The notes beneath the pieces are model-generated. The model was not told where the DNA came from, did no database searches, and saw only the letters and a list, made by a program, of their open reading frames with translations. DNA of 64,000 nucleotides. Source: Paenibacillus sp. YPG26. GTDB lineage: Bacteria; Bacillota; Bacilli; Paenibacillales; Paenibacillaceae. The number at the start of each line of letters is the position of its first letter. Within the stretch, counting starts at the first letter, position 1. The translations under genes and the position numbers were made by a program. The stretch spans positions 2,006,001-2,070,000 of the forward strand of contig NZ_CP084530.1 in NCBI RefSeq assembly GCF_023704175.1. Direction: 5' to 3'. Shown here one piece after another: positions 1 through 64,000 of the stretch.

Positions 1-1041
1 GGGATGGCCTGGGCGCCGACGATACTAGTGTTCGTTATTTTTCGACTGCTGCAGGGAGGGTTAGGAGGCATCTACGATGCAGCAATCGCGATGATTGCTG
101 TTACTGTGCCTCCGGACCGGAAAGGCGAAGCGATTGGCCGCTACCAGCAAGCGGTCATCGCAGGCGGACTCACAGGCCCGCTTATCGGAGGATTGGCGAT
201 GGGGTGGATCGGCAGCAATATGTTCCTGACGGCAGCCGCACTGATTACTCTGGCCTGTAGTGTATTGGCCTGGAGCGTGCTAAGCGATCCTCCTAAGTCC
301 CGTGTGAATTCCGTTCTTGGCGCGGACCAGACAGTGAATGAGGCTACTGATCATAAGAATAGTGATGAGAAAGGGACAGGTTCGAAACCGAACGGCGTGT
401 GGGCTAGCATCCTTTTGTTCTCCAAACATTCGGAGATGAGATATTTGCTGACAGCAGGCATCCTGTCCAAGTGCGCAGGTACAGCCCTGGTGGCTATATA
501 TCCTCTGTTCATAAGAGAGCATTATACGAGTGGCCCTTCGGCGGCCAATATGATAGGCATGCTTGAAGCCGCTACAGGAATAGGAGCACTTTACGGAGCC
601 GGGAAATGGAGTAGAGAAGGGGATCGCAAGGACCCTGTACTTCTAATCCTGATTGCTCTATGTCTTAGCGGAATCGTTGTACTCCTTCAAGCAAGCACGC
701 CGGCTTTTGCCGTTCTAATTGTACTTAAGCTTGCGCAGGGTTACGTATTCAGTGCAGTGATCCCCCTGGTACTCCGCTCAATCCTTCAGCATTCGGCTGA
801 AGGCAGACAGGGAGTGAATATCGGCACAGCCAACAGTCTGCTGGTTACCGGTCAATTGGCGGGATCCTTCATGCCGCAGGCACTCCATATCTTCCCTGGC
901 CTATTGTTAGGTATAGGAGGAATTGGAATACTTCCGCTCATCGGTGCAGCTGTAGTTAGCATCCTGCCTATCAAAAAGAAGTACACGGAGAGGAGAATTC
1001 AAAAGAGATATGAGCATCAAACAAGAAGTGATGTCCGATGA
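1..1041 (+). CDS. MFS transporter, probable siderophore exporter (5' end outside window)
   Basis: The reading frame is open from the first base, and the protein begins in the middle of a major facilitator fold. The segment FRLLQGG...PPDRKGEAIGRYQ is the usual helix 4 / loop / helix 5 region, so roughly 80-90 N-terminal residues are missing. A long hydrophilic central loop (about residues 97-130) separates the two six-helix halves, and about nine hydrophobic helices can be counted. The stop lies 32 nt inside the next gene, an IucA/IucC synthetase, so translation is probably coupled. By position it should export the citrate-type siderophore made by the downstream enzymes, as SbnD does for staphyloferrin B; substrate is inferred from context only. 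Confidence 0.85.
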   Translation, partial: GMAWAPTILVFVIFRLLQGGLGGIYDAAIAMIAVTVPPDRKGEAIGRYQQAVIAGGLTGPLIGGLAMGWIGSNMFLTAAALITLACSVLAWSVLSDPPKSRVNSVLGADQTVNEATDHKNSDEKGTGSKPNGVWASILLFSKHSEMRYLLTAGILSKCAGTALVAIYPLFIREHYTSGPSAANMIGMLEAATGIGALYGAGKWSREGDRKDPVLLILIALCLSGIVVLLQASTPAFAVLIVLKLAQGYVFSAVIPLVLRSILQHSAEGRQGVNIGTANSLLVTGQLAGSFMPQALHIFPGLLLGIGGIGILPLIGAAVVSILPIKKKYTERRIQKRYEHQTRSDVR

Positions 1042-2794
1042 AATGTTATCACAGCAATTAGCGGAGCAGAGTGCGTTAACGCGGCTTCTCAACGCTTATT
1101 TGCGAGAGGTACATGGTACCCCGGTGACTGGAAATAGGTTGGAGTTAGAACTGCCATTTACACGGCGAATGATGCTTCTGGAGTTCAGCCACATTTCTGC
1201 CGGGGGCCATCACAGGTACGTCTTTCCTTTAACAGGCAGAGACGCGAATGAAGAGAGAGAGGTCTATTCACTTAATTCACGTAATGCCATTGAGTGGCTG
1301 TTGGCAGAAGTGGGTGCTTCCGACTCGGACACCTTGACGGCAGTAGGCAGAATTGCAGATCTCCGCAATCAAATTTATAACAGTATAGACAAGACCACAT
1401 TCTATGTTCTCCAGCGGTTACAACACGATCAACAGCAGTCACCAGGGGGAGCAGTGGAATATCAGAATTATTCCGTCCTTCGTTCAGAGCAATCCTTGCT
1501 CTTCGGCCATCCCTTTCATCCTACTCCCAAGAGCTCGGAAGGCTTCACAGAGGATGATCTGCGCCGCTATGCGCCAGAAATGCACGCTTCATTCCAACTA
1601 ACCTGGTTCGCGGTTCATCCCGAATTGTTCCGTGAGGAGTGGTTAGAGGGGAGTGCTCTAAAGTCAGATTGGCAGAATGAAGAAGACAAGCGGCAGGAGG
1701 AGATTAAGGCTCTTTATCAATTACATGGACGTAATGCTGAAGATACAGCAGCGCTCACTTCTTATCGGTTGCTGCCCACTCATCCATGGCAATCTGAATA
1801 CTTGTTACAGCAGGCTAAGGTCCGCAGCTGGATACAGAGCGGTAAGCTGAAATTTCTAGGGAGTCTTGGGCCAGAGCAGTATCCAACTTCCTCTGTAAGA
1901 ACAGTCTGGTCGCCGGAGCAATCATTCTACTTGAAGCTGCCAATACATGTGCGAATAACGAATTTTATTCGTACGAACAATGAGGAACAGTACAAACGGT
2001 CGTTGGATGCGGCACGGATCTGGGCGGCGGTGGAGCCTGCATTTCTTTATCCTGGGTTCGGTATTCTGCAGGAGCATGGCATGGTCTCTTTGTCAGACAG
2101 CACGCTTTCAGAGGAGTTCACCGTATTAGTGCGTGCTTCTCTTCCAGGTGCTCAGTCACGCGATGAAGCTTGGCATGTAGCCGCATCCTTGCTTGAAGAT
2201 GAGCTGTCAGCGCCTGAATACCTTCCACTTTCAAGGATAACAGCCCTTGAGTGGATTAAAGGTTATGTTGATGTCTATGTAATTCCTATACTCCAGCTGT
2301 ATGCGGAGTATGGAATCAGTCTGGAAGCCCATGTACAGAATACACTGATTAGAATACAGAGTGGGGTTCCAACCGGATGTTACGTCCGTGATTTAGAAGG
2401 GGTAAGCGTGTGCAGGAACAAGGCAGAGGAATCAGGCTGGGTTAATCACACGATCGGAGAGGATAGTCCTGTACTCAGTGACTCAGAAGAGACATGGAAG
2501 CGATGGTTATATTACAACGTGACCAATCACTTGAGTCACATGGTTGCTGCTGTATCCCGGTCATCACACACAGAAGAAAGAGAGCTGTGGAGAGAGACAG
2601 CACAGGCCTTGTCTACGCAGGCTGAGAATAGAGTTCCCTCACTGCAAGCATGGATTAACCGTTTGATAGACACACCTGCTCTTCCGGCAAAAGCAAATCT
2701 GATCAGCCGCTTCCATCAGCATGGCGAGCAGCCCCTTTATGTAGACATTCCGAATCCGCTGCACGGATCCTATAACAAGAAGGTGAGTCAATGA
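1010..2794 (+). CDS. IucA/IucC family NRPS-independent siderophore synthetase (first)
   Basis: This ATP-dependent ligase should join a citrate or 2-oxoglutarate carboxylate to an amine through an acyl adenylate. Family marks are visible: GHPFHPTPK near residue 166, LPTHPWQ near 255, a KLPIHVRITNFIRT stretch near 308, EAHVQN near 440 and the C-terminal IPNPL near 580. At 594 aa it has the normal length. In-frame ATGs lie at 1010, 1031 and 1043; GGAGAGGAG at 987-995 best serves the first, though the gap is long. It overlaps the exporter gene upstream and shares an ATGA overlap with the second synthetase. Which substrate it takes cannot be read from sequence. Confidence 0.92.
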   Translation: MSIKQEVMSDEMLSQQLAEQSALTRLLNAYLREVHGTPVTGNRLELELPFTRRMMLLEFSHISAGGHHRYVFPLTGRDANEEREVYSLNSRNAIEWLLAEVGASDSDTLTAVGRIADLRNQIYNSIDKTTFYVLQRLQHDQQQSPGGAVEYQNYSVLRSEQSLLFGHPFHPTPKSSEGFTEDDLRRYAPEMHASFQLTWFAVHPELFREEWLEGSALKSDWQNEEDKRQEEIKALYQLHGRNAEDTAALTSYRLLPTHPWQSEYLLQQAKVRSWIQSGKLKFLGSLGPEQYPTSSVRTVWSPEQSFYLKLPIHVRITNFIRTNNEEQYKRSLDAARIWAAVEPAFLYPGFGILQEHGMVSLSDSTLSEEFTVLVRASLPGAQSRDEAWHVAASLLEDELSAPEYLPLSRITALEWIKGYVDVYVIPILQLYAEYGISLEAHVQNTLIRIQSGVPTGCYVRDLEGVSVCRNKAEESGWVNHTIGEDSPVLSDSEETWKRWLYYNVTNHLSHMVAAVSRSSHTEERELWRETAQALSTQAENRVPSLQAWINRLIDTPALPAKANLISRFHQHGEQPLYVDIPNPLHGSYNKKVSQ

Positions 2795-4674
2795 CGAAGC
2801 AGTGGATAGACAAGTGGACAGCACAATGCTCAGTAGAGGAGATGGAACCCTACAGGCGCCGGGTGCTGCGGCAGCTGATGGAATCCATGGTGCATGAAGG
2901 GATTATACGTGTTGAAGCTGCTGATCCTACTGGGTCCAGGGAAGAGGATCAGGACAAGCTGGAGTACCGGATAATAGGACAGAACGTGGATGGACAGGAC
3001 GTATTGTATACATTTCAAGCAAGAGACACAGGGAGCTTTGGACGTGTTCGGATTGTGTCACCGATCTATCGAAGTGAGCCGGGCTTGGAGTCCCGGAGAG
3101 TGGAAGTAAGCTCAACTGCTCAGCTCCTGCAGGAATTGAGAGCACATTATCCAGATACCACAACTGAACGTTTATCCGGATTTGCACTTGAACTTGAACG
3201 AACTCTTGTGAACGATGCCTTCCACTATGCGTGGACACGGCAGGGTGCAGAGAGCGCTACGGCAGACGGAACAAGTCAGAAGCCAGGCTCATTAACGGAA
3301 TGGGAAGCTTCTACGAGTACAGGGCATCCTTATCATCCGAGCTACAAGTCGCGTATTGGTTTCTCCCTGGAGGATCATCTGTCGTACGCCCCCGAATTCG
3401 GTCCGAGCTTCAGCTTATTTTGGGTTGCTGTCCATCGGTCCTATGCTGAGTCGCATACGTTGACTTCTTTGAATTACGAAGACTACATTGATGAGCTGCT
3501 TGGGGATGACCGTCAAAGGCTGTTTGAAGACAAACTTGCTTCCTACGGCGCTGAATTGAACAATTATCTCCTGATGCCTGTTCATCCATGGCAGTGGAAG
3601 CATAAGCTCACCATGGACGCCGGTGAGCTGATTAGAAGCAGAATTATCATTCCACTAGGTAATGATGAGGACTATTATCAGCCGCTTCAATCGATCCGTA
3701 CTTTAGCAAATGTGACAAGTCCGGCTAAGCCTTACGTGAAAACCTCCATACAAATCATGAACACCTCCGCACTTCGGGTAATCGGTATACATCATATCCG
3801 TAATGCTCCCGCCATCTCAGAATGGCTGAATCAGCTGCTGAAGGACGATGTGTATTTAAGAGAGAGATGTGGAGTAGTTATATTGCGGGAGACAGCCTCG
3901 GCTGCGCTTCGGTATGATCTTCTTCCCGAGCCATTATCCAGATTGCTGGAGGGTTCCATGAGTGCTGTGTATCGCGAAAGTCTAGAGCCGCTGCTGCAAG
4001 CGGGTGAAGAAGCCGTTCCTTATACGTTAGTTACCCACCTTAGCGACAAGGTGCCGGAGATAGATGCATGGATAGACCAGTATGGGGTTGAGGAATGGGT
4101 CAAGCGTCTGCTAGAGGTAACGATGTACCCTATGCTTCACCTCCTGTATGCCTATGGCGTTGGACTGGAATCTCACGGGCAGAATATGATCCTCATCCAT
4201 AGGAATGGTTGGCCAGAGCGAATTGCATTGCGTGACCTGCCAGGCGGAATTAGATGTCTTGACAAGCAGCAATTGTATAAGAATCGTCTGCCTCTGCCTA
4301 CGCTTGCGCTCAAGCCTGGAGAGAGCGGTCATCCGATCCTGACGGATACAGCCGAGGATGTCCGGGACTTCTGGGTAGATGCTTTCCTGCATATTCAGCT
4401 GTATGAGATAGCTGTATTCCTGACAGAGCAGTACGGTTGTACGGAGAAGAAGTTCTGGAGTATGGTGGGGGCTGCAGTTAAGAACTATCAGAGTTTTTTC
4501 CCCCAACTGCAAGAACAATTTGACCTGTTCGATCTCTCCGTGGAGACATTTCAGGTCGGTCAGCTAACTGCCCGCAAAATATATGGCGAAGGCGAAGGAA
4601 GAGAGCACACCGTGCCCAATCCTCTTCATGCTGTACTAACTCCGCAGATCATCACAACAAAGGGAGGAGGTTAA
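2791..4674 (+). CDS. IucA/IucC family NRPS-independent siderophore synthetase (second)
   Basis: Second NIS synthetase, 627 aa, clearly diverged from its neighbour. It shows GHPYHPSYKSRIGF near residue 178, MPVHPWQWKH near 265, a KPYVKTSIQI...NTSALRVI segment near 311-330, GLESHGQN near 457 and the closing VPNPLH near 608. The start codon overlaps the previous stop (ATGA) and is preceded by AAGAAGGTGAG. Two synthetases in series are typical when two carboxylates are condensed onto one diamine scaffold, as with SbnE and SbnF. The enzyme is cytoplasmic. Assignment to the family is firm; pairing with particular Sbn subunits is inferred from order. Confidence 0.92.
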   Translation: MTKQWIDKWTAQCSVEEMEPYRRRVLRQLMESMVHEGIIRVEAADPTGSREEDQDKLEYRIIGQNVDGQDVLYTFQARDTGSFGRVRIVSPIYRSEPGLESRRVEVSSTAQLLQELRAHYPDTTTERLSGFALELERTLVNDAFHYAWTRQGAESATADGTSQKPGSLTEWEASTSTGHPYHPSYKSRIGFSLEDHLSYAPEFGPSFSLFWVAVHRSYAESHTLTSLNYEDYIDELLGDDRQRLFEDKLASYGAELNNYLLMPVHPWQWKHKLTMDAGELIRSRIIIPLGNDEDYYQPLQSIRTLANVTSPAKPYVKTSIQIMNTSALRVIGIHHIRNAPAISEWLNQLLKDDVYLRERCGVVILRETASAALRYDLLPEPLSRLLEGSMSAVYRESLEPLLQAGEEAVPYTLVTHLSDKVPEIDAWIDQYGVEEWVKRLLEVTMYPMLHLLYAYGVGLESHGQNMILIHRNGWPERIALRDLPGGIRCLDKQQLYKNRLPLPTLALKPGESGHPILTDTAEDVRDFWVDAFLHIQLYEIAVFLTEQYGCTEKKFWSMVGAAVKNYQSFFPQLQEQFDLFDLSVETFQVGQLTARKIYGEGEGREHTVPNPLHAVLTPQIITTKGGG

Positions 4675-4679
4675 TCATT

Positions 4680-5912
4680 ATGAATGAGCTAGTCTTGACG
4701 GAAGATTGGACCCGGGCAGCAAAGTCCTGGATACAAGGATATGAGAAGAGGGACACTGGCGAGCTTTTGTGTGCATTTGTGTATGATCTCGAGTCGCTGA
4801 GGAAGCATGCCAGAGATGTAGTTCAAGCTCTTCCTGATTATTGCCGGATGTATTATGCCATGAAGGCAAATAGCGAAGAGCCGATATTGAACACCATTTA
4901 CCCGTATGTAACCGGGTTCGAGACGGCCTCGATTGGAGAGATAAGAAAGGCCAGAGCAGTGAGCGCGGATGTTCCGATTATCTTCGGCGGGCCCGGCAAG
5001 ACCGATGAAGAGCTGCGGGAAGCGGTTCTGCTAAATGTTGAACGTATTCACGTAGAGAGCCTGCATGAATTAAGGCGTCTGATTCATCTCACCGAAAGAT
5101 CAGGAACTGAAGTCACCGTATTGCTTCGCGTTAATATTAGTATGGATCGTGATCTCCCGGAAGCAACCCTGCAGATGGGAGGGAGGCCGACGCAGTTCGG
5201 TATGGAGGCAGGGAGTCTGAATGAAGCGGCCCGGCTTCTTAAGGGCGCCAGGTATGTGCGCATGGCAGGATTCCATCTTCATACCGTCTCCAATCAGATG
5301 GATGCGGATGAGCATCTTGCGTTGATCGACCGTTATATTAACACAGTAGAGTCCTGGATGCCTATGTTCAAGCTGGACCGCCTTATTCTAAATGCGGGAG
5401 GCGGGATTGGAGTCAATTACGCAGATTTGGATAAGCAGTTCGACTGGCAGAGATTCACGGAGGGACTACATCAACTAGGGCAAAGCAATCAGCTTATCAC
5501 AAGCGGTAGGCTTGTAATGAACTTTGAATGTGGAAGATATTTGGCAGCTTTCTGTGGTACCTATGTAACGGAAGTCATTGATGTGAAGCATAATCATGGC
5601 AAAACGTATGTCATCGTGCGAGGCGGAACACAGCATTTCCGGCTTCCCGTATCCTGGAAGCATAATCATCCTTTCGAGATCCTGGAGCAAGACAGGTGGG
5701 ATTATCCTTTCCCACGTCCAACCGCAGCGGATGCTCCTGTCACAGTTGTCGGGCAGCTGTGCACGCCCAAGGATGTATTTGCAGATCACGTTCATTTACC
5801 AAAAGTCCGGAGTGGAGACTTGCTGCTATTTATACTTGCGGGCGCTTACGGATGGGCGATCTCCCACCACGACTTTCTAAGTCATCCGCATCCCCAATTG
5901 GTGTATATTTAG
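4680..5912 (+). CDS. PLP-dependent decarboxylase of the LysA/SbnH type, siderophore biosynthesis
   Basis: A fold-type III (alanine racemase-like barrel) decarboxylase of 410 aa. The PLP lysine is in YYAMKAN (Lys62); HLHTVSNQ near 199, the glycine-rich LNAGGGIG near 238 and FECGRYL near 282 bind the cofactor, and the C-terminal GQLCTPKDV near 357 carries the family's catalytic cysteine. It starts 5 nt after the synthetase gene with GGGAGGAGG before the ATG. In staphyloferrin B, SbnH decarboxylates a citryl-diaminopropionate intermediate to give a diaminoethane arm; achromobactin and vibrioferrin clusters hold comparable enzymes. Diaminopimelate decarboxylase is the alternative, but the operon position argues against it. 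Confidence 0.85.
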   Translation: MNELVLTEDWTRAAKSWIQGYEKRDTGELLCAFVYDLESLRKHARDVVQALPDYCRMYYAMKANSEEPILNTIYPYVTGFETASIGEIRKARAVSADVPIIFGGPGKTDEELREAVLLNVERIHVESLHELRRLIHLTERSGTEVTVLLRVNISMDRDLPEATLQMGGRPTQFGMEAGSLNEAARLLKGARYVRMAGFHLHTVSNQMDADEHLALIDRYINTVESWMPMFKLDRLILNAGGGIGVNYADLDKQFDWQRFTEGLHQLGQSNQLITSGRLVMNFECGRYLAAFCGTYVTEVIDVKHNHGKTYVIVRGGTQHFRLPVSWKHNHPFEILEQDRWDYPFPRPTAADAPVTVVGQLCTPKDVFADHVHLPKVRSGDLLLFILAGAYGWAISHHDFLSHPHPQLVYI

Positions 5913-5927
5913 CACAAATTCAAGCAC

Positions 5928-5962
5928 GGGACAGTTACTCCTACGGAGGGCTGTCCTTTTTG
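5928..5962 (+). terminator. Rho-independent terminator of the siderophore operon
   Basis: GGACAG and CTGTCC form a stem around a 16-nt loop and are followed directly by TTTTT. It lies just after the decarboxylase stop. Confidence 0.75.
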
Positions 5963-6303
5963 TGTTGGTTCAGATCTTCGATAGATGTACGAGAACGAAA
6001 GAAGTGAGTAAGAACAACTGCATATTTCAACATATGAAAAATTCACAATACAAACCATAAATTATCTAGTTACCATCACCCTAAACAATACAGCTCCTAT
6101 ACCTTGCTCATCTAGAAATGTTTAAACAACGGAGTAAAAAGAAAGTATAAATAATATTAATTATGTAAACTTCAATCATTGGCTCCACACTTTATTGTTG
6201 ATTTTTAACTGAATTTAATCTGATTTTAAAGTTCAGGAAGCGCTTGTTTTAATCTGGGGCAAGTATGATCAAGGCATATGAACGATACTATTAGGAGGAT
6301 AAT
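5963..6303. other. AT-rich intergenic region
   Basis: About 340 bp without a supported gene. Apart from the strong TTAGGAGGATAAT ribosome binding site before the next ATG, I see no clear promoter box, repeat or RNA structure. Confidence 0.5.
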
Positions 6304-7782
6304 ATGAGACCTTATGAAGTTATTTTGCTTATCTCTTGTTTGGCACTGTTTCATTACTTGATATTTTTTAGGAAGCCGCGGAAAAGGATAGGAACAGTCT
6401 TTGCTCTGGCAATCCTGATCGCATTATTCCTCCAGCTAGGCTTGGAAGGGTACAGGTGGCAAATGCTGCCCATCTACATCACCGCTTGTATATACATATG
6501 GATAAGCTTAAAGCGAAGCTGGAGTACAAAAGTGCAAGAAGCTAAACCCAAGCTTAGGCTGTTGAGAATGAGTATGTATGTTATATCTGTGCTTGCCCTT
6601 GGTATTTCTACCCTGGCATCGGTGTATTTGCCTGTTGTCCAGCTGCCGGAACCCTCAGGAAGCTACGCAGTGGGCACTAGAACCCTTCATTTTACTGATA
6701 CCGAAAGAGAAGAAATATTTACAGAACGTTCAGAGGATAAAAGAGAACTTATGGTTCAAATCTGGTATCCCTCAGTTCATCAGCAAGGAGATAAATCAGC
6801 ACCAATCTTCCCGGAGAATAATGAAATTTTCCGGAAATATATTCATGCTTACGCTTCTTATTTAAGGCTTCCTGATTTCGTTCTCGATTATTGGAAGTAT
6901 TTCAGAACTAATTCTATTGAGAATTCGAATATACTGCGTTCTTCCCAGTCTTATCCTCTAATCATTCTCTCGCATGGCGAAGGTACGGGACGAATTCTGC
7001 ATATCTCTCAGGCAGAGAATCTTGCCAGCCATGGATATGTCGTAGCAGCGATAGACCATACCTACAGTACAACAGCTACGGCTTTTCCGGATGGAAGAGT
7101 AACCTTACATGACCGAGTAAATACGGAAGAAGATAAGTTTCTCGCATTTGCCAAAGAGACGGGCAAGGTGTGGAATAGCGATATGAACTATGTGATCAGC
7201 CGGTTGGAACGAATGAATTCAGGTGAGGAGATCAGCTTTCTTAAGAGCATGCTGGATATGAAGAACATTGGAATCATGGGGCACTCTTTTGGGGGAGCAA
7301 CAGCTTTTCACGAGGTGCAATTTAATCCCAAGGTCAAAGCAGGTTTGAATATGGATGGAACCCTATATAACCTTAGTCTGCCGAACGGTCCACTTAAGCC
7401 GTTCATGATCCTGAGAGCAGAGGATTTCAACACATGGACCACCAAGTATAAGCAAGGCGCTATTCAAGATCCACAGCTGAACAAAATGATCTCTTCTGAG
7501 CTTCAAGTGATGAATCAGATAGTCAAGAGCGGAGGGGATATCATGTATATACAAGGAACTTCACATTATAACTATACAGATCTCCAACTATATTCCAAGC
7601 TTATACAGCTTACAGGGATGACCGGAAATATAGATCGTTACAGAAGCGCAAAAATCGTGAACGAATATGTATTGAACTTCTTTGACAGGCAACTCAAAGG
7701 GACAGGCGGAGACCTATTGAATGATTTTTACTCCACGTATCCTGAAGTGAAAATGATGAAGAGCAGCGATTTAAGTAAGTAA
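6304..7782 (+). CDS. Membrane-anchored alpha/beta hydrolase, PAF-acetylhydrolase (p-II)-like
   Basis: The first ~110 residues contain three to four hydrophobic segments that should anchor the protein, followed by an alpha/beta hydrolase domain. The oxyanion region is LSHGEGTG near residue 222, the nucleophile is in GHSFGG (Ser near 327), the acid is likely in NMDGT near 351 and the histidine in GTSHYNYTD near 420. This order and spacing match platelet-activating-factor acetylhydrolase-like esterases, which cleave short acyl esters. The ATG follows AGGAGG at ideal spacing. It stands alone between intergenic regions, so the natural substrate, possibly an exogenous ester or lipid, is unknown. 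Confidence 0.8.
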   Translation: MRPYEVILLISCLALFHYLIFFRKPRKRIGTVFALAILIALFLQLGLEGYRWQMLPIYITACIYIWISLKRSWSTKVQEAKPKLRLLRMSMYVISVLALGISTLASVYLPVVQLPEPSGSYAVGTRTLHFTDTEREEIFTERSEDKRELMVQIWYPSVHQQGDKSAPIFPENNEIFRKYIHAYASYLRLPDFVLDYWKYFRTNSIENSNILRSSQSYPLIILSHGEGTGRILHISQAENLASHGYVVAAIDHTYSTTATAFPDGRVTLHDRVNTEEDKFLAFAKETGKVWNSDMNYVISRLERMNSGEEISFLKSMLDMKNIGIMGHSFGGATAFHEVQFNPKVKAGLNMDGTLYNLSLPNGPLKPFMILRAEDFNTWTTKYKQGAIQDPQLNKMISSELQVMNQIVKSGGDIMYIQGTSHYNYTDLQLYSKLIQLTGMTGNIDRYRSAKIVNEYVLNFFDRQLKGTGGDLLNDFYSTYPEVKMMKSSDLSK

Positions 7783-8157
7783 ACACAATATTAATATTAC
7801 AATGCCTGAAAAATTCACACTAAAAAACAATACTGAACCTAGCTACATTATCTATCCCACATTCAAATACTTATCTAGCTTTGAACACCAAAGTAGAAAG
7901 AGTCCATCTAGGGTCATAATATTTATTATGTTAACCAATACTATTTGCCTGCCATAGCCTTGGTCACAAGTGCCCCACGCAACAGCTGATGTGTGTGAAC
8001 TGGACAAATACACTAGGACAGAGATGGTCAATGTGGATTTGCAGAAATTACTCACTAGTTTTCATTATTCAAATTCATATTCGGTCAATGATCAGGAAGT
8101 GGACGATTCGTAAACATACAACAGCGGCTAAGTAGCCACGGTTCATATTATTTGTAG
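7783..8157. other. Intergenic region without recognised features
   Basis: About 375 bp, AT-rich, with short stop-interrupted frames on both strands. It leads into the palindrome at 8158. No promoter or RNA element is convincing. Confidence 0.5.
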
Positions 8158-8211
8158 CATTCTATGCAAAACAGCGTATAATATATGTTATACGCTGTTT
8201 TTGATAGAATG
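8158..8211. repeat. Large two-part palindrome upstream of a tyrosine recombinase gene
   Basis: The outer arms CATTCTAT (8158-8165) and ATAGAATG (8204-8211) are perfect. After a 2-nt mismatch, inner arms of 14 bp (8168-8181 and 8188-8201) flank the 6-nt loop TATATG. The right inner arm ends in a short T run, so it could be a terminator. Its symmetry and its position 142 bp before a site-specific recombinase also allow a recombination site or the remnant of a small transposable element. Confidence 0.7.
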
Positions 8212-8352
8212 AAATAAGATTATTTCCTATGACCTATTGGTCTTAATAATTGGAATCTATTTAGGCACTAAATCCCTACATAGCTCAACAATTCACAGCG
8301 TCCTGCCCATCGTTATGTTAAAATAAATGCCGGTACGAAGGAGTGAATCAGC

Positions 8353-9276
8353 TTGCAAGACACTACCCAGGAATTATATGCTGATGAGCTGGAAGCTTTT
8401 CTGATATGGATGAAAGATGCTGGTTACACCAGTCATACACAGAAATCCTATCTCAGTGATGTTCATGAGTTTCTGGGCTCATTAAATGGCAAACCCGTAG
8501 GTTTAATCAAAAAGTTTCATGTTGTCGCTTTTTTGTCTGCGGTACGTGAACGGGGAGTCAGTGACTCCACACGGAATCGCAAGCATGCTTCGGTGAATTG
8601 TTTTTTTAAGGCATTGATTGAACTCGAGCTGTATTCCGATAATCCGGCTGCGGGCATCAAGAAATCAAAAATGGACAAGAACCGTGCACCCGTATTCCTC
8701 GATGAGGCGGACTTGAGCAAGTTCCTGCAATCTGTTAATGGCAAACACAGGCTTCGGAACATGGCTATATTTCTGCTAATGGCCTACATGGGGCTTAGGG
8801 TTGGAGAGGTTCATGCTTTGAACCTTGCCGATTTCAACCCGCAAAGGAAGCTGCTTAGTGTATACGGTAAGGGCCGCAAGTGGCGTTCGATTCCTATTCC
8901 AGAGGCTGTTAATGAGATTCTCGAGCAAGCTATTGAAGAACGTCTCAGTCCTTGGCGCGCCAAAGAGACGGCAATGTTTATCTCGCAGAAAGGAAGAAGG
9001 CTGTCTATTCGCTGTATACAGCAGGTTGCGGCGGATACTTTTGAGCGATTTCAGAATGAGGTTCCTCCTGATCGAAGAGCTGCTTATTCAAGCCATAAGC
9101 TTAGGCATTCATTTGCCACCATGCTGCTGCGAAAAGGCGCGGATCTAAGAACCGTGCAAGAACTGCTTGGTCATTCCTCCATTCAGACCACCACGATTTA
9201 TACGCATATTACAAATCGGGAGAAAGAGGAGGCCGTTGGCCGGTTAGAAATTCAAATCCCGATTTTAGATAGTTAA
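8353..9276 (+). CDS. Tyrosine recombinase, XerC/XerD-like (phage integrase family)
   Basis: A 307-aa site-specific recombinase with an N-terminal SAM-like DNA-binding domain (about residues 8-95) and a complete catalytic domain. The residues are Arg149 (GLRVGEV), Lys173 (GKGRKW), His248 and Arg251 (HKLRHSF), His274 (LGHSS) and nucleophile Tyr283 (IYTHI). Translation starts at TTG with GAAGGAG about 9 nt upstream. The length is that of Xer proteins rather than most phage integrases. No dprA/codV-type neighbours are present, so it is probably an additional Xer-like enzyme rather than the housekeeping copy. Confidence 0.9.
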   Translation: MQDTTQELYADELEAFLIWMKDAGYTSHTQKSYLSDVHEFLGSLNGKPVGLIKKFHVVAFLSAVRERGVSDSTRNRKHASVNCFFKALIELELYSDNPAAGIKKSKMDKNRAPVFLDEADLSKFLQSVNGKHRLRNMAIFLLMAYMGLRVGEVHALNLADFNPQRKLLSVYGKGRKWRSIPIPEAVNEILEQAIEERLSPWRAKETAMFISQKGRRLSIRCIQQVAADTFERFQNEVPPDRRAAYSSHKLRHSFATMLLRKGADLRTVQELLGHSSIQTTTIYTHITNREKEEAVGRLEIQIPILDS

Positions 9277-9342
9277 CTTAATTTTTATTATGTAAACCTA
9301 CACTATATATTTACTAATTTTCACTAGCAAAGGGGTCCATAC

Positions 9343-10434
9343 ATGCAGTTCTCAATCCAATTCTTGTCCTTCTTCGTCATTCAAGTCGAGGGCAGCGAAT
9401 CTCAAGGCACAAGATCATACAAACACTATCAAACGTTGGATGGATATGAATATATCGATAGCGAGATTAAGAAGTTCCTCGACGGGGAGTTCACCCGCAT
9501 CGCCAAACGAAAGGTAGAGAAGAATCCCTCTGCTGAGCAGGCCCCTACCAAAATAGGTACCTTCATCGTAGAGCCCGGTCATGAGCTCGATAGCAATCCG
9601 AACTTTAATCTGTTCACACGCCTCCGGGCAGCTGAAGAGAAAGAAGACTTCAAGAATGCATGTGATGATCTGATGCGGAGTTATCTGGATACTAGCGCTG
9701 TACGCGGAGGAGCCATGATTATCGTACAGGCTGAGCTGGCTACCCATTCAGATACTCCTATTATTTTCTTGCTCAAGTGCGATTTCGAACAAAAGATTGC
9801 CCGGATTTCAGACGAGAAGAGCCTCGTGAATCAGGTGGAAATGGCCATAAGTGCCCGTAATATGAAATCTATTCAATATCCTTATATGCCAGAAGAGGGC
9901 ATGTTCGAGGAATGGGAGCTTAAGATTCACCAATCTTCTCATGCCCGTTACTTTGAGGATTTTTTAAAGTTCGTGACCTACGAACAATCAATTCCAGAGA
10001 TCGTGAATGATCACGTTATGAATTTTGTCCAAGATTATGTGGAGACCAAGTGGCCGGATGAGACTCACGAAGAACGCCAACATGTGGAGAGAGAACTGGA
10101 GTTCTGGGCAGCAAGCGAGAAGAGGGATATCCAGGAGAAATGGGAACCTGAAGCCGTCGTAGAAGCAGCCGAAAGAATCATTGAGATCAAACCCGAAATC
10201 GAGTTGAAATTCCGTATCGGAGACACCATGGTACGGGGACGGCTTGCTGACTTTGGAGATAACATTCACATCGCGAAAGTGAACGGCAGATACGCAGTTA
10301 TCCTGGAAGGTGATTCATTCGTATTCGACAAAGGCTTCTCCCCTGTGGAACTGCTTCAGCCTGAATCTTTCGAGGTAGTAGCTGAGCGCATCATACAGAA
10401 GAAAACCGAAGAACCCGAAGAATATCCGTTCTAA
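9343..10434 (+). CDS. Conserved protein, DUF3900-like
   Basis: A soluble, acidic protein of 363 aa with no signal peptide or membrane segment. It opens with a hydrophobic beta-like stretch (QFSIQFLSFFVIQVEG), continues with a charged helical region, and ends in a small beta-rich part (KFRIGDTMVRGRLADFGD near residue 290) and a Glu-rich tail. The opening and the YKHYQTLDGYEY segment remind me of the Bacillus DUF3900 family, whose role is not known to me; this is recall, not a search. A distant likeness to nucleoid-associated NA37 proteins is an alternative. The gene follows the recombinase by 66 bp and may be co-transcribed. Confidence 0.55.
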   Translation: MQFSIQFLSFFVIQVEGSESQGTRSYKHYQTLDGYEYIDSEIKKFLDGEFTRIAKRKVEKNPSAEQAPTKIGTFIVEPGHELDSNPNFNLFTRLRAAEEKEDFKNACDDLMRSYLDTSAVRGGAMIIVQAELATHSDTPIIFLLKCDFEQKIARISDEKSLVNQVEMAISARNMKSIQYPYMPEEGMFEEWELKIHQSSHARYFEDFLKFVTYEQSIPEIVNDHVMNFVQDYVETKWPDETHEERQHVERELEFWAASEKRDIQEKWEPEAVVEAAERIIEIKPEIELKFRIGDTMVRGRLADFGDNIHIAKVNGRYAVILEGDSFVFDKGFSPVELLQPESFEVVAERIIQKKTEEPEEYPF

Positions 10435-10556
10435 AAGCGCAAAATACCATATAATTAATAATATTAATAATAATCATTAATGCTATTAATTACCTCTGAG
10501 AAGCCTTACTCCTTAAGGATTTTTCTATCCATTGGGATTTTTTTCATAAAAAAATA
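10435..10556. other. AT-rich spacer before the leuA leader
   Basis: Short TAATAAT-type repeats at 10450-10490 and a weak hairpin (CCTTA/TAAGG at 10505-10519 with a following T run) that may end the DUF3900 transcript. Nothing else is evident. Confidence 0.4.
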
Positions 10557-10586
10557 TTGACTATTTTCTTCCATCCTGCATATAAT
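10557..10586 (+). promoter_or_regulatory. SigA-type promoter of the leuA T-box leader
   Basis: TTGACT (10557-10562) and a perfect TATAAT (10581-10586) are separated by 18 bp. Transcription would start near 10593, just before the first T-box stem I. Confidence 0.75.
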
Positions 10587-10592
10587 AGCTTC

Positions 10593-10900
10593 AACCTCAG
10601 AAACATCGGCATTGAAGAGGATCTGGACCGGGCGATTATGTTGCAGAGAGTGGGGAGCATGCTGAAATCTCCACCATAATTCCGATTCCATCTCACCTTG
10701 GAGCTGCTGTTCCCATCATGGATATTCCATCAAGAACAGCCGGGCTGCACCCGTTACCGTGCGAAAGCTAATCGAAGTTTAGCTTTCATGAGACAGCTAG
10801 ACCTAACAGGCCGCTGTGAACATGGGTGGTACCACGGAAGATAACCCCTTTCGTCCCTGATTGCAATTTAGAATTGCATGGGATGAATGGGGTTTTATTT
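10593..10900 (+). promoter_or_regulatory. T-box riboswitch 1, leucine (CUC specifier), upstream of leuA
   Basis: The T-box sequence GGGTGGTACCACGG (10824-10837) precedes a long terminator whose arms begin AACCCC (10843) and end GGGGTT (10888-10893), followed by a T-rich tail. Stem I shows a distal hairpin GTGGGGA/TCTCCAC with GCTGAAA in its loop, and on the 3' side the triplet CTC (10692-10694) in the context CTCACCTTGGAGC. Uncharged tRNA-Leu should pair with CTC and with the T-box to favour the antiterminator. The leucine call is supported by the same context recurring in the second T-box and by the downstream gene. Confidence 0.88.
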
Positions 10901-10919
10901 ATTTTTATAACATACAACA

Positions 10920-11220
10920 ATGCAATGACAAGGAGCAGGCATACGGGCCCTTAAGTCCAGAGAGCGATGAGATTGCTGGAATCATCGTCTTAAACCCGAA
11001 GCCAACTCGCCTTGGAGCAGCTCTTCTGAAGCTTGTACTCGGGTCAGAATAGGAAGAGCCGGTTGGCACCCGATATACGTGCTGGATCACAGCATTACGC
11101 TATGATCTACTGAGACGGCAGAGCTGAACGCTTTGCCGTGAATCAGGGTGGTACCGCGGAAGAAGAATCCTCTTTCGCCCCTGTTGCCGATGTGCAGCAG
11201 GGGCGAAAGAGGTTTTTTTC
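10920..11220 (+). promoter_or_regulatory. T-box riboswitch 2, leucine (CUC specifier), directly upstream of leuA
   Basis: A second full leader without its own obvious promoter. The T-box AGGGTGGTACCGCGGA is at 11145-11160. The terminator has arms CCTCTTTCGCCCC (11169-11181) and GGGGCGAAAGAGG (11200-11212) and then seven Ts. The specifier is CTC at 11006-11008, in CTCGCCTTGGAGC, nearly the same context as in T-box 1. RNA polymerase must pass both terminators before leuA, so expression should respond steeply to leucyl-tRNA charging. Confidence 0.9.
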
Positions 11221-11250
11221 ATATAAAAAAAACGAAAAGGTGGAATGATG

Positions 11251-12798
11251 ATGCGCAAAATCTATGTATTGGACACGACGCTCAGAGATGGAGAACAATC
11301 ACCAGGAGTCAGCTTATCTTCACAGGAGAAGGTTGAGATCGCTCTTCAGCTTCAGCGCCTGGGTATTGACCGCATTGAAGCTGGATTCCCCATTACTTCA
11401 AGGGGGGAAGTTACGAGTGTGCAGGAAGTTGCCAAGGTCATTACCAACGCTACCGTAGTAGCATTCTCACGATCCAGAGAGCAGGATATTGATGCCGCAA
11501 GAGAAGCGCTGAAGCATGCGGTTGATCCTTGTCTGCACCTGTTCCTGGCCACCTCACCTATTCACCGGGAATACAAACTTCGGATGGATAAGAGCAAGGT
11601 GCTGGACACTCTTGAGGCAGCGATCCGATATGGCCGGAAATACTTCGATAAGGTGGAATTCTCAGCTGAGGATGCCAGCCGTACAGAAATCGAGTTCTTA
11701 TGTGAAGTTACAGACCGGGCGATTCGGGCAGGGGCTACCGTCGTTAATCTTCCGGATACTGTGGGATTCGCCACTCCGGAGCAGTTCGGACGTATTTTCA
11801 AGACCGTGAAGGAGAAGGTCAGCGGAATTGAACGGATTCAGCTCAGCACACACTGTCATGATGATCTGGGTATGGCGACGGCGAACACGCTTGCGGCCAT
11901 TGAAGGCGGCGTGGACCAGATCGAAGGAACAATTAACGGAATAGGGGAGCGTGCAGGGAATACGGCAATTGAAGAAGTGGCGCTTGCGCTAGAGACCCGG
12001 GGTGACCACTATGGAGGCGCCAAAACTTCTCTGGTACTAAGCGAAATCTATCGTACCAGCCGGCTTGTGAGCAAGCTGACAGGCATGACGGTGCCCGGTA
12101 ACAAAGCCATAGTGGGAGCCAATGCATTTGCCCACGAATCGGGGATTCATCAGGACGGCATGCTGAAGAACCGCGCCACCTATGAGATTATTAGTCCCGA
12201 GACGATCGGAATCAGATCAAGCAAGCTGGTGCTTGGCAAGCATTCGGGCAGACACGCCTTCAAGGAGCGCTTGATTGATCTCGGTTACACGCTTGATGAG
12301 GAACGTTTAAATATTGCTTTTGCCAAATTCAAAGACTTGGCTGACCGCAAGAAAGAGGTCCTTACAGAAGATATCCGGGCTATCATGGACGAGAACGTTA
12401 CGGAAGGTCCCGTTCCTTATAAGCTGGACAGTATTCAGGTATCCTATGGCAATCACTCTCTGCCCACGGCTGCGATTCGGATAGTCAGGGAGGATGGCAG
12501 CACGGTGGAGGAGGCATCCATAGGCAACGGTTCCGTAGATGCTGTATACCGCGCGATTGACAAGGCCACTGGACTGCATTCCCAGCTTGAGGATTACAAG
12601 ATACATTCCGTAACTCAGGGCACCGATGCATTAGGAGAGGTTCATGTTGTGCTTCAGATGGAGGATATATCGGCAACAGGAAGAGGAATCAGTACGGATA
12701 TTATCGAAGCTAGCGCCAAAGCATATCTGGATGCCTTGAACAGATTGGCAGTACGAACTCAAGATCCCGAGCGGGAAGGGAACATATCGATTCAATAA
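11251..12798 (+). CDS. leuA: 2-isopropylmalate synthase
   Basis: This enzyme condenses acetyl-CoA with 2-oxoisovalerate, the first committed step of leucine synthesis. The N-terminal HMGL-like barrel shows LDTTLRDGEQSPG, the metal-binding HCHDD near residue 201 and NGIGERAGN near 229, followed by HESGIHQDG. The last ~130 residues are the leucine-binding LeuA regulatory domain. Three consecutive ATGs occur at 11245, 11248 and 11251; AAAGGTGG ends at 11243, so the third gives the best spacing. The two T-boxes upstream fit the assignment. No leuB, leuC or leuD follows, so the gene sits outside a leu operon. Confidence 0.95.
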   Translation: MRKIYVLDTTLRDGEQSPGVSLSSQEKVEIALQLQRLGIDRIEAGFPITSRGEVTSVQEVAKVITNATVVAFSRSREQDIDAAREALKHAVDPCLHLFLATSPIHREYKLRMDKSKVLDTLEAAIRYGRKYFDKVEFSAEDASRTEIEFLCEVTDRAIRAGATVVNLPDTVGFATPEQFGRIFKTVKEKVSGIERIQLSTHCHDDLGMATANTLAAIEGGVDQIEGTINGIGERAGNTAIEEVALALETRGDHYGGAKTSLVLSEIYRTSRLVSKLTGMTVPGNKAIVGANAFAHESGIHQDGMLKNRATYEIISPETIGIRSSKLVLGKHSGRHAFKERLIDLGYTLDEERLNIAFAKFKDLADRKKEVLTEDIRAIMDENVTEGPVPYKLDSIQVSYGNHSLPTAAIRIVREDGSTVEEASIGNGSVDAVYRAIDKATGLHSQLEDYKIHSVTQGTDALGEVHVVLQMEDISATGRGISTDIIEASAKAYLDALNRLAVRTQDPEREGNISIQ

Positions 12799-12838
12799 AC
12801 ATTTACTTAACAGCTCTATGTTCAGGCTATATAAAAAC

Positions 12839-12864
12839 AGACGGAACGCCAAAGCGCTCCGTCT
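12839..12864 (-). terminator. Rho-independent terminator of ldh
   Basis: AGACGGA and TCCGTCT form a near-perfect stem with an inner GCG/CGC pair. Read on the minus strand it is followed by GTTTTTAT. It lies in the 77-bp gap between the convergent leuA and ldh genes. Confidence 0.85.
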
Positions 12865-12875
12865 ACTGCCTGTTA

Positions 12876-13805
12876 TTACAGTTCAAGCTTCTCAATCTCG
12901 GATTTGAGTTTGTTCGCCGAGGCGCGAAGTTGCTCCAATTCTTGATCGCTCAGGTTCAGATCCAGCACTTCTCTAACACCAGAACGATCCACTACACTCG
13001 GAATTCCGAGATAGACGTCGGATATACCTTTGTAATCAGTAAGCAGGGTAGATACGTTAAGCACTGATCCTTCGTTCTGGAGAATAGAAGCTACAATCCG
13101 GTCCAAAGCCAGGGCAATAGCATAGGATGTAGAACCCTTGGCGTTAATAATCTCATACGCGGCATTCTTGGTATGGGAGAAGATATCCTCGCGTTCTTCC
13201 TCAGTGACCTCAAGCTTCACACCGGCTACATTCGCAAGACTCCACAGTGGCAGCTCAGAATCGCCGTGCTCACCCACGATATGAGCATGGATACTGCGCG
13301 GGTTGATTCCCTTGTTCTGGCCAATCAGATAACGGAATCTTGCACTGTCAAGCAGAGTACCCGATCCGATAACACGATTGGTAGGGAAGCCGCTCTTTTT
13401 CCAAGACACATAAGTCAGGATGTCTACCGGGTTCGTTGCAACAAGGATGATACCATGATCGTTATATTTCACAATGTTCTGAATAATGCTGTCGAATATG
13501 CCAGCGTTTCGTTTCAACAGATCAATCCGAGTCTCTCCAGGTCGCTGTGACGCCCCTGCTGCGATGATAACAATGTCAGCACCCGCACAGTCACTGTAAT
13601 CGCCAGCCCACAATTTAACTCCACCTGTAAAAGGCAGTCCATGATTCATATCAAGCGCTTCACCATGGGCTTTCTCATGATTGGCATCAATCAATACGAG
13701 CTCCGAGACACGCTCTCTTAGTAGTAAAGTGTATGCGGTGGTAGCCCCTACCGCACCTGTTCCAATAATTACAACTCTGCTGGAACTCATTTTGGATGTT
13801 GTCAT
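12876..13805 (-). CDS. ldh: L-lactate dehydrogenase
   Basis: NAD-dependent reduction of pyruvate to lactate in fermentation. The Rossmann motif is GTGAVG (15-20), with Asp40 for the adenosine ribose. Gln87 in ASQRPGETR marks lactate rather than malate specificity; Arg93 is in the same loop. Asp153/Arg156 (LLDSARFR) and catalytic His180 (VGEHGD) are intact. The protein has 309 aa, normal for the family. The start is preceded on the minus strand by GAGGAG. The promoter and a leader inverted repeat lie upstream at 13839-13899. Confidence 0.96.
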   Translation of the reverse strand: MTTSKMSSSRVVIIGTGAVGATTAYTLLLRERVSELVLIDANHEKAHGEALDMNHGLPFTGGVKLWAGDYSDCAGADIVIIAAGASQRPGETRIDLLKRNAGIFDSIIQNIVKYNDHGIILVATNPVDILTYVSWKKSGFPTNRVIGSGTLLDSARFRYLIGQNKGINPRSIHAHIVGEHGDSELPLWSLANVAGVKLEVTEEEREDIFSHTKNAAYEIINAKGSTSYAIALALDRIVASILQNEGSVLNVSTLLTDYKGISDVYLGIPSVVDRSGVREVLDLNLSDQELEQLRASANKLKSEIEKLEL

Positions 13806-13838
13806 TAAATCATCTCCTCAGGTAAAAGTTAAATGCTT

Positions 13839-13879
13839 GGGTAATAAATTGGCAATCAATACTCTTCCAATTTATACCC
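13839..13879 (-). promoter_or_regulatory. Inverted repeat in the ldh leader, overlapping the -10 box
   Basis: GGGTAATAAATTGG (13839-13852) and CCAATTTATACCC (13867-13879) form an almost perfect inverted repeat with a 14-nt spacer. It covers the -10 box and the start of the transcript, so it could be an operator or an RNA hairpin. It does not look like a canonical Rex site. Confidence 0.55.
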
Positions 13880-13899
13880 AATAAAAGGCCTTTTTACAA
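13871..13899 (-). promoter_or_regulatory. SigA-like promoter of ldh
   Basis: Read on the minus strand, TTGTAA (13899-13894) and TATAAA (13876-13871) are separated by 17 bp. Confidence 0.6.
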
Positions 13900-14127
13900 C
13901 TTCCTTGGTTATTCATTCACTATGTATACAGGAAATTGTTGCTAGCCTAGCCCTATTGTACACGTAAATCGACAATAAATTAAGCACATATACATAATAA
14001 TAATTATGTCAACTATATTGGCGGATTAATAATAGTTTAGGAGATTGTAACCACAGGTGTAACCTTTCTGTAAGATTCACCCTGTCTATTTATATTATCC
14101 TAGTATTAATAAATAGAGAGGAAAACG
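13900..14127. other. Divergent intergenic region between ldh and the deacetylase gene
   Basis: AT-rich, with no further clear box. A GAGAGGAAAAC ribosome binding site stands before the GTG at 14128. Confidence 0.4.
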
Positions 14128-15084
14128 GTGAATTTGGTCATGGAACGGAGTAACAAGACACGTACGGAACGGGCACACCAGGTAAGGAGAAAGAGAAACC
14201 GGCTAATCATCACCATCAATTTGCTTCTGATCAGCGTTATCGCATTTACAATGGTTCTCACCTACAATATTAAGCAGGAACAATCAAGCTCGGCGCTTCC
14301 GAAGCTGTCTGCCTTGAATTCAGAGAGACCAGACGCAAAGATTCTTAAAGAGAAGCACCAGCATGCTCCATCCCCAGTACGGCAGCAGCCTGTTAGACAA
14401 AGTCAGAAATCACCTGACAAGAACACTAGAGTCACTCCCGGGGCCGCCACCGTAACTACAGAGCAGAGTAAGATAAAAGTTGTCTACTTGACCTTTGATG
14501 ACGGTCCGAACCAATATACAGATCAGCTTCTGAATATATTGGGCAAGAATAACATTCATGCCACTTTCTTTATGATAGGTTCCCAGCTTCGAGATGGGAA
14601 TGACTCGGTGAAACGACTGATTCGTGAAGGCCATTATCCCGGACTCCACAGCATGAGCCATAATTATAACAAGCTGTATAAGAGCGGAGACGCCAAGCAT
14701 TTCATTCAGGAGTTCAAGCAAGAGCAGGCACTGCTCTACAAACTGACCGGGGCGAATACCAACCTCATTCGGGCCCCTTATGGAAGCGCTCCCCAAATTG
14801 GTTACCATTTCCGGACAGATATCTATAAAGCAGGCTTCAAGCTGTGGGACTGGACTACGGATTCAAAGGACTGGAGCTATGAAGGACACCCTGAGAAGAT
14901 CATTCAGCAGGTGAAGCGTCAGGCTCACCGGAGACAGGAGATTATTCTGCTGCATGAGAACAAACAAACTGTTCAGGCGCTGCCTCAGATCATTGCCTGT
15001 CTGAAGCGAAGAGGTTACTCCTTCGCCGTATACAAGCCTGAACATCATATTATAGTTAATTTCGGGAAGGACTCCCGTCTATAG
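14128..15084 (+). CDS. Polysaccharide deacetylase (NodB homology domain), membrane-anchored
   Basis: A 318-aa protein with a Lys/Arg-rich N-terminus, one membrane segment (about residues 26-45) and a Pro/Gln-rich linker, so the enzyme faces outward. The NodB domain shows TFDDGP near 122 (catalytic Asp and metal Asp), HSMSH near 175 (metal histidines), RAPYGS near 215, WDWTTDSKDW near 242 and ILLHE near 274. All five carbohydrate esterase 4 motifs are present, so activity is likely, with peptidoglycan or another GlcNAc polymer as substrate. It starts at GTG 14128; an in-frame ATG follows at 14140. It is a single gene. Confidence 0.88.
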   Translation: MNLVMERSNKTRTERAHQVRRKRNRLIITINLLLISVIAFTMVLTYNIKQEQSSSALPKLSALNSERPDAKILKEKHQHAPSPVRQQPVRQSQKSPDKNTRVTPGAATVTTEQSKIKVVYLTFDDGPNQYTDQLLNILGKNNIHATFFMIGSQLRDGNDSVKRLIREGHYPGLHSMSHNYNKLYKSGDAKHFIQEFKQEQALLYKLTGANTNLIRAPYGSAPQIGYHFRTDIYKAGFKLWDWTTDSKDWSYEGHPEKIIQQVKRQAHRRQEIILLHENKQTVQALPQIIACLKRRGYSFAVYKPEHHIIVNFGKDSRL

Positions 15085-15155
15085 TTGCAATAAATCTATA
15101 TGATATAATATAGTTTATTAGTTATTTATCACTTCTTAGAGGAGGGGATTGGTCT

Positions 15156-16436
15156 TTGATCTTATGGCGTTCTATCACCTTGATCCTACTGATAACGGGC
15201 GTACTGTTAACAGCCTGTACTTCAGATACATCGAACGAAGCTTCAGTCCCTGCACAGGATGAGACCCAAGATTCCGGACAGACAATTACAGTAATTGAGC
15301 AGAATACCATCAACAAGATTAATACCAATGCAGAGACGGCGAGCAAAGAGAAATTTCAAATACAGACAAGATTGTCTGATTTTCAGCTTATATCGGATAC
15401 AACAGGTATTGCCTGGGGATCCACACGGAACGAGCTCAGGCTGTATCTGACTCAAGATAGCGGTAAGATATGGAAGAATATATCCCCTTCATCTTCGGTC
15501 CAATTTCAGAGTAATCCTCATTATGGCAGGGATATCTTCTTCATTGACTCCCAGACAGGATGGGTTGTCCGGAATTCGTCGGGATCAGCAGAGACCGTTG
15601 TCCTGCGTACGGTGGACGGTGGCGTGAACTGGAAGTTAGCTTCGTTACCCCAACAGGCTAAGTCGGCTGCCATTTTCTTCGTATCGAAGAATGTGGGATG
15701 GATAATCACAGAAGATGATCAGAACTCGCTTGAGCCCCATAAGAGCCTCTACCGCACGAAGGATGGCGGAGTGAAGTGGGAGAAGATTATGGATAACTCG
15801 CCCAACACAGACATTAGAGGGGGGAGTCTGAACCCTGCGATAGGCACACTGAGTGGAATGGTGTTCACAGATGTGCACCATGGATATGTCACTTCGATAT
15901 GGTTAGATCAGCCCCATCTTCACACCACAACGGATGGGGGAGTAACCTGGAAGGAGAACAAGAGCTTCTTCAATATGGAGAAATATCAGGGCTGCGAGCA
16001 GTTCACAAGCAGCGCGCCGGATTTCTTTGGGGAAAGTACCCAGGAAGGCTGGATTTCGGTAGGCTGTACCAAGAATGGACAGACGAAGTTCAGTGCTTAT
16101 TTTACTACGGACTCAGGCAATAAGTGGAATTATGTTCCTTTCCCGCTTGGATGGCAGTCCGGGGTGAACCAGCTGCTGTCGCCGACCTTTCTGAATAGCA
16201 AGGAAGGTTGGGCCTTGCAGTCAGGCAAGGTATTTCATACCACATCTCAGGGTGTAAAGTGGGCAGAGCTGCCTGAAAGTTCTGTGTTAAAGACGACTAT
16301 GAGCAAGTACCCGGAGGTCGTCAAGTTTCAGTTCTATTCCTCCAAGGTGGGCTGGCTCCTGGTTCAGACCAAAGATCTAAAACGGTCGTTGCTGTTACAG
16401 ACAAAAGATGGGGGAATACGCTGGCACGTGCTTTGA
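15156..16436 (+). CDS. Lipoprotein with BNR/sialidase-type beta-propeller repeats
   Basis: A lipoprotein signal ends in LLTAC, giving a lipidated Cys at about residue 21. The rest contains about seven repeats ending in T-x-D-G-G-x-x-W or close variants (TQDSGKIW, TVDGGVNW, TKDGGVKW, TTDGGVTW, TTDSGNKW, TTSQGVKW, TKDGGIRW), each preceded by a GW-type turn. This is the pattern of a seven-bladed propeller of the Ycf48/BNR kind. No catalytic residues of a sialidase are apparent, so a binding or scaffold role on the outer face of the membrane is more likely. It starts at TTG with AGGAGGGG 9 nt upstream. Confidence 0.8.
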   Translation: MILWRSITLILLITGVLLTACTSDTSNEASVPAQDETQDSGQTITVIEQNTINKINTNAETASKEKFQIQTRLSDFQLISDTTGIAWGSTRNELRLYLTQDSGKIWKNISPSSSVQFQSNPHYGRDIFFIDSQTGWVVRNSSGSAETVVLRTVDGGVNWKLASLPQQAKSAAIFFVSKNVGWIITEDDQNSLEPHKSLYRTKDGGVKWEKIMDNSPNTDIRGGSLNPAIGTLSGMVFTDVHHGYVTSIWLDQPHLHTTTDGGVTWKENKSFFNMEKYQGCEQFTSSAPDFFGESTQEGWISVGCTKNGQTKFSAYFTTDSGNKWNYVPFPLGWQSGVNQLLSPTFLNSKEGWALQSGKVFHTTSQGVKWAELPESSVLKTTMSKYPEVVKFQFYSSKVGWLLVQTKDLKRSLLLQTKDGGIRWHVL

Positions 16437-16458
16437 ACAAGCCGTGTCAGTTTTTTTA
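16423..16458 (+). terminator. Terminator overlapping the end of the BNR lipoprotein gene
   Basis: CACGTGCTT and AAGCCGTG pair with one bulged base, enclosing the stop codon, and are followed after TCAG by seven Ts. Confidence 0.7.
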
Positions 16459-16574
16459 TTATCGTTGTAGCCATTTAACGAAAAGGATCATACAATTTTC
16501 TCACTTACAAGCATATACATTAGTATGTGGAAAGTGATTGCTTTCCTTGGTACCCATGGGAAAGGGGGCAGAAC

Positions 16575-17003
16575 ATGATACAAACTGGCTTTGAAGTCTT
16601 CGACTTGGCTGGGACCATCTTTCCAATTTTCTTCGTAATTGTGATTACTATTATTCTAGTGTCGGTGTCAGGAGGGCTATACCGCTGGTTCAGCAACAAC
16701 AAACAGCCGGTGCTCAGTGTCAACTCTGTAATCAGCAGTAAGAGAACAGCAATTTCACATCATCAAGACTCCGATTCCTCTGCTCATCATTCCATTATGA
16801 CTTACTATTTGACCTTCGAGGTGGAGAGCGGAGACCGGTTGGAGTTCAGGGTAAGCGGTGAGGAATTTGGCCAGTCCGCGGAAGGTGATGAAGGAAAGCT
16901 TACCCTCCAGGGAAGCCGTTATCTTGGATTTGAACGGAATAGCCGAATTCATGCCGATGCTACACTGGATCGAAGCAATGTACGGCGACACTCGCATATG
17001 TGA
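16575..17003 (+). CDS. DUF2500-like membrane protein
   Basis: A protein of 142 aa with one N-terminal membrane helix (about residues 11-34), then a small soluble beta domain. The segments PVLSVNSVISSKRT, YYLTFEVESGDRLEFRVSG, EGDEGKLTLQGSRYLGFER fit the DUF2500 family (E. coli YhhM type), whose role is unknown. I start at ATG 16575 because AAAGGGGGC lies 5-6 nt before it; a longer frame from 16527 would place that site inside the gene. Confidence 0.75.
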   Translation: MIQTGFEVFDLAGTIFPIFFVIVITIILVSVSGGLYRWFSNNKQPVLSVNSVISSKRTAISHHQDSDSSAHHSIMTYYLTFEVESGDRLEFRVSGEEFGQSAEGDEGKLTLQGSRYLGFERNSRIHADATLDRSNVRRHSHM

Positions 17004-17017
17004 ATATTACGTCTTGG

Positions 17018-17050
17018 CCACCTTCCGCTTGCAGTGGAAGGTGGTCTTTT
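17018..17050 (+). terminator. Rho-independent terminator of the DUF2500 gene
   Basis: Perfect 9-bp stem CCACCTTCC/GGAAGGTGG with a 9-nt loop, followed by TCTTTT. Confidence 0.8.
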
Positions 17051-17081
17051 ACTCTAGGTTAAGCGGCTATGGTATAAATAA

Positions 17082-17106
17082 AGACCCCCAATTAAATTGG
17101 AGGTCT
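17082..17106 (-). terminator. Terminator of the FAD oxidoreductase gene
   Basis: AGACC-CCAATT and AATTGG-GGTCT form a stem with one mismatch. On the minus strand it is followed by TTATTTAT. Confidence 0.7.
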
Positions 17107-17118
17107 ACTGCAGCGTAG

Positions 17119-18447
17119 TTATTCAGATGCCACTTTCTCAGGCTTGATCATTTGACTAAGGAGCTTCAAAGCAACCTTGCGCCCGCTGGAGAATGCTCGT
17201 TCAGCCAGTTCCCCTTTACCTACACAGCCATCGCCGCAAAAGAAAAAGGGTACATCCGGCAGCCGATTGGGAAGCAAGCGGTTCGTACTGATATTCTTCA
17301 CGCTGGAGACCATCGCCTTTTTCGAGACCCGTTTCACCTCGACAGCCTCCCGCCAGCCTGGATAATACTTATCGAACAGGGACTCCATGCTGTTCGTCTT
17401 CTTCTCCAGATATGCCTTACGTTCCTCATCATCCTTAAAGTCATCGTTCAGATAAGCGATCCCCTGCAGCAGTTGTCCCCCTTCGGGTACAACGGTATAA
17501 TCCGTGGCAGAGACGTCACTGATGAACATCTTGTTCGTCATGTCGCTGATGTAGTGGAAGGGTCTTGCTACGACTTCCTTGAAGCCAATATCATAGACCA
17601 TAACCTCGGTAGGAGTATTATCTTTGTATGGATCCAGGTGAACCGACCATTCGGTATTCTCAAGCAGCTTCACAGCTTGTTGAACAGGAGTAGCAATGAT
17701 TACTTTATCAAATACAAGTGCTTCATGATTCTTGGTTCTAAGAAGGAATTTGCCGTTCTCCTGGGCAATAGATTCCACAGGCTCCTTGAGGGCGATGTTC
17801 CACTTCTCATTGTGGTCAATCTTGTCCTGAAGCTGATCCGTAATTGCAGCCCAGCTGCCGAGGATATAGTTCACCGGCTTGGAGGACAAGAAGAGATTAT
17901 GGTAATATTCCGCGATAACCTCACCGGATACTTTACGGGCATCCGAGGGGGTAATGAAGAAATTGGAGCACACAAGATGCTTCCATAGTTCTTTGACATC
18001 ATCTGAAGCGTGGGAATGATCCAGATAATCACCCAGGGTATCGTAATTCTTCAGGTGATGGACATGACCGATGATGGCGGCGATCTCAGCTACAAAGCGG
18101 ACTTTCTCCATACTGCTGAGGACATCCGTCTTCATAATATTCATGAAATCAAGCGGAGCGGGAGTCAGATGATCGTTCTTCGCGTATACCACTTTGCGCT
18201 TATCCACCTGTTTGCTTTCAAAGACCAGACCGAGATCTTCCTCCAGATGATGCAGGGTATGGCGGTCAATTCCGTATACAGCGTGGGCCCCATAATTGAG
18301 CGTGAAGCCTGACTTCTGATAAGTAAAAGCTCGGCCGCCGAGCTGTGGACTGCGTTCAAATACCGTGCCTTCCAATTCGCGGTTCTCGGATAAATAGGCG
18401 GCGGCGGTCAGACCAGCTAAACCTCCACCGATAATGGCGATCTTCAT
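17119..18447 (-). CDS. FAD-dependent oxidoreductase, phytoene desaturase / protoporphyrinogen oxidase-like
   Basis: A 442-aa flavoprotein. The N-terminal dinucleotide motif is GGGLAGLTAAAYL (7-19) followed by an acidic residue and QLGGRAFT, the pattern of the amine oxidase / phytoene dehydrogenase superfamily. The C-terminal FAD motif is FFFCGDGCVGKGELAERAFSSGR near 400-425. No signal peptide is present. There are no carotenoid genes nearby, so the substrate is unknown. Plus-strand open frames inside it are shadows. The ATG has AGGAGGTACGCTCTC before it on the minus strand. Confidence 0.8.
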   Translation of the reverse strand: MKIAIIGGGLAGLTAAAYLSENRELEGTVFERSPQLGGRAFTYQKSGFTLNYGAHAVYGIDRHTLHHLEEDLGLVFESKQVDKRKVVYAKNDHLTPAPLDFMNIMKTDVLSSMEKVRFVAEIAAIIGHVHHLKNYDTLGDYLDHSHASDDVKELWKHLVCSNFFITPSDARKVSGEVIAEYYHNLFLSSKPVNYILGSWAAITDQLQDKIDHNEKWNIALKEPVESIAQENGKFLLRTKNHEALVFDKVIIATPVQQAVKLLENTEWSVHLDPYKDNTPTEVMVYDIGFKEVVARPFHYISDMTNKMFISDVSATDYTVVPEGGQLLQGIAYLNDDFKDDEERKAYLEKKTNSMESLFDKYYPGWREAVEVKRVSKKAMVSSVKNISTNRLLPNRLPDVPFFFCGDGCVGKGELAERAFSSGRKVALKLLSQMIKPEKVASE

Positions 18448-18776
18448 GAGAGCGTACCTCCTAAAAGTTCTGCGGACTCAATACCACTTTAATTGGAACT
18501 AAGTGAACAAGGATTCACTATCAGTATATGCTATTCATGAAAGCGCGTCCATAGAAATAGACACGTTTTGTCCACACTTGTAATCGCAATCATTTCCTTA
18601 AACGAAGATGGTGAAGTAAGGATTTTACATTTTTTATAGTCACAAAATGGGCGAATGCACATAGGATATACCGTTGATGAAGAATGTTAAAAAAAGAGGC
18701 CGCGTGATTGTCGTCAAAAGCCGTTTCTGAAGACGTCAAGCTGCCGAAGATTTAACTTTTGAGGAGGAAGCAAGTT
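18448..18776. other. Divergent intergenic region with a possible SigK/SigE promoter for gerQ
   Basis: The stretch CATAGGATA at 18660-18668 fits the mother-cell -10 pattern CATA-N3-TA, and an AC-containing -35-like stretch lies near 18641-18645. A GAGGAGGAAG ribosome binding site stands at 18761-18770. The promoter call is tentative. Confidence 0.4.
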
Positions 18777-19253
18777 ATGTATAATCCGCAATATCGTCCG
18801 GTTTCTTACAGGGTTGGCAATAACAACAACATAGGAGCACCCATGGGCAGCACTTCGGGTCCAGGAATGGGCTCCACTACAGGTCCTGCAGCAGGAGGAA
18901 CTGGTACTTATCCACCAGCAGCACTCGGTATTCCATTCTCGCCTCAAGGAACCGCAATGGTATCCCCAGCGAATATCACGGAGCAGTCCTTCATCGAGAA
19001 TATTTTACGTCTCAATCTGGGCAAGGTCGGAACCTTCTATATGACTTACGAGAACAACCGGGAGTGGAATGCCAAAATATTCAAAGGCGTGCTCGAGGCA
19101 GCTGGCCGCGACCATATTATCATCAGCGATCCCAATACCGGGATGCGTACAATCCTGCTTATGGTTAATCTGGATTTTGCCACGTTTGATCAACCGTTAA
19201 TTTATCAATATCCAGGTGTCATCGGGAATCCACCTGCCCAGTCGGGAAGGTAA
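18777..19253 (+). CDS. gerQ: Spore coat protein GerQ
   Basis: The N-terminal ~60 residues are low-complexity (Asn, Gly, Pro, Thr). The conserved C-terminal domain reads SFIENILRLNLGKVGTFYMT, then NREWNAKIFKGV and AGRDHIIISDPNTG, which I recognise from GerQ/YwdL. In Bacillus subtilis GerQ is crosslinked into the coat by transglutaminase and is needed to place the cortex hydrolase CwlJ. A start at 18777 is favoured by GAGGAGGAAG at 7-nt spacing; the frame is open from 18759. No cwlJ is adjacent here. Confidence 0.9.
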   Translation: MYNPQYRPVSYRVGNNNNIGAPMGSTSGPGMGSTTGPAAGGTGTYPPAALGIPFSPQGTAMVSPANITEQSFIENILRLNLGKVGTFYMTYENNREWNAKIFKGVLEAAGRDHIIISDPNTGMRTILLMVNLDFATFDQPLIYQYPGVIGNPPAQSGR

Positions 19254-19289
19254 GATGATATAACGGAGTCTGAACACGAGATACAAGGC

Positions 19290-19332
19290 ATCACGCTAAG
19301 TCTGGATCATTATCCGGCTTGGCGTGATTTTG
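19290..19332 (+). terminator. Rho-independent terminator of gerQ
   Basis: ATCACGCTAAG and CTTGGCGTGAT pair with one mismatch, with an inner TCTGGA/TCCGG pairing, then TTTT. Confidence 0.75.
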
Positions 19333-19411
19333 CATATAGACATATCACCCACACCGGGCGAGATTTGGATTAAGAACCAAAAAATTAAGTGTATATGTCA
19401 TATCCTGAAAT

Positions 19412-19439
19412 TTGACTGTATAAGGTATAATAATATAAT
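19412..19439 (+). promoter_or_regulatory. SigA promoter of the CNNM/CBS transporter gene
   Basis: TTGACT (19412-19417) and TATAAT (19434-19439) with a 16-bp spacer. The predicted transcript start, near 19446, lies at or after the first in-frame ATG (19445), so that ATG is unlikely to be used. Confidence 0.65.
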
Positions 19440-19528
19440 AAGATATGAATGAAATTGACATTCATGATTTGAATACCGAAGGAGGTGCACCTGTTCACCG
19501 CAGAACGCAGCTGTGGACAGGAGATGTA

Positions 19529-20854
19529 TTGGACAGTGACCCTTTACCAAGTATTTTGCAAGTGGTACTCATTTTATTTTTGGTGGTGTTAAATGGATTC
19601 TTTGTGTCCGTAGAATTTGCGATGGTAAAAATCCGCAGCAGCCGAATTGAAGCCTTGGCAGAAGAGGGTCGGCGCAATGCCCGGATCGCCAAACGGATGA
19701 TCAACAATCCCGAAGCGTTCCTGTCTGCCTGTCAGCTCGGAATTACCCTGTGCTCTCTTGCGCTGGGCTGGTTAGGAGGGCCGCTTGTAGCGGCTATGCT
19801 TAAGCCGGTATTCTCTCTATTTGGTTGGGGAGATCCCCTAATCCAGGGAGTATCCTTCACCACTGCATTCATTCTCATTGCCGTGCTTCATATTGTACTC
19901 GGAGAGCTTGCTCCCAAAGCCATAGCAATCCGCAGGGCAGAGAATATTACCCTGCTCTCGGCTGGACCGATGTCGGTCTTTCACAAAGCCGTTTATCCAT
20001 TCATCTGGGCCCTTAACGGGCTGGCGAATGCCTTGTTACGTCTTTTGCACATCTCGCCGGATTCGGATCAGGACAATGTGCATACGGAAGAAGAGATTCG
20101 GGTCCTGATGAAGGAGAGTGGAGAGAGCGGCCTGCTCGACAGCACGGAGCTGACGATGGTGGACAATATCTTCGAGTTCGCCGACACGACCGCCCGGGAG
20201 ATTATGATCCCCCGTACGGAAATGATCTGTTTATACTCCCAAAACACACTTGATGAAAATTTGGAAATCGCGCTTGAAGGTATGCGCACCCGTTATCCGG
20301 TATGCGATAACGATAAAGACCATATCATCGGATTCATCCATATCAAGGATTTGATTCGCACGGGCAGTCCCGATTACCGGGATTTACTTCGGCCGATGAT
20401 GACGGTCCCTGAGTCCATACCGATCAGTGACCTGTTGAAGCGCATGCAGAGAGGGAAGACCCAAATCGCGCTTCTGATCGACGAATATGGAGGGACTTCA
20501 GGGATTGTTACCCTAGAGGACATTGTTGAACAAATTGTAGGTGAAATTCAGGATGAATTCGATGAAGAGCGGCCTGGATTTGAACAAATTGGCGACAATA
20601 TGTATTCGATTGATGGGTTGATGCTGATCGATGCCGTTAATGACCGTTTCGGTCTTGAGATGGATTCGGATGATTATGATACGATTGGCGGATGGCTGTA
20701 CTCAAGGATCGAGGTACTCCCGCCGCGAATTGGCCAGTCTGCCGAATATGGGGGCTGTACATTCATTGTAGAAGAGACGGATCAGAAGCGGATATCGAGG
20801 ATTAAGCTGCTCAGACATGAAGCATTCGTACAGCTTGAAGAAGCAGGGGCTTAA
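19529..20854 (+). CDS. CNNM/CBS-domain transporter (HlyC/CorC family, Mg2+ efflux-type)
   Basis: From the N-terminus: a CNNM/DUF21 membrane domain with four hydrophobic segments (starting LQVVLILFLVVLNGFF; then FLSACQLGITLCSLALGWLGG and VLHIVLGELAPKAIAI), a paired CBS domain with REIMIPRTEM and the typical LIDEYGGTSGIVTLEDI, and a C-terminal CorC/HlyC FAD-binding-like domain ending near 440. In Bacillus and Staphylococcus such proteins (MpfA/YhdP type) extrude Mg2+. The frame is open from ATG 19445, but the promoter at 19412-19439 and ACAGGAG before TTG 19529 favour the shorter protein of 441 aa. Confidence 0.88.
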   Translation: MDSDPLPSILQVVLILFLVVLNGFFVSVEFAMVKIRSSRIEALAEEGRRNARIAKRMINNPEAFLSACQLGITLCSLALGWLGGPLVAAMLKPVFSLFGWGDPLIQGVSFTTAFILIAVLHIVLGELAPKAIAIRRAENITLLSAGPMSVFHKAVYPFIWALNGLANALLRLLHISPDSDQDNVHTEEEIRVLMKESGESGLLDSTELTMVDNIFEFADTTAREIMIPRTEMICLYSQNTLDENLEIALEGMRTRYPVCDNDKDHIIGFIHIKDLIRTGSPDYRDLLRPMMTVPESIPISDLLKRMQRGKTQIALLIDEYGGTSGIVTLEDIVEQIVGEIQDEFDEERPGFEQIGDNMYSIDGLMLIDAVNDRFGLEMDSDDYDTIGGWLYSRIEVLPPRIGQSAEYGGCTFIVEETDQKRISRIKLLRHEAFVQLEEAGA

Positions 20855-20875
20855 TCAAAAATCTCACTATTAAGC

Positions 20876-20906
20876 AGAGTCTGCCCAGAAGGCAGGCTCT
20901 TTCTTA
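20876..20906 (+). terminator. Terminator of the CNNM/CBS transporter gene
   Basis: AGAG-CTGCC and GGCAG-CTCT around a CAGAA loop, then TTCTTATT. Confidence 0.75.
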
Positions 20907-20964
20907 TTGAGTCGCAATCCTAACAGAGCGGACCGGGTAGACTCAATGGCTATATTCCCTATGG

Positions 20965-21474
20965 CTATAGATCCGGCGAAGGTGGAGTAGGGAGCGTCGG
21001 AAGGACGAAGGATATACGGTACACAGCGTCTTTATGAGTTAAGACTCCTAGCCTATGCTCCTTGGGGGATGTGGATCTGTCATGTGGTTCTTCATCCGCT
21101 GCTTGGGAGGGGCTTGCATTTACGTGCTTGGTACCGATGCAATCTTCATGAACGATGACCACTTGAGCAAATCCCATGCCGAGCATCTGCGCATGCTGCA
21201 ATATCGGTGACATCGTCTGTGTGATTGTGGGAACAGGCCATATCAGCGCGCTAGCCGTCAACCCTGCTGCTGCCATGCCAATCCAACGAAATCTGCGCCA
21301 AAAATTGTGACGACGCTTGTCCTGTCTGATAGCTTCACTGATACTCAGCCACGAATCGCGCTTTTGTTCCCTGGAGGGCAGCGAAGCAAGCGGAGATGTA
21401 ATTATCGCTTCATATATGAGTGCGTCAAGCTCATCTTCAAATTCGCGTTCCCACTTTGGTGAATTTCTTCGCAT
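20965..21474 (-). CDS. Probable anti-sigma factor (single membrane segment)
   Basis: A protein of 169 aa whose gene overlaps the end of the ECF sigma gene by 38 nt. Residues 1-55 are charged and soluble (MRRNSPKWEREFEDELDALIYE at the start), a basic stretch precedes one membrane segment (about 66-85, GMAAAGLTASALIWPVP), and a short extracytoplasmic part follows. No HxxxCxxC zinc motif of ZAS anti-sigma factors is present. I do not recognise a family; the role is inferred from the overlap with the sigma gene and the topology. I use the ATG at 21474; the frame is open further upstream. Confidence 0.65.
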   Translation of the reverse strand: MRRNSPKWEREFEDELDALIYEAIITSPLASLPSREQKRDSWLSISEAIRQDKRRHNFWRRFRWIGMAAAGLTASALIWPVPTITQTMSPILQHAQMLGMGFAQVVIVHEDCIGTKHVNASPSQAADEEPHDRSTSPKEHRLGVLTHKDAVYRISFVLPTLPTPPSPDL

Positions 21475-22039
21475 CGATCTCACCCCACTCCTTATACAGC
21501 ATCTTCTTGATACTTTCACGCGCACGATACAGCCTCTGCCTAACCACATTCTCGTCTGTGTCCAACTCCTCTGCAATCTCTCTATACGAGAGACCGAGCT
21601 TCCACCGATATTCTATTAACAGCTTATACTCTGGCTTAAGCCGATCTAAATAGCATACAATTGCTTCCTCCAGAATCTTGGTCTCTACAGTCTGTTCTAC
21701 GGAAGGCTCGGGATTATGAGGCTCTATATTTATAAAAACACTGTCCGAGTCTACATGGTTACGGTAATGTTTATTTTTTCTCAAGTAATTAATTGCCGTA
21801 TTACGGGTTACGACCTTGATCCATGACTTCATCTTCTGTTCATTCTCGAACTTGGGCTTCTTACGGATAACCTTCAAGAAAGCCTCCTGGATAATATCCT
21901 CTGCTGCCGAATGATCCTTCACTATATACACAATGATGCCGTACACAAGATCATAAAAATCATAATATATCTTCTCTTGAATGATCTCATTGAGATCGTG
22001 ATAATTGGCAGCCAGAAGATAGTGCAACCTCTCCGGCAT
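21437..22039 (-). CDS. ECF-type RNA polymerase sigma factor
   Basis: A 200-aa sigma-70 family protein without region 1 or 3. Region 2 holds IIQEAFLKVIRK and MKSWIKVVTRNTAINYLRK (about 50-88), and region 4 holds LLIEYRWKLGLSYREIAEELDTDENVVRQRLYRARESIKK (about 140-180), the helix-turn-helix that reads the -35 box. A start at 22039 is favoured by GAGAGGGGATT about 6 nt before it. It is co-transcribed with the overlapping membrane protein gene. Target promoters cannot be told from this window. Confidence 0.9.
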   Translation of the reverse strand: MPERLHYLLAANYHDLNEIIQEKIYYDFYDLVYGIIVYIVKDHSAAEDIIQEAFLKVIRKKPKFENEQKMKSWIKVVTRNTAINYLRKNKHYRNHVDSDSVFINIEPHNPEPSVEQTVETKILEEAIVCYLDRLKPEYKLLIEYRWKLGLSYREIAEELDTDENVVRQRLYRARESIKKMLYKEWGEIDAKKFTKVGTRI

Positions 22040-22199
22040 GATAATCCCCTCTCTAACTGCTGTGTTCCTAAATGAAAAAACCACCGGCTACAGAAGTTAG
22101 TAATTATCAATAGAAGAAAGGTGGTATATGCTGCTATTTTACCTCATTTTTCCTTATAAAGATATGTATTACATAAATATCTACACAAAGAGGGTTAAC

Positions 22200-22233
22200 A
22201 AAAAAGGGCTCTTCTCTATAAGAAGAACCCTTG
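22200..22233 (-). terminator. Terminator of the yteA-like gene
   Basis: AAGGG-TCTTCT and AGAAGA-CCCTT around CTATA. On the minus strand a run of six Ts follows. Confidence 0.85.
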
Positions 22234-22253
22234 AACAGCAGCTGTTCATCTAG

Positions 22254-22841
22254 TTATTCCGCTGAATCCTCGTCCACCGTAAGTGAATTATAATCCTTGG
22301 CATCCCGTTTGGCAGCCATGGCCGGTGAATCCGAGTTCCCGAACTCCTCAACCGTATGCCAGGCATCCGCATCGTCAAAGCGGCCGGCATTCTGCTGGCG
22401 GTGTTCTCCCGCCCCCTTAGGAGGCAATGTCATGACTTGTTCTTCGACCGGACGGGCATCAGATACTGTGCTTTCAGGCGTATGATCAATGCAGTATGCG
22501 GTATAAGGGATGGCCTCAAGGCGTTCGAAAGGAATCTCTGCGCCGCAGGTTAAGCATTTGCCATATTCTCCTGTCTGTATGCGCTCTAAAGCCTGGTTAA
22601 CCTGATCAAGCTGGTTATCCAGATTCTCGTTAATGGCCATATCCCGGCTTCGCTCGAAGGTCTCTGTTCCCACATCTGCAGGGTGATTATCCACCGCGCT
22701 TAATTCACCCGTCGACACCCGGAGCGATTCGGTAAGCTCGGCCCCCGGCTCCTCTTCAGCGAAATGCTGCTCAAAACCTTCTTTTTCTTCCAAGAGACTA
22801 TGTTCAAGCTTGCTCAACTGTGATTTCGTTAAATGGCTCAT
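22254..22841 (-). CDS. TraR/DksA-type zinc finger protein, YteA family
   Basis: A 195-aa protein. The first ~90 residues are charged and helical with a possible coiled coil; then comes the zinc finger CLTCGAEIPFERLEAIPY with the pair CxxC near 98-101 and a second pair YCIDH near 118. The fourth ligand is thus His, not Cys as in classic TraR. The C-terminal part is acidic, with VEEFGNSDSP near 166, a stretch I associate with YteA of spore formers, known there as a sporulation-time protein. RNA polymerase binding like DksA is possible but unproved. The start has GAGGAGG before it. Confidence 0.78.
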   Translation of the reverse strand: MSHLTKSQLSKLEHSLLEEKEGFEQHFAEEEPGAELTESLRVSTGELSAVDNHPADVGTETFERSRDMAINENLDNQLDQVNQALERIQTGEYGKCLTCGAEIPFERLEAIPYTAYCIDHTPESTVSDARPVEEQVMTLPPKGAGEHRQQNAGRFDDADAWHTVEEFGNSDSPAMAAKRDAKDYNSLTVDEDSAE

Positions 22842-23096
22842 TGTGTGTTCCTCCTCAGCTTTTCATATGCATTCTTACCCCTTACACAGGCACGATGACA
22901 CATTCCGGCAGCAGACAGTAATTGTTAACAGCCTTCCCGCTAATTGTTCGAGCAGTAATTTGGCCTCTTTTGAGAATTTACAACAGGTTAACCTGCAACA
23001 GAAATACAAATGATGAACCGCTCCTACAATGAAAGCATACGGAAACAACATAAAGTCACAACAAATCACATGAATGCTTAAGGAGGAGTAAGGTCA

Positions 23097-24194
23097 GTGA
23101 AAAAAGCGATGATGGGGTTAGCCGCTGTGGTTCTCGCCGGTTCCATGCTGTCCGGATGCGGGAAGACAGAGACTACAACCGCAAATGCTACGGCGAATGC
23201 AGGGGCAGCGATCAGTCTTGAGGAGCTGCAAAAAAGTGCCAAAGGGGAAGGGTCTGTCGTGAGTGTGGGGATGCCGGACTCCTGGGCCAACTGGAAGGAT
23301 ACATGGAATGACATTCAGACGAAATACAGTCTGAAACACACAGACACAGATATGTCGAGTGCCGAAGAGATTGCCAAATTTGATTCCGAGAAGGATAAGC
23401 CTACGGCGGATATTGGTGATGTAGGCATGGCTTTTGGTCCGGTTGCTGTAGATAAAGGTGTGACACAGCCTTACAAGACCTCTTACTGGGACGAGATTCC
23501 AGAATGGGCCAAGGATAAGGATGGCCACTGGATCGTTGGCTACCAGGGAACAATCTCGCTCCTGACTAATTCCAAGAAAGTGGCTAATCCACCGAAGAGC
23601 TTCGACGATCTGCTTAACGGGGACTATAAAATCTCCGTAGGCGATGTATCCAAAGCGGCTCAAGCCCAAAGCGCTGTATTGGCAGCAGCCATCGCATTCG
23701 GCGGCGATGAGACAAATATTGAGCCGGGTATTGCTTATTTTGAGAAGCTGGCTAAGGCAGGCCGTCTGTCCAAAACCGAGCTTTCGCTCGCCAACCTGGA
23801 GAAGGGTGAGATTGATGTCGCCTTCCTGTGGGACTTTAACGCCCTGGGTTACCGTGCGCAGCTCGGCGCGGATCAGTATGCCGTATCCATTCCGTCGGAA
23901 GGAAGCGTAGTCAGCGGCTACGCGACAATTATTAATAAATATGCGCCGCATCCGAACGCGGCCAAGCTGACTCGTGAGTATATTCTCAGCGATGAAGGGC
24001 AGATCAATCTTGCCAAAGGATTCGCCCGTCCGATTCGTGAGAATGTCAAGCTTCCGGAGGATGTTGCGGCCAAGCTTCTTCCAAATGAAGAGTACAAGAC
24101 CGCGAAGCCGATCAAGGACTTCAAGGCGTGGGAAGAAACCTCCAAACAAATCCCAGAGCTGTGGCAGGAGCGTGTGCTTGTTCATTTGAACTAA
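23097..24194 (+). CDS. ABC transporter substrate-binding lipoprotein
   Basis: A lipoprotein signal ends in LSGC (Cys near residue 19). The rest is a periplasmic-binding-protein class II fold of the type serving polyamine, iron or aminoethylphosphonate importers: GEGSVVSVGMPDSW near 50, ADIGDVGMAFGPVA near 103, GYQGTISLLTNSKKV near 147 and WDFNALGYRAQ near 243. It is the first gene of a seven-gene operon and starts at GTG with AAGGAGGAG 8 nt upstream. Ligand unknown; the phosphoesterase genes downstream suggest an organophosphate or phosphonate. Confidence 0.88.
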   Translation: MKKAMMGLAAVVLAGSMLSGCGKTETTTANATANAGAAISLEELQKSAKGEGSVVSVGMPDSWANWKDTWNDIQTKYSLKHTDTDMSSAEEIAKFDSEKDKPTADIGDVGMAFGPVAVDKGVTQPYKTSYWDEIPEWAKDKDGHWIVGYQGTISLLTNSKKVANPPKSFDDLLNGDYKISVGDVSKAAQAQSAVLAAAIAFGGDETNIEPGIAYFEKLAKAGRLSKTELSLANLEKGEIDVAFLWDFNALGYRAQLGADQYAVSIPSEGSVVSGYATIINKYAPHPNAAKLTREYILSDEGQINLAKGFARPIRENVKLPEDVAAKLLPNEEYKTAKPIKDFKAWEETSKQIPELWQERVLVHLN

Positions 24195-24228
24195 CGTCCG
24201 TATTCGCTAATTATATCTGTACACCTAT

Positions 24229-24259
24229 ACAGTTACTTCCTATCCTGGGGAGTAACTGT
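24229..24259 (+). promoter_or_regulatory. Intercistronic hairpin after the binding-protein gene
   Basis: Perfect 9-bp stem ACAGTTACT/AGTAACTGT with a 13-nt loop, followed by TTTGGGC rather than a full T run. Such hairpins commonly raise the ratio of binding protein to permease by stabilising the upstream mRNA or by partial termination. Confidence 0.6.
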
Positions 24260-24282
24260 TTGGGCTAAGAAGGAGATTCCCT

Positions 24283-25131
24283 ATGTTGAAAAAGCGTGTG
24301 GACTTCAAGCTGATTCTGGCTTTGATTCCATTTACGATCCTGATTATCGGCTTCGAGCTTCTCCCTGCCATTTCCGTGGTTGTGGAAAGCTTCACAGGTA
24401 CTGAAGGGGGCTTCTCCCTGGAGCATTACGTCTCCGCATTCACGAAGATGTTCTACTTGCAGGCGATCAAGAACAGTCTTATCATCTCGGCCGTCTCCAG
24501 CTGCATCGGGATTATCGCTGGTCTATTCATCGCTTACGCGATTACTAAGGTATCGGAGCAGACGCGCAGCCGTGTACTGATGATCTCCAATATGACCGCT
24601 AACTTTGCGGGTATCCCGCTGGCTTTTGCCTATATTATTCTGCTTGGAAGTAACGGGATCTTCACGATTCTATTCGATCAGTGGGGACTAACCATCTTCT
24701 CGGGATTCAATCTGTATTCCTGGTCAGGGCTGATTCTTGTGTATGTCTATTTCCAGATTCCGCTGGCCACGCTGCTTCTCTATCCTACATATTATGGCAT
24801 CCGGGAAGAGTGGAGGGAGGCTTCTTCTCTCCTTGGAGCAAGCACCTATCAATTCTGGCGCCGTATCGCGCTGCCGATTCTTCTTCCTGCTGCAGCAGGC
24901 ACGTTCACAATTCTGTTCGCAAATGCTATGGGTGCCTATGCAACAGCTTATGCGCTCCTTGGAGGCAACTATAATCTGCTTGCGATCCGGATTGGCTCCC
25001 TGGTAGCGGGTGATGTCTTCACCAGACCCCAGCTTGGAAGCGCGCTCGCTATGGTGCTCGGTCTTACCATGGTGCTGTCACTATGGATTAATGAGCGGAT
25101 GATGCGCCGGGTTAGGAGGGACCTTGGATGA
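24283..25131 (+). CDS. ABC transporter permease (first)
   Basis: A 282-aa inner-membrane subunit with six hydrophobic helices. The cytoplasmic EAA loop, EASSLLGASTYQFWRRIALP near 187-206, contacts the ATPase. The ATG follows AAGGAG. The gene's last four bases overlap the next permease (ATGA). It is the first of two different permeases, as in spermidine or ferric/phosphonate importers. Confidence 0.9.
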   Translation: MLKKRVDFKLILALIPFTILIIGFELLPAISVVVESFTGTEGGFSLEHYVSAFTKMFYLQAIKNSLIISAVSSCIGIIAGLFIAYAITKVSEQTRSRVLMISNMTANFAGIPLAFAYIILLGSNGIFTILFDQWGLTIFSGFNLYSWSGLILVYVYFQIPLATLLLYPTYYGIREEWREASSLLGASTYQFWRRIALPILLPAAAGTFTILFANAMGAYATAYALLGGNYNLLAIRIGSLVAGDVFTRPQLGSALAMVLGLTMVLSLWINERMMRRVRRDLG

Positions 25132-25949
25132 AAAAGGGAGCAGCTTTCCCGCGTGTAATCTTGACGGTTACCATGATCTATTTGCTAATCCCGCTGCTGG
25201 CAACCTTGCTGTATTCGGTCGCGAACTCCTGGCAGAACACGATCCTGCCTGAATCCTGGACCCTGAGATGGTTCCAAGAATTATTGACGGATCCGCGGTT
25301 CACGCAGTCCCTATGGAGAACCGTCTGGATATGCCTCTTAAGCGTAGGGTTAAGTGTCGTTGTAATGCTTCCTACGATCTTCATTGTCGTCGTGTATCTG
25401 CCAAGACTTGAGAAGCTGCTGAACATATTGGTGCTGATCCCCTATGCGGCGCCCGCTGTAGTGATGGCCGTAGGATTGATCAAGCTGTACTCTTCCGGCC
25501 CACTTCCAATTGCCGGCACTATGTGGATACTTGTTGGCGTGTATTTCGTTGCCGTACTGCCTTACATGTACCAAGGGATCCGCAATAGCATGCGCACGGT
25601 CCGTACAGTTGATCTGATCGAGGCAGCTGAACTGCTTGGTGCAAGTAAGCTGACGGCCTTCCGCCGGATTATCGTGCCGAATGTTCTTCCTGGAATCCGG
25701 GTGTCGGTCCTGCTGTCGTTCTCCATCCTGTTCGGAGAGTTCGTCCTGGCCAACCTGCTCGTCGGGGGACAATTTGAGACGATTCAGATCTACTTGTATC
25801 ACAGGTTAAGCGAGAGCGGCCATTTAGCCAGCGCGGTTGTCATCTGCTATTTCCTGGTTATCCTCGTCCTCTCGGGTATACTTCTGGCTCTTAGCGGAAT
25901 CCTTGGACGTGATTCAACTGCAGCCTTCAAGAAAGGATCGGAACAATGA
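25128..25949 (+). CDS. ABC transporter permease (second)
   Basis: A 273-aa permease with about six helices and the EAA loop EAAELLGASKLTAFRRIIVP near 165-184. It overlaps both neighbours by four bases, showing tight translational coupling. It forms the transmembrane pore with the preceding permease. Confidence 0.9.
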   Translation: MKKGAAFPRVILTVTMIYLLIPLLATLLYSVANSWQNTILPESWTLRWFQELLTDPRFTQSLWRTVWICLLSVGLSVVVMLPTIFIVVVYLPRLEKLLNILVLIPYAAPAVVMAVGLIKLYSSGPLPIAGTMWILVGVYFVAVLPYMYQGIRNSMRTVRTVDLIEAAELLGASKLTAFRRIIVPNVLPGIRVSVLLSFSILFGEFVLANLLVGGQFETIQIYLYHRLSESGHLASAVVICYFLVILVLSGILLALSGILGRDSTAAFKKGSEQ

Positions 25950-27010
25950 GCTATTTACTAATCGATAACGTGAACAAAACTTATAATGGCACTTCCGTAT
26001 TGCAAGAGCTGTCGCTCGAGGTCAAGGAAGGGGAGATGGTGACGCTGCTCGGCCCTAGCGGGTGCGGGAAGAGTACTCTGCTCAGATGTATTTCAGGCCT
26101 AACGGACATGGACACTGGCTCGATACTGCTCGAAGGACGTAATATTACCACGTTAGCTCCTAAAGAGCGAAATGTGGGCATGGTCTTCCAATCCTATGCG
26201 CTCTTTCCGAACATGAATGTCTATGACAACATTGCTTTTGGTCTGTCCATGAAGAAGAAATCCAGCCAGCAGATCAAATCCAGGGTAGGTGAGATGCTGG
26301 AGCTGATTGACTTAACAGAAAAGGCCAAGGCATATCCGCATGAGCTGTCCGGCGGGCAGCAGCAGCGCGTCTCTCTTGCAAGGTCGATGGCTGTTGAGCC
26401 TAAGCTTATGCTGCTGGATGAGCCATTGAGTGCGCTGGATGCCAAGATCCGCAAGCATCTGCGTACCGAGCTCAGACAAATACAGAAGCGGGTAGGCATG
26501 ACCATGCTGTTCGTGACCCACGATCAGGAGGAGGCATTAACGATCTCCGACAAAATCTGTCTGATGCATCAAGGACGCATTGTCCAGACCGGCTCCCCAG
26601 GCGAGGTCTATTCCAGCCCGAAGGATGAATTCGTCGCCCGGTTCATTGGCAGCTACAATGTCTTGACCAATAAGGAGGTGTCCAGGCTGTTCGCACAGCC
26701 TTCCTACTCGAATACAGATGTGAGTTATGCCCTCCGGCCAGAAGCCATTATCATTCAGCCTGATCATTCAGAGATTCAACTGACAGCCGCAGACAGCAGC
26801 TTAGCACAAGCACCGCAGTTCTGTCGCGGCATAATTGAGGAGGCTGTTATGCTCGGCAATATTATTCGTTATCGGATTGAGATCCAAGGGGTAAGGCTGC
26901 ATGCAGATGTATTGAACGATAACCAGGCGGTCAAGTTCAGCGAGGGAGACCATGTTCAGGTTCTGATTGACAGGCAGGCTTGTATTCCTCTTGCCCCTTC
27001 AGGTATATGA
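25946..27010 (+). CDS. ABC transporter ATP-binding protein
   Basis: A 354-aa ATPase. Walker A GPSGCGKST lies near residue 36, the signature LSGGQQQR near 134, Walker B LMLLDEPLSALD near 152 and the switch histidine in FVTHDQEEA near 190. The ~110 residues after about 245 form a TOBE-like regulatory domain, as in importers of polyamines or sugars. The start overlaps the second permease by four bases and the stop lies three bases before the DeoR gene. Confidence 0.93.
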   Translation: MSYLLIDNVNKTYNGTSVLQELSLEVKEGEMVTLLGPSGCGKSTLLRCISGLTDMDTGSILLEGRNITTLAPKERNVGMVFQSYALFPNMNVYDNIAFGLSMKKKSSQQIKSRVGEMLELIDLTEKAKAYPHELSGGQQQRVSLARSMAVEPKLMLLDEPLSALDAKIRKHLRTELRQIQKRVGMTMLFVTHDQEEALTISDKICLMHQGRIVQTGSPGEVYSSPKDEFVARFIGSYNVLTNKEVSRLFAQPSYSNTDVSYALRPEAIIIQPDHSEIQLTAADSSLAQAPQFCRGIIEEAVMLGNIIRYRIEIQGVRLHADVLNDNQAVKFSEGDHVQVLIDRQACIPLAPSGI

Positions 27011-27013
27011 GCG

Positions 27014-27811
27014 ATGTCTGTATTAGCAGAAGGGCGCAAGCTTCAGATCAAGCATGAGCTGGAGCGCGAAGGCAAAGTTATGGTAGTGCCGCTGTCCCGG
27101 CAGTTCGGTGTATCCGCCGAGACCATTCGCAGAGATCTTCAGGTGCTTGAGAAGGAAGGGCATCTCAGACGTGTCTACGGAGGCGCGGTCAAGTCCTCGT
27201 TCCGCGGTAATGAAGCCCCTTATAATCTTCGGCAGAAGATGTACGCTGCCGAGAAGAGAGCCATTGGAGAACGTGCCGCCATGATGATCAAGGACGGGGG
27301 AACCGTCGTTATTGATGGAGGAACAACTACGCTGGAGATGGCTAAGGCTATCAGGGGCAGAAGAGGGTTAACCATTCTAACCAGTTCACTTCCGCTGGCC
27401 GCGTGTCTGCTTGAAGGTCTGAGCCGTGACCAGTTCTCGGGCAAGGTCATCATGCTTGGAGGAGAAGTAAGTCCCCTGCAGCACTCCATTACAGGGATTG
27501 CCGGTGAGCGGATGATGCGCGGCTTCAGCATAGACCAGGCGTTCATTTCCGTTGGAGGGGTATCGTTAACGCATGGGTTCACTGACTTCGATCTCAATGA
27601 GGCTTCCATGTCCTGCGCGTTCGCGGAAGCCGCCCAAGAGGTCATTGTACTAGCTGATCATTCGAAGTTCGGGATCAATACCTTTGCCCCAATCATGCCC
27701 ACCGAGCAATGTGATTATATCGTGTGTGATCAGGTGCCTACTCTCCAGTGGCAGGAGCACCTCAGGAAGCGAAAAGTAGCTTGGGTGATTGCCCCGATGG
27801 AATCAACTTAA
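27014..27811 (+). CDS. DeoR family transcriptional regulator
   Basis: A 265-aa protein with an N-terminal winged helix (VSAETIRRDLQVLEKEGHLRRVYGG near 32-56) and a C-terminal DeoR sensor domain (VVIDGGTTTLEMAKA near 97-111, LGGEVSPLQHSITG near 151). DeoR sensors usually bind a phosphorylated metabolite, which fits the phosphoesterases encoded next. It lies three bases after the ATPase gene, so it probably regulates its own operon. No operator can be pinned with confidence. Confidence 0.88.
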   Translation: MSVLAEGRKLQIKHELEREGKVMVVPLSRQFGVSAETIRRDLQVLEKEGHLRRVYGGAVKSSFRGNEAPYNLRQKMYAAEKRAIGERAAMMIKDGGTVVIDGGTTTLEMAKAIRGRRGLTILTSSLPLAACLLEGLSRDQFSGKVIMLGGEVSPLQHSITGIAGERMMRGFSIDQAFISVGGVSLTHGFTDFDLNEASMSCAFAEAAQEVIVLADHSKFGINTFAPIMPTEQCDYIVCDQVPTLQWQEHLRKRKVAWVIAPMEST

Positions 27812-27848
27812 AGATCATCATTTTTTCATTTCAGGGAGGAACAGCTTG

Positions 27849-28673
27849 ATGTCAAAAGTAATAATGATTGTGCTGGATGGTCTTAAGTATGAGACTGCCA
27901 GGGCCTCTATGGGTTATCTGAATCATCTGGTCGAGGTATCCAAAGCCGCATGCTATAAAGTACGCTCCGAGCTTCCAAGCTTATCCCGCCCCCTATATGA
28001 GGTGCTGCTGACCGGAACTCCCTGTTCTGTTAATGGGATTACTGCCAATCATATCGTAAGGCTGTCCCATCATAAGAGTGTGTTCCACCTTGCAGTAGAG
28101 CAGGGCTTGAAGACAGCGGCTGCAGCCTATTATTGGGTGAGCGAGCTGTATAACCGGGCGCCGTTCGATAAGATCGAAGACCGCGAGCAGCATCATGAAG
28201 AACTACCCATCCAGCATGGAAAGTTCTACTTCGACGACGCATATCCGGATTCTCATTTATTCATCGATGCTGAAGTGCTTCGCCGGCAGCACGACCCGGA
28301 TTTCCTGTACATCCATCCCATGGGAATAGATGATACCGGTCATAAATTCACCTCGGACTCGAAGGAATACCGGGGCAAGGTTCTTGAAGCTGATATGATA
28401 CTCGCCACCTTCGTTCCTCAGTGGATGTCACTGGGATATGAGATTATTGTTACTTCAGATCACGGCATGAATACAGACGGTCACCATGGGGGAACAGGGA
28501 TTGAGGAGAGGGAGGTTCCCTTCTATGCGATTGGCTCGGCGTTCACGCCGGGTGAGTATCCGGATCAGCTTCCGCAGCTCGCAGTTGCGCCACTACTCTG
28601 CAGGATGCTGTCTCTTCCACTCCCGGATGCCATGAGCTTTGTCCAGGTGCCTGGCTTTAAGTTGAATCTCTAA
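27849..28673 (+). CDS. Alkaline-phosphatase superfamily phosphodiesterase (nucleotide pyrophosphatase-like)
   Basis: A 274-aa hydrolase without signal peptide, so it is cytoplasmic. Metal ligands of the superfamily are visible: IVLDGLKYE near residue 8, the nucleophile region LPSLSRPLYEVLLTG near 45-59 (Ser/Thr candidate), HPMGIDDTGHKF near 157-168, TSDHGMN near 201 and GHHGGTG near 211. These match type I phosphodiesterases and phosphonoacetate hydrolases rather than classical PhoA. It starts at ATG 27849 with GGGAGGA upstream; the frame is open from 27789. By context it should cleave the compound imported by the ABC system. Confidence 0.82.
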   Translation: MSKVIMIVLDGLKYETARASMGYLNHLVEVSKAACYKVRSELPSLSRPLYEVLLTGTPCSVNGITANHIVRLSHHKSVFHLAVEQGLKTAAAAYYWVSELYNRAPFDKIEDREQHHEELPIQHGKFYFDDAYPDSHLFIDAEVLRRQHDPDFLYIHPMGIDDTGHKFTSDSKEYRGKVLEADMILATFVPQWMSLGYEIIVTSDHGMNTDGHHGGTGIEEREVPFYAIGSAFTPGEYPDQLPQLAVAPLLCRMLSLPLPDAMSFVQVPGFKLNL

Positions 28674-28781
28674 AAAAGAATTAGACTGGAAAGTTACCCA
28701 TAGTTAAGCGTTCCATATGCTCTGGAAAAGCATAGCTTTAATCAATAGTTCAACTTATCTAGCATCCGGGAGGGAACTAGT

Positions 28782-29774
28782 GTGAAGGTAGATTTTCATT
28801 TTCATTTGGAGGAAGGTCCTTATACGCTGAACTGGCTTCAGCGCACAAGTCTGGCTTTGCAGCGAACCCGAAGGACGACGGAAGCTTCCGAGAGGCTGGA
28901 TAGCTTGGAATCTGTTCAGTCAGTCGTCCGCGGCCTATCCAGGAGGATGGATGAAGGCTGCTTCTCCGAGCGGTGGATAACGAAGTATATTGAGCAGGGA
29001 ACAAGGCAAGGCATCGAACATTTCGGTGTCGTTGATCATTTATACAGATTCGTTGAATTCAAGCCTTATTATGAGAAGCACATGCTGATCGATGGAAGTC
29101 CACTTGGACAGCTTCAACAGGCTTGGCTTAACCAAGTATGTGTATACTCTATTCGTGAATATTTGGATGGAGTTCAGAATGTCGCCCGGTTCTATGGGAA
29201 TCTCTCCATCGGAATTGAGGCTGATTATTTCGAGAATGGGGAAGAGGAGCTAGAAGAGCTGCTCTCCAGCTACAGCTTTGATTACGTAATCGGATCTGTT
29301 CACTTCCTGAATGGATGGGGGTTCGACAACCCTAATACCCAGCACCTCTTCAAGGGCCGCCAGTTGGAGGATCTATATGCGCAGCATTTCGAGAATGTGA
29401 TTCGAGCCGTGAATTCCGGCTTGTTCCAGTTCATTGCCCACCTCGATAATCTGAAAGTATTCGGATTCCGTCCATCGGAAAGGGACCTGCTTGGCTGGTA
29501 CGATGCGGTGGCTGCGGCACTGGCGCATGCAGGCGTGGCTTCAGAGATCAACACCGGGCTGGCTTACCGTTATCCGGTTAAGGAAATGTGTCCAAGTCCC
29601 AACTTCCTCCGGGTACTGCATCGGCACGGTGTTCCGGTAACTTTAAGCTCGGACGCCCATTTCCCCGATGATATTGGAACGATGCTGGATGAAGCTATTA
29701 TCATGGCCAAATCCATCGGATACGAGGACATTGTCTACTTTAAGAACAAGCAGCAGTATTCCTTACCGATCTAG
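28782..29774 (+). CDS. PHP-domain phosphoesterase, histidinol-phosphatase-like
   Basis: A 330-aa metal-dependent phosphoesterase of the PHP family. The four classic motifs are present: HFHLEEG near 5, DHLYRF near 85, IGIEADYF near 143 with SVHFLNG near 170, and the C-terminal SSDAHFPDD near 287; HLDNLK near 222 is a further ligand site. It starts at GTG with GGGAGGG 7 nt upstream and ends the operon. No other histidine biosynthesis gene is near, so a role in the operon's own phosphoester pathway is more likely than HisJ. PHP enzymes acting on cyclic phosphodiesters are known, which is one option. Confidence 0.8.
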   Translation: MKVDFHFHLEEGPYTLNWLQRTSLALQRTRRTTEASERLDSLESVQSVVRGLSRRMDEGCFSERWITKYIEQGTRQGIEHFGVVDHLYRFVEFKPYYEKHMLIDGSPLGQLQQAWLNQVCVYSIREYLDGVQNVARFYGNLSIGIEADYFENGEEELEELLSSYSFDYVIGSVHFLNGWGFDNPNTQHLFKGRQLEDLYAQHFENVIRAVNSGLFQFIAHLDNLKVFGFRPSERDLLGWYDAVAAALAHAGVASEINTGLAYRYPVKEMCPSPNFLRVLHRHGVPVTLSSDAHFPDDIGTMLDEAIIMAKSIGYEDIVYFKNKQQYSLPI

Positions 29775-29792
29775 AAGTGAGAGGAAATAATT

Positions 29793-29847
29793 GAAAAGGA
29801 TGCCTTCCGATACCTGCCCTGAAGCAGATCGTGAAGACATCCTTTTC
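29793..29847. terminator. Bidirectional terminator between the phosphoesterase operon and the aminopeptidase gene
   Basis: GAAAAGGATG-CTTC and GAAG-CATCCTTTTC pair across a 25-nt centre, with A and T runs on the outer sides. It serves both convergent genes. Confidence 0.75.
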
Positions 29848-29864
29848 ATCTGAGTTAACCAAGT

Positions 29865-31097
29865 CTAGATTGCCCAGTTCCCTTTATGGAACAGCTGAAT
29901 CTGCTCACCGTCTTCAGTAATCCCGAAGATATCCATCTCGCCTGAGCCGACCATGAAGTCTACATGGGTAATGCTCGTATTGAGCCCGCGTTCGAGCAGC
30001 TGCTCTTGTGATAGACCCTTGCCATCTTTCAGGTTGAAGGCGTAAGCACTGCCGATGGCCAAATGGTTGGACGCATTCTCATCGAACAGGGTGTTGTAGA
30101 ACAAGATATTCGACTGGGAAATTGGTGAACCATGTGGAACCAAGGCTACTTCGCCCAGATAGTGAGAGCCTTCATCCAATTCCACCAGCTGCTTCAACGT
30201 TTCTTCACCCTGCTTGGCTTTGACATCCACAATACGCCCTTCTTCAAAGGTGACGGTGAACTCGTCAATAATGTTACCGCTGTGGCTGAGCGGCTTGGTG
30301 CTGGATACAGTACCGTTCACGCCTGTTCGAAGGGGTGCTGTAAATACCTCTTCGGTTGGCAGGTTGGCAAGGAAGGTATTTCCCTGTTCATTCACACTGT
30401 CCGCCGCCACCCACAGGTGGCCTTCAGGGAGTTCGATGGTAAGATCGGTACCTGGAGCTATGTAATGAAGCTTCTTGAAGATCTTCTCATTCAAATAGTC
30501 CGCTTTCTGGGTCAGGTTAGCAATGTGCTTCTCCCAAGCTGAGATGGTGTCAGGCTGGTCTACACGCACCGTGCGGAAGATCGCTTCCCACAGCTTACCC
30601 ACTTGCTGCTCTGCTGGCACATCTGGGAATACCTTGGCTGCCCAAGCTTCAGACGGAACAGCGACAATAGACCAGCTGAATTTATCCGCCTGTTGATACT
30701 GACGGAACTTGCTCATGGCTTTCCCGTAAGTTTTCTGATGATTGGTCAGACGCTCGCTTGAGACTCCCTTGAGCAGGTCGGGATCGGATGAGATGACATG
30801 AAGGATAGCGGCCCCATTCTCCACCAGTTCGAGCAGCTCACCAGCGTACCATTTAGGCTCATCAAGAAAAGATTCTTCTGCGGCAAGCTGGTAACGAAGA
30901 CGGGTTACCGTGTCATCGCTCCAATTCACTTTGACGGTTCTGGCTCCCGCTTCATAAGCTTTTTGGACTATGAGACGGACAAGCTCTGCACCATCAAGCG
31001 TTGAATTAACAACCAAGGTTTGTCCAGGCTGAACATTGACCCCAACTTTTACAGCAAGCTCCGCGTATTTGTGTAATTTATCCTGAAAATCGGACAT
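29865..31097 (-). CDS. Aminopeptidase, M29 family (AmpS/PepS type)
   Basis: A 410-aa cytosolic metallopeptidase that removes N-terminal residues from peptides. Family features: VNVQPGQTLVVNSTLDGAEL near 18-37, TDLTIELPEGHLW near 220, FLANLPTEEVFTAP near 245, the metal-binding SNILFYNTLFDENASNHLAIG near 335-355 and HVDFMVGSGEMDIFGI near 380. I start at ATG 31097 because GGAGGTCAATTCC precedes it; the first in-frame ATG at 31112 lies upstream of that site. It is a single gene with its own terminator. Confidence 0.92.
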   Translation of the reverse strand: MSDFQDKLHKYAELAVKVGVNVQPGQTLVVNSTLDGAELVRLIVQKAYEAGARTVKVNWSDDTVTRLRYQLAAEESFLDEPKWYAGELLELVENGAAILHVISSDPDLLKGVSSERLTNHQKTYGKAMSKFRQYQQADKFSWSIVAVPSEAWAAKVFPDVPAEQQVGKLWEAIFRTVRVDQPDTISAWEKHIANLTQKADYLNEKIFKKLHYIAPGTDLTIELPEGHLWVAADSVNEQGNTFLANLPTEEVFTAPLRTGVNGTVSSTKPLSHSGNIIDEFTVTFEEGRIVDVKAKQGEETLKQLVELDEGSHYLGEVALVPHGSPISQSNILFYNTLFDENASNHLAIGSAYAFNLKDGKGLSQEQLLERGLNTSITHVDFMVGSGEMDIFGITEDGEQIQLFHKGNWAI

Positions 31098-31188
31098 GGA
31101 ATTGACCTCCATTCAATTAAGTTACAGGTACTATATTACAGCAAAATAAAAGATAAGGAAAATTGCATCTATCTATCAACAAGAAGAA

Positions 31189-31722
31189 TTAATTGATCAT
31201 GGCTAGAACCCAGCGGCACCACGCAATCTCCTGCTGTTCCATAAGCAACTTGCGCTGGTGGACAATATATCTGCCGAATATCTGATGCTCCTGGTCCTTC
31301 AGATCCGTTCCATACTCGGCTTCCATCTCCTGAATGAGCTTCTCGCGGCGAAGGAGCTTCTCTTTGTAGTAGGAGAGCCGGTCTTCGAACAGCCTTTGAG
31401 CTGTATCAGTATCTGTTAGAGATATAGAGTAGGCTTTAATAAGAAATTCATCCCGGCTGACGGGAACGGAAGGGGCCTTGTCCATCCAAGCCCTCAGCAT
31501 CTCCTTGCCTTCGCTTGTTATATGATACAACTTCTTGTTGGGTCTCCCGGTCTGTTCAACATTCTCCGGTATCAAATAACCGTCATGTTCAAGCTTGGCA
31601 AGCAGCGGGTAGATCTGACTGTGCTTGGCCTGCCAGAATACCTCCAGCATCTCTGCCAGTTCATAACCGGAGCATGGCTTGCGGACAAGCATGGCAAGCA
31701 GGGCATAAGCAAGACTGTTCAT
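31189..31722 (-). CDS. PadR family transcriptional regulator
   Basis: A protein of 177 aa. The N-terminal winged helix reads LAYALLAMLVRKPCSGYELAEML and SQIYPLLAKLEHDGYL with wing QTGRPNKKLYHIT; the C-terminal half is the Vir_act_alpha_C helical dimerisation domain. AGGAGGTATTCACG before ATG 31722 sets the start. The neighbours point the same way: KtrB-like upstream on the minus strand with 57 bp between, so it may share a transcript or have its own promoter. The effector is unknown. Confidence 0.88.
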   Translation of the reverse strand: MNSLAYALLAMLVRKPCSGYELAEMLEVFWQAKHSQIYPLLAKLEHDGYLIPENVEQTGRPNKKLYHITSEGKEMLRAWMDKAPSVPVSRDEFLIKAYSISLTDTDTAQRLFEDRLSYYKEKLLRREKLIQEMEAEYGTDLKDQEHQIFGRYIVHQRKLLMEQQEIAWCRWVLAMIN

Positions 31723-31779
31723 CGTGAATACCTCCTGTTCATTTGCGATCGGGTAAGAATACATTGGGTCCTAATTGAA

Positions 31780-33132
31780 TTAGCCGATCGTGATTCTCCC
31801 TTCAGGGGATCGGTACAAATCCTGCTTGGATCTGGGTGCAAGTGCGTAGGCCAAAGTCAAAGGACCGACCCGACCGAGGAACATGACTATACAGATGATA
31901 ATTTTGCTGAGCGGGGTCAGAGTAGGGGTGAGGCCCAGGCTCATTCCTGTCGTCCCAAAGGCGGATGTCGTCTCGAACAATATTGGCAGAAAGCTGCGAT
32001 CCTCCAGAACAGACAGCACCATGGCAACAAATATGACGAGGAACAGAGCAAGCCATGTTTGGGTTACAGCTCTGACAATAGAGTCCTTTGCGAGCCTCCT
32101 CTTGAAGAGCACAATGTCTTCCTTCCCCTTAATCATAGCCCACATGGCGCCTATGAGCACCGCGAACACCGTTACTTTGATGCCCCCGCCGGTTGACCCG
32201 GGAGCCGCCCCGATGAACATTAGAATAGTCAATAGAAACTGGGTGGAATGTTCCATATCGGCTACATTCAAGGTGCTTACCCCACCTGAACGGGAGCTGA
32301 TGGATTGAAAAAAGGAACTCAGAATACTGCCTCCCTGGCCGAGCGGCTTCATGGTCAGCTCGTTGCCGCGCTCCATGATATAGATGAGAAGGGCACCGCC
32401 TAGCACCAGGATCGCCGAGTAAGTCAGCACGACCTTGGAGTGTAGGCTTAATTTTCTTTTTGCGGGAAATTCAATCAGATCGGCCATCACAACAAACCCG
32501 ATGCCACCAAGAAATATAAGACCCATAATGACCAGATTCACATAGGTATCCTGAACATATCCGCTTAGACCCGCGAAAGGACCATGCACCGCTCCAAAGA
32601 GATCAAAGCCCGCATTGTTGAACATCGTTATGCTGTGGTATATCCCGTAGTAAATGGCTCTGGGCAGCGGCATGTCCGCCGACCAGCGAATCGCGAGCAG
32701 CAGAGCTCCTGTAATCTCGATAACGAAGGAATACAGGATTACACGCCTGATCAAGGACAGGAGGCCTTCCATCGAGTTATAGTTCATAGCCTCTTGAAGG
32801 ATGAGCCGCTCTCGTAAGGAGATCCGCCGGTTGAAGGCAAGAGCAATCAGTGTTCCCATCGTCATGAATCCCAGACCGCCAAGCTGGGTAAGCACCAGCA
32901 GCACAAGCTGCCCGAATAGCGACAGCTGAGTTCCGGGATCAAGGACAGCAAGGCCTGTCACACAAGTTGCAGAGGTGGCCATGAAGAAGGCATCGAGCAA
33001 GGGCAGCTGCTGGCCCCCTGTCGATATGGGAAGTGACAGGAGGAATGTTCCGGTCACAATAATGAGCGCGAAGCCGAAGGTGAGCACTTTGGGTGGAGAG
33101 AGGGTTCGGCGTATTTTCGCTTCAGATTTCAA
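31780..33132 (-). CDS. TrkH/KtrB family potassium transporter
   Basis: A 450-aa membrane protein made of four M-P-M repeats. The four pore loops are readable: TSATCVTGLAV near 55, MFNNAGFDLF near 172, SISSRSGGVST near 283 and TSAFGTTGMSLG near 395, each with the selectivity-filter glycine. GAAPGSTGGGIK near 315 is also typical. It forms the K+ channel subunit of Ktr-type uptake; the gating subunit KtrA/KtrC is not encoded in this window, as with ktrD in Bacillus. No c-di-AMP riboswitch is evident upstream. Confidence 0.92.
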   Translation of the reverse strand: MKSEAKIRRTLSPPKVLTFGFALIIVTGTFLLSLPISTGGQQLPLLDAFFMATSATCVTGLAVLDPGTQLSLFGQLVLLVLTQLGGLGFMTMGTLIALAFNRRISLRERLILQEAMNYNSMEGLLSLIRRVILYSFVIEITGALLLAIRWSADMPLPRAIYYGIYHSITMFNNAGFDLFGAVHGPFAGLSGYVQDTYVNLVIMGLIFLGGIGFVVMADLIEFPAKRKLSLHSKVVLTYSAILVLGGALLIYIMERGNELTMKPLGQGGSILSSFFQSISSRSGGVSTLNVADMEHSTQFLLTILMFIGAAPGSTGGGIKVTVFAVLIGAMWAMIKGKEDIVLFKRRLAKDSIVRAVTQTWLALFLVIFVAMVLSVLEDRSFLPILFETTSAFGTTGMSLGLTPTLTPLSKIIICIVMFLGRVGPLTLAYALAPRSKQDLYRSPEGRITIG

Positions 33133-33364
33133 ATCTATGCACCTCTTTGGATGTTATATAAAGGTAGAGTCCTCTTGGCTCATATAAAAAGCATGTATGA
33201 CCTCCTAAAACATGATACGATATAGCGTGAACATTCTTCAATTTTTATTCACAAATGGAGGAAGGATGCTCTTCCAATTGCTTTTACTGCTGCTGTCTCT
33301 GATTATGCCAGTAAGACAATGGATATACAATAATATAGTGATATAGTTACACAAGAAGGAGAGA

Positions 33365-33643
33365 ATGAGATTGGAACTTGAACTAGTCAGTGCCACCATG
33401 GAAAGACAAGAAGATCTTACTTATCTGGGCAAAACTGTGTTTAAAGTCAGCGGACACAAAGAGGAATACGAAATTACCTTTTACAGCAAGCGGGGCAAAG
33501 ACTGGGATTACAGCCTGCATTTCGCTCATGAGTCTGGAGATGAAGATCAGCTCCTGGCTGTCGATGCGCGCATTGAAGAAGATGATGAGTGGTTCGACAA
33601 GCTGCTAGACGCCGCACTGGATACTTTGCCTGAGCAAGCCTGA
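33365..33643 (+). CDS. Small conserved-looking acidic protein of unknown function
   Basis: A 92-aa acidic, soluble protein (many Asp/Glu, ending DALDTLPEQA) with alternating beta-like segments (KTVFKVSGHKEEYEITFYSK). No motif or family is recognised. AAGGAG sits only 3 nt before ATG 33365 but 9 nt before the in-frame TTG at 33371, so the latter may be the real start. It lies upstream of the AI-2E family gene in the same direction, 56 bp apart. Confidence 0.6.
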   Translation: MRLELELVSATMERQEDLTYLGKTVFKVSGHKEEYEITFYSKRGKDWDYSLHFAHESGDEDQLLAVDARIEEDDEWFDKLLDAALDTLPEQA

Positions 33644-33699
33644 TCCATGAACAAGAAGTGAACTGAATAATTCTATTGAGAGAAAAGGGGGGATGCTGT

Positions 33700-34782
33700 T
33701 TGCTGCAACATCCGTTTTTTCGGACATGTCTCGGAATAATCATGCTGCTAACCATTATCTTCTTGCTACATCAAGTCCGATTCATCTTCAACCCGGTTGT
33801 CACCTTTGTGCAGATCCTGATTGTACCTATGACGATATCCGGGTTCCTGTATTATCTGCTGAGGCCCATCGTACATTATCTTGATACCAGAAAAGTGAAC
33901 CGGATGCTCTCTGTGCTGCTCATCTATCTGTGTATAGCCGGTGTCATTACGATCTTCTTTTTCTTGGTATGGCCATCGCTTACCCGGCAGGTGCAGGAGT
34001 TCATCAGTAATCTTCCTACATTGCTTGACGGGGTGAAGACCCAGATCGCGGCAATCCAGAAGGGGCCTCTCTTCTCAATGATTGATTCTGGCAACACCGA
34101 AATCTCTGAGAAGATTACAGGCTATATTAATAATGCGGTTGAGATGATTAGTGGTTACATGTCGCATTTCTTTAACTTCATCAGTGAGTTCATTGTCATC
34201 ATTGGTACTGTTCCTATCATTCTCTATTACATGCTAAAAGAGGACAACCGGATCTCCCCGGCTGTAGTTAGAGTAATGCCCAAGCGCTTTGCCCGTGACG
34301 GCGCACAGGTTGTAAGCGACATTGATGCAGCCCTCAGCGGCTTTATCTCCGGGCGCATCATCAGTGCCTTGATCCTGGCGGTCATGAGCTTTATCGGCTT
34401 CTGGATTGTGGGGCTTCCTTATCCGCTGCTGCTTGCGATCATTGGGGCTCTATTTAATTTCATACCTTATGTAGGAGCTTTCCTGGGTGCCATCCCTTGT
34501 CTGATTGTTGCCTATACGGTATCGCCATCCATGGCTCTTTGGGTGCTCATTATCATTATCATTGCGCAGCAGGTGGAGGGGAATCTTATTGCCCCTTACA
34601 TTTATGGCAAGACTATCAATATCCATCCGCTGACCACTGTCATTCTGCTCCTGATTGGCGGAGAGTATGCCGGAATTCTTGGCATGATTCTGGTCATTCC
34701 GGTATATATGATTATCAAGATTGTCGCGGTAAGAATCTACAAACTATTCCTTTCCGACAAAGTGGAAGAAATCGTAGATTAA
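33700..34782 (+). CDS. AI-2E family transporter (PerM/YdiK-like)
   Basis: A membrane protein of 360 aa with about eight hydrophobic segments: two near the N-terminus, a soluble helical part (about 75-140), then the rest. The conserved second half includes VSDIDAALSGFISGRIISALIL and FNFIPYVGAFLGAIP. The family includes TqsA and Na+/H+ antiporter-like members; the substrate here is open. I start at TTG 33700, which has AAAAGGGGGG 7 nt upstream; the frame opens at 33676. Confidence 0.85.
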   Translation: MLQHPFFRTCLGIIMLLTIIFLLHQVRFIFNPVVTFVQILIVPMTISGFLYYLLRPIVHYLDTRKVNRMLSVLLIYLCIAGVITIFFFLVWPSLTRQVQEFISNLPTLLDGVKTQIAAIQKGPLFSMIDSGNTEISEKITGYINNAVEMISGYMSHFFNFISEFIVIIGTVPIILYYMLKEDNRISPAVVRVMPKRFARDGAQVVSDIDAALSGFISGRIISALILAVMSFIGFWIVGLPYPLLLAIIGALFNFIPYVGAFLGAIPCLIVAYTVSPSMALWVLIIIIIAQQVEGNLIAPYIYGKTINIHPLTTVILLLIGGEYAGILGMILVIPVYMIIKIVAVRIYKLFLSDKVEEIVD

Positions 34783-34795
34783 GCCTATATTTATG

Positions 34796-34829
34796 CAAAT
34801 AAACCGATCCTTGTGATCGGTTTATTTGT
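34796..34829 (+). terminator. Terminator of the AI-2E family gene
   Basis: Perfect 14-bp stem CAAATAAACCGATC/GATCGGTTTATTTG with loop CTTGT, then TATTTTG. Confidence 0.8.
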
Positions 34830-35012
34830 ATTTTGCTTGCTAATCAAGTTAAAATAGAGAAGCGTAGTACATAAAAATGAAAGATTTTAATAAATAATAG
34901 TATTTTTTTGTATAAAATGTTAAGTTCCACTCGCCATATTCCGATAAATATAGACATGAGCCGCTAAAATTCGACGGTTCAAACAAACTTATATTGGAAG
35001 AGGGGGAGAATA

Positions 35013-36893
35013 ATGAAACGACTGTACTCTTGGACAGTTCTTGTTCTTATAATTTGCTCAGCATCACTACTTATGGGGTTTTCCTCAAGGGAGGATGTCA
35101 AGGCAACATGGGTGAGGCAAACAGAACTGGCCGAGAATGGTGGCAGTAAGCTGATCAGTTACGCATCCTCACATGGTGTGAACGTCATCTATCTGCAGAT
35201 CAACCAATCAATATCGAACAATGTGTATGGGCAATTTATTGCCAATGCGAGCAAGAAAGGCATAGCCGTGCATGCGCTGGGGGGTAACCCGGACTGGGCT
35301 CTTGGGGAGAACAAATCAAAGTATACAGATCTCCTTAACTGGGTGAGTGCATATAATGCCCAGGCAGCTGCCGACCAAAAGCTGAAAGGGATTCACTTAC
35401 GGGTGGAAGCCTACTCCCTGCCTCAGTGGAGCACAGATCCTGGCGCAGTAACTACATCATGGAGAGCTAACCTGCAAAGCTTCCTTACCACGGCCGCTTC
35501 GAAAGTGCCGGGACTGGAACTCGGAATTGATCTACCTTACTGGTTAAAAGGAGACAAGCTTCCTGGAGGAGATACCACACTTCAATGGTTCATCAAATCC
35601 TTTCATCATGTAACTATTCTTGATTACAAGACAGATGTCTACGGCAAAGGCGGAATCATTGAGAGTGTAAGTCAACACATTCAATTAGCCAATTCGCTGG
35701 GCAGACAAATTGTAGTCGCTTTGAACACGAAAGAGGATACCAGTAGCGCGGACTCTTCCTTCTATGGAAAGGATCCCCAGCTTGTAGATGATGCCTTGTG
35801 GGAGGTCAACGATCAATTCAGCAGCGAGAGCTCTTATGCTGGATCAGCCATTAATGATGCAGAGAGCTGGGCTAAGCTGATGAAGGCGGATATCGTTACA
35901 CCGGCACCAGCGCCAACGCCAGTACCGACACCTACGCCGACACCGGTACCAACGCCAACACCGACGCCTACGCCGACACCGGTACCGACGCCAACACCAA
36001 CGCCTACGCCGACACCGACGCCGGTTCCAACACCAGTGCCAACACCAGCACCAAGCACTGAGGTTCCTGTTGCCAAACCGCTGAATCGCAGTCAGCAGGT
36101 AAGAGCTACCTACATCTGGGAAGCGGGAGACGCTGTGAACCGTGGTGACGAGGTTCTTGCATTCGCCAAGAGCAAGAATATTAATTTGCTCTATCTACAC
36201 ATCAATACGGACTACAAGTTATCCGCTTATCGTCCATTTATGAAGAAAGCATGGAATGCAGGCATAGAGGTCCATGCAATGGGCGGAAATGGAAGCATGG
36301 CTTTCACCGAGAATCGTCCGAAGATCACTAAGTTAATTGATTATGTGAAGGATTATAATCGGCAAGCCGAGCCCGAAGAGAGATTCTTCGGTATCCATTA
36401 CGATATTGAACCATGGGTTCTACCACAGTGGTATTCGGCCACTGACAGAGTTATCAGCGAGTGGACAGGCAATATGAATTACTTTATCGGAGAAGTGAAG
36501 AAAGACTCCAAGCTACTAACCAGTGTGGATCTGTCAGCATGGCTGGACAGGTATACTGTGAAGAACGATGGAGGAATCTCGATCAGCAAATGGTTCATTC
36601 AGAAGATGGACCATGTAACAATCATGGACTTCCGGAACTATGCTTCCGGTAGAGGGGGTCTTGCTGATATGGCCAAAGAAGAATTGGCTTTCGGCAAGGA
36701 ACTGGGCAAACCAATCTATCTGGCTGTAGAGGCCAAAGCAAGTTCAGAAGGTGCTTATGTAAGTTTTTATGAGCTGGGTAGTGCCGTTCTTGAGAGAGAA
36801 CTCGCCAAGCTCCCTGCGCTGCTGACCGATTACCCATCCTTTGGCGGAATAGCGGTACACGCCTATGAGTATTGGAAAGCACTTAGACCTTAA
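35013..36893 (+). CDS. Secreted protein with two related barrel-like domains joined by a Thr-Pro linker
   Basis: A 626-aa protein with a signal peptide (about 1-23). Domain A (about 27-292) and domain B (about 360-626) are homologous: [94 protein letters not shown]. They are separated by a Pro-Thr-Val linker (about 298-348). Alternating strands and helices and the D464-x-E466 motif in domain B suggest a TIM-barrel glycosidase-like fold, but I recognise no named family. Domain A has Arg130 where B has Asp464, so A may be a binding domain. It stands alone between terminators. Confidence 0.75.
35903..36057 (+). repeat. Tandem Thr-Pro/Val-Pro codon repeat (interdomain linker)
   Basis: Degenerate 6-nt units (CCGACA, CCTACG, CCAACG, CCGGTA) encode about 50 residues of PTPVP and PTPTP type. 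Length variation between strains is likely. Confidence 0.85.
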
Positions 36894-36967
36894 GTCCAGG
36901 ACCTTAAGTCCATTTGTTATCATCATACAATGTCAGTGTCCTTATAATACAACTTCATCTTAACAAG

Positions 36968-36997
36968 AAACCCCACAGCCAGATGGCTGTGGGGTTT
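36968..36997. terminator. Bidirectional terminator
   Basis: Perfect 13-bp stem AAACCCCACAGCC/GGCTGTGGGGTTT with loop AGAT, between the convergent two-domain protein and permease genes. Confidence 0.88.
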
Positions 36998-37009
36998 TGT
37001 AATCTTATA

Positions 37010-38089
37010 TTAAATGACAACAGCACCTATGGCGCCGCATAACAAGCCTGACAGGACAACGGAGCCCAAGACGAACCAAATGACCTTACGGGGGAACGCG
37101 CGGGACACCATCATTACGGATGGCAGGCTGACCGCAGGAAGTGTGATTAGCAGCGCTCCGGCAACGCCTCCTCCAAAGCCAAGGGACAAGAATGTTGCGA
37201 TGATAGGGATCTCGGCAGCGGTAGGAATGACGAACAAGGTACCCGCAACAGCAAATATAATTACGGCCAGAACTGCATTCATACTGCCAGCTCCAAGTAC
37301 CGGGAACATCCAGGCGCGTGCCGCGCCGAGCAGAAGCACGGTAACAAAGTATGCGGGTACGATAGTTAGAAGCATGGTCCCCATATTCTTCAACCAGAGC
37401 GTAAGGAAGGAGCCTTGCGGCTCTTCCGGCTGATTAACCACCTCTTCGACTTCATCAGGTACCTGGGTAGTTCCGGCGAATCTGTTCGCGAAGTAGCTTA
37501 CTGCGAAGGTAAGTATAATTCCGAACACGACACGAAGAAGAGTGAACTTCCACGACAGTACAAAGGTCATGAAGATCAGCGTAGCCGGGTTGAGCACCGG
37601 ATTGCCGATCCAGAAAGCAAGACTTGCTCCGATCGAGACATTTTTCTTGCGTAATCCAACCGCAATTGGAGCGGCGCAGCAGGAACACATCATTCCGGGA
37701 AGTGACGCGACTCCGCCGAGCGCCGTGCTTTTGAAATTCATCTTACCCAAAGTCTTCAGCAGCCATCTTGAGGGCAGGAGAACCTGTACAAGAGAACCAA
37801 GCAGAATGCCCAGCACCGCAGCCTTCCAGACGGACTTAAAGTATACCATTCCGTAGTCCCAGGCAGACTGTAAGGACGGAGCAGGAGCAGTTCCCTGGTC
37901 GCCTGTCAGAATAGAAGCTCCGAGGCTGTGTTCCGCGGCGGCTTTGAGAGCTTTGAAGTAGTATGGCCACCACTTGACATAAGTGAGACCCGCGATGGCT
38001 ATGATCAAGAAGAGGACGACAAGCAGGACTGTTCTTGAAGAAGCAGGTCTCTTGCCCCCGTGCAAGGAATTGTAGTTATTTGATGACAT
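37010..38089 (-). CDS. Permease of the UPF0718/DUF318 family (YraQ/ArsP-like)
   Basis: A membrane protein of 359 aa with about eight helices. The segment SLPGMMCSCCAAPIAVGLRKK near 140 and WIGNPVLNPATLIF near 168 are hallmarks of this permease family, which includes the organoarsenical exporter ArsP; the Cys cluster could bind a soft metal or metalloid. I start at ATG 38089, which has GGGGGT about 10 nt upstream; a longer frame to 38242 would cover the promoter and operator-like repeat. It is divergent from selD, so a selenium or arsenic compound is a reasonable but unproved substrate. Confidence 0.82.
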   Translation of the reverse strand: MSSNNYNSLHGGKRPASSRTVLLVVLFLIIAIAGLTYVKWWPYYFKALKAAAEHSLGASILTGDQGTAPAPSLQSAWDYGMVYFKSVWKAAVLGILLGSLVQVLLPSRWLLKTLGKMNFKSTALGGVASLPGMMCSCCAAPIAVGLRKKNVSIGASLAFWIGNPVLNPATLIFMTFVLSWKFTLLRVVFGIILTFAVSYFANRFAGTTQVPDEVEEVVNQPEEPQGSFLTLWLKNMGTMLLTIVPAYFVTVLLLGAARAWMFPVLGAGSMNAVLAVIIFAVAGTLFVIPTAAEIPIIATFLSLGFGGGVAGALLITLPAVSLPSVMMVSRAFPRKVIWFVLGSVVLSGLLCGAIGAVVI

Positions 38090-38108
38090 ATGTCCGATTG
38101 ACCCCCAT

Positions 38109-38132
38109 TTGTAATAGTAATCAAGGTTACAA
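38109..38132 (-). promoter_or_regulatory. Operator-like inverted repeat before the UPF0718 permease
   Basis: TTGTAA-N12-TTACAA lies immediately downstream of the predicted -10 box, over the transcript start. Position and symmetry fit a repressor site, for example for an ArsR or Fur/Zur-type metalloregulator; the match to a Zur box is partial. Confidence 0.5.
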
Positions 38133-38160
38133 TTATAGCATGCGGAGGTATAGAAAGTAA
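38132..38160 (-). promoter_or_regulatory. SigA-type promoter of the UPF0718 permease gene
   Basis: On the minus strand, TTACTT (38160-38155) and TATAAT (38137-38132) with a 17-bp spacer. Confidence 0.6.
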
Positions 38161-38273
38161 CTTGTTTTTTGTACAATAGTTGATTTTTGGTGTAAAATAT
38201 ATTCTGTTGCGTAAGTGCAAGCAGACGAGTTTTCTCTAACATTCTTATTAATCATTAAGGAGCTGAGTCCATC

Positions 38274-39326
38274 ATGTCTCAAGCTGGAAATATAAAGCTA
38301 ACCTCCCTGTCCTCCAAAGGGGGCTGCGGATGCAAGATTGGTCCTGCGGACCTGATGCAGGTTCTTCGAACACTGCCGGCGGCTGAACCAAACCCCAATT
38401 TGCTGGTCGGTACAGATACGAGTGATGATGCGGGCGTGTACCGTCTCACCGACGATCTGGCCTTAGTGCAGACTCTTGATTTCTTCACCCCGATTGTGGA
38501 TGATCCCTATTCGTTTGGCCAGATCGCGGCTGCGAATGCACTTAGTGATATTTACGCCATGGGCGGGAAGCCGCTTACCGTTCTTAATATTGTAGCCTTT
38601 CCTATTTCTGTTCTGGATAAAAGCATACTCGCAGATATCCTTCGCGGTGCAGGTGATAAAGTCAAGGAAGCCGGAGCAACGCTGGTTGGCGGACATTCGA
38701 TCGATGATAAAGAGCCAAAGTTCGGTCTATCCGTAACGGGAACTGTCCATCCGGATAAAGTGAGAACGAACGCTGGGGCTCGGGCTGGAGACAAGCTGAT
38801 CTTAACAAAGCCAATTGGAGTGGGGGTATTAACGACCTCCATTAAGAAGGACCAGTTAACAGAGGATGAGACGGCCCGGCTCGTCACCGTCATGTCCACA
38901 CTCAATAAGACTGCTGCTGAAATTATGGAACCTTATCCGGTACACGCGTGTACAGATGTAACGGGCTTTGGCCTGCTCGGTCATGCCTCTGAAATGGCCA
39001 AGGGCAGCAAGCTTGGACTTATTATCCATAAAGAAGCCGTGCCTGTGCTGCCTAGAGTCAGGGAGCTTGCGGAGAATGGCTTCGTGCCTGGTGGAACCAA
39101 GAATAACTTTGCTCACCTGGAAGGCAGTATTATCTATCCGGATCAGCTGGATCAGATCGATCGTTATATCCTGTGTGATGCGGTCACTTCAGGCGGATTA
39201 TTGATCTCGGTGGACGCCGATCAGAGTGATTCCTTGCTGAAGGAGTTGATAGCCGCCGGAGTAGAGGCAGCAATCATTGGTGAAGTCACAGAGGATCATC
39301 CAGGTCAAATTCAAGTAATCGTGTGA
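38274..39326 (+). CDS. selD: Selenide, water dikinase (selenophosphate synthetase)
   Basis: Makes selenophosphate from selenide and ATP. The N-terminal catalytic loop GGCGCKIGP (17-25) has Cys, encoded by TGC, at the position that is selenocysteine in some homologues. The AIRS-type ATP domain follows: GTDTSDDAGVY near 46, DFFTPIVDDPYSFGQIAAANALSDIYAMGG near 69-98, VGGHSIDD near 138 and DVTGFGLLGHASEM near 226. Length (350 aa) is normal. AAGGAG precedes the ATG. It is followed by mnmH with 55 bp between, and no selA, selB or selC is in the window. Confidence 0.95.
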   Translation: MSQAGNIKLTSLSSKGGCGCKIGPADLMQVLRTLPAAEPNPNLLVGTDTSDDAGVYRLTDDLALVQTLDFFTPIVDDPYSFGQIAAANALSDIYAMGGKPLTVLNIVAFPISVLDKSILADILRGAGDKVKEAGATLVGGHSIDDKEPKFGLSVTGTVHPDKVRTNAGARAGDKLILTKPIGVGVLTTSIKKDQLTEDETARLVTVMSTLNKTAAEIMEPYPVHACTDVTGFGLLGHASEMAKGSKLGLIIHKEAVPVLPRVRELAENGFVPGGTKNNFAHLEGSIIYPDQLDQIDRYILCDAVTSGGLLISVDADQSDSLLKELIAAGVEAAIIGEVTEDHPGQIQVIV

Positions 39327-39381
39327 TTATGACAAGGCCATAATCCTGAGTTAAGCATCGAACAAGAAGAGGTGGACGACA

Positions 39382-40422
39382 TTGTTTCAGGATATAACAT
39401 TAGAGCAATTAAGAGAGCTTAGGAACAAGAAGCAGCTAACGGTGATCGATGTGCGCTCTCCATCTGAATATGAGGATTCAACTTATCCTGGCAGTCTGAA
39501 CATCCCTTTCTTCAATGATGAAGAACGCGCTGAAGTAGGTACGTTATACAAACAGACCAGTGTTCAGGCCGCGAAGGACCGGGGGCTTCAGATTATCTCT
39601 TCCAAGCTTCCAAGCTTTATCCGGGAATTCGGTGCCATAGAAGGTGACAAAGCGGTATTCTGCTGGCGTGGAGGCATGCGCAGCCGCACAACCGCAACGG
39701 TTCTGTCGCTAATGGACATCCATGCTTACCGTTTGGTAGGAGGATATAAAGCTTACCGGAAATGGGTTATGGATGAGCTGGAGTCTTTTGAGTTCAAGCC
39801 CAAATCTTTGGTGATACATGGAAATACCGGAACAGGCAAGACCAACCTGCTTCTCCGGCTTAAGAAGAAAGGGTATCCCGTGCTTGATCTGGAGGGACTG
39901 GCTGGACACCGGGGATCTATATTCGGTCACATTGGCCTTAAGGCGAACAACCAGAAGACCTTTGACAGCCTGCTGCTTGAGGAGCTGATCAAGCTTGAGG
40001 ACTCGCCTTACGTTCTGTTCGAAGCGGAAAGCAAGCGGATTGGTAAGGTGGTTATGCCGAACTTCCTGGCTCATCAGAAAGAGACCGGAACCCAGATCTG
40101 GATTGAGATGCCGATTGAGGCGAGAGTGGAGCAGATCTTGCAGGATTACCAGCCGCAGCAGTATAAGGCGCAGTACATCGCTTCTTTTCAAAGGATTAAA
40201 TCCCGTATTCATGTGCCAATTGCCGCGGAGATTGACCGGTGTCTGAACGAGGATCAGTTCGCCGAAGCTGTAAGGCTGATGCTGGAGTATTATTACGATC
40301 CCAAATATGATTATACCTCACAGCAGTACGATGAGGATGAGGGCAGCAAGGTTACTTTCAAGGTGAATAACCTGGATGAAGCTGAAGCTGCGGTTATTCA
40401 ATATTTGAATGGAATGAACTAA
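39382..40422 (+). CDS. mnmH: tRNA 2-selenouridine synthase
   Basis: Replaces sulfur by selenium in 2-thiouridine at the wobble position of Lys, Glu and Gln tRNAs, using selenophosphate from SelD. An N-terminal rhodanese domain (VIDVRSPSEYED near 20) holds the active Cys in FCWRGGMRSR near 93. A P-loop domain follows with GNTGTGKT near 149 and LAGHRGSIFGHIG near 172. Length 346 aa, as usual for YbbB/SelU. It starts at TTG 39382 with AGAGGTGG 6 nt upstream. The pairing with selD is functional and supports both names. Confidence 0.95.
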   Translation: MFQDITLEQLRELRNKKQLTVIDVRSPSEYEDSTYPGSLNIPFFNDEERAEVGTLYKQTSVQAAKDRGLQIISSKLPSFIREFGAIEGDKAVFCWRGGMRSRTTATVLSLMDIHAYRLVGGYKAYRKWVMDELESFEFKPKSLVIHGNTGTGKTNLLLRLKKKGYPVLDLEGLAGHRGSIFGHIGLKANNQKTFDSLLLEELIKLEDSPYVLFEAESKRIGKVVMPNFLAHQKETGTQIWIEMPIEARVEQILQDYQPQQYKAQYIASFQRIKSRIHVPIAAEIDRCLNEDQFAEAVRLMLEYYYDPKYDYTSQQYDEDEGSKVTFKVNNLDEAEAAVIQYLNGMN

Positions 40423-40470
40423 AGATGGCGTTTATCTAGCGCAATAGTTAATGGCATCTTGAAGAATTAA

Positions 40471-40516
40471 AGCTAACTCCTGTCCTTCCAACTATGGAAA
40501 GGCAGGAGCTTTTTTG
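40471..40516 (+). terminator. Terminator of the selD-mnmH operon
   Basis: AGCTAACTCCTG and CAGGAGCT with inner TTCC/GGAA pairing, followed by six Ts. Confidence 0.82.
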
Positions 40517-40545
40517 TGTGGAAACAGCATATGTCAACCCTATGT

Positions 40546-40567
40546 AACTAGAACGCTGGTTCTAGTT
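40546..40567 (+). promoter_or_regulatory. Perfect inverted repeat upstream of the 40667 gene
   Basis: AACTAGAAC-GCTG-GTTCTAGTT, a 9-bp perfect palindrome with a 4-bp centre, about 100 bp before the start codon. It is a likely regulator site, perhaps for the response regulator encoded at the end of this gene set. Confidence 0.5.
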
Positions 40568-40628
40568 AATATTTTGTTAATAAGTTATTTAGATAAATGC
40601 AATTGTCCTCACTTATAATGAATCATGA

Positions 40629-40640
40629 GGAAACGTTTCC
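40629..40640 (+). promoter_or_regulatory. Palindrome GGAAACGTTTCC, cre-like
   Basis: A perfect 12-bp palindrome resembling the core of CcpA sites (AAACG-TTT), 27 bp before the start codon. The flanking consensus bases are not all present. Confidence 0.35.
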
Positions 40641-40666
40641 CAATATGAAATAAAGGAGTTCCAACA

Positions 40667-41932
40667 ATGAAACTTAGTAAAAAAGGGATTACCGTACTTT
40701 CTTTTACCCTTGGAGCCTGTCTGTTTGTATCGACAGCCTTCGCCGATGCGCTGCTGGGATCTGGTTACGACCAGCTGAAAGGTTCTGTAAAAAACACTGC
40801 GTCCCAAATGGAGAAGGGACTAGACAGCTACACGATAGAAGTTCTATATTCACTTGAAGATAACGGTCACACCATGTTTGAGTCATCCGATTCTAACAAA
40901 TTTGATGTGCAAAAGCAGGCTAGGGAGAATACGAGTGTGACTCAAGGCTCTAGTGGAATTACAACAACGCATTACTCGTACAACGACCCAAAGCGTTCGA
41001 TTTGGAAAAACGAGACAGAAGACAAATATTATGTGACAGAATTCCCTGAAGATGATGTGAGGACAAATATGTTTGACAGTCCGTTCAACGCAAAGGGAGC
41101 TCCAGAGATTGAAAAAATCGTTGACGCCCTGGTGGGTAATTTGAAAGATTATGTACAGGCGGAAGAAGGGGCTGACGGCGGAAGAGTCTATTCAGGAAGT
41201 CTATCCGAGGCACAGGTTCCCGCGGTAGTGAATGCTGTTACATCCTTTGGCATCAAGAAGATGATTAATGATCAGGGACGCATGCAAAGGGATGCGAAGA
41301 TGCCGGAAATCGAGAGCGATATTTTTGTGAAGAAGGTTGTGGGTACGGCCGCTGAGAACAAATCTGGATTACTTGAAAATGTGACTGGCGAGGTGATCTT
41401 GTCCGGTAAGGATAAGAACGGAACACAGCATGATTTGACGTTAAATCTCGTTTTGAAGCTTTCCAACATCGGAAATACGAAGATTGCCATGCCTGATCTG
41501 ACTGGAGCCAATGTCGAAAATGTAACTGATTCAGGCGGCTTCAGCAGCAAGTTTGTCGGAAAATATAAAAATAATATTATTACTGAGAAAGACGGCAAAT
41601 TTATCAAAATTGGCGAGAGAACCCTTGAGATTACAAGTGTGGAAAAGGACAAAGTAACGGGCAAGTATCACGAAACCGTGAAACCCGGGTTTGAAGCGGA
41701 GTATGGCGACAAGTATAACTTTACCTTTGAGTACAATCCTAAGCGTTCCAATTCCATATCCACATTCACTTATAACAATGCAAAAGGTGAGCAGGAACAT
41801 GGGAATCTCTTCCCGAGTGGTTCCGGAAAGGTTTATCTCGATTTAAACATCAAGATGAACGATAGTAATTCGTATCAGTCCAACAACCAGCAATATTATG
41901 ATGGGGAATTTAGCCGTGTATTTGAAGAGTAA
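40667..41932 (+). CDS. Secreted protein of unknown function
   Basis: A 421-aa protein with a clear signal peptide (KLSKKG then a hydrophobic run, cleavage near AFADA, about residue 26). The mature part is hydrophilic, rich in Asn, Lys, Asp and Ser, and looks mostly beta-stranded; no catalytic motif or family is recognised. The central part (GLLENVTGEVILSGKDKNGTQHD) recalls extracytoplasmic sensory or accessory proteins. It precedes an ABC transporter and a two-component system in the same direction, so it may be the extracellular partner of that module. Confidence 0.7.
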   Translation: MKLSKKGITVLSFTLGACLFVSTAFADALLGSGYDQLKGSVKNTASQMEKGLDSYTIEVLYSLEDNGHTMFESSDSNKFDVQKQARENTSVTQGSSGITTTHYSYNDPKRSIWKNETEDKYYVTEFPEDDVRTNMFDSPFNAKGAPEIEKIVDALVGNLKDYVQAEEGADGGRVYSGSLSEAQVPAVVNAVTSFGIKKMINDQGRMQRDAKMPEIESDIFVKKVVGTAAENKSGLLENVTGEVILSGKDKNGTQHDLTLNLVLKLSNIGNTKIAMPDLTGANVENVTDSGGFSSKFVGKYKNNIITEKDGKFIKIGERTLEITSVEKDKVTGKYHETVKPGFEAEYGDKYNFTFEYNPKRSNSISTFTYNNAKGEQEHGNLFPSGSGKVYLDLNIKMNDSNSYQSNNQQYYDGEFSRVFEE

Positions 41933-41941
41933 TTGGTTAAG

Positions 41942-41963
41942 GGAAGCCGCTAATGCGGCTTCC
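41942..41963 (+). promoter_or_regulatory. Intercistronic hairpin
   Basis: Perfect 9-bp stem GGAAGCCGC/GCGGCTTCC with loop TAAT and no T run after it. It may act as an attenuator or stabiliser between the secreted protein gene and the ABC genes. Confidence 0.55.
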
Positions 41964-41992
41964 TGACCATTATGGGGGAGATGTTGAAACAC

Positions 41993-42718
41993 ATGCATAA
42001 AGCTATCGAAATTACCGGACTTACCAAGGTGTATAGCAATGGCAGAGGAATTAGTAATATGAATTTAACGATAGATCAAGGTGATATTTTCGGCTTTTTG
42101 GGACCCAATGGTGCAGGAAAGACGACGGCTATGAAAGTAATGGCAGGCCTAATGAGACCGGACCGAGGCGATGTGAAGATATTCGGAGCCAGTGTTATAG
42201 ATGACTATGTCAATGCGATGAAGCATGTAGGCTGTATCATCGAGACAGCGGAGTCTTACCCTTACTTGACGGCCAATGAGAACTTGAGGCTGTTTGCACG
42301 GTTCTACCCGCACGTGGACCAGAAGAGAATCGATGAATGTCTTGAAGTCACCGGATTGCTGAAATATAAGAACGAAAAATCCCGAAAGTTCTCATTAGGG
42401 ATGAAGCAGCGTCTGGGTTTGGCCGCTGCAATTTTGTCGAAACCCAAGCTGTTAATTTTGGACGAACCGCTTAACGGACTCGATGTTGAGGGGATATTGG
42501 AGATGCGTAAGCTGATCAAACAGCTTGTGCACGAGTCAGGTACAACCTTTTTTATCTCCAGCCATTTGATTCATGATGTGGAGCTAACCTGCACAAGAAT
42601 CGGTGTTGTGTATGGGGGACATCTTATCAATGTCGACTATACCCATAACATTCTCTCGAATTATTCTTCTCTTGAAAATTATTTTGTTAGTGAGGTGGAC
42701 AGGAATGGCCGGGTTTAA
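41993..42718 (+). CDS. ABC transporter ATP-binding protein (BcrA-like)
   Basis: A protein of 241 aa. Walker A GPNGAGKTT near residue 41, signature FSLGMKQRLGLA near 134, Walker B LLILDEPLNGLD near 155 and switch ISSHLIHD near 190. The length and sequence fit ATPases of bacitracin/lantibiotic-type ABC-2 exporters. Start is uncertain: ATGs at 41972, 41981 and 41993 are in frame, and GGGGGAG at 41974-41980 suits only the last, though with a 12-nt gap. It overlaps the permease gene by 17 nt. Confidence 0.88.
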   Translation: MHKAIEITGLTKVYSNGRGISNMNLTIDQGDIFGFLGPNGAGKTTAMKVMAGLMRPDRGDVKIFGASVIDDYVNAMKHVGCIIETAESYPYLTANENLRLFARFYPHVDQKRIDECLEVTGLLKYKNEKSRKFSLGMKQRLGLAAAILSKPKLLILDEPLNGLDVEGILEMRKLIKQLVHESGTTFFISSHLIHDVELTCTRIGVVYGGHLINVDYTHNILSNYSSLENYFVSEVDRNGRV

Positions 42719-43457
42719 AGCTGCATTCTTCATTGAAGCGGTCAAGCTATTGAAAAAGAAAAAAATAATTGCGGCCGCCATTTTGTCAATATTCGCAGTC
42801 GTGATTGGACAAATTGCGGTTACAGCGATTAAACATGGGCTTGGACTTCGGGTTGCAGGCAGCACCGAATTTCCGTTCTTGGTTCTATCGATTTTCAGTT
42901 ATACGATATTACCTCTATTTGCTACGTTTGTGGCAATTGATATGTTTAGCGGTGAATTTTCGTCCAATACGATGAAAATAACGCTCACCAGACCTGTATC
43001 CAGGTTCGGCGTTTTTAGCGCAAAGGTTCTGAATTTAGCATTATTCATTTGTTCAAACTTAGTGTTTGTTATGATTCTCTCGTTGTTGGCCGGTTTCCTG
43101 TTTAATATGTCCTCTGTCAGCCTGTTAGGATTCGTTAGAGTTGTATTATCCTATATGGCGACGTTCTTTCCTGTCTTTGTATTTTCTCTTCTGGTTGTAT
43201 TACTGTCTAATTTGCTCCGCGGGGGTTTGGCCGTTTTTTTTCTGGCAATTATTGCTTTTATCGCATTTAACTTTTTAGATATCGTGTTTTCGAGTTATTC
43301 CAGTTTTTTCATTACGTCGATGTTCGACTGGTACACGCTCTGGATCTCCGAATCAATTAACGTGTATAAAATATTACGCCAGATCTTAATCATGTTGGGC
43401 TGTGGTATAATGTTATTTACTGCTGGTTACTACTTGTTTGATAGAAAGGATATATAG
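42702..43457 (+). CDS. ABC-2 type permease
   Basis: A 251-aa membrane protein with six hydrophobic helices and a short basic N-terminus (KLLKKKK). The topology is that of BcrB or lantibiotic-immunity permeases. I start at ATG 42702, after GAGGTGGACAGGA; the frame itself is open from 42603. It should form an exporter with the preceding ATPase, possibly for an antimicrobial peptide or cell envelope stressor. Confidence 0.85.
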   Translation, partial: GMAGFKAAFFIEAVKLLKKKKIIAAAILSIFAVVIGQIAVTAIKHGLGLRVAGSTEFPFLVLSIFSYTILPLFATFVAIDMFSGEFSSNTMKITLTRPVSRFGVFSAKVLNLALFICSNLVFVMILSLLAGFLFNMSSVSLLGFVRVVLSYMATFFPVFVFSLLVVLLSNLLRGGLAVFFLAIIAFIAFNFLDIVFSSYSSFFITSMFDWYTLWISESINVYKILRQILIMLGCGIMLFTAGYYLFDRKDI

Positions 43458-43465
43458 AAGGGGAA

Positions 43466-44899
43466 ATGCATGTAACGAAACGCTTTTTCATGATGAATGC
43501 GCTGACTGTACTGCTTTCTATCGGTTTCACCGTTTTGGCTGCCGTCATTTTTGCTGCTGTGTATACCAAAGTTTTTGGCCAAGAGATGTATGTCCATGAA
43601 ATGAAAAGAGTCTTCGAGGTCAGGACAGGAATTAGTGAGATCAAACGTGAAGCCATGAACTCCGAGTTCGAACAGCTTTTGGATAAGCAGTATCAGCAAG
43701 AAATGTCTGCGCGGGTTAAGTCTTTGGGCGCAAGTGCCATCCTTCTAAAAAACAGGGAGGTATTATTCTCCACAAAAAAATTCAGCGAACTTGATATCGA
43801 AAGAAGCTTAATGCTAACCAGCGGTATGCCCGATCAAGATACTGTGGAGCTGGACGGCACAACTTATATGTTTGCTCGAGCGACATACAAGCTTCCGACT
43901 GGCGAAGACGGGGTTTTACTATTGTTAGCGCCCGTAACGCTGAATTCGGACTTTTACATACTGCTTGGCATTTTTGCGATCAGCTTTTTCATATTGACTT
44001 TTCTGCTGATGAATTTTTGGGTTTCTTACCGATTCTCACGCGGGATGCTTACTCCAATCTCCAGGTTGAAGGCGGCCGCCGTACGAATAAGTGAAGGCGA
44101 TCTGAACTTCGGGATTGCGGAGGAAGGCGAAGATGAGGTAAGGGAGCTCTGCAGAACACTGGAACTCATGAGGCTCAAGCTGAAGGAATCGATTTATCTA
44201 CAGAACAAATATGATGAGAACCGGAACTTTTTGGTGTCAAGTATCTCTCATGACTTAAAAACGCCGGTTACATCCATTATTGGTTATATTGAAGGGATTA
44301 TCGATGGGGTAGCGAGGACACCCGAAAAAATGGAAGAATACTTAGAAACGGCCCGTTCCAAGGCGGTACTGGTGAATATGATGATTGATGATCTTATTTT
44401 ATATTCCAAGCTTGACTTAAAACAGCTCCCTTATCATTTTCAGAGTACGAACCTAGTCGGCTATTTCGAGGATTGCGTGTCAGAATACCAATATGAGTTT
44501 GAACAGGCGAACTTCACCTTCGAGCTTATTAATGAGCTAGTTTCTCCCGTCACGGTCTTAATCGATCGTGAAAGGTTCAAGAGGGTCATTCAAAACATTC
44601 TTGGCAATGCGGCGAAATACTTGGAAAAGGCTGACGGAAGGATTGTCATAATACTCAGGGAGACGCGGACTTCCGCCATAATAGAAATTAAAGACAATGG
44701 AAAAGGGATCCCGGAGAAGGATCTTCCCCATATTTTTGACAGGTTTTATCGGGTGGACCCTTCTCGAACAAATACCGATGGCAGCGGCCTTGGACTTGCT
44801 ATTGCCAAGCAGATTGTGGAAGGGCATGAGGGAGAAATTTGGGCTAGAAGTATTGTGGGAGAAGGAACTCGGATAATGATATCCCTGAGAATAGTGTAG
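43466..44899 (+). CDS. Sensor histidine kinase
   Basis: A 477-aa membrane kinase. Two membrane helices (about 9-32 and 164-187) enclose a ~130-residue extracytoplasmic sensor; a HAMP linker follows. The phosphoacceptor is His262 in SSISHDLKTP, followed by the N box (NILGNAAKY near 389), G1 box (DNGKGIPEKDL near 414), F box (FDRFYR) and G2 box (GSGLGLAIAKQ near 442). AGAAGGGGAA precedes the ATG. It lies eight bases after the permease gene and just before the response regulator gene, so the kinase gene comes first, which is less usual. Confidence 0.93.
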   Translation: MHVTKRFFMMNALTVLLSIGFTVLAAVIFAAVYTKVFGQEMYVHEMKRVFEVRTGISEIKREAMNSEFEQLLDKQYQQEMSARVKSLGASAILLKNREVLFSTKKFSELDIERSLMLTSGMPDQDTVELDGTTYMFARATYKLPTGEDGVLLLLAPVTLNSDFYILLGIFAISFFILTFLLMNFWVSYRFSRGMLTPISRLKAAAVRISEGDLNFGIAEEGEDEVRELCRTLELMRLKLKESIYLQNKYDENRNFLVSSISHDLKTPVTSIIGYIEGIIDGVARTPEKMEEYLETARSKAVLVNMMIDDLILYSKLDLKQLPYHFQSTNLVGYFEDCVSEYQYEFEQANFTFELINELVSPVTVLIDRERFKRVIQNILGNAAKYLEKADGRIVIILRETRTSAIIEIKDNGKGIPEKDLPHIFDRFYRVDPSRTNTDGSGLGLAIAKQIVEGHEGEIWARSIVGEGTRIMISLRIV

Positions 44900-44915
44900 A
44901 GCTGTGGAGGTTATG

Positions 44916-45611
44916 ATGAAAAGGCTGCTCATTGTTGAAGATGACCAAAGCATTGCAAATCTGCAAAAGGACTACCTGGAGCTAAGCGGATACTCGGTTA
45001 GGATCGTGAACAATGGATCCGAGGGTCTCAAGGCTCTCGCGGAAGAAGAGTTTGGCCTAGTTATATTAGACATTATGCTTCCTGGTATGGACGGGTTTGA
45101 AGTATTAAAAACCATCCGTGAACAGGAAGATATCCCGGTGCTTCTTGTATCCGCCAGAGCAGATGAAATCTATAAAATAAACGGCCTCGGCCTCGGTGCG
45201 GATGATTACATCACCAAGCCGTTCAGCTCAGGCGAGCTGGTAGCCCGGGTTAATGCGCATCTGAATAAATTCGAACGGATGAAAGAACGTTTTGGTAAGA
45301 AGGAAGTGGGCACTGTTCTTAGCGTTCGGGGCCTGGAGATTCAAAAGGATTCCAGAAGGGTGTTTGTGAACGGAAGTGAGGTCATGCTGACACAAAAGGA
45401 ATTCGAGCTGCTCTTGTTTCTTTTCCAGCATGCCAATCGGGTATTCGATAAGGAAGAGCTTTTTGAGCGAATCTGGGGGATGGAAGCCATAGGGGATGCT
45501 TCTACGGTAACGGTGCATATCGCCAGAATCCGAGAGAAAATAGAGAAAACCCCTTCCAAGCCCCAATATATTGGGACGGTTTGGGGAGCAGGATACAGAT
45601 TTATGGTCTGA
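44916..45611 (+). CDS. Response regulator, OmpR/PhoB family
   Basis: A 231-aa two-domain regulator. The receiver shows the acidic pair EDD near residue 8, phosphoacceptor Asp52 (VILDIMLPG), SA near 80 and Lys in ITKPFSSGE near 101. The C-terminal winged helix covers about 135-230 (LTQKEFELLLFLF, DASTVTVHIARIREKI, VWGAGYRF). TGGAGG at 44905-44910 favours ATG 44916 over ATG 44913. It should control the ABC genes upstream. Confidence 0.93.
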   Translation: MKRLLIVEDDQSIANLQKDYLELSGYSVRIVNNGSEGLKALAEEEFGLVILDIMLPGMDGFEVLKTIREQEDIPVLLVSARADEIYKINGLGLGADDYITKPFSSGELVARVNAHLNKFERMKERFGKKEVGTVLSVRGLEIQKDSRRVFVNGSEVMLTQKEFELLLFLFQHANRVFDKEELFERIWGMEAIGDASTVTVHIARIREKIEKTPSKPQYIGTVWGAGYRFMV

Positions 45612-45664
45612 CCATACTTGCATTTGCTTCTTAATTTGCCGAGCGAAATCTAGGTTGTTTCTAT

Positions 45665-45710
45665 ACAAAAGCTCCTGTCCATGCATAATTGCCATGGCAG
45701 GAGCTTTTGT
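45665..45710. terminator. Bidirectional terminator
   Basis: Perfect 13-bp outer stem ACAAAAGCTCCTG/CAGGAGCTTTTGT with inner CCATG/CATGG pairing, between the convergent regulator and MFS genes. Confidence 0.85.
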
Positions 45711-45727
45711 GATTGTTGCCAGGATTA

Positions 45728-46984
45728 CTAACCAGCGGCTTCATTCGGTTCAGGCTGAATGTTCCCTTTCATTTTGAACAGCGGTACCAAGACCGCCACC
45801 CCTATAAGAAAGAACACGCCTGCAATCACATAGAGAGGAACAATAGAGATCAAGGTCTTGAGTGGGCCTGACAGCAGCATGGTTATTACCATTGAGCCCA
45901 TAAATAACGGATTCAATATGCCGTTAACCCGGCCGATGAAGGATTCCTCTGTATTTTGCAGGATCATCGTATTAATTCCAATTTGAATACATGGCAGTAC
46001 AAATCCACTAATGAACTGCAGGCCCAGTGTGAACCAGTAATCTGTCGAGAGACCCATAGCCATCATCGCCAAGCTGTCTACAGCCATTCCGAATGCGAGC
46101 AGCTTCTGGGGAGATACCTTGCTTAGAAAGCTCATCGCCAGTACACCACCGATAATCATGGCGATGCCGTTGACCAACAAGAACCACTGCAAGTACTCTT
46201 CAGGCTTTCCAAGCCGCTCTGTAATTAGAAAGATACCCATGGGTTGAATAAGACCTAGACCAAGCCCTGCAGCAATGAACCCACCGCCAAGCTTGCGAAG
46301 TATACTCCGTGACCATACATATCGGAAGCCTGCCTTAATATCTTCAATCAATCGCGGCTGGTCTGCTGCAGCTCGCTCCTGACGATCACGGGGTAGGAAG
46401 GCCAGTGAAGCCGCCGAGAGAAGGAAGGCAACACCCATAATTCCGATTGCCATCTCAATACCGTAACTCTGGTAGACGAAGGTACCAACAACCGGACCAA
46501 ATATCATGAACACGGCGAACATGGTCTGGTAGATTGACATACCTTTCTGTACTAAATGCTCGGGCACATGCAGCTTGAACAGCTTCATGCCGGCGGGCTG
46601 CGAGAACTGGGACAAGATGGCTGAGACTAGAGTAGCAAAGAATACCGCTTTCCAAGAACCGACCTCCATAGCGAAAAGCACCGCAAATACGGAGACCGCA
46701 CTAAGCAAATCGCACCAGACCATGGTTTTCTTTGCTTTCCAGCGGTCAGCGAACGTCCCGCCAATGAACGAAAATACAAAAATCGGTGCAAACTCAGCGA
46801 CCGAAATTAGAGAGACCGCGAATGCGTTATCATTCGTCATCTCTTTGACGTAGAACAAGATCGCGATATTCCGAACCCAAATCCCAATCTGCAAAAATAA
46901 CGTAGAAACTAAAATCGATTGTACAAATCTGTTGCTTAACAGGGAAGATGCTGAAGCGGGCAAAGCTTGCTGATTGGTCGTCAT
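45728..46984 (-). CDS. MFS transporter, macrolide-efflux-like
   Basis: A 418-aa protein with twelve hydrophobic segments. The FIGGTFADRWKAKKTMVWCD segment near 74-93 is the MFS loop 2-3 motif. The general pattern (N-terminal SNRFVQSILVSTLFLQIGIWVRNIAILFYVKEMT) is that of Mef/NreB-type efflux carriers. Start is preceded by AAGGAAAGGAAAT on the minus strand. No regulator is adjacent; the substrate is unknown. Confidence 0.88.
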   Translation of the reverse strand: MTTNQQALPASASSLLSNRFVQSILVSTLFLQIGIWVRNIAILFYVKEMTNDNAFAVSLISVAEFAPIFVFSFIGGTFADRWKAKKTMVWCDLLSAVSVFAVLFAMEVGSWKAVFFATLVSAILSQFSQPAGMKLFKLHVPEHLVQKGMSIYQTMFAVFMIFGPVVGTFVYQSYGIEMAIGIMGVAFLLSAASLAFLPRDRQERAAADQPRLIEDIKAGFRYVWSRSILRKLGGGFIAAGLGLGLIQPMGIFLITERLGKPEEYLQWFLLVNGIAMIIGGVLAMSFLSKVSPQKLLAFGMAVDSLAMMAMGLSTDYWFTLGLQFISGFVLPCIQIGINTMILQNTEESFIGRVNGILNPLFMGSMVITMLLSGPLKTLISIVPLYVIAGVFFLIGVAVLVPLFKMKGNIQPEPNEAAG

Positions 46985-47180
46985 ATTTCCTTTCCTTTCA
47001 TATCCAATTTAATCAGATGTTACTTACTTATTCTATACAAATTTTACCTGTAAATTCGATCTGTAAAAAGGTTCGTGAGAACGAAAGATTTCTCCGTCTC
47101 GGGAAGGATGGATTGATTCCGTAAAGTGAGGTTTAATTTAGTCAACTATGTAATGGTTACGATTAAGGAGGGAGTAATTG

Positions 47181-47228
47181 ATGAGACCAATACTCCTGCC
47201 ATAAGTTAGCCGGAAAAGCAGGAGTATT
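47181..47228 (+). promoter_or_regulatory. Seven-codon ORF overlapping a strong hairpin
   Basis: AAGGAGGGAGTAATTG precedes ATG 47181, which reads MRPILLP and stops at 47204. Its last codons form the left arm AATACTCCTGC (47189-47199) of an 11-bp perfect stem whose right arm is GCAGGAGTATT (47218-47228). A leader peptide with attenuator is possible, but no gene follows closely. Confidence 0.35.
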
Positions 47229-47300
47229 AGGTTAGGAACGAGAAGTATCGAGTAACAGCGAACTAAATATTAAACACTTTTAATATAAAGGGGTGCCTTC

Positions 47301-47401
47301 ATGACTAAAAAAATTTGGTTATCTCACTAATAGCAATTATTGTAGAGAGAATAAAACAACTTCCGCAATTGATATAAACTACTTCTTCACAAAACCCGTA
47401 T
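47301..47401 (+). pseudogene. Possible frameshifted start of a signal-peptide-bearing gene
   Basis: AAAGGGGTG precedes ATG 47301, which reads MTKKIWLSH and stops. A frame change at the A7 run would join MTKK to LVISLIAIIVERIKQ, which looks like an N-terminal membrane or secretion signal, and stops again near 47376. This is a short remnant at best. Confidence 0.25.
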
Positions 47402-47657
47402 TTTGTACATATGTATAAATTGATTCTGCCCTTTATAATAAAAGGATTTTTATTTAGTATCATACACTACAGGCTATTTGTTTTTCACATTTAAAATATA
47501 AGTTTCTCCTCTGCTCTGTAAAACCCTTTGTTTTAATAAATTTTCTCAACCAAGGTCTTGATAATTTTGAGTCTAACACTTTATTTCCCATTAATTCAAA
47601 CGATATTTATCTTGGTATCTGATCGATTATTTTTCCAGTTTTTGTAAAGTCTCTATT

Positions 47658-47924
47658 TTAGTCAAAGAAAGACCATCCTATTTTATGTTCCTTTGGTGAT
47701 ACTGAAGTTAAACCACCACCATTTAAATGCCAACCAAAAAAGTTCTTCTTTAATATTGCAATCCCAAAATAATTATCAGGTGCTGTTCCCCATTCATAAA
47801 ACGCAATAGCTTCAGCTTTTTCACTTTCCATGTCATTGTCTTTTAGTCCAATGCTCAAAAAATATAAAGCGATTAATAAAATGGCGATGAAACAGAATAT
47901 AATGATTTTCAAATTCTTCGACAA
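47658..47924 (-). CDS. Small membrane-anchored protein of unknown function
   Basis: An 88-aa protein: one N-terminal hydrophobic helix (about 5-25, IIIFCFIAILLIALYFLSIGL), then a short domain with YEWGTAPDNYFGIAILKKNFFGWHLNGGG. That second part looks like a folded extracytoplasmic domain seen in small Bacillus proteins, but I cannot name it. It starts at TTG with GGGAG upstream on the minus strand. Low GC, unlike the core genes of the window. Confidence 0.6.
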   Translation of the reverse strand: MSKNLKIIIFCFIAILLIALYFLSIGLKDNDMESEKAEAIAFYEWGTAPDNYFGIAILKKNFFGWHLNGGGLTSVSPKEHKIGWSFFD

Positions 47925-47991
47925 AAAACATCTCCCACTCTAAAACTTATAAAGACATGTTTTGATCTCATGAATAGTCACCCAAATATAC

Positions 47992-48030
47992 CACATATTG
48001 GGACTATTCTGCCCGTTACTTCAATGAAAA
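47992..48030 (+). repeat. 39-bp imperfect direct repeat, left copy
   Basis: Matches 55727-55765 at 32 of 39 positions, with a common core CTGCCCGTTACT. Both copies have the same orientation. Confidence 0.6.
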
Positions 48031-48075
48031 ACAGCAACTAACCTTGATGTCAGTTGCCATTGTTCATTACGCCGA

Positions 48076-48180
48076 TCATGGGAATTCTAACACGACGTCT
48101 TCTGCGAAAAGTTCGAAGCTCTCTTCAGTGCCGGACTTGGTATAATGAATCTCTAACCATTTGATCTGTAGCTCTACTCG
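48076..48180 (-). pseudogene. Fragment of a SnoaL/NTF2-like gene
   Basis: One minus-strand frame reads KWLEIHYTKSGTEESF, then ELFAEDVVLEFP, then stops at 48076. The ELFAEDV-x-EFP pattern is typical of the first half of SnoaL-like proteins, and nothing follows. An ATG at 48184 lies in another frame, consistent with a frameshifted and truncated gene. Confidence 0.4.
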
Positions 48181-48382
48181 TCATTTGTAGAACGGCAGTT
48201 TTGTTTTTTGATCTTTAGGAGCATCACCCTGATAGTCTCGTATTTCGTCTTTCCTCCAAAGGTAAAACAAAATTCTTGCTTGTGTTGCAGTTAAAGTATT
48301 AATCAGATTCCCTGTGTTAACCATAAGATCATGTAATGCAATTTCTATACAAATAAAATCAACTTTGTAAGTGAAATATTTT

Positions 48383-49489
48383 TTAAAAAGTTGGAGCAGG
48401 TAATTCATCAATTTTTATACGAAGTAAACTGTAAGGTTTTTGTCGCAAGTCTTTTCCATAATGAAATCTTGCCTGCCGATGAAATTGGTTCACAATAACA
48501 TATAAGTGTTGGTCTGGACCAATAGAAAAAGTATCCGGCCATAATATTCTCGGATCATGTGCGATGGTTTCCATTATCCCATTCGGAAATATCTTTCGAA
48601 TACTGTCGTTTTCATAGTCACCAGCGTATATGTTTCCTTTTGCATCTGTTATCAATCCATCAGACGCACCTTTTTCTCCCCAATACTGCACATGATAATG
48701 TAAATTGAAATCCGGTATCGTTCTGTCTCTTAGGGCTTCTGTTGGGATCGAGTATAGATGACGACTGGTTAATGGACAAAAAAATATATTATTTCCATCA
48801 GGGGAAATTGCTATACCATCAGAAGCCAATCGAAAGGGAGATGTCGAACCATCTGTGTTTCGATTCATCAAAATTTTACCTTCCACTTTCGGTAAAAAAT
48901 ACGGATCGGGTGAAGTTGAATTTGCTCCATTTAACCGTCTAAACGCATTTCCATTTTCTAAATTTACGACTATAATAGCACCTGGACCTTTGGAAGAAGA
49001 ATCTGTTATATATGCGTAACCTGATTCACCAACACGAAAATCAAATCGGACATCATTCAGATACGTTGTCGGCAAGATTGCATCTTCTGCAAACGTGTAT
49101 ACTTTTCTTATTGTATTTGTTTTTAAATCTACAGCGACTAATTTTGCCCCTCCTTTAATAGGCTCAGAAAAATTTGGTGCAGCTGTATCCAGTACCCACA
49201 GGGTTCCCCTTCCATCAGCAATTACACTTTGGACACTGATGAAGGACATACTATGATTCAAAGGATTTACCAAATTCGTTTCTATATTAGGATAAGGCTG
49301 CAACCGACCCTCAACAATTTCTGCTACCGTAAATCTAACGTCATCTCCCCATCTCGGAAAACAAATGAAGATACGCCCGGTTTCTGATACACTAACGCCT
49401 GTAGGCATAGCCCCATAAAATGAATAAACGAGTTCTAACTTACCGAAATATTCTTCTATAGGTAACATAGGTTTTATGATATCCTCCAC
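48383..49489 (-). CDS. Major royal jelly protein / Yellow family protein
   Basis: A 368-aa beta-propeller protein. Features: PTGVSVSETGRIFICFPRW near 29-47, GTLWVLDTAAPN near 95, YLNDVRFDF near 143, YAYITDSSSKGPGAIIVV near 160, SDGIAISPDGNNIFFCPL near 224, NIYAGDYENDSIRKI near 290 and LWPDTFSIGPD near 320. These are recognisable from bacterial MRJP/Yellow proteins. The role is unknown; some relatives bind small amines or act as lactonases. No signal peptide is seen. Start is GTG 49489 or ATG 49468. GC is clearly lower than in the genes around nirB, which suggests transfer. Confidence 0.82.
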   Translation of the reverse strand: MEDIIKPMLPIEEYFGKLELVYSFYGAMPTGVSVSETGRIFICFPRWGDDVRFTVAEIVEGRLQPYPNIETNLVNPLNHSMSFISVQSVIADGRGTLWVLDTAAPNFSEPIKGGAKLVAVDLKTNTIRKVYTFAEDAILPTTYLNDVRFDFRVGESGYAYITDSSSKGPGAIIVVNLENGNAFRRLNGANSTSPDPYFLPKVEGKILMNRNTDGSTSPFRLASDGIAISPDGNNIFFCPLTSRHLYSIPTEALRDRTIPDFNLHYHVQYWGEKGASDGLITDAKGNIYAGDYENDSIRKIFPNGIMETIAHDPRILWPDTFSIGPDQHLYVIVNQFHRQARFHYGKDLRQKPYSLLRIKIDELPAPTF

Positions 49490-49968
49490 AACATTTTTGA
49501 ATGGATATTACTATTACCTATAATATGTTTACAACTTTCTATAATGCCTGCCTCTTAATGATACCGTCTCAGCCTGATTCAGAGACGGTCCCGCGGACTC
49601 AACCGTGGAAGGAGCGAGCATTAAACTAGCTGCCGTTGTTTCCTACATCATGGGGCCTGATCGATGGTGAAGAACCAATAGTGGTTTATTGTTTGTCCGG
49701 CAAGCCCAATTCGTTTGCTGAAGTTTGCGCTTGATCTAAAAAACTCCTCTGCTCGGGTCAATTGCTGCCGGGCCTTTCCAAAGCTTGTGAACCCTCCTTC
49801 CTTTGAGCAAAGATCAATAACTTTAACAGAAATAAATATTCGGTTTGGATTTTGTTTATATTCTTGCGACTGCATGGGAATATCCGGACCCACACAATCA
49901 TTTTTAGTATAAGAACTGATGAAGCCGGAGAATCTAACGCTGATGAAAAAGGAGGGAATAATTTCTCA
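49490..49968. other. Intergenic region before the coat gene cluster
   Basis: Contains a hairpin ACCGTCTC/GAGACGGT (49563-49570 and 49582-49589). A minus-strand frame at 49648-49893 (81 codons, GTG start) has no recognisable product and I do not call it. AAAAAGGAGGG near 49946-49955 serves the next gene. Confidence 0.45.
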
Positions 49969-50211
49969 ATGAACACGCCAACGCTAGCGCCGCACGAATC
50001 GATGGAACTACATGAAGCGTTAAACTTCAAAACGCTCTGCCTCGCCAAGTCAAAACTTATGCAAGGCTTGGTATTTGACCAAGAGCTAAAAGCGTTAATG
50101 CAGAAAGACGTAATTCAATCCACACAGCAGATAACCGAGCTGCAAGCACTTTACGCAAGAGTTCCTTTCCAAGCACCTGTTCCGAATAACCCGACACCAA
50201 TAACACAATAA
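49969..50211 (+). CDS. yraG: Small spore coat-associated protein, YraG-like
   Basis: An 80-aa protein with the central stretch MELHEALNFKTLCLAKSKLMQGLVFD. It closely resembles the 66-aa product at 51770 (VHEMAAFKTVCKTKSQTMQALVTD), so the two are paralogues. In Bacillus subtilis, short and long CotF-related genes flank adhB (yraG-yraF-adhB-yraE-yraD), and the order here is the same. It is presumably made in the mother cell late in sporulation. I start at ATG 49969; the frame is open further upstream. Confidence 0.7.
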   Translation: MNTPTLAPHESMELHEALNFKTLCLAKSKLMQGLVFDQELKALMQKDVIQSTQQITELQALYARVPFQAPVPNNPTPITQ

Positions 50212-50223
50212 AGGGGAACGCAA

Positions 50224-50610
50224 ATGAATACCGATTATTTAGACCCGATTAATTCATTAAACATGCCGGAGATGGCTGACATGACTTTTGCAATGGACTT
50301 CCTCCTTCGTGCCAAGGAAGGTGTGCGAAATTTGTCCGTCGCCCTGACGGAGGCGGCTTCTCCAGATGTAAGAGCGCTGCTTCGCAATCATCTTAAGCAG
50401 GGGATTGCCATGCACCAAGAAATTTCAGAGCTCATGATGCGCAAAAAATGGTTTCATCCTTACGAGCTGAACGAACAATACCAACTCGACCAGCTTTCGG
50501 TGAAAAATACGTTGATGATCGGGCAGATGAATTTGTTCCCGGATGATACGTCGCGTAAAGGCATGTTTGATCGAACCCCAGATGAACATATTGAAGGACA
50601 TGAAGCATGA
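50224..50610 (+). CDS. yraF: Spore coat protein, CotF family (YraF-like)
   Basis: A 128-aa protein that is mostly one helical CotF domain: [34 protein letters not shown], then [17 protein letters not shown]. It is followed by an ATGA overlap with the alcohol dehydrogenase gene. A paralogue is encoded at 51984. AAAGGGGAACGCAA precedes the ATG. Structural coat role inferred from the family. Confidence 0.82.
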
Positions 50611-51743
50611 AGGCGGTAACGTATCAAGGAATTAAAAATGTCGTGGTCAAAGAGGTACCGGATCCCAAGATTGAGAAACCGGACGATATGATCGTAAAGA
50701 TCACCAGTACCGCCATTTGTGGTTCTGACCTTCACCTGATTCACGGGATGATCCCTAACCTTCAAGAGAATTACGTCATTGGACATGAACCGATGGGGAT
50801 CGTAGAAGAAGTAGGGCCCGGCGTGACAAAGGTAAAGAAAGGCGATCGTGTGATCATCCCGTTCAATATCGCATGCGGAGAATGCTTTTTCTGTAAAAAT
50901 CAGTTGGAAAGCCAATGTGACAAGTCAAACGAACACGGGGATATGGGAGCATATTTTGGCTACTCCGGAACAACCGGCGGATACCCTGGCGGACAAGCCG
51001 AGTATTTACGAGTCCCATTCGCAAATTTTACCCACTTCAAGATTCCCGAAAACTGCGAACAACCGGATGAAAAGCTAAGCTTGATTGCCGATGCCATGAC
51101 AACAGCATTCTGGAGCGTAGATAACGCTGGCGTAAAGAATGGAGATACGGTCATCGTGCTCGGCTGCGGTCCGGTTGGACTTCTCGCCCAGAAATTCTGC
51201 TGGCTGAAGGGAGCCAAGCGGGTCATCGCCGTTGACTATGTCAATTACCGCTTACAGCATGCGAAGCGGACGAACCATGTAGAAATCGTAAACTTCGAAC
51301 AGGATAAGAATATCGGCAACCATCTCAAGGAAATGACCAAAGGCGGCGCCGATGTCGTGATTGATGCGGTTGGAATGGACGGCAAGATGAACGATCTCGA
51401 ATTTCTAGCCAGCGGTCTGAAACTGCAAGGCGGCACCATGAGCGCATTTATCATTGCGTCTCAGGCAGTGCGCAAAGGAGGCACCATTCAGGTCACTGGG
51501 GTATACGGCGGACGTTATAACGGATTCCCGCTCGGCGACATCATGCAGCGCAACGTGAATATTCGTTCCGGACAAGCTCCGGTCATTCATTACATGCCGT
51601 ATATGTACGAGCTGGTTACTTCAGGCAAAGTAGACCCTAGCGACATTGTTACGCACGTCATTCCGCTCAGCGAGGCCAAGCGTGGTTACGAAATGTTCGA
51701 TACGAAAACCGACGATTGCATCAAAGTTGTCTTAAAGCCATGA
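50607..51743 (+). CDS. adhB: Zinc-dependent alcohol dehydrogenase, AdhB-like
   Basis: A 378-aa medium-chain dehydrogenase. Catalytic zinc ligands: Cys in TAICGSDLH near 38 and HE in VIGHEPMG near 61. The structural zinc site is the Cys cluster [15 protein letters not shown] near 92-106. The NAD-binding motif is [12 protein letters not shown] near 184. It may oxidise formaldehyde or other alcohols; the substrate is not set by the sequence. The overlap with the coat gene upstream and the coat genes downstream indicate sporulation-time expression and perhaps a coat location. Confidence 0.88.
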
Positions 51744-51769
51744 CTATATAAACGGGAGGAAAATCCAAA

Positions 51770-51970
51770 ATGAATTCCAATTACGCTTTGCATGAGATGC
51801 TGGAAGTTCATGAAATGGCTGCGTTCAAGACTGTTTGCAAGACCAAATCCCAAACCATGCAAGCTCTCGTAACCGATCCGGAGCTCGTGCAAATTCTGCA
51901 GCAAGACGCCCAATTATCACAGCAGCAGCTTCAGGAGCTCAGTGGAGTGCTGTCCAAAGCCACACTATAG
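51770..51970 (+). CDS. yraE: Small spore coat-associated protein, YraE-like
   Basis: A 66-aa helical protein (VHEMAAFKTVCKTKSQTMQAL, QQDAQLSQQQLQELSG). It is a paralogue of the product at 49969 and lies directly after adhB. GGGAGGAAAATCC precedes the ATG. Function inferred from the cluster. Confidence 0.72.
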   Translation: MNSNYALHEMLEVHEMAAFKTVCKTKSQTMQALVTDPELVQILQQDAQLSQQQLQELSGVLSKATL

Positions 51971-51983
51971 GAAGGAGAAAAAA

Positions 51984-52280
51984 ATGAACACAATATTAGA
52001 ACACATGATAGGGCTTAATACATTGACTGACGACGTGATTGCAATGGATTTTTTGATGAACGCCAAGAGCGGAGTCAGAAACTACGCCATGGCTGTGACC
52101 GAATGTGCCACCCCCGAAATTAAGCAAATTATGATGAAACAGCTCGACGAAGCTATAGACACTCATGAGAAGATAACAAACTACATGATGCAGCGGGGCC
52201 TATACCATCCCTACCATATTTCAGAGCAAATTCAGCTCGATCTGAAAAATATTCAGACCGCAGAGAATATGCCGTCCTGA
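51984..52280 (+). CDS. yraD: Spore coat protein, CotF family (YraD-like)
   Basis: A 98-aa CotF-domain protein: VIAMDFLMNAKSGVRNYAMAVTECATPEIKQIM and THEKITNYMMQRGLYHPYHISEQIQLD. It matches the middle of the 50224 product. The start is ATG 51984 after GGAAGGAGAAAAAA; the frame is open from 51942. It ends the coat cluster. Confidence 0.8.
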   Translation: MNTILEHMIGLNTLTDDVIAMDFLMNAKSGVRNYAMAVTECATPEIKQIMMKQLDEAIDTHEKITNYMMQRGLYHPYHISEQIQLDLKNIQTAENMPS

Positions 52281-52342
52281 TACCGTACTCGTCCGTCAAA
52301 ACACGCACAGCCACCATGGTTGGATTGTGTCATTAGACATCA

Positions 52343-52390
52343 ATCGGTACAACTTCTCGTCCTCGAGTCTGGACAAGAACTTGTACCGAT
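52343..52390. repeat. Imperfect 48-bp palindrome with IS-end-like arms
   Basis: ATCGGTACAA-TTCT-GTCC and GGAC-AGAA-TTGTACCGAT pair around TCGAGTCT with few mismatches. The right arm contains GGACAAGAAC, whose complement GTTCTTGTCC occurs again at 52435-52444 and 53061-53070. This suggests debris of a small mobile element. Confidence 0.5.
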
Positions 52391-52394
52391 AAAA

Positions 52395-52422
52395 CAAAAA
52401 AAGCCGCTACAATAGCGACTTT
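52395..52422 (-). terminator. Minus-strand terminator downstream of the DUF948-like gene
   Basis: AAAGCCGCT (52400-52408) and AGCGACTTT (52414-52422) pair with one mismatch around ACAAT. On the minus strand a T-rich run follows. Confidence 0.65.
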
Positions 52423-52515
52423 CAATGGGACTATGTTCTTGTCCATTAACAAATTTATCTCCTCGCAGCAACCTGCGGGATTAGCCTATTAAAAAAAGGT
52501 AATAAATTTTACATC

Positions 52516-52890
52516 CTATTTCACCTTTAAATGTAGATTAGGGGAGGTACTGTATACGGGTGAAGTCGATCTTATCTCCGATGCATCGTTGTTCCCCAGG
52601 ACCGAATCCGTGACTTGATGGATGACTTCCCCCACATCATGAGCCGTCTCCAGCAGAGGATCAACCGCATTTATCTTCCCCTTCACATCGGCTGTAATTT
52701 TATTGGCATTGCGAATGAGGTGTTTGGCCTCTTCAGACAATCCGCCCAGTGTCCCCCTTACTTCAGCCAAGGTTTTATCCACTTCACCCAGGGTACCCAT
52801 TGTCTTCTTCAATGTCTTGATCAAATATACATTAAGCGCTATAAATCCAACTGCAGCCCCGGCCACGCTATGTTTTATTTTGATTTCCAT
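52516..52890 (-). CDS. DUF948-like small membrane protein (YtxG-like)
   Basis: A 124-aa protein with one N-terminal hydrophobic helix (about 8-26) and an amphipathic helical region with heptad-like spacing (LGEVDKTLAEVRGTLGGLSEEAKHLI), then a polar tail. This is the pattern of DUF948/YtxG proteins, which are linked to general stress in Bacillus. AAGGAAGGAG precedes the ATG on the minus strand. It has no operon partner here. Confidence 0.65.
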   Translation of the reverse strand: MEIKIKHSVAGAAVGFIALNVYLIKTLKKTMGTLGEVDKTLAEVRGTLGGLSEEAKHLIRNANKITADVKGKINAVDPLLETAHDVGEVIHQVTDSVLGNNDASEIRSTSPVYSTSPNLHLKVK

Positions 52891-53114
52891 AAGTCAGCTC
52901 TCCTTCCTTATTTCACACTTTATGTTCGAAGAAGCCGCCTCATTCCATATGCAGAAAGAGATTCCGATGGGAAGAAATAGTCTGCTGAGCCATATAGAAC
53001 AAAAACATACACCGATATATTTAAAAAAAACGCGCTAAGCACGGATTTCAAAAGGTATATGTTCTTGTCCTCTTACAATAACCCGTTCACTTCCAGTCTT
53101 TCTTTAACACCTAC

Positions 53115-53400
53115 AAACATTGCATCTCACATCTTACTCTCTCAAAGCATAAATCAGTAAGATCACCTTCATGAATCCAGAAATAAATCCTACCTACATC
53201 TCCCCACACATGTGTGAGGATCATTATAAAAGTCATCGTCCTCATACATAGGTTTTCCAGCATAGAAAAAAGACAGTAACCCACTCTTAGGAAGAGAAAT
53301 ATTTACTGGACAATCTGCCAGGTTAATTTGAGCAATAAAAGTCATATCATAGTCTTTCCATAATGGCCATTCCATATCATCAGGAAGATCAGGAAACTAT
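53115..53400 (-). pseudogene. DUF1963/YwqG-like gene remnant with a frameshift
   Basis: The frame at 53190-53399 reads FPDLPDDMEWPLWKDYD, then MTFIAQINLADC and LPKSGLLSFFYAG, the core pattern of DUF1963 (YwqG) proteins. It stops at 53190 after VGRCR. A shifted frame continues RIYFWIHEGDLTDL, as expected for the next part of the domain. Both ends of the gene are missing: normal members have ~250 aa. Confidence 0.6.
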
Positions 53401-53431
53401 CGTTCCTCGTTAGCTGAATAGAAAGATAGTC

Positions 53432-53989
53432 TCATTTAGTAACCTTCCCTGCATTCAACCTTTTACCGAACCGCCAAGTCACTAACGCACTCCAAGCGTA
53501 AAGAATTGCACTAAAATAGAACAGAACGTTAATTGTTAGCCAGTCAATTAAGTACCCTCCAATAATTACGGCGAATCCCGACGCTACTGAGGTCCAAAAA
53601 TGAAACTCCCCAATCACCGCCCCTCGCTTACCTTGCGTTGTATGATCGGCGATGAGTAGACGTTCACTCATTTTTTGCATCGAATTGCACACACCCATCA
53701 ACAGTTGCAGTATCAATACCCACAAATAGCTTCCTACCCATGGAAACGCGAGCATCGCAACCATCATACCGAGAGAGCTCCATGTCAGCATCTGAACACC
53801 GTTTCGATCAAGCTGCGGGGCCAGCCACTGAGAAATAGCAGCAGAACTGATCGTAAATACTGCGAATGCGAGTCCATACTTCGAAAAAGTGTTACCCAGA
53901 TTTTTAAGGAACAACAAGTAATACGGAAATATCATCCCTGCAGCCAACGTCACAATGCTCTGAGAGCTAATGAGCCATCTTGCGTTCAT
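53432..53989 (-). CDS. Half-size MFS transporter (six helices)
   Basis: A 185-aa protein with six hydrophobic segments, equal to one half of a major facilitator: LISSQSIVTLAAGMIFPYYLL, KYGLAFAVFTISSAAISQWLAP, LMGVCNSMQKMSERLLIAD, and FHFWTSVASGFAVIIGGYLID. The frame is intact and ends with a normal basic tail. It could be a half transporter that dimerises or the C-terminal part of a former full gene. The next gene upstream on the same strand is the FAD oxidase, six bases away, so they are probably co-transcribed. Confidence 0.7.
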   Translation of the reverse strand: MNARWLISSQSIVTLAAGMIFPYYLLFLKNLGNTFSKYGLAFAVFTISSAAISQWLAPQLDRNGVQMLTWSSLGMMVAMLAFPWVGSYLWVLILQLLMGVCNSMQKMSERLLIADHTTQGKRGAVIGEFHFWTSVASGFAVIIGGYLIDWLTINVLFYFSAILYAWSALVTWRFGKRLNAGKVTK

Positions 53990-53995
53990 GTTCCC

Positions 53996-55429
53996 CTAAT
54001 CCCCTTTATAGTCCATATAGAAATAGTTCATAAACAAATGGTCTGGATCGTATTGCTCCTTCTTTTGAAAGAACTCCGAGTATTTAGGATATGCCGACTG
54101 GAACTGATCAAGCCTTGGATAAGCAATATACGGCAAATAGTAAGTCCCATTATGCTCAATAACACGATCGAGTACCTTTTGAATGCCTTTTCGAACTTTA
54201 TTCTGCCCTTGCTCAGATAGGGGGACATTAAACAAACAAACAAGTGCGAACATATCATCCTTAGCATATGAAAGTGTCGATTCCTCATCGTGATTAACAT
54301 AGCGCACCGTGATGTTGAGTAAATTTAAATTCTCTGCCTTTAACACAGTCCTGAAATCGTCCACAAACCCTTCAAACTCCTGAACGGGTATAAAGTATTC
54401 CTGTAAAACGTCATTGCTTCCCGCTTCACGGAATTCCATAAACTCAGACTCCGATCGCATTGCGTTGTTCCTCGTAATAAGCTTTCCTTCCTGGCCTTCA
54501 AAATGTGATTTTTGCATACTCCAAAGCGCATTTTTTCCCCATCCGAAGCTGCGGCTTAAATTGAACATCAGCTTGGTTGGAATCACACCCTCTTCACGAG
54601 TTTTCAACTGGTCATTACCCTTCAAAGGAGCATTCCGTTCTAACACATAATTGATTGCATACATCTCTTTTAGAAAACTCTCCGGCGCCACTGAAATCCG
54701 CGCAATGTGCATATGAATATCAGGGTCAGCCTTTACTTGCTCTTTAAAATATGTACTGTATGAGCTAACGTCCATTTCGTCGATCGCGAGTTTATACATT
54801 TCGTTATCTGTCAATTTAAGTGTCACATCGAGAATAATCCCTAACAGCCCGTAACCACCGATAACAAGGGGAAAGAGTTCCTTATTTTCAGTACGGCTAA
54901 CGTTAAGGATACGACCATCTGCTGTAAGCAACCGAAACGATTCAACGCTTTTAATTAATGAACCATTGTGGATATCACGTCCGTGAGCATTAACGCTAAT
55001 CGAACCACCTATTGTGAAAATATTTTGCGATTGCATCGTCTTCACGGCCAGACCAAAGGGGTTGATGTAATCCTGTACATCCTTCCATGTAGCACCGGCT
55101 TGGATGCGAATTATTTTTTTCATTGGGTCGAACGACAATATGCGGTTATAGGACCTCATATCGACAACGATGCTATCCTTGTAATACGTGTGTCCACCCT
55201 GACTATGCCTTTGCCCCGCGATTGAAACAGTAAGATGCTTCTTTCGTGCTTCCTGTAATATTTCTTGTAACTGCTGCTCTTCACGTCCTTGGGCAACCCG
55301 GGTTACTTTAACCGGACGCAGTCTGCTATAGTCGGAGATAAGGTATGGGTCCTGATCGATGGTGTTGTTTTGAAAATAATTTACTAGGCAAAGAACGGTG
55401 AGAAGGAGGAGAACAATCCTTTTCTTCAT
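53996..55429 (-). CDS. FAD-linked oxidase, GlcD / aldonolactone oxidase-like, with N-terminal anchor
   Basis: A 477-aa flavoprotein of the vanillyl-alcohol oxidase superfamily. A short hydrophobic N-terminus (RIVLLLLTVLCLVNYF) acts as a signal or anchor, so the enzyme likely faces outward. The FAD-binding PCMH domain shows LTVSIAGQRHSQGGHTYY near 68 and IFTIGGSISVNAHGRD near 132; the C-terminal domain ends HLFMNYFYMDY, with DPDHLF as in lactone oxidases. Substrate may be a sugar lactone or alditol. I start at ATG 55429; GGAGGTACTT just precedes it, and the first in-frame ATG is inside that site. Confidence 0.8.
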   Translation of the reverse strand: MKKRIVLLLLTVLCLVNYFQNNTIDQDPYLISDYSRLRPVKVTRVAQGREEQQLQEILQEARKKHLTVSIAGQRHSQGGHTYYKDSIVVDMRSYNRILSFDPMKKIIRIQAGATWKDVQDYINPFGLAVKTMQSQNIFTIGGSISVNAHGRDIHNGSLIKSVESFRLLTADGRILNVSRTENKELFPLVIGGYGLLGIILDVTLKLTDNEMYKLAIDEMDVSSYSTYFKEQVKADPDIHMHIARISVAPESFLKEMYAINYVLERNAPLKGNDQLKTREEGVIPTKLMFNLSRSFGWGKNALWSMQKSHFEGQEGKLITRNNAMRSESEFMEFREAGSNDVLQEYFIPVQEFEGFVDDFRTVLKAENLNLLNITVRYVNHDEESTLSYAKDDMFALVCLFNVPLSEQGQNKVRKGIQKVLDRVIEHNGTYYLPYIAYPRLDQFQSAYPKYSEFFQKKEQYDPDHLFMNYFYMDYKGD

Positions 55430-55444
55430 AAGTACCTCCATTGG

Positions 55445-55666
55445 TTATGAAACTATCAAAGCGATGGATTGGTTTAACTGCTGTGCTCTCGTTCCGAGAT
55501 AGCTTAATTCGACTTTTTGATTTATTCTTAAATAAATACCGAATTCCTTGCTTGTTTCAAAGTAAGTGTCATATATCCACTCATCTACACTAATCCATTC
55601 TATTATCAGAGGATTTCCATTTCTGATTGTTTTCCGCTCGATATATACATGAATGTTGGTCCCCAA
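55445..55666 (-). CDS. Short protein, probably a truncated gene
   Basis: A 73-aa product starting GTNIHVYIERKT and WISVDEWIYD. This opening resembles a family of longer hypothetical proteins beginning MGTDIHxxxE, so the rest (from about residue 35) may be out of frame or lost. GGGGGAGGG lies 7 nt before the TTG start. No function can be given. Confidence 0.4.
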   Translation of the reverse strand: MGTNIHVYIERKTIRNGNPLIIEWISVDEWIYDTYFETSKEFGIYLRINQKVELSYLGTRAQQLNQSIALIVS

Positions 55667-55726
55667 TTGGTTTCCCTCCCCCTCATTAATGAAGTTCTAC
55701 TACAGTTAATCACTACTAAATCTTAG

Positions 55727-55765
55727 CACAAATTGGAGGTATCCTGCCCGTTACTCCAATGATAA
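55727..55765 (+). repeat. 39-bp imperfect direct repeat, right copy
   Basis: See the left copy at 47992-48030; 32 of 39 positions match. The 7.7 kb between the two copies holds mostly accessory and decayed genes. Confidence 0.6.
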
Positions 55766-55934
55766 TCAATTGGTTGAAGTAACTTTCTTCGTTAGCTTAT
55801 TGCTGAAAAAGCGACTCTGAATGGAGCACAATTCTAGTTCCACAAAAAAGCAAGGACTGACCCTACTCGCTAACAATCCGAGTGGACAGCCCCTGTATTC
55901 CTACCTTTACGGTAGAAGTTTCTGTTCTCCGCTT

Positions 55935-56768
55935 TTAATCTGCTTTCACTCCACTTTGCTGACCTTCATAATATTGCGCGATCTCCACTATTAGAGCACC
56001 CATTCGTTCTTTCTCCGGCACGATAATCCGGCTTATCCCTCGATCTCGAAGCGCTTCAGCCGTTACTTTGCCGACCGCGGCAGCAAGTACATCCTGTTCA
56101 AAGACGGATTTCAGCTCATCTTCATGTCCATGTTCTCTTGCATAATCAAATAAATATCCGACTTGAACTCTTGTCGTGAAGCAGACGGCATCCACTTCCC
56201 GCTGAATCAGTTCGTTCAGAATCGATGCCAGCGTCTCCTGTTCAGGAGCTTGATAGTGATAAGGCAGTATCGCCTGAACATCCATGCCGCCCTTGCTTTT
56301 GATGAACTGATATAACTCCGACGACAACTCGCCGTGAAGCTGAATCCACACCTTCTGATCATTAAAATCAAACACTTCAAGCTTCTCAATCATACTGGCA
56401 ATCGTTCCATCGTCATCACAGACAACCGGATGAATACCAGATTTCTTTAGAAAAGCGTTTGTTTTGTAACCGCGGCAGGCAATCTTGGTTTCTTTCAACC
56501 TCTCTTCGAATTCAGAGACAGCGTTAAGCCTCTCCGCAGCTTGAATCATAGCTTCAAATCCAATCCCTGTCGTGAAAATAAACCAGTCTGCCCCCTGCTG
56601 GATAAAACGCTTTACATCCTCTTCCACTTCAACCGGATCCGAGTACGTTAATCCCTGAAGTGACCGGACAAGTGGGACCCCGCCTCTTCGTTCAATAATT
56701 TCAGCCATTTCTTCGGTCTTTCGCGACCCGGCAATGACTATTCTTCTGTTCTGAAGGTCTTTACTCAT
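55935..56768 (-). CDS. hemD: Uroporphyrinogen-III synthase-like protein
   Basis: A protein of 277 aa with the bilobal HemD pattern: VIAGSRKTEEMAEIIERRGG near 11-30, DWFIFTTGIGFEAMIQ near 62, VWIQLHGELSSELYQ near 142, AVCFTTRVQVGYLFDYA near 192 and AAAVGKVTAEALRDRGI near 225. HemD closes hydroxymethylbilane to uroporphyrinogen III, the precursor of sirohaem needed by NirB. It starts at ATG 56768, overlapping the nirD stop by eight bases. Standalone HemD-like proteins attached to nitrite reductase operons could also have a regulatory role. Confidence 0.85.
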   Translation of the reverse strand: MSKDLQNRRIVIAGSRKTEEMAEIIERRGGVPLVRSLQGLTYSDPVEVEEDVKRFIQQGADWFIFTTGIGFEAMIQAAERLNAVSEFEERLKETKIACRGYKTNAFLKKSGIHPVVCDDDGTIASMIEKLEVFDFNDQKVWIQLHGELSSELYQFIKSKGGMDVQAILPYHYQAPEQETLASILNELIQREVDAVCFTTRVQVGYLFDYAREHGHEDELKSVFEQDVLAAAVGKVTAEALRDRGISRIIVPEKERMGALIVEIAQYYEGQQSGVKAD

Positions 56769-57126
56769 GGAACTCCCCTCCTTCATTCTTAAGTAATCCA
56801 ATTCGCACTTCATCTCCGAGAACATCAACCGGATAAGTTCGAACCTGTCCCGTATCAGGATCAAGCACATGACCATCCGCCAACGAAATTTGCCAGTCAC
56901 AGATCGGGTCGAACAGGACTTGCCCGGATATAATTCCTTCTGCAATGGTGCCTCCGCGTGGCCCAGGGCTTTTATTTTCAAGTGCATAGATTTGTCCATC
57001 CGTTGTCTTGAATACCGCAATCTCTTCCTTACCCAAGCGCACAACCCGTCCCATTCTCTCGGTGAAATCATCTACATGGCCAACCAGGTAATACGTGTAT
57101 TCATTTCTGTTCACTATCGGTTCCAT
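56761..57126 (-). CDS. nirD: Nitrite reductase small subunit
   Basis: A 121-aa Rieske-like subunit: RVVRLGKEEIAVFKTTDGQIYALENKSPGP near 26-55, GQVLFDPICDWQISLADG near 69. The Cys-His pairs of true Rieske proteins are absent, as expected for NirD. It works with NirB in the cytoplasmic NADH-dependent reduction of nitrite to ammonium. It lies 20 bp after nirB on the minus strand. Confidence 0.93.
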   Translation of the reverse strand: MEPIVNRNEYTYYLVGHVDDFTERMGRVVRLGKEEIAVFKTTDGQIYALENKSPGPRGGTIAEGIISGQVLFDPICDWQISLADGHVLDPDTGQVRTYPVDVLGDEVRIGLLKNEGGEFHE

Positions 57127-57146
57127 CTTGCAGCCCCTCTCTGTTA

Positions 57147-59588
57147 CTAGTCCTGTTTCGTAGAGACACTGATCTCTTCAAACATGCGTTCCCTCAAATT
57201 TGAATTATTAAGGATCTCACTCCAAGGTTCCTTCACCTGCGCCAAAGCGAGCTCCATACGCTCAGCCAAAGCCCGGCGGTTATCCAGATCATTGACTACA
57301 GCTTCGGTGACGGATTTAAGTCCCATCCTTTCAATCCATTCCGAGGTCCGCTCCAGATACTTGCCTGTCTCCCGGTAATGCTGCATGAACGCGGAGACAA
57401 TCTCCAGAAGCTCTTCATCTGTTCGCACCTTGCACAGCAGTTCAGCAAGCCGGGCTTTAATCCCGCCATTACCACCAACATAGATCTCCCAAGCGCCCTC
57501 ATTGCCAACGATCCCGATATCCTTGGTTGATGACTCCGCACAGTTACGCGGACAGCCGTTAACAGCAAGCTTGAACTTGGCTGGCATATCTAACCGCTCG
57601 AACTTCTTCTCGAGTATAATTCCCATACCCATTGAATCTTTCGTGCCAAAACGGCAGAACTGTGATCCCACGCAGGTCTTTACCGTACGCAGCGCCTTCG
57701 CATACGCATAACCGGACGGCATGCCAAGGTCTTGCCAGATCTTCGGCAGGTCCTCCTTCTTGACCCCGAGCAGGTCAAGCCGCTGACCACCGGTTACCTT
57801 AACCAGCTTGATGTTGTATTTCACGGCAATATCGGCAATGAGTCTGAGATCCTCCGGTGTGGTTACCCCGCCGTACATCCTCGGCACAACGCCAAATGTT
57901 CCGTCCTTCTGGATGTTCGCATGCATACGTTCATTCACAAAACGTGAGTCCTTCTCGTCCACATGCTCGGCCGGCCAGATCATACCCAGATAGTAGTTCA
58001 GCGCAGGACGGCATTTGGAACAGCCCTCCGGGTTATCCCATTCCAGCGCATACCTTACCTCCTTGGAGGTAATTAGCCCCTTTTCCTTGATCGCCGTGAC
58101 GACCTCATCTCTGCTCAGTGAGGTACAGGAACAGATTGCTTCCTTTTTCGCCGCCGCTGAATCATATTTATCCCCGAGCACATATTGAAGAATTTGTTCT
58201 ACAACAGGCCGGCAGCCTCCACATGAACGCGTTGCACTTGTTGCTACCTTGATCTCATCAACTGTAGTTAATCCTTTTTCGTTAATGGCATCCACAATGT
58301 TCTTCTTCGTTACCCCATTACAACCGCATACGATTTCCTCATCCGCCAGATCTGCGGCTGTATTCGCAGTTTCGACCGAAGCTTGTCCTACAATCGCATT
58401 ATGAATGGCTTCTGTCATTACGGTGCCTGTTCGAATCCACTGCTGCAGCCTGGAGGATTCCTTTCCGTCTCCAACCAGGACACCGCCGACGATCCGTCCG
58501 TTGCGCAGCAGCACTTTTTTGTAAATACGCCGCCAGTCATCATGCACCCGCACAATAGACAGCCCTTCCGCATCCATAAATTCACCAGCGGAGAACACAT
58601 CTACGCCAGATATTTTGAGTTGAGTAGATACCACAGATCCTTCATATGGCTTCGTATCCACTCCACATAGATGCTTAGCAAGAACCGCCCCCTGCTCGAA
58701 TAGCGGAGCTACGAGTCCATAGCTAATACCGCGATGCTCGTTACACTCCCCTACCGCATAGATATTCGGTACTGAAGTACGCATAAAATCATCCACAAGA
58801 ATACCTCGATTAACCTCGATACCGCTCTCCTTGGCTAATGCTGTGTTTGGTCTGATCCCTACCGCCATGACTACGAATTCCGCATCCAGCGTTGTTCCGT
58901 CCGAGAACCGAATACCGCTGACCCGATCATCTCCAAGAAATTCCTCAGTCTGTTTGCCGGTAGCAAATTTCAGACCCTGGCTTTCCAGCTCTGCCTGGAG
59001 CATTAGTGAGGCGGTATGATCGAGTTGACGTTCCATGATCTCTTCGAACAGATGGACCACGGTCACATCCATCCCAAGTTTAAGCAGCCCTTTGGCCGCC
59101 TCGAGTCCTAGCAAGCCACCGCCAATAACAGCAGCCTTCTTGTACTGATCTGCGGCATGCAGCATGTTCTGGCAATCTGCGATATCTCTGAAGCCAACAA
59201 TTCCTTCTTTATCTGCTCCTGGAACAGGTAGTATAAACGGGTTGGAGCCGGTAGCAATGATGAGGGTGTCATAGGGAACCTCCATACCATTGTCTGCCTT
59301 CACGATTTTCTGTTCTGTATCAATATGCGTTACAGTTGTTCCGGTATATAGCTCTATTCCATTCTCTAGATACCAATCCCAGTCGTTCAGAATGATGTCT
59401 TCAACTGCTTTACTCTTCTCTAGCACATACGATAACTGAATACGATTGTAGTTGGGATAAGGCTCGCTTCCAAATACGGTGATCCTGTAGGTGCTCGGCG
59501 CCAATTTTAATATCTGTTCCACCGTGTTAATGCCCGCCATCCCGTTGCCGATTAAGACCAGATGCCGACGTTCTTGTACTTTCACCAT
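57147..59588 (-). CDS. nirB: Nitrite reductase large subunit, NAD(P)H-dependent
   Basis: An 813-aa multi-domain reductase. In order: FAD/NAD-binding domain (LIGNGMAGINTVE near 10; ATGSNPFILPVPG; VIGGGLLGLEAA near 147), a BFD-like [2Fe-2S] domain (CGCNG near 418, CGGCRP near 455), a second one (CSCTS near 484, CSKCRP near 524), and the sirohaem/[4Fe-4S] domain with CVGSQFCRFG near 636 and NGCPRNCAES near 676. All cluster ligands are present. The start ATG 59588 has AGGAGGTTTCTGC; the frame is open to 59654. Six-electron reduction of nitrite to ammonium. Confidence 0.96.
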   Translation of the reverse strand: MVKVQERRHLVLIGNGMAGINTVEQILKLAPSTYRITVFGSEPYPNYNRIQLSYVLEKSKAVEDIILNDWDWYLENGIELYTGTTVTHIDTEQKIVKADNGMEVPYDTLIIATGSNPFILPVPGADKEGIVGFRDIADCQNMLHAADQYKKAAVIGGGLLGLEAAKGLLKLGMDVTVVHLFEEIMERQLDHTASLMLQAELESQGLKFATGKQTEEFLGDDRVSGIRFSDGTTLDAEFVVMAVGIRPNTALAKESGIEVNRGILVDDFMRTSVPNIYAVGECNEHRGISYGLVAPLFEQGAVLAKHLCGVDTKPYEGSVVSTQLKISGVDVFSAGEFMDAEGLSIVRVHDDWRRIYKKVLLRNGRIVGGVLVGDGKESSRLQQWIRTGTVMTEAIHNAIVGQASVETANTAADLADEEIVCGCNGVTKKNIVDAINEKGLTTVDEIKVATSATRSCGGCRPVVEQILQYVLGDKYDSAAAKKEAICSCTSLSRDEVVTAIKEKGLITSKEVRYALEWDNPEGCSKCRPALNYYLGMIWPAEHVDEKDSRFVNERMHANIQKDGTFGVVPRMYGGVTTPEDLRLIADIAVKYNIKLVKVTGGQRLDLLGVKKEDLPKIWQDLGMPSGYAYAKALRTVKTCVGSQFCRFGTKDSMGMGIILEKKFERLDMPAKFKLAVNGCPRNCAESSTKDIGIVGNEGAWEIYVGGNGGIKARLAELLCKVRTDEELLEIVSAFMQHYRETGKYLERTSEWIERMGLKSVTEAVVNDLDNRRALAERMELALAQVKEPWSEILNNSNLRERMFEEISVSTKQD

Positions 59589-60154
59589 GCAGAAACCTCC
59601 TAAATAGATGTACGAATCCATGCAAAAGAGAACTTGTAACCTACTAAACATCATAACTACAGTCGAACCAGTTTTAGCAGATTTTCTCTGTTTCTATCAT
59701 AAGAAAAGAGTGTTGTATACGGAACCCCTTAACTTATTTTTTAACTGAATGCTTCATTTACTGGTAATCTGATGTCTCTCCTAGAGCTTGGCATGAAAAA
59801 AGCAGCTTCTGTTAATCAGAATCAGCTTTGGTTGATTAATTATCTTGTTGTACCCTTTCAACGAATACTTTCAACTTCGGGTATGCTTATCCCGTTGTAC
59901 CCTCCTCTTATTAACTTTGCTCACTAATTTGTCCATATTAATACGGACCGTTGGTATGAATATGCCTAAAAATAAGCTGCCTTTCGGCAGTGTTGATACA
60001 TTTGCTCATCAAAAAGATCAAGCCCCAAGCCTTTCACAAGTTGTTTTCTGAAATTTATGGTTTCGAATCCATAAGAACGATGAATTCCCGGGTCGGCTGT
60101 CGTCTATATAAACGAAGGCATAATGAACACAAACTAATTTTACAAAGAGGTGTT
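59589..60154. other. Intergenic region upstream of nirB
   Basis: About 565 bp. It holds a minus-strand terminator-like hairpin at 59796-59829. I found no clear FNR, TnrA or NreC box. A frame at 59990-60050 reads FHKLFSEIYGFES-like text that may be a gene remnant, too short to name. Confidence 0.4.
59796..59829 (-). terminator. Terminator-like hairpin on the minus strand
   Basis: AAAGCAGCTTCTG and CAGAATCAGCTTT pair imperfectly around TTAAT; read on the minus strand, TTTTTT follows. No minus-strand gene ends here, so it may be a leftover. Confidence 0.45.
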
Positions 60155-60583
60155 ATGAGAATGGCGTTAATCTCCACATTCACGAGCTTCAACCTGCCTG
60201 TGAAAAACGTAGAACAATCGAAAGCATTCTTCACCGGACTCGGATTCGAGCTCAACCCCCAATTCCCCGAGAGCGAGAATTCGGCAGCCTTTGTGATCGG
60301 CGACAACCTGCAGGTCATGCTGATCAGTCATGCATTCTTTAATACGCTTACGGAGAGGGAATCCGTCGATACGAGTAAGTATGCTCAGATGACAATCGCA
60401 TTGGCCTTCGAGAGCCGGGAAAAGGTCAATGAAATCGTGAATACCGCGATCTCCTTGGGCGGGAAATTACACGCTGAACCTGAAGATCATGGGTCCATGT
60501 ATCATTGGGGTTTCGTGGACATGGACGGCCATCTATGGGCTATCAACTGCATGAACATGGATGCGGTACAAGCTCAAGGATAA
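60155..60583 (+). CDS. VOC/glyoxalase family protein
   Basis: A 142-aa protein of the vicinal oxygen chelate fold with two beta-alpha-beta-beta-beta modules: FTSFNLPVKNVEQSKAFFTGLGFELNPQFP near 7-36 and MTIALAFESREKVNEIVNTAISLGGKLHAEPEDHG near 76-110, ending MYHWGFVDMDGHLWAINCM. It fits the PhnB-like/lactoylglutathione lyase-type group often annotated as extradiol dioxygenase. No specific reaction can be assigned. ATG 60155 follows AAAGAGGTGTT. Confidence 0.82.
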   Translation: MRMALISTFTSFNLPVKNVEQSKAFFTGLGFELNPQFPESENSAAFVIGDNLQVMLISHAFFNTLTERESVDTSKYAQMTIALAFESREKVNEIVNTAISLGGKLHAEPEDHGSMYHWGFVDMDGHLWAINCMNMDAVQAQG

Positions 60584-60656
60584 CAGAGAGCACGTTCGTA
60601 CTAGTGTTCTAAAAGAAAGACGCCGTGCATCTTCTCCGGCGTCTTCTTCGCGATGA

Positions 60657-61000
60657 TTAGTTTTGTTCGGTGTACTCATTGAAATTGTCCATAATCGCTT
60701 GCCAGCCTGCTTGCTGGAATTCGACAGGATTTGTGCTTTCCGCGTCGAACGATTCAATGACCTTCGTCTCATTCCCTAGATCGATGAAAGCTATATCCAC
60801 TCTTCTTCCGTCTTCCATGGTGTAGCCAATCGCCTCATGCTGCTTCACGACATCATAGACGCCGCCAAAATCAAAGCCCATGCTTCCATCCGTGTCAGAA
60901 ACATGCCGCCGAGCCGCAGACCGTTCTCGGCTCTCGGCTCATGCCAGTCCTCGGACGCCTTGATTCCATGGGCAATAAGTTATTCACTAAAGCTGAATAT
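60657..61000 (-). pseudogene. SRPBCC (AHSA1/YndB-like) gene remnant with internal frameshift
   Basis: The frame at 60657-60881 reads GFDFGGVYDVVKQHEAIGY, then FIDLGNETKVIESFDAES and GWQAIMDNFNEYTEQN, the second half of AHSA1/START-like proteins. Upstream, a different frame (about 60890-60990) reads ASEDWHEPRAENGLRLGG then MFLTRMEA, the expected preceding part. The frames are joined by a small deletion, and a stop lies near 60980. Confidence 0.65.
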
Positions 61001-61027
61001 TCCTTGAAGCTTCGTATGATGAAATGC

Positions 61028-61055
61028 TGAAAAACCGCCCAGCAAAGGGGCGGTT
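61028..61055 (-). terminator. Terminator of the 61059 gene
   Basis: AACCGCCC/GGGCGGTT perfect 8-bp stem with a short loop. On the minus strand it is followed by TTTTT. Confidence 0.85.
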
Positions 61056-61058
61056 GAT

Positions 61059-61727
61059 TTATGCTTGCATGAATGCTTTTAACGGCTCCAAAGTCGAGAA
61101 CGTCTTCTTTCCATCCTTTTTACGTTGTTCATCATAGAGTTTGGTCAACTCTACGAATGATTCAGCTTTAATCTTCGTATAACTCAATTTAGTGTATCTG
61201 ATTATGTACGCCTTTTCCCCTTCTTGTTCAACCCACTCGTAAACGAGGTCATATTTGGACCTCAGATTCTTAAAATGAAGTGAACGGCGCAACACTGCAT
61301 AATGTTCTTCAATGGCTTCATCGCATTCCTCCATAATCTTCTCGTATGCGCAGCCAACTCTCATCTGGATCTCCAAGGCCCGTTCACCGCCGTATCTCGC
61401 GAGAAATTCCTCCAACGAAACCAGCGCATATAGCAATATTTGTTCTTTGTCATTCGGATTCCTGAGTTCATAACAGCCTACAACCAGATTACGGTCGGCC
61501 AATTCATCTTTACTGAATTGCATGTTGAACAAAGACTCAAGTAACTCCTGCTTCATAACGGTATCCAACATCTGATCTTTATCAATCTTGATGCCTGTCG
61601 GCACCCACGGAAACGATAGTTGACCATTAATTATGTTACCCCTCATATTCAAGATCGGCAGACCCGTAGCAATAGCGTACGACCTGTTATAACCATTGCC
61701 CGCGAATACTTCATGTTCTTCTCCCAT
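61059..61727 (-). CDS. Conserved-looking protein of unknown function
   Basis: A 222-aa soluble protein. It opens GEEHEVFAGNGYNRSYAIATGLPILNMRG, has a central acidic helical part (EKIMEECDEAIEEHYAVL near 130) and ends with a basic tail. No motif or family is recognised; no signal or membrane segment. I choose ATG 61727, preceded by AGGAGGGG at 11 nt; the frame is open to 61802. It stands alone with its own terminator. Confidence 0.65.
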   Translation of the reverse strand: MGEEHEVFAGNGYNRSYAIATGLPILNMRGNIINGQLSFPWVPTGIKIDKDQMLDTVMKQELLESLFNMQFSKDELADRNLVVGCYELRNPNDKEQILLYALVSLEEFLARYGGERALEIQMRVGCAYEKIMEECDEAIEEHYAVLRRSLHFKNLRSKYDLVYEWVEQEGEKAYIIRYTKLSYTKIKAESFVELTKLYDEQRKKDGKKTFSTLEPLKAFMQA

Positions 61728-61893
61728 TTGTCCTGCCCCTCCTATTAATTCATCACTGCTTTTTATTGAGCAAGAAAATATTTCTGGGATAAATTGTATC
61801 ATATGAGAAACATAAGTTCATCTGATGGTTACATTATCATCTTTTCCTTTATTACAGACTAAACTCACTCAAACTTTGCTAATGATCATATTA

Positions 61894-62811
61894 TCAGGTG
61901 TCTCTGTTCTCCCCAGCGGCATGAGCTAATAATCCATTATCCACAGCTTGTTTCACCCACTCGATAAGCGGAGTGCCCGGTGTAGCAGAACGCAGCTCGT
62001 CTATAACTTGGTCGGGCTTGGGAAGTAAATGAGTATTTAATCCGATCCATTTATACGAATCAGCCAGGCCTGACGCCGTGTCCTTGCCCAGTATCGGAGA
62101 TAAAGCTTCTTCGAACGCTTCCACTGGGAGAGAGAAGAACTGTATCTCTCGGTCGAGTGCAGTGCTAAATTGCTCTGCCAGCTGATTGCCGGTCAGCGCC
62201 TCCGATCCTACGATAGGCAAAATCTGTCCTGCCAGCTCCGGGTGATTAAGCGCGTATACGCTATAAGCAGCTGCATCTTCCATGCTAATCCAAGCAATTG
62301 CAGAATCGGCAGGCACTGGATAAGCCAGTGTTTGATTGCTTAGAACGCCCGGAACCAGGAAGTTTTCCATATAAAGTGTAGGTTTAAGAATAATTGACGG
62401 AATACCGCTTTCCTTCACATAAGCAATCAATTCTCTCTTAATATCATAGAGTGTGACTCCTGTAGCCTCATCAGGATTGAAAGCGCTGGTATTAACAACG
62501 AGAAGCTTAACCTTTGCTTCCTTGGCAGCATCAACGGTATTGCGGATGAATCGGCGATTACGCTCCAGATTGTAGTCCACCGGCAACAGCAGGAACACTT
62601 TGCTAACTCCTTCATGAGCTGCATGGAGGCTGCTTGCATCTGTCAGATCGCCTACAAAGGCGGTAATCCCTTGCTCCTCAAGCTTAGCGGCCTTGTCCGC
62701 GCTTCTTACGATTGTATGAACGATATAACCTTCCTCAAGAAGCCTGCGTGCAACCGCTCCTCCTTGCACACCGCCAGCTCCATAAACTAATACTTTATCC
62801 TTCTTTTCCAT
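61894..62811 (-). CDS. NmrA/SDR-like NAD(P)-binding protein
   Basis: A protein of 305 aa. The extended Rossmann motif GAGGVQGGAVARRLLEEG near 11-28 begins with GxxGxxG. DLTDASSLHAA near 57 and STSAFNPDEA-like text near 113 fit the NmrA family. The usual SDR Tyr-x-x-x-Lys appears only as YDIKREL, so it may be a redox sensor or an atypical quinone/azo reductase-like enzyme. I start at ATG 62811, after AAAGGATG; the frame is open to 62862. It is divergent from an HxlR regulator, which likely represses it. Confidence 0.82.
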   Translation of the reverse strand: MEKKDKVLVYGAGGVQGGAVARRLLEEGYIVHTIVRSADKAAKLEEQGITAFVGDLTDASSLHAAHEGVSKVFLLLPVDYNLERNRRFIRNTVDAAKEAKVKLLVVNTSAFNPDEATGVTLYDIKRELIAYVKESGIPSIILKPTLYMENFLVPGVLSNQTLAYPVPADSAIAWISMEDAAAYSVYALNHPELAGQILPIVGSEALTGNQLAEQFSTALDREIQFFSLPVEAFEEALSPILGKDTASGLADSYKWIGLNTHLLPKPDQVIDELRSATPGTPLIEWVKQAVDNGLLAHAAGENRDT

Positions 62812-62908
62812 TTGCTCAACATCCTTTCGTTTGCTTAAAGTAATTTTGTATATTTGAATCATATAGGCTTAAAATTAAATATGTAAGTACGCACATTTAT
62901 GATATATT

Positions 62909-62924
62909 GTATCCTTTAGGATAC
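62909..62924. promoter_or_regulatory. Probable HxlR operator
   Basis: Perfect palindrome GTATCCT-TT-AGGATAC in the 133-bp region between the divergent NmrA-like and HxlR genes, 20 bp before the regulator's start codon. Confidence 0.6.
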
Positions 62925-62944
62925 TATAAGAGGAGGGAAGCACA

Positions 62945-63295
62945 GTGGATAAGCAACAACACTCGCATAGCTCACCATGTCCTGTTGAATTTACAGTCAA
63001 TATGGTTGGAGGCAAGTATAAGCTGGTCATTTTGCACAAGCTTTCGATGTACGGGGTTATGCGCTTCAATGAATTAATGAGGGAATTTCCCAATATAACG
63101 CAGCGTACACTCACTCGCCAGCTGCGCGAGCTAGAAAGCGATGGGCTTATTAACCGGCAGGTGTATTCTGAAGTTCCACCCAAGGTAGAGTATTCACTCT
63201 CTGAGACTGGTAAGAGCCTCTATCCTATACTTCTCCCTATAGAGCAATGGGGCCTGGATTATATGCAAAAAATTCAGAATACTCGCCTTGTGTAA
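62945..63295 (+). CDS. HxlR family transcriptional regulator
   Basis: A 116-aa winged-helix protein: CPVEFTVNMVGGKYKLVIL near 10-28 (with the Cys often used for redox or aldehyde sensing), MRFNELMREFPNITQRTLTRQLRELESDGLINRQVY near 38-73 and EYSLSETGKSLYPIL near 80. It starts at GTG with AGGAGGGA 7 nt upstream. The divergent NmrA-like gene is its probable target; quinones or aldehydes are common effectors in the family. Confidence 0.9.
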   Translation: MDKQQHSHSSPCPVEFTVNMVGGKYKLVILHKLSMYGVMRFNELMREFPNITQRTLTRQLRELESDGLINRQVYSEVPPKVEYSLSETGKSLYPILLPIEQWGLDYMQKIQNTRLV

Positions 63296-63323
63296 CGATC
63301 AACGATAATGCCCAAGGTTATTT

Positions 63324-63356
63324 CCAAAAAAAAGAGCCGCAATATATGCGACTCTT
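63324..63356 (-). terminator. Terminator of the DsrE2-like gene
   Basis: AAGAG-CGCA and TGCG-CTCTT around ATATA. On the minus strand a run of eight Ts follows. Confidence 0.8.
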
Positions 63357-63396
63357 AGGTCAACTGTTTCATATTTTATAACTATATTTTGTTATA

Positions 63397-64000
63397 TCAT
63401 ATAAACAGATTATGATTGGCTTGTGCTGCCTGTCCCAGATAATAACCTACGCCGCCAATGGTAACCTGATCGATCAGCTCTTCACGCTGAATCCCCATCA
63501 AATCCATAGACATCTGGCAAGCGACCATCTCAACGCCTTGCGCAGCTGCGGATTCCATCAATTCCTCTAGCGAGGCAACATTGTTCTTTTTCATTAATCC
63601 GCGAATCATTTTCGGACCGATTCCGAACATATTCATTCTGGACATTCCAAGCTTGTGGCTGCCACGAGGCAGCATCATGTCGAACATGCGGCCGATCACG
63701 GATTTGGATACTTGTTGTGGTTGATGCTTGCGAATTATATTCAATCCCCAGAATGTAAAGAACATCGTGACCTTGCGGCCACTTGCTGCTGCTCCATTAG
63801 CTATAATAAGTGAAGCAATCGCTTTATCCAGATCCCCGCTGAAGACAACCATGGTACTTGCAGGCTCAGCATCTGACTTAACTATTGCGGAGGATGCGGT
63901 TTGTTCTGCCTTCTTGGCAAGAACCGCTTCAATAATTCCGCCCTTGCTTCGTTCCAATTGCAGCAGCGGAGAACCAGACATTTTGGCCCATGCTTTCACA
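63397..64000 (-). CDS. TusA-DsrE2-type sulfur-carrier protein (N-terminus outside window)
   Basis: The frame is open to the window end, and the 200 residues seen are the C-terminal part. The first ~30 (VKAWAKMSGSPLLQLERSK) look like the end of a TusA-like domain. Residues about 45-200 form a DsrE2/DsrE-like domain: MVVFSGDLDKAIASLIIANGAAASGRKVTMFFTFWGLN near 50-87 and VEMVACQMSMDLMGI near 155, with the Cys in ACQMSMDLMG expected to carry persulfide. Such proteins move sulfur or contribute to persulfide detoxification, often next to rhodanese or CoA-disulfide reductase genes that may lie outside. The GTG at 63999 is probably internal. Confidence 0.75.
   Translation of the reverse strand, partial: VKAWAKMSGSPLLQLERSKGGIIEAVLAKKAEQTASSAIVKSDAEPASTMVVFSGDLDKAIASLIIANGAAASGRKVTMFFTFWGLNIIRKHQPQQVSKSVIGRMFDMMLPRGSHKLGMSRMNMFGIGPKMIRGLMKKNNVASLEELMESAAAQGVEMVACQMSMDLMGIQREELIDQVTIGGVGYYLGQAAQANHNLFI

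Follow-up and report, generated by a model that had tools for sequence, protein, structure and literature searches.

Seven genes lie on the forward strand between positions 23097 and 29774 of the window, which is the whole 64,000-nucleotide stretch of DNA analysed here, from the 3.97 Mb genome of Paenibacillus sp. YPG26. All seven open reading frames of a preliminary description of this DNA were found in place on the + strand, and its family assignments (SBP, two permeases, ATPase, DeoR, AP and PHP) agree with Pfam. The genes and the features around them are given below (SBP, substrate-binding protein; P1 and P2, permeases 1 and 2; ATP, ATPase; AP, alkaline-phosphatase-superfamily enzyme; AEP, 2-aminoethylphosphonate).

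22977..22993, + strand: direct repeat resembling a Pho box, TTTACA-N5-TTAACC, with a period of 11 bp, 120 nt ahead of the start of the SBP gene
23057..23070, + strand: leader repeat CACA-N6-CACA, a candidate operator for DeoR
23097..24194, + strand: SBP lipoprotein, SBP_bac_6 (PF13343), PhnS-like; GTG start; lipobox LSGC by eye
24224..24264, + strand: imperfect 17-nt inverted repeat between the SBP and P1 genes (inverted-repeat search)
24283..25131, + strand: ABC permease P1, BPD_transp_1 (Pfam)
25128..25949, + strand: ABC permease P2, BPD_transp_1; nearest to PhnV among NCBIfam models (99.7 bits against 358.7)
25946..27010, + strand: ABC ATPase, ABC_tran and TOBE_2; nearest to PhnT2 among NCBIfam models (392.2 bits against the cut-off of 457.7)
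27014..27811, + strand: DeoR-family regulator, HTH_DeoR and DeoRC; nearest models AgaR/GlpR, under their cut-offs
27849..28673, + strand: AP, minimal ENPP-like AP-superfamily enzyme, PF01663 (Pfam); ATG preceded by GGGAGG
28782..29774, + strand: PHP phosphatase of the HisJ-like kind (PRK06740-like), PF02811 (Pfam/NCBIfam)
29792..29848, strand not assigned: inverted repeat, possible terminator; 16-nt arms, 94%, 25 nt between the arms

The short junctions described earlier are present from P1 through P2 and ATP to DeoR, with two 4-nt overlaps and one 3-nt gap, but the gaps are wider between SBP and P1 (88 nt), DeoR and AP (37 nt), and AP and PHP (108 nt). A longer alternative reading frame for AP has a TTG start at 27789. 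The single terminator proposed at the end of the operon corresponds to the inverted repeat at 29792-29848. However, this repeat is absent from the terminator scan, which gave 5 matches compared to a mean of 6.0 in shuffled sequences, and neither the promoter scan nor the terminator scan showed an excess over chance.

The SBP is above the Pfam gathering score for PF13343 (105.8 bits against 24.6), and its aligned part is 62% identical to PDB entry 5T1P, which we take to be the Campylobacter jejuni protein Cj0727. At 1e-3 its NCBIfam matches are limited to PhnS-type models, with 67 bits against the PhnS-type cut-off of 310. The two permeases reach 71.7 bits against an NCBIfam equivalog cut-off of 593 and 99.7 bits against 358.7, and all the subunits stay under the equivalog cut-offs of PhnSTUV and PhnS2T2U2.

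AP has 274 residues and begins MSKVIMIVLDGL. It belongs to PF01663 and has the NPP fold, with Ser46 at the position of the Thr/Ser nucleophile and Asn67 at the oxyanion position, the features by which NPP/ENPP enzymes are recognized. Ser46 is invariant in 50 sequences. The best fold matches of AP are diesterases. The fold and the positions of the nucleophile and the oxyanion Asn are like those in ENPP6/ENPP7 and Xac NPP, and the aligned ENPP6 sequence also has Ser at the nucleophile position. On the other hand, the identity to these enzymes in structural alignments is 18-20%, and AP is shorter, bacterial, and apparently cytoplasmic. No invariant or near-invariant Lys is found in the 50 AP sequences (judged by conservation, not superposition), in comparison with the two active-site Lys residues and the Thr nucleophile required by the phosphonoacetate hydrolase PhnA (accessible text of PMC10574752). 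A PhnA-type C-P hydrolase was rejected on this basis. In a tree of 27 APs, whose bootstrap had not settled, members from phosphonate and phosphatase contexts are not separated. Literature searches, largely without subscription papers, found no paper treating this AP together with the transporter, and the searched text of three genomic-context papers on phosphonate breakdown mentions neither 'alkaline phosphatase' nor 'phosphodiester'.

The PHP protein begins MKVDFHFHL. It is over the cut-offs of the hisJ_fam subfamily (98.2 against 90.2) and PRK07328 (210.6 against 202). It is under those of the equivalogs PRK08123, the HisJ histidinol-phosphatase (44.4 against 133), and PRK06740, the histidinol phosphate phosphatase domain-containing protein (416.1 against 442). 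A role in the histidine pathway was rejected, as a separate HisJ in the host genome (L002) passes PRK08123 with 136.5. Compared to 2YXO, presumably the HisJ-type histidinol-phosphate phosphatase of T. thermophilus, PHP has a longer N-terminal part. Neither AP nor PHP has a signal peptide by eye and both should therefore act inside the cell, which fits the earlier proposal that the compound is imported intact.

The grouping of these genes is conserved far beyond chance. Among 75 loci collected from public genomes by AP protein similarity alone, SBP is found in 72, the whole transporter in 70, DeoR in 60, PHP in 57, and all seven genes in 55 (L023 is counted as PHP-positive and complete although its PHP consists of fragments only). 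The order SBP-AP-P1-P2-ATP-DeoR-PHP occurs in 31 of the 55 complete loci, that of the window in 22, and an AP-first order in 2; this constant content despite the changed order argues for joint function. PHP is missing in 18 of the 75 loci, and three of the 20 incomplete loci (L015, L029 and L078) reach to less than 600 bases from a contig edge.

Among 295 Paenibacillaceae genomes, AP is present in 70, SBP in 86, and PHP in 62. AP is located within 12 kb of SBP in 67/70 cases, compared to 38/70 near PHP. PHP is near SBP in 42/65 cases, near AP in 38/65, and near neither in 22/65, with no SBP within 12 kb in 23/65; 19 of 91 SBP matches are near neither AP nor PHP. The import-plus-hydrolysis unit described earlier is supported as a conserved one, with 55 complete loci in three orders, and so is the tie of AP to the transporter, by its 67/70 proximity. 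Hydrolases routinely occurring apart from the transporter had been named beforehand as evidence against such a unit. AP stays with the transporter, but PHP is apart from it in 23/65 cases and missing in 18/75 loci, which suggests that PHP is an exchangeable step.

The nearest APs among public genome contigs are those of Paenibacillus zeisoli (90% identity) and P. tuaregi (82%). The distribution in Bacillota is patchy, with an AP match in 10 of 398 genomes at E 1e-25, three of which are other AP proteins. Matches of 556-576 aa in G188, G218 and G391 were excluded from the family (33-36% identity, unrelated context). The unit is real and widespread. Its constant core is the transporter plus, mostly, AP, and its variable part is the final phosphate-freeing enzyme.

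The partners that can replace PHP are diverse. Enterococcus accounts for 179 of the 198 plasmid records with an AP match. In the one record opened, from E. faecium (L133), PHP is divergent from SBP-AP-P-P-ATP and belongs to a different PHP family (PRK07329, 304.3 against 303). In a P. aeruginosa plasmid record (L134), a PhnR-like GntR regulator (283.5 bits against the PhnR-type cut-off of 296.75) is divergent from SBP-AP-P-P-ATP-HAD. This HAD-IB protein is over its subfamily cut-off, and its nearest models are histidinol-phosphatases. A PhnR-like gene is near all four fetched gammaproteobacterial loci (L134, L136, L153 and L154), and a HAD gene was recognized in two of them.

Other loci have phosphonate enzymes. 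In a Bacillota locus (L156), a 60% identical AP is found in SBP-P1-P2-ATP-AP-PhnX-PbfA-PhnW, with PhnX, PbfA and PhnW all over cut-off. A second module in the same genome (L157) has an SBP 66% identical to that of the window and a downstream PhoA-like gene far under its model's cut-off. In Labrenzia (L135), AP overlaps tmpB, which itself follows tmpA. In a Leptolyngbya contig (L014), an AP with 63% identity points away from SBP-P1-P2-ATP-PhnX-like-HpnW, where the PhnX-like protein is under its cut-off and HpnW is interrupted by the contig end. The named phosphorus-releasing partners beside AP therefore represent two chemistries, histidinol-phosphatase-like phosphatases and AEP/trimethyl-AEP enzymes. 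The substrate of the former type, histidinol phosphate, is an amino-alcohol phosphate; AEP and its trimethyl form TMAEP correspond, with a C-P bond, to phosphoethanolamine and phosphocholine.

On Rhizobiaceae/Phyllobacteriaceae plasmids, AP directly follows an SBP nearest to Opp/Nik in 5 of 7 loci (L148-L151 and L155; the match is below cut-off, L149 being the one tested). In L137 and L152 it does not directly follow such an SBP.

Partners were also examined in 21 fetched loci with this SBP type but without AP. DeoR alone is present in 5 of them, and none of AP, DeoR and PHP in 6. Six SBPs from the AP-less loci share 55-65% identity with that of the window. PF00149 precedes PHP in L173, and L191 and L206 have MgtC and PF00149 (PF00149 tested in L191; its MgtC and both genes of L206 by resemblance). 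PHP is followed by MgtC in L170 and, by resemblance, in L171, L172 and L174; with the L170 gene assigned to the MgtC family, a GDPD enzyme as substitute for AP was rejected. L188 has HAD and a xylose-isomerase-like protein, as do L194 and L207 by resemblance. A locus without SBP (L204) combines glpK (over cut-off), a glpD-like gene, DeoR, PHP and PF00149.

The absence of phnW, phnX and C-P lyase genes noted earlier holds genome-wide at the cut-offs used. The best scores in the host genome are 48 bits for PhnX (cut-off 220) and 40.2 bits for PhnW (cut-off 400.8), with no match for PhnJ or Phn-HD; a C-P lyase, PhnWX or PhnZ-type route was rejected for this genome. A strong AP (E below 1e-90) is present in 21 of 59 genomes, this one included. 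Four of the 21 have PhnX over cut-off, in none of them beside AP: it is on another contig in two, and 0.8 and 3.4 Mb away in the others. By known enzymes, only the phosphate-ester branch appears workable in the host genome.

The direct repeat upstream of the SBP gene has the form TTNACN-N5-TTNACN, which is similar to that of PhoP boxes. The two nearest relatives have TTTACA-N5-TTTACC and TTAACA-N5-TTTACC. A loose form of the 11-bp repeat occurs on the + strand in 21/70 operon and 7/277 control upstream regions (p 6.5e-11, overstated since the loci are related) and on the other strand in 12/70 and 5/277; the strict form occurs in 7/70 and 1/277 on the + strand, and 8/70 and 3/277 on the other. 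The loose pattern was not matched upstream of the genome's own pstS. Pho-type control is a suggestive lead. The CACA repeat is likewise a lead, as a candidate DeoR operator. CACA-N6-CACR, a motif picked after looking, is found in the leader of 23/43 DeoR-positive and 3/20 DeoR-negative loci outside Bacillaceae/Planococcaceae (p 0.0055), in a comparison where some start sites are visibly wrong. The excess over all 93 rows is not significant (23/72 and 3/21, p 0.17); 23 further rows were left out, 22 of them for lack of an SBP and one because it lies at an edge.

Gene content, conservation, folds and partner exchange are observed; ligand, cleavage order and regulation are inferred. The account we favour, to which we give roughly even chances, is that these genes scavenge phosphorus from a small phosphodiester taken up intact. 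The SBP and ABC transporter would import the diester whole, the cytoplasmic ENPP-like AP would cut it, and the HisJ-like PHP would take the phosphate off the monoester so released. Repression by the DeoR protein would last until a phosphorylated intermediate is present, and control by phosphate starvation may come on top through a Pho-type input. The substrate would most likely resemble a glycerophosphodiester whose head group is an amino alcohol, of the glycerophosphoethanolamine type. ENPP6 and ENPP7 leave phosphate on the head group, and AP would do the same. Head-group diesters are favoured because such an enzyme would feed both chemistries; in relatives, the same kind of AP would serve AEP-type esters, the last step being swapped for phosphonate enzymes.

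The two-step idea of the preliminary description is the best single account once refined, with AP as a probable ENPP-like diesterase and an exchangeable phosphorus-releasing step. The conserved unit and the tie of AP to the transporter support it, but PHP is not constant; the proposed order, diesterase before monoesterase, is compatible with the two folds. As to the ligand, the relatives give AEP leads (AepSTU, PhnR-like regulators, PhnX-PbfA-PhnW and TmpAB). The family probably bridges phosphate-ester and phosphonate scavenging, and the Paenibacillus version seems to handle a C-O-P ester.

The main evidence against the head-group-diester reading comes from operons that lack AP but carry glycerol or sugar genes; they point to a wider ligand range or to another ligand. 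One alternative is that the operon takes up a phosphorylated sugar or a polyol phosphate (AfuABC-like or glycerol phosphate), that PHP acts first and that AP is an accessory monoesterase, no diester being involved. This is rather unlikely: AP is tied more tightly to SBP than to PHP, its best fold matches are diesterases, and the window's operon has no kinase or isomerase. It is unlikely that the Paenibacillus operon is also for a phosphonate (AEP or an AEP ester), with AP or PHP itself breaking the C-P bond. The nearest NCBIfam models are PhnS, PhnT2 and PhnV, all matched under cut-off, and the AEP leads in relatives point the same way, but the host genome has no PhnX, PhnW, PhnJ or Phn-HD over cut-off, PhnX is not beside AP in any of the four genomes of the 59 that have both PhnX over cut-off and a strong AP, and AP lacks the conserved Lys used by PhnA. 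A reversed order in the same pathway, in which PHP would cut the diester, like Sb-PDE or Elen0235, and AP the monoester, is very unlikely, even though the AP superfamily includes PafA-like monoesterases and PHP-family diesterases exist (accessible text of PMC11656708). That the transporter merely imports iron or polyamines and the two hydrolases are bystanders is extremely improbable and was rejected, as the same seven genes stay together in three orders; the SBP is weakly similar to iron binders, the ATPase to PotA (339.6 bits against 482), and the AepS gene is labelled 'ABC-type Fe3+ transport system' in the PMC5082522 table, but only PhnS-type models match the SBP and AepSTU, in the accessible text on it, supports AEP uptake.

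The diester account can be extended in one joint and tentative proposal. A widespread, unnamed modular pathway may import intact phospho- or phosphono-diesters whose head groups are amino-alcohol-like; a single cytoplasmic enzyme of the ENPP-like kind may serve both the C-O-P and the C-P branch; lineages may plug in PHP or HAD for phosphate esters, or PhnW-PbfA-PhnX, TmpAB, HpnW or PhnX-like enzymes for phosphonates; and AepSTU and the phosphate-regulated Campylobacter operon may be members whose real substrates are head-group diesters, not free AEP. Esterified AEP and phospholipid head-group diesters are forms found in membranes and polysaccharides, and to our knowledge the known phosphonate pathways start from free AEP. 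If true, the pathway would supply the entry step for these esters, account for the minor part that AepSTU plays in the import of free AEP, and offer a function for a phosphate-regulated operon without an assigned one; one purified SBP would then be enough to test the family.

The (putative) AEP importers PhnSTUV and PhnS2T2U2 are of the same transporter superfamily and provide the nearest NCBIfam models. However, the operon's subunits are under the curated cut-offs, and PhnWX is absent from the host genome. The cj0727-cj0733 operon of C. jejuni presumably has SBP, diesterase-type, permease, ATPase and HAD genes, and presumably no DeoR or PHP; in this composition, it is like the window's operon in its SBP, diesterase-type, permease and ATPase genes. 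Cj0728-Cj0734 are phosphate-regulated, in the accessible part of the source. The operon is called without currently assigned function in the accessible text of PMC7176700, and that of PMC2715421 is about different genes of C. jejuni.

AepSTU of Pseudomonas putida BIRD-1 is described, in the accessible text of PMC8316502, as a minor AEP importer. AepS (PPUBIRD1_3891) is a PF13343 protein made constitutively, and a strain already without two other importers can no longer grow with AEP as its P source once aepSTU is deleted. A text search of the same paper found no mention of 'alkaline phosphatase'. P. putida breaks down AEP via PhnWX, absent from the window's genome. In the PMC5082522 table, the GntR protein PPUBIRD1_3890 and the ABC ATPase 3895 are phosphate-responsive, and 3891 is unaffected by PhoBR. 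Shared with the window is a PF13343 SBP in the company of ABC genes and a regulator; here the regulator is an adjoining GntR in place of DeoR, and AepS is described as constitutive. As far as these sources go, the gene numbers would allow AP, P1 and P2 to fit between SBP and ATPase, so that the P. putida arrangement (GntR, SBP, three genes, ATPase) would match that of P. aeruginosa, the extra gene being AP.

The sequence upstream of the operon for the binding protein (SBP), two ABC permeases, ATPase, DeoR regulator, ENPP-like enzyme (AP) and HisJ-like PHP phosphatase contains a palindrome.

Window 22984-22995: CAGGTTAACCTG, a 12-bp palindrome with no mismatches that shares bases with the Pho-like repeat

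This palindrome is not conserved in the two nearest relatives.

The genus Enterococcus accounts for 179 of the 198 plasmid records matching AP. In the one record inspected, an Enterococcus faecium plasmid (L133), an SBP-AP-permease-permease-ATPase module is located near IS elements, together with a divergent PHP gene. At another locus (L023, 9853-10311), an intact AP gene is followed by PHP matches in fragments only, which possibly reflects a recent loss of PHP.

In versions with the window-type SBP but no AP gene, PHP or the ATPase is often positioned directly 5′ of an MgtC-family gene, a possible connection between the pathway and the homeostasis of magnesium or phosphate.

L170 12549-13310: MgtC-family gene, family tested
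L171, L172, L174, L176, L178, L182, L191, L203, L206: MgtC-family gene, by resemblance

At L188, L194 and L207, HAD and xylose-isomerase-like proteins replace AP and PHP while the SBP type is unchanged, perhaps giving a sugar-phosphate version of the importer. At L204 (7506-13824), DeoR-PHP-PF00149 adjoins glpK and a glycerol-3-phosphate oxidase/dehydrogenase-like gene, an arrangement that suggests glycerol as one product in this lineage.

On Rhizobiaceae plasmids (L148-L151 and L155), an Opp/Nik-type SBP is directly followed by a distant AP, a second association of that AP branch. A MocR-like gene is divergent there, where annotated or tested.
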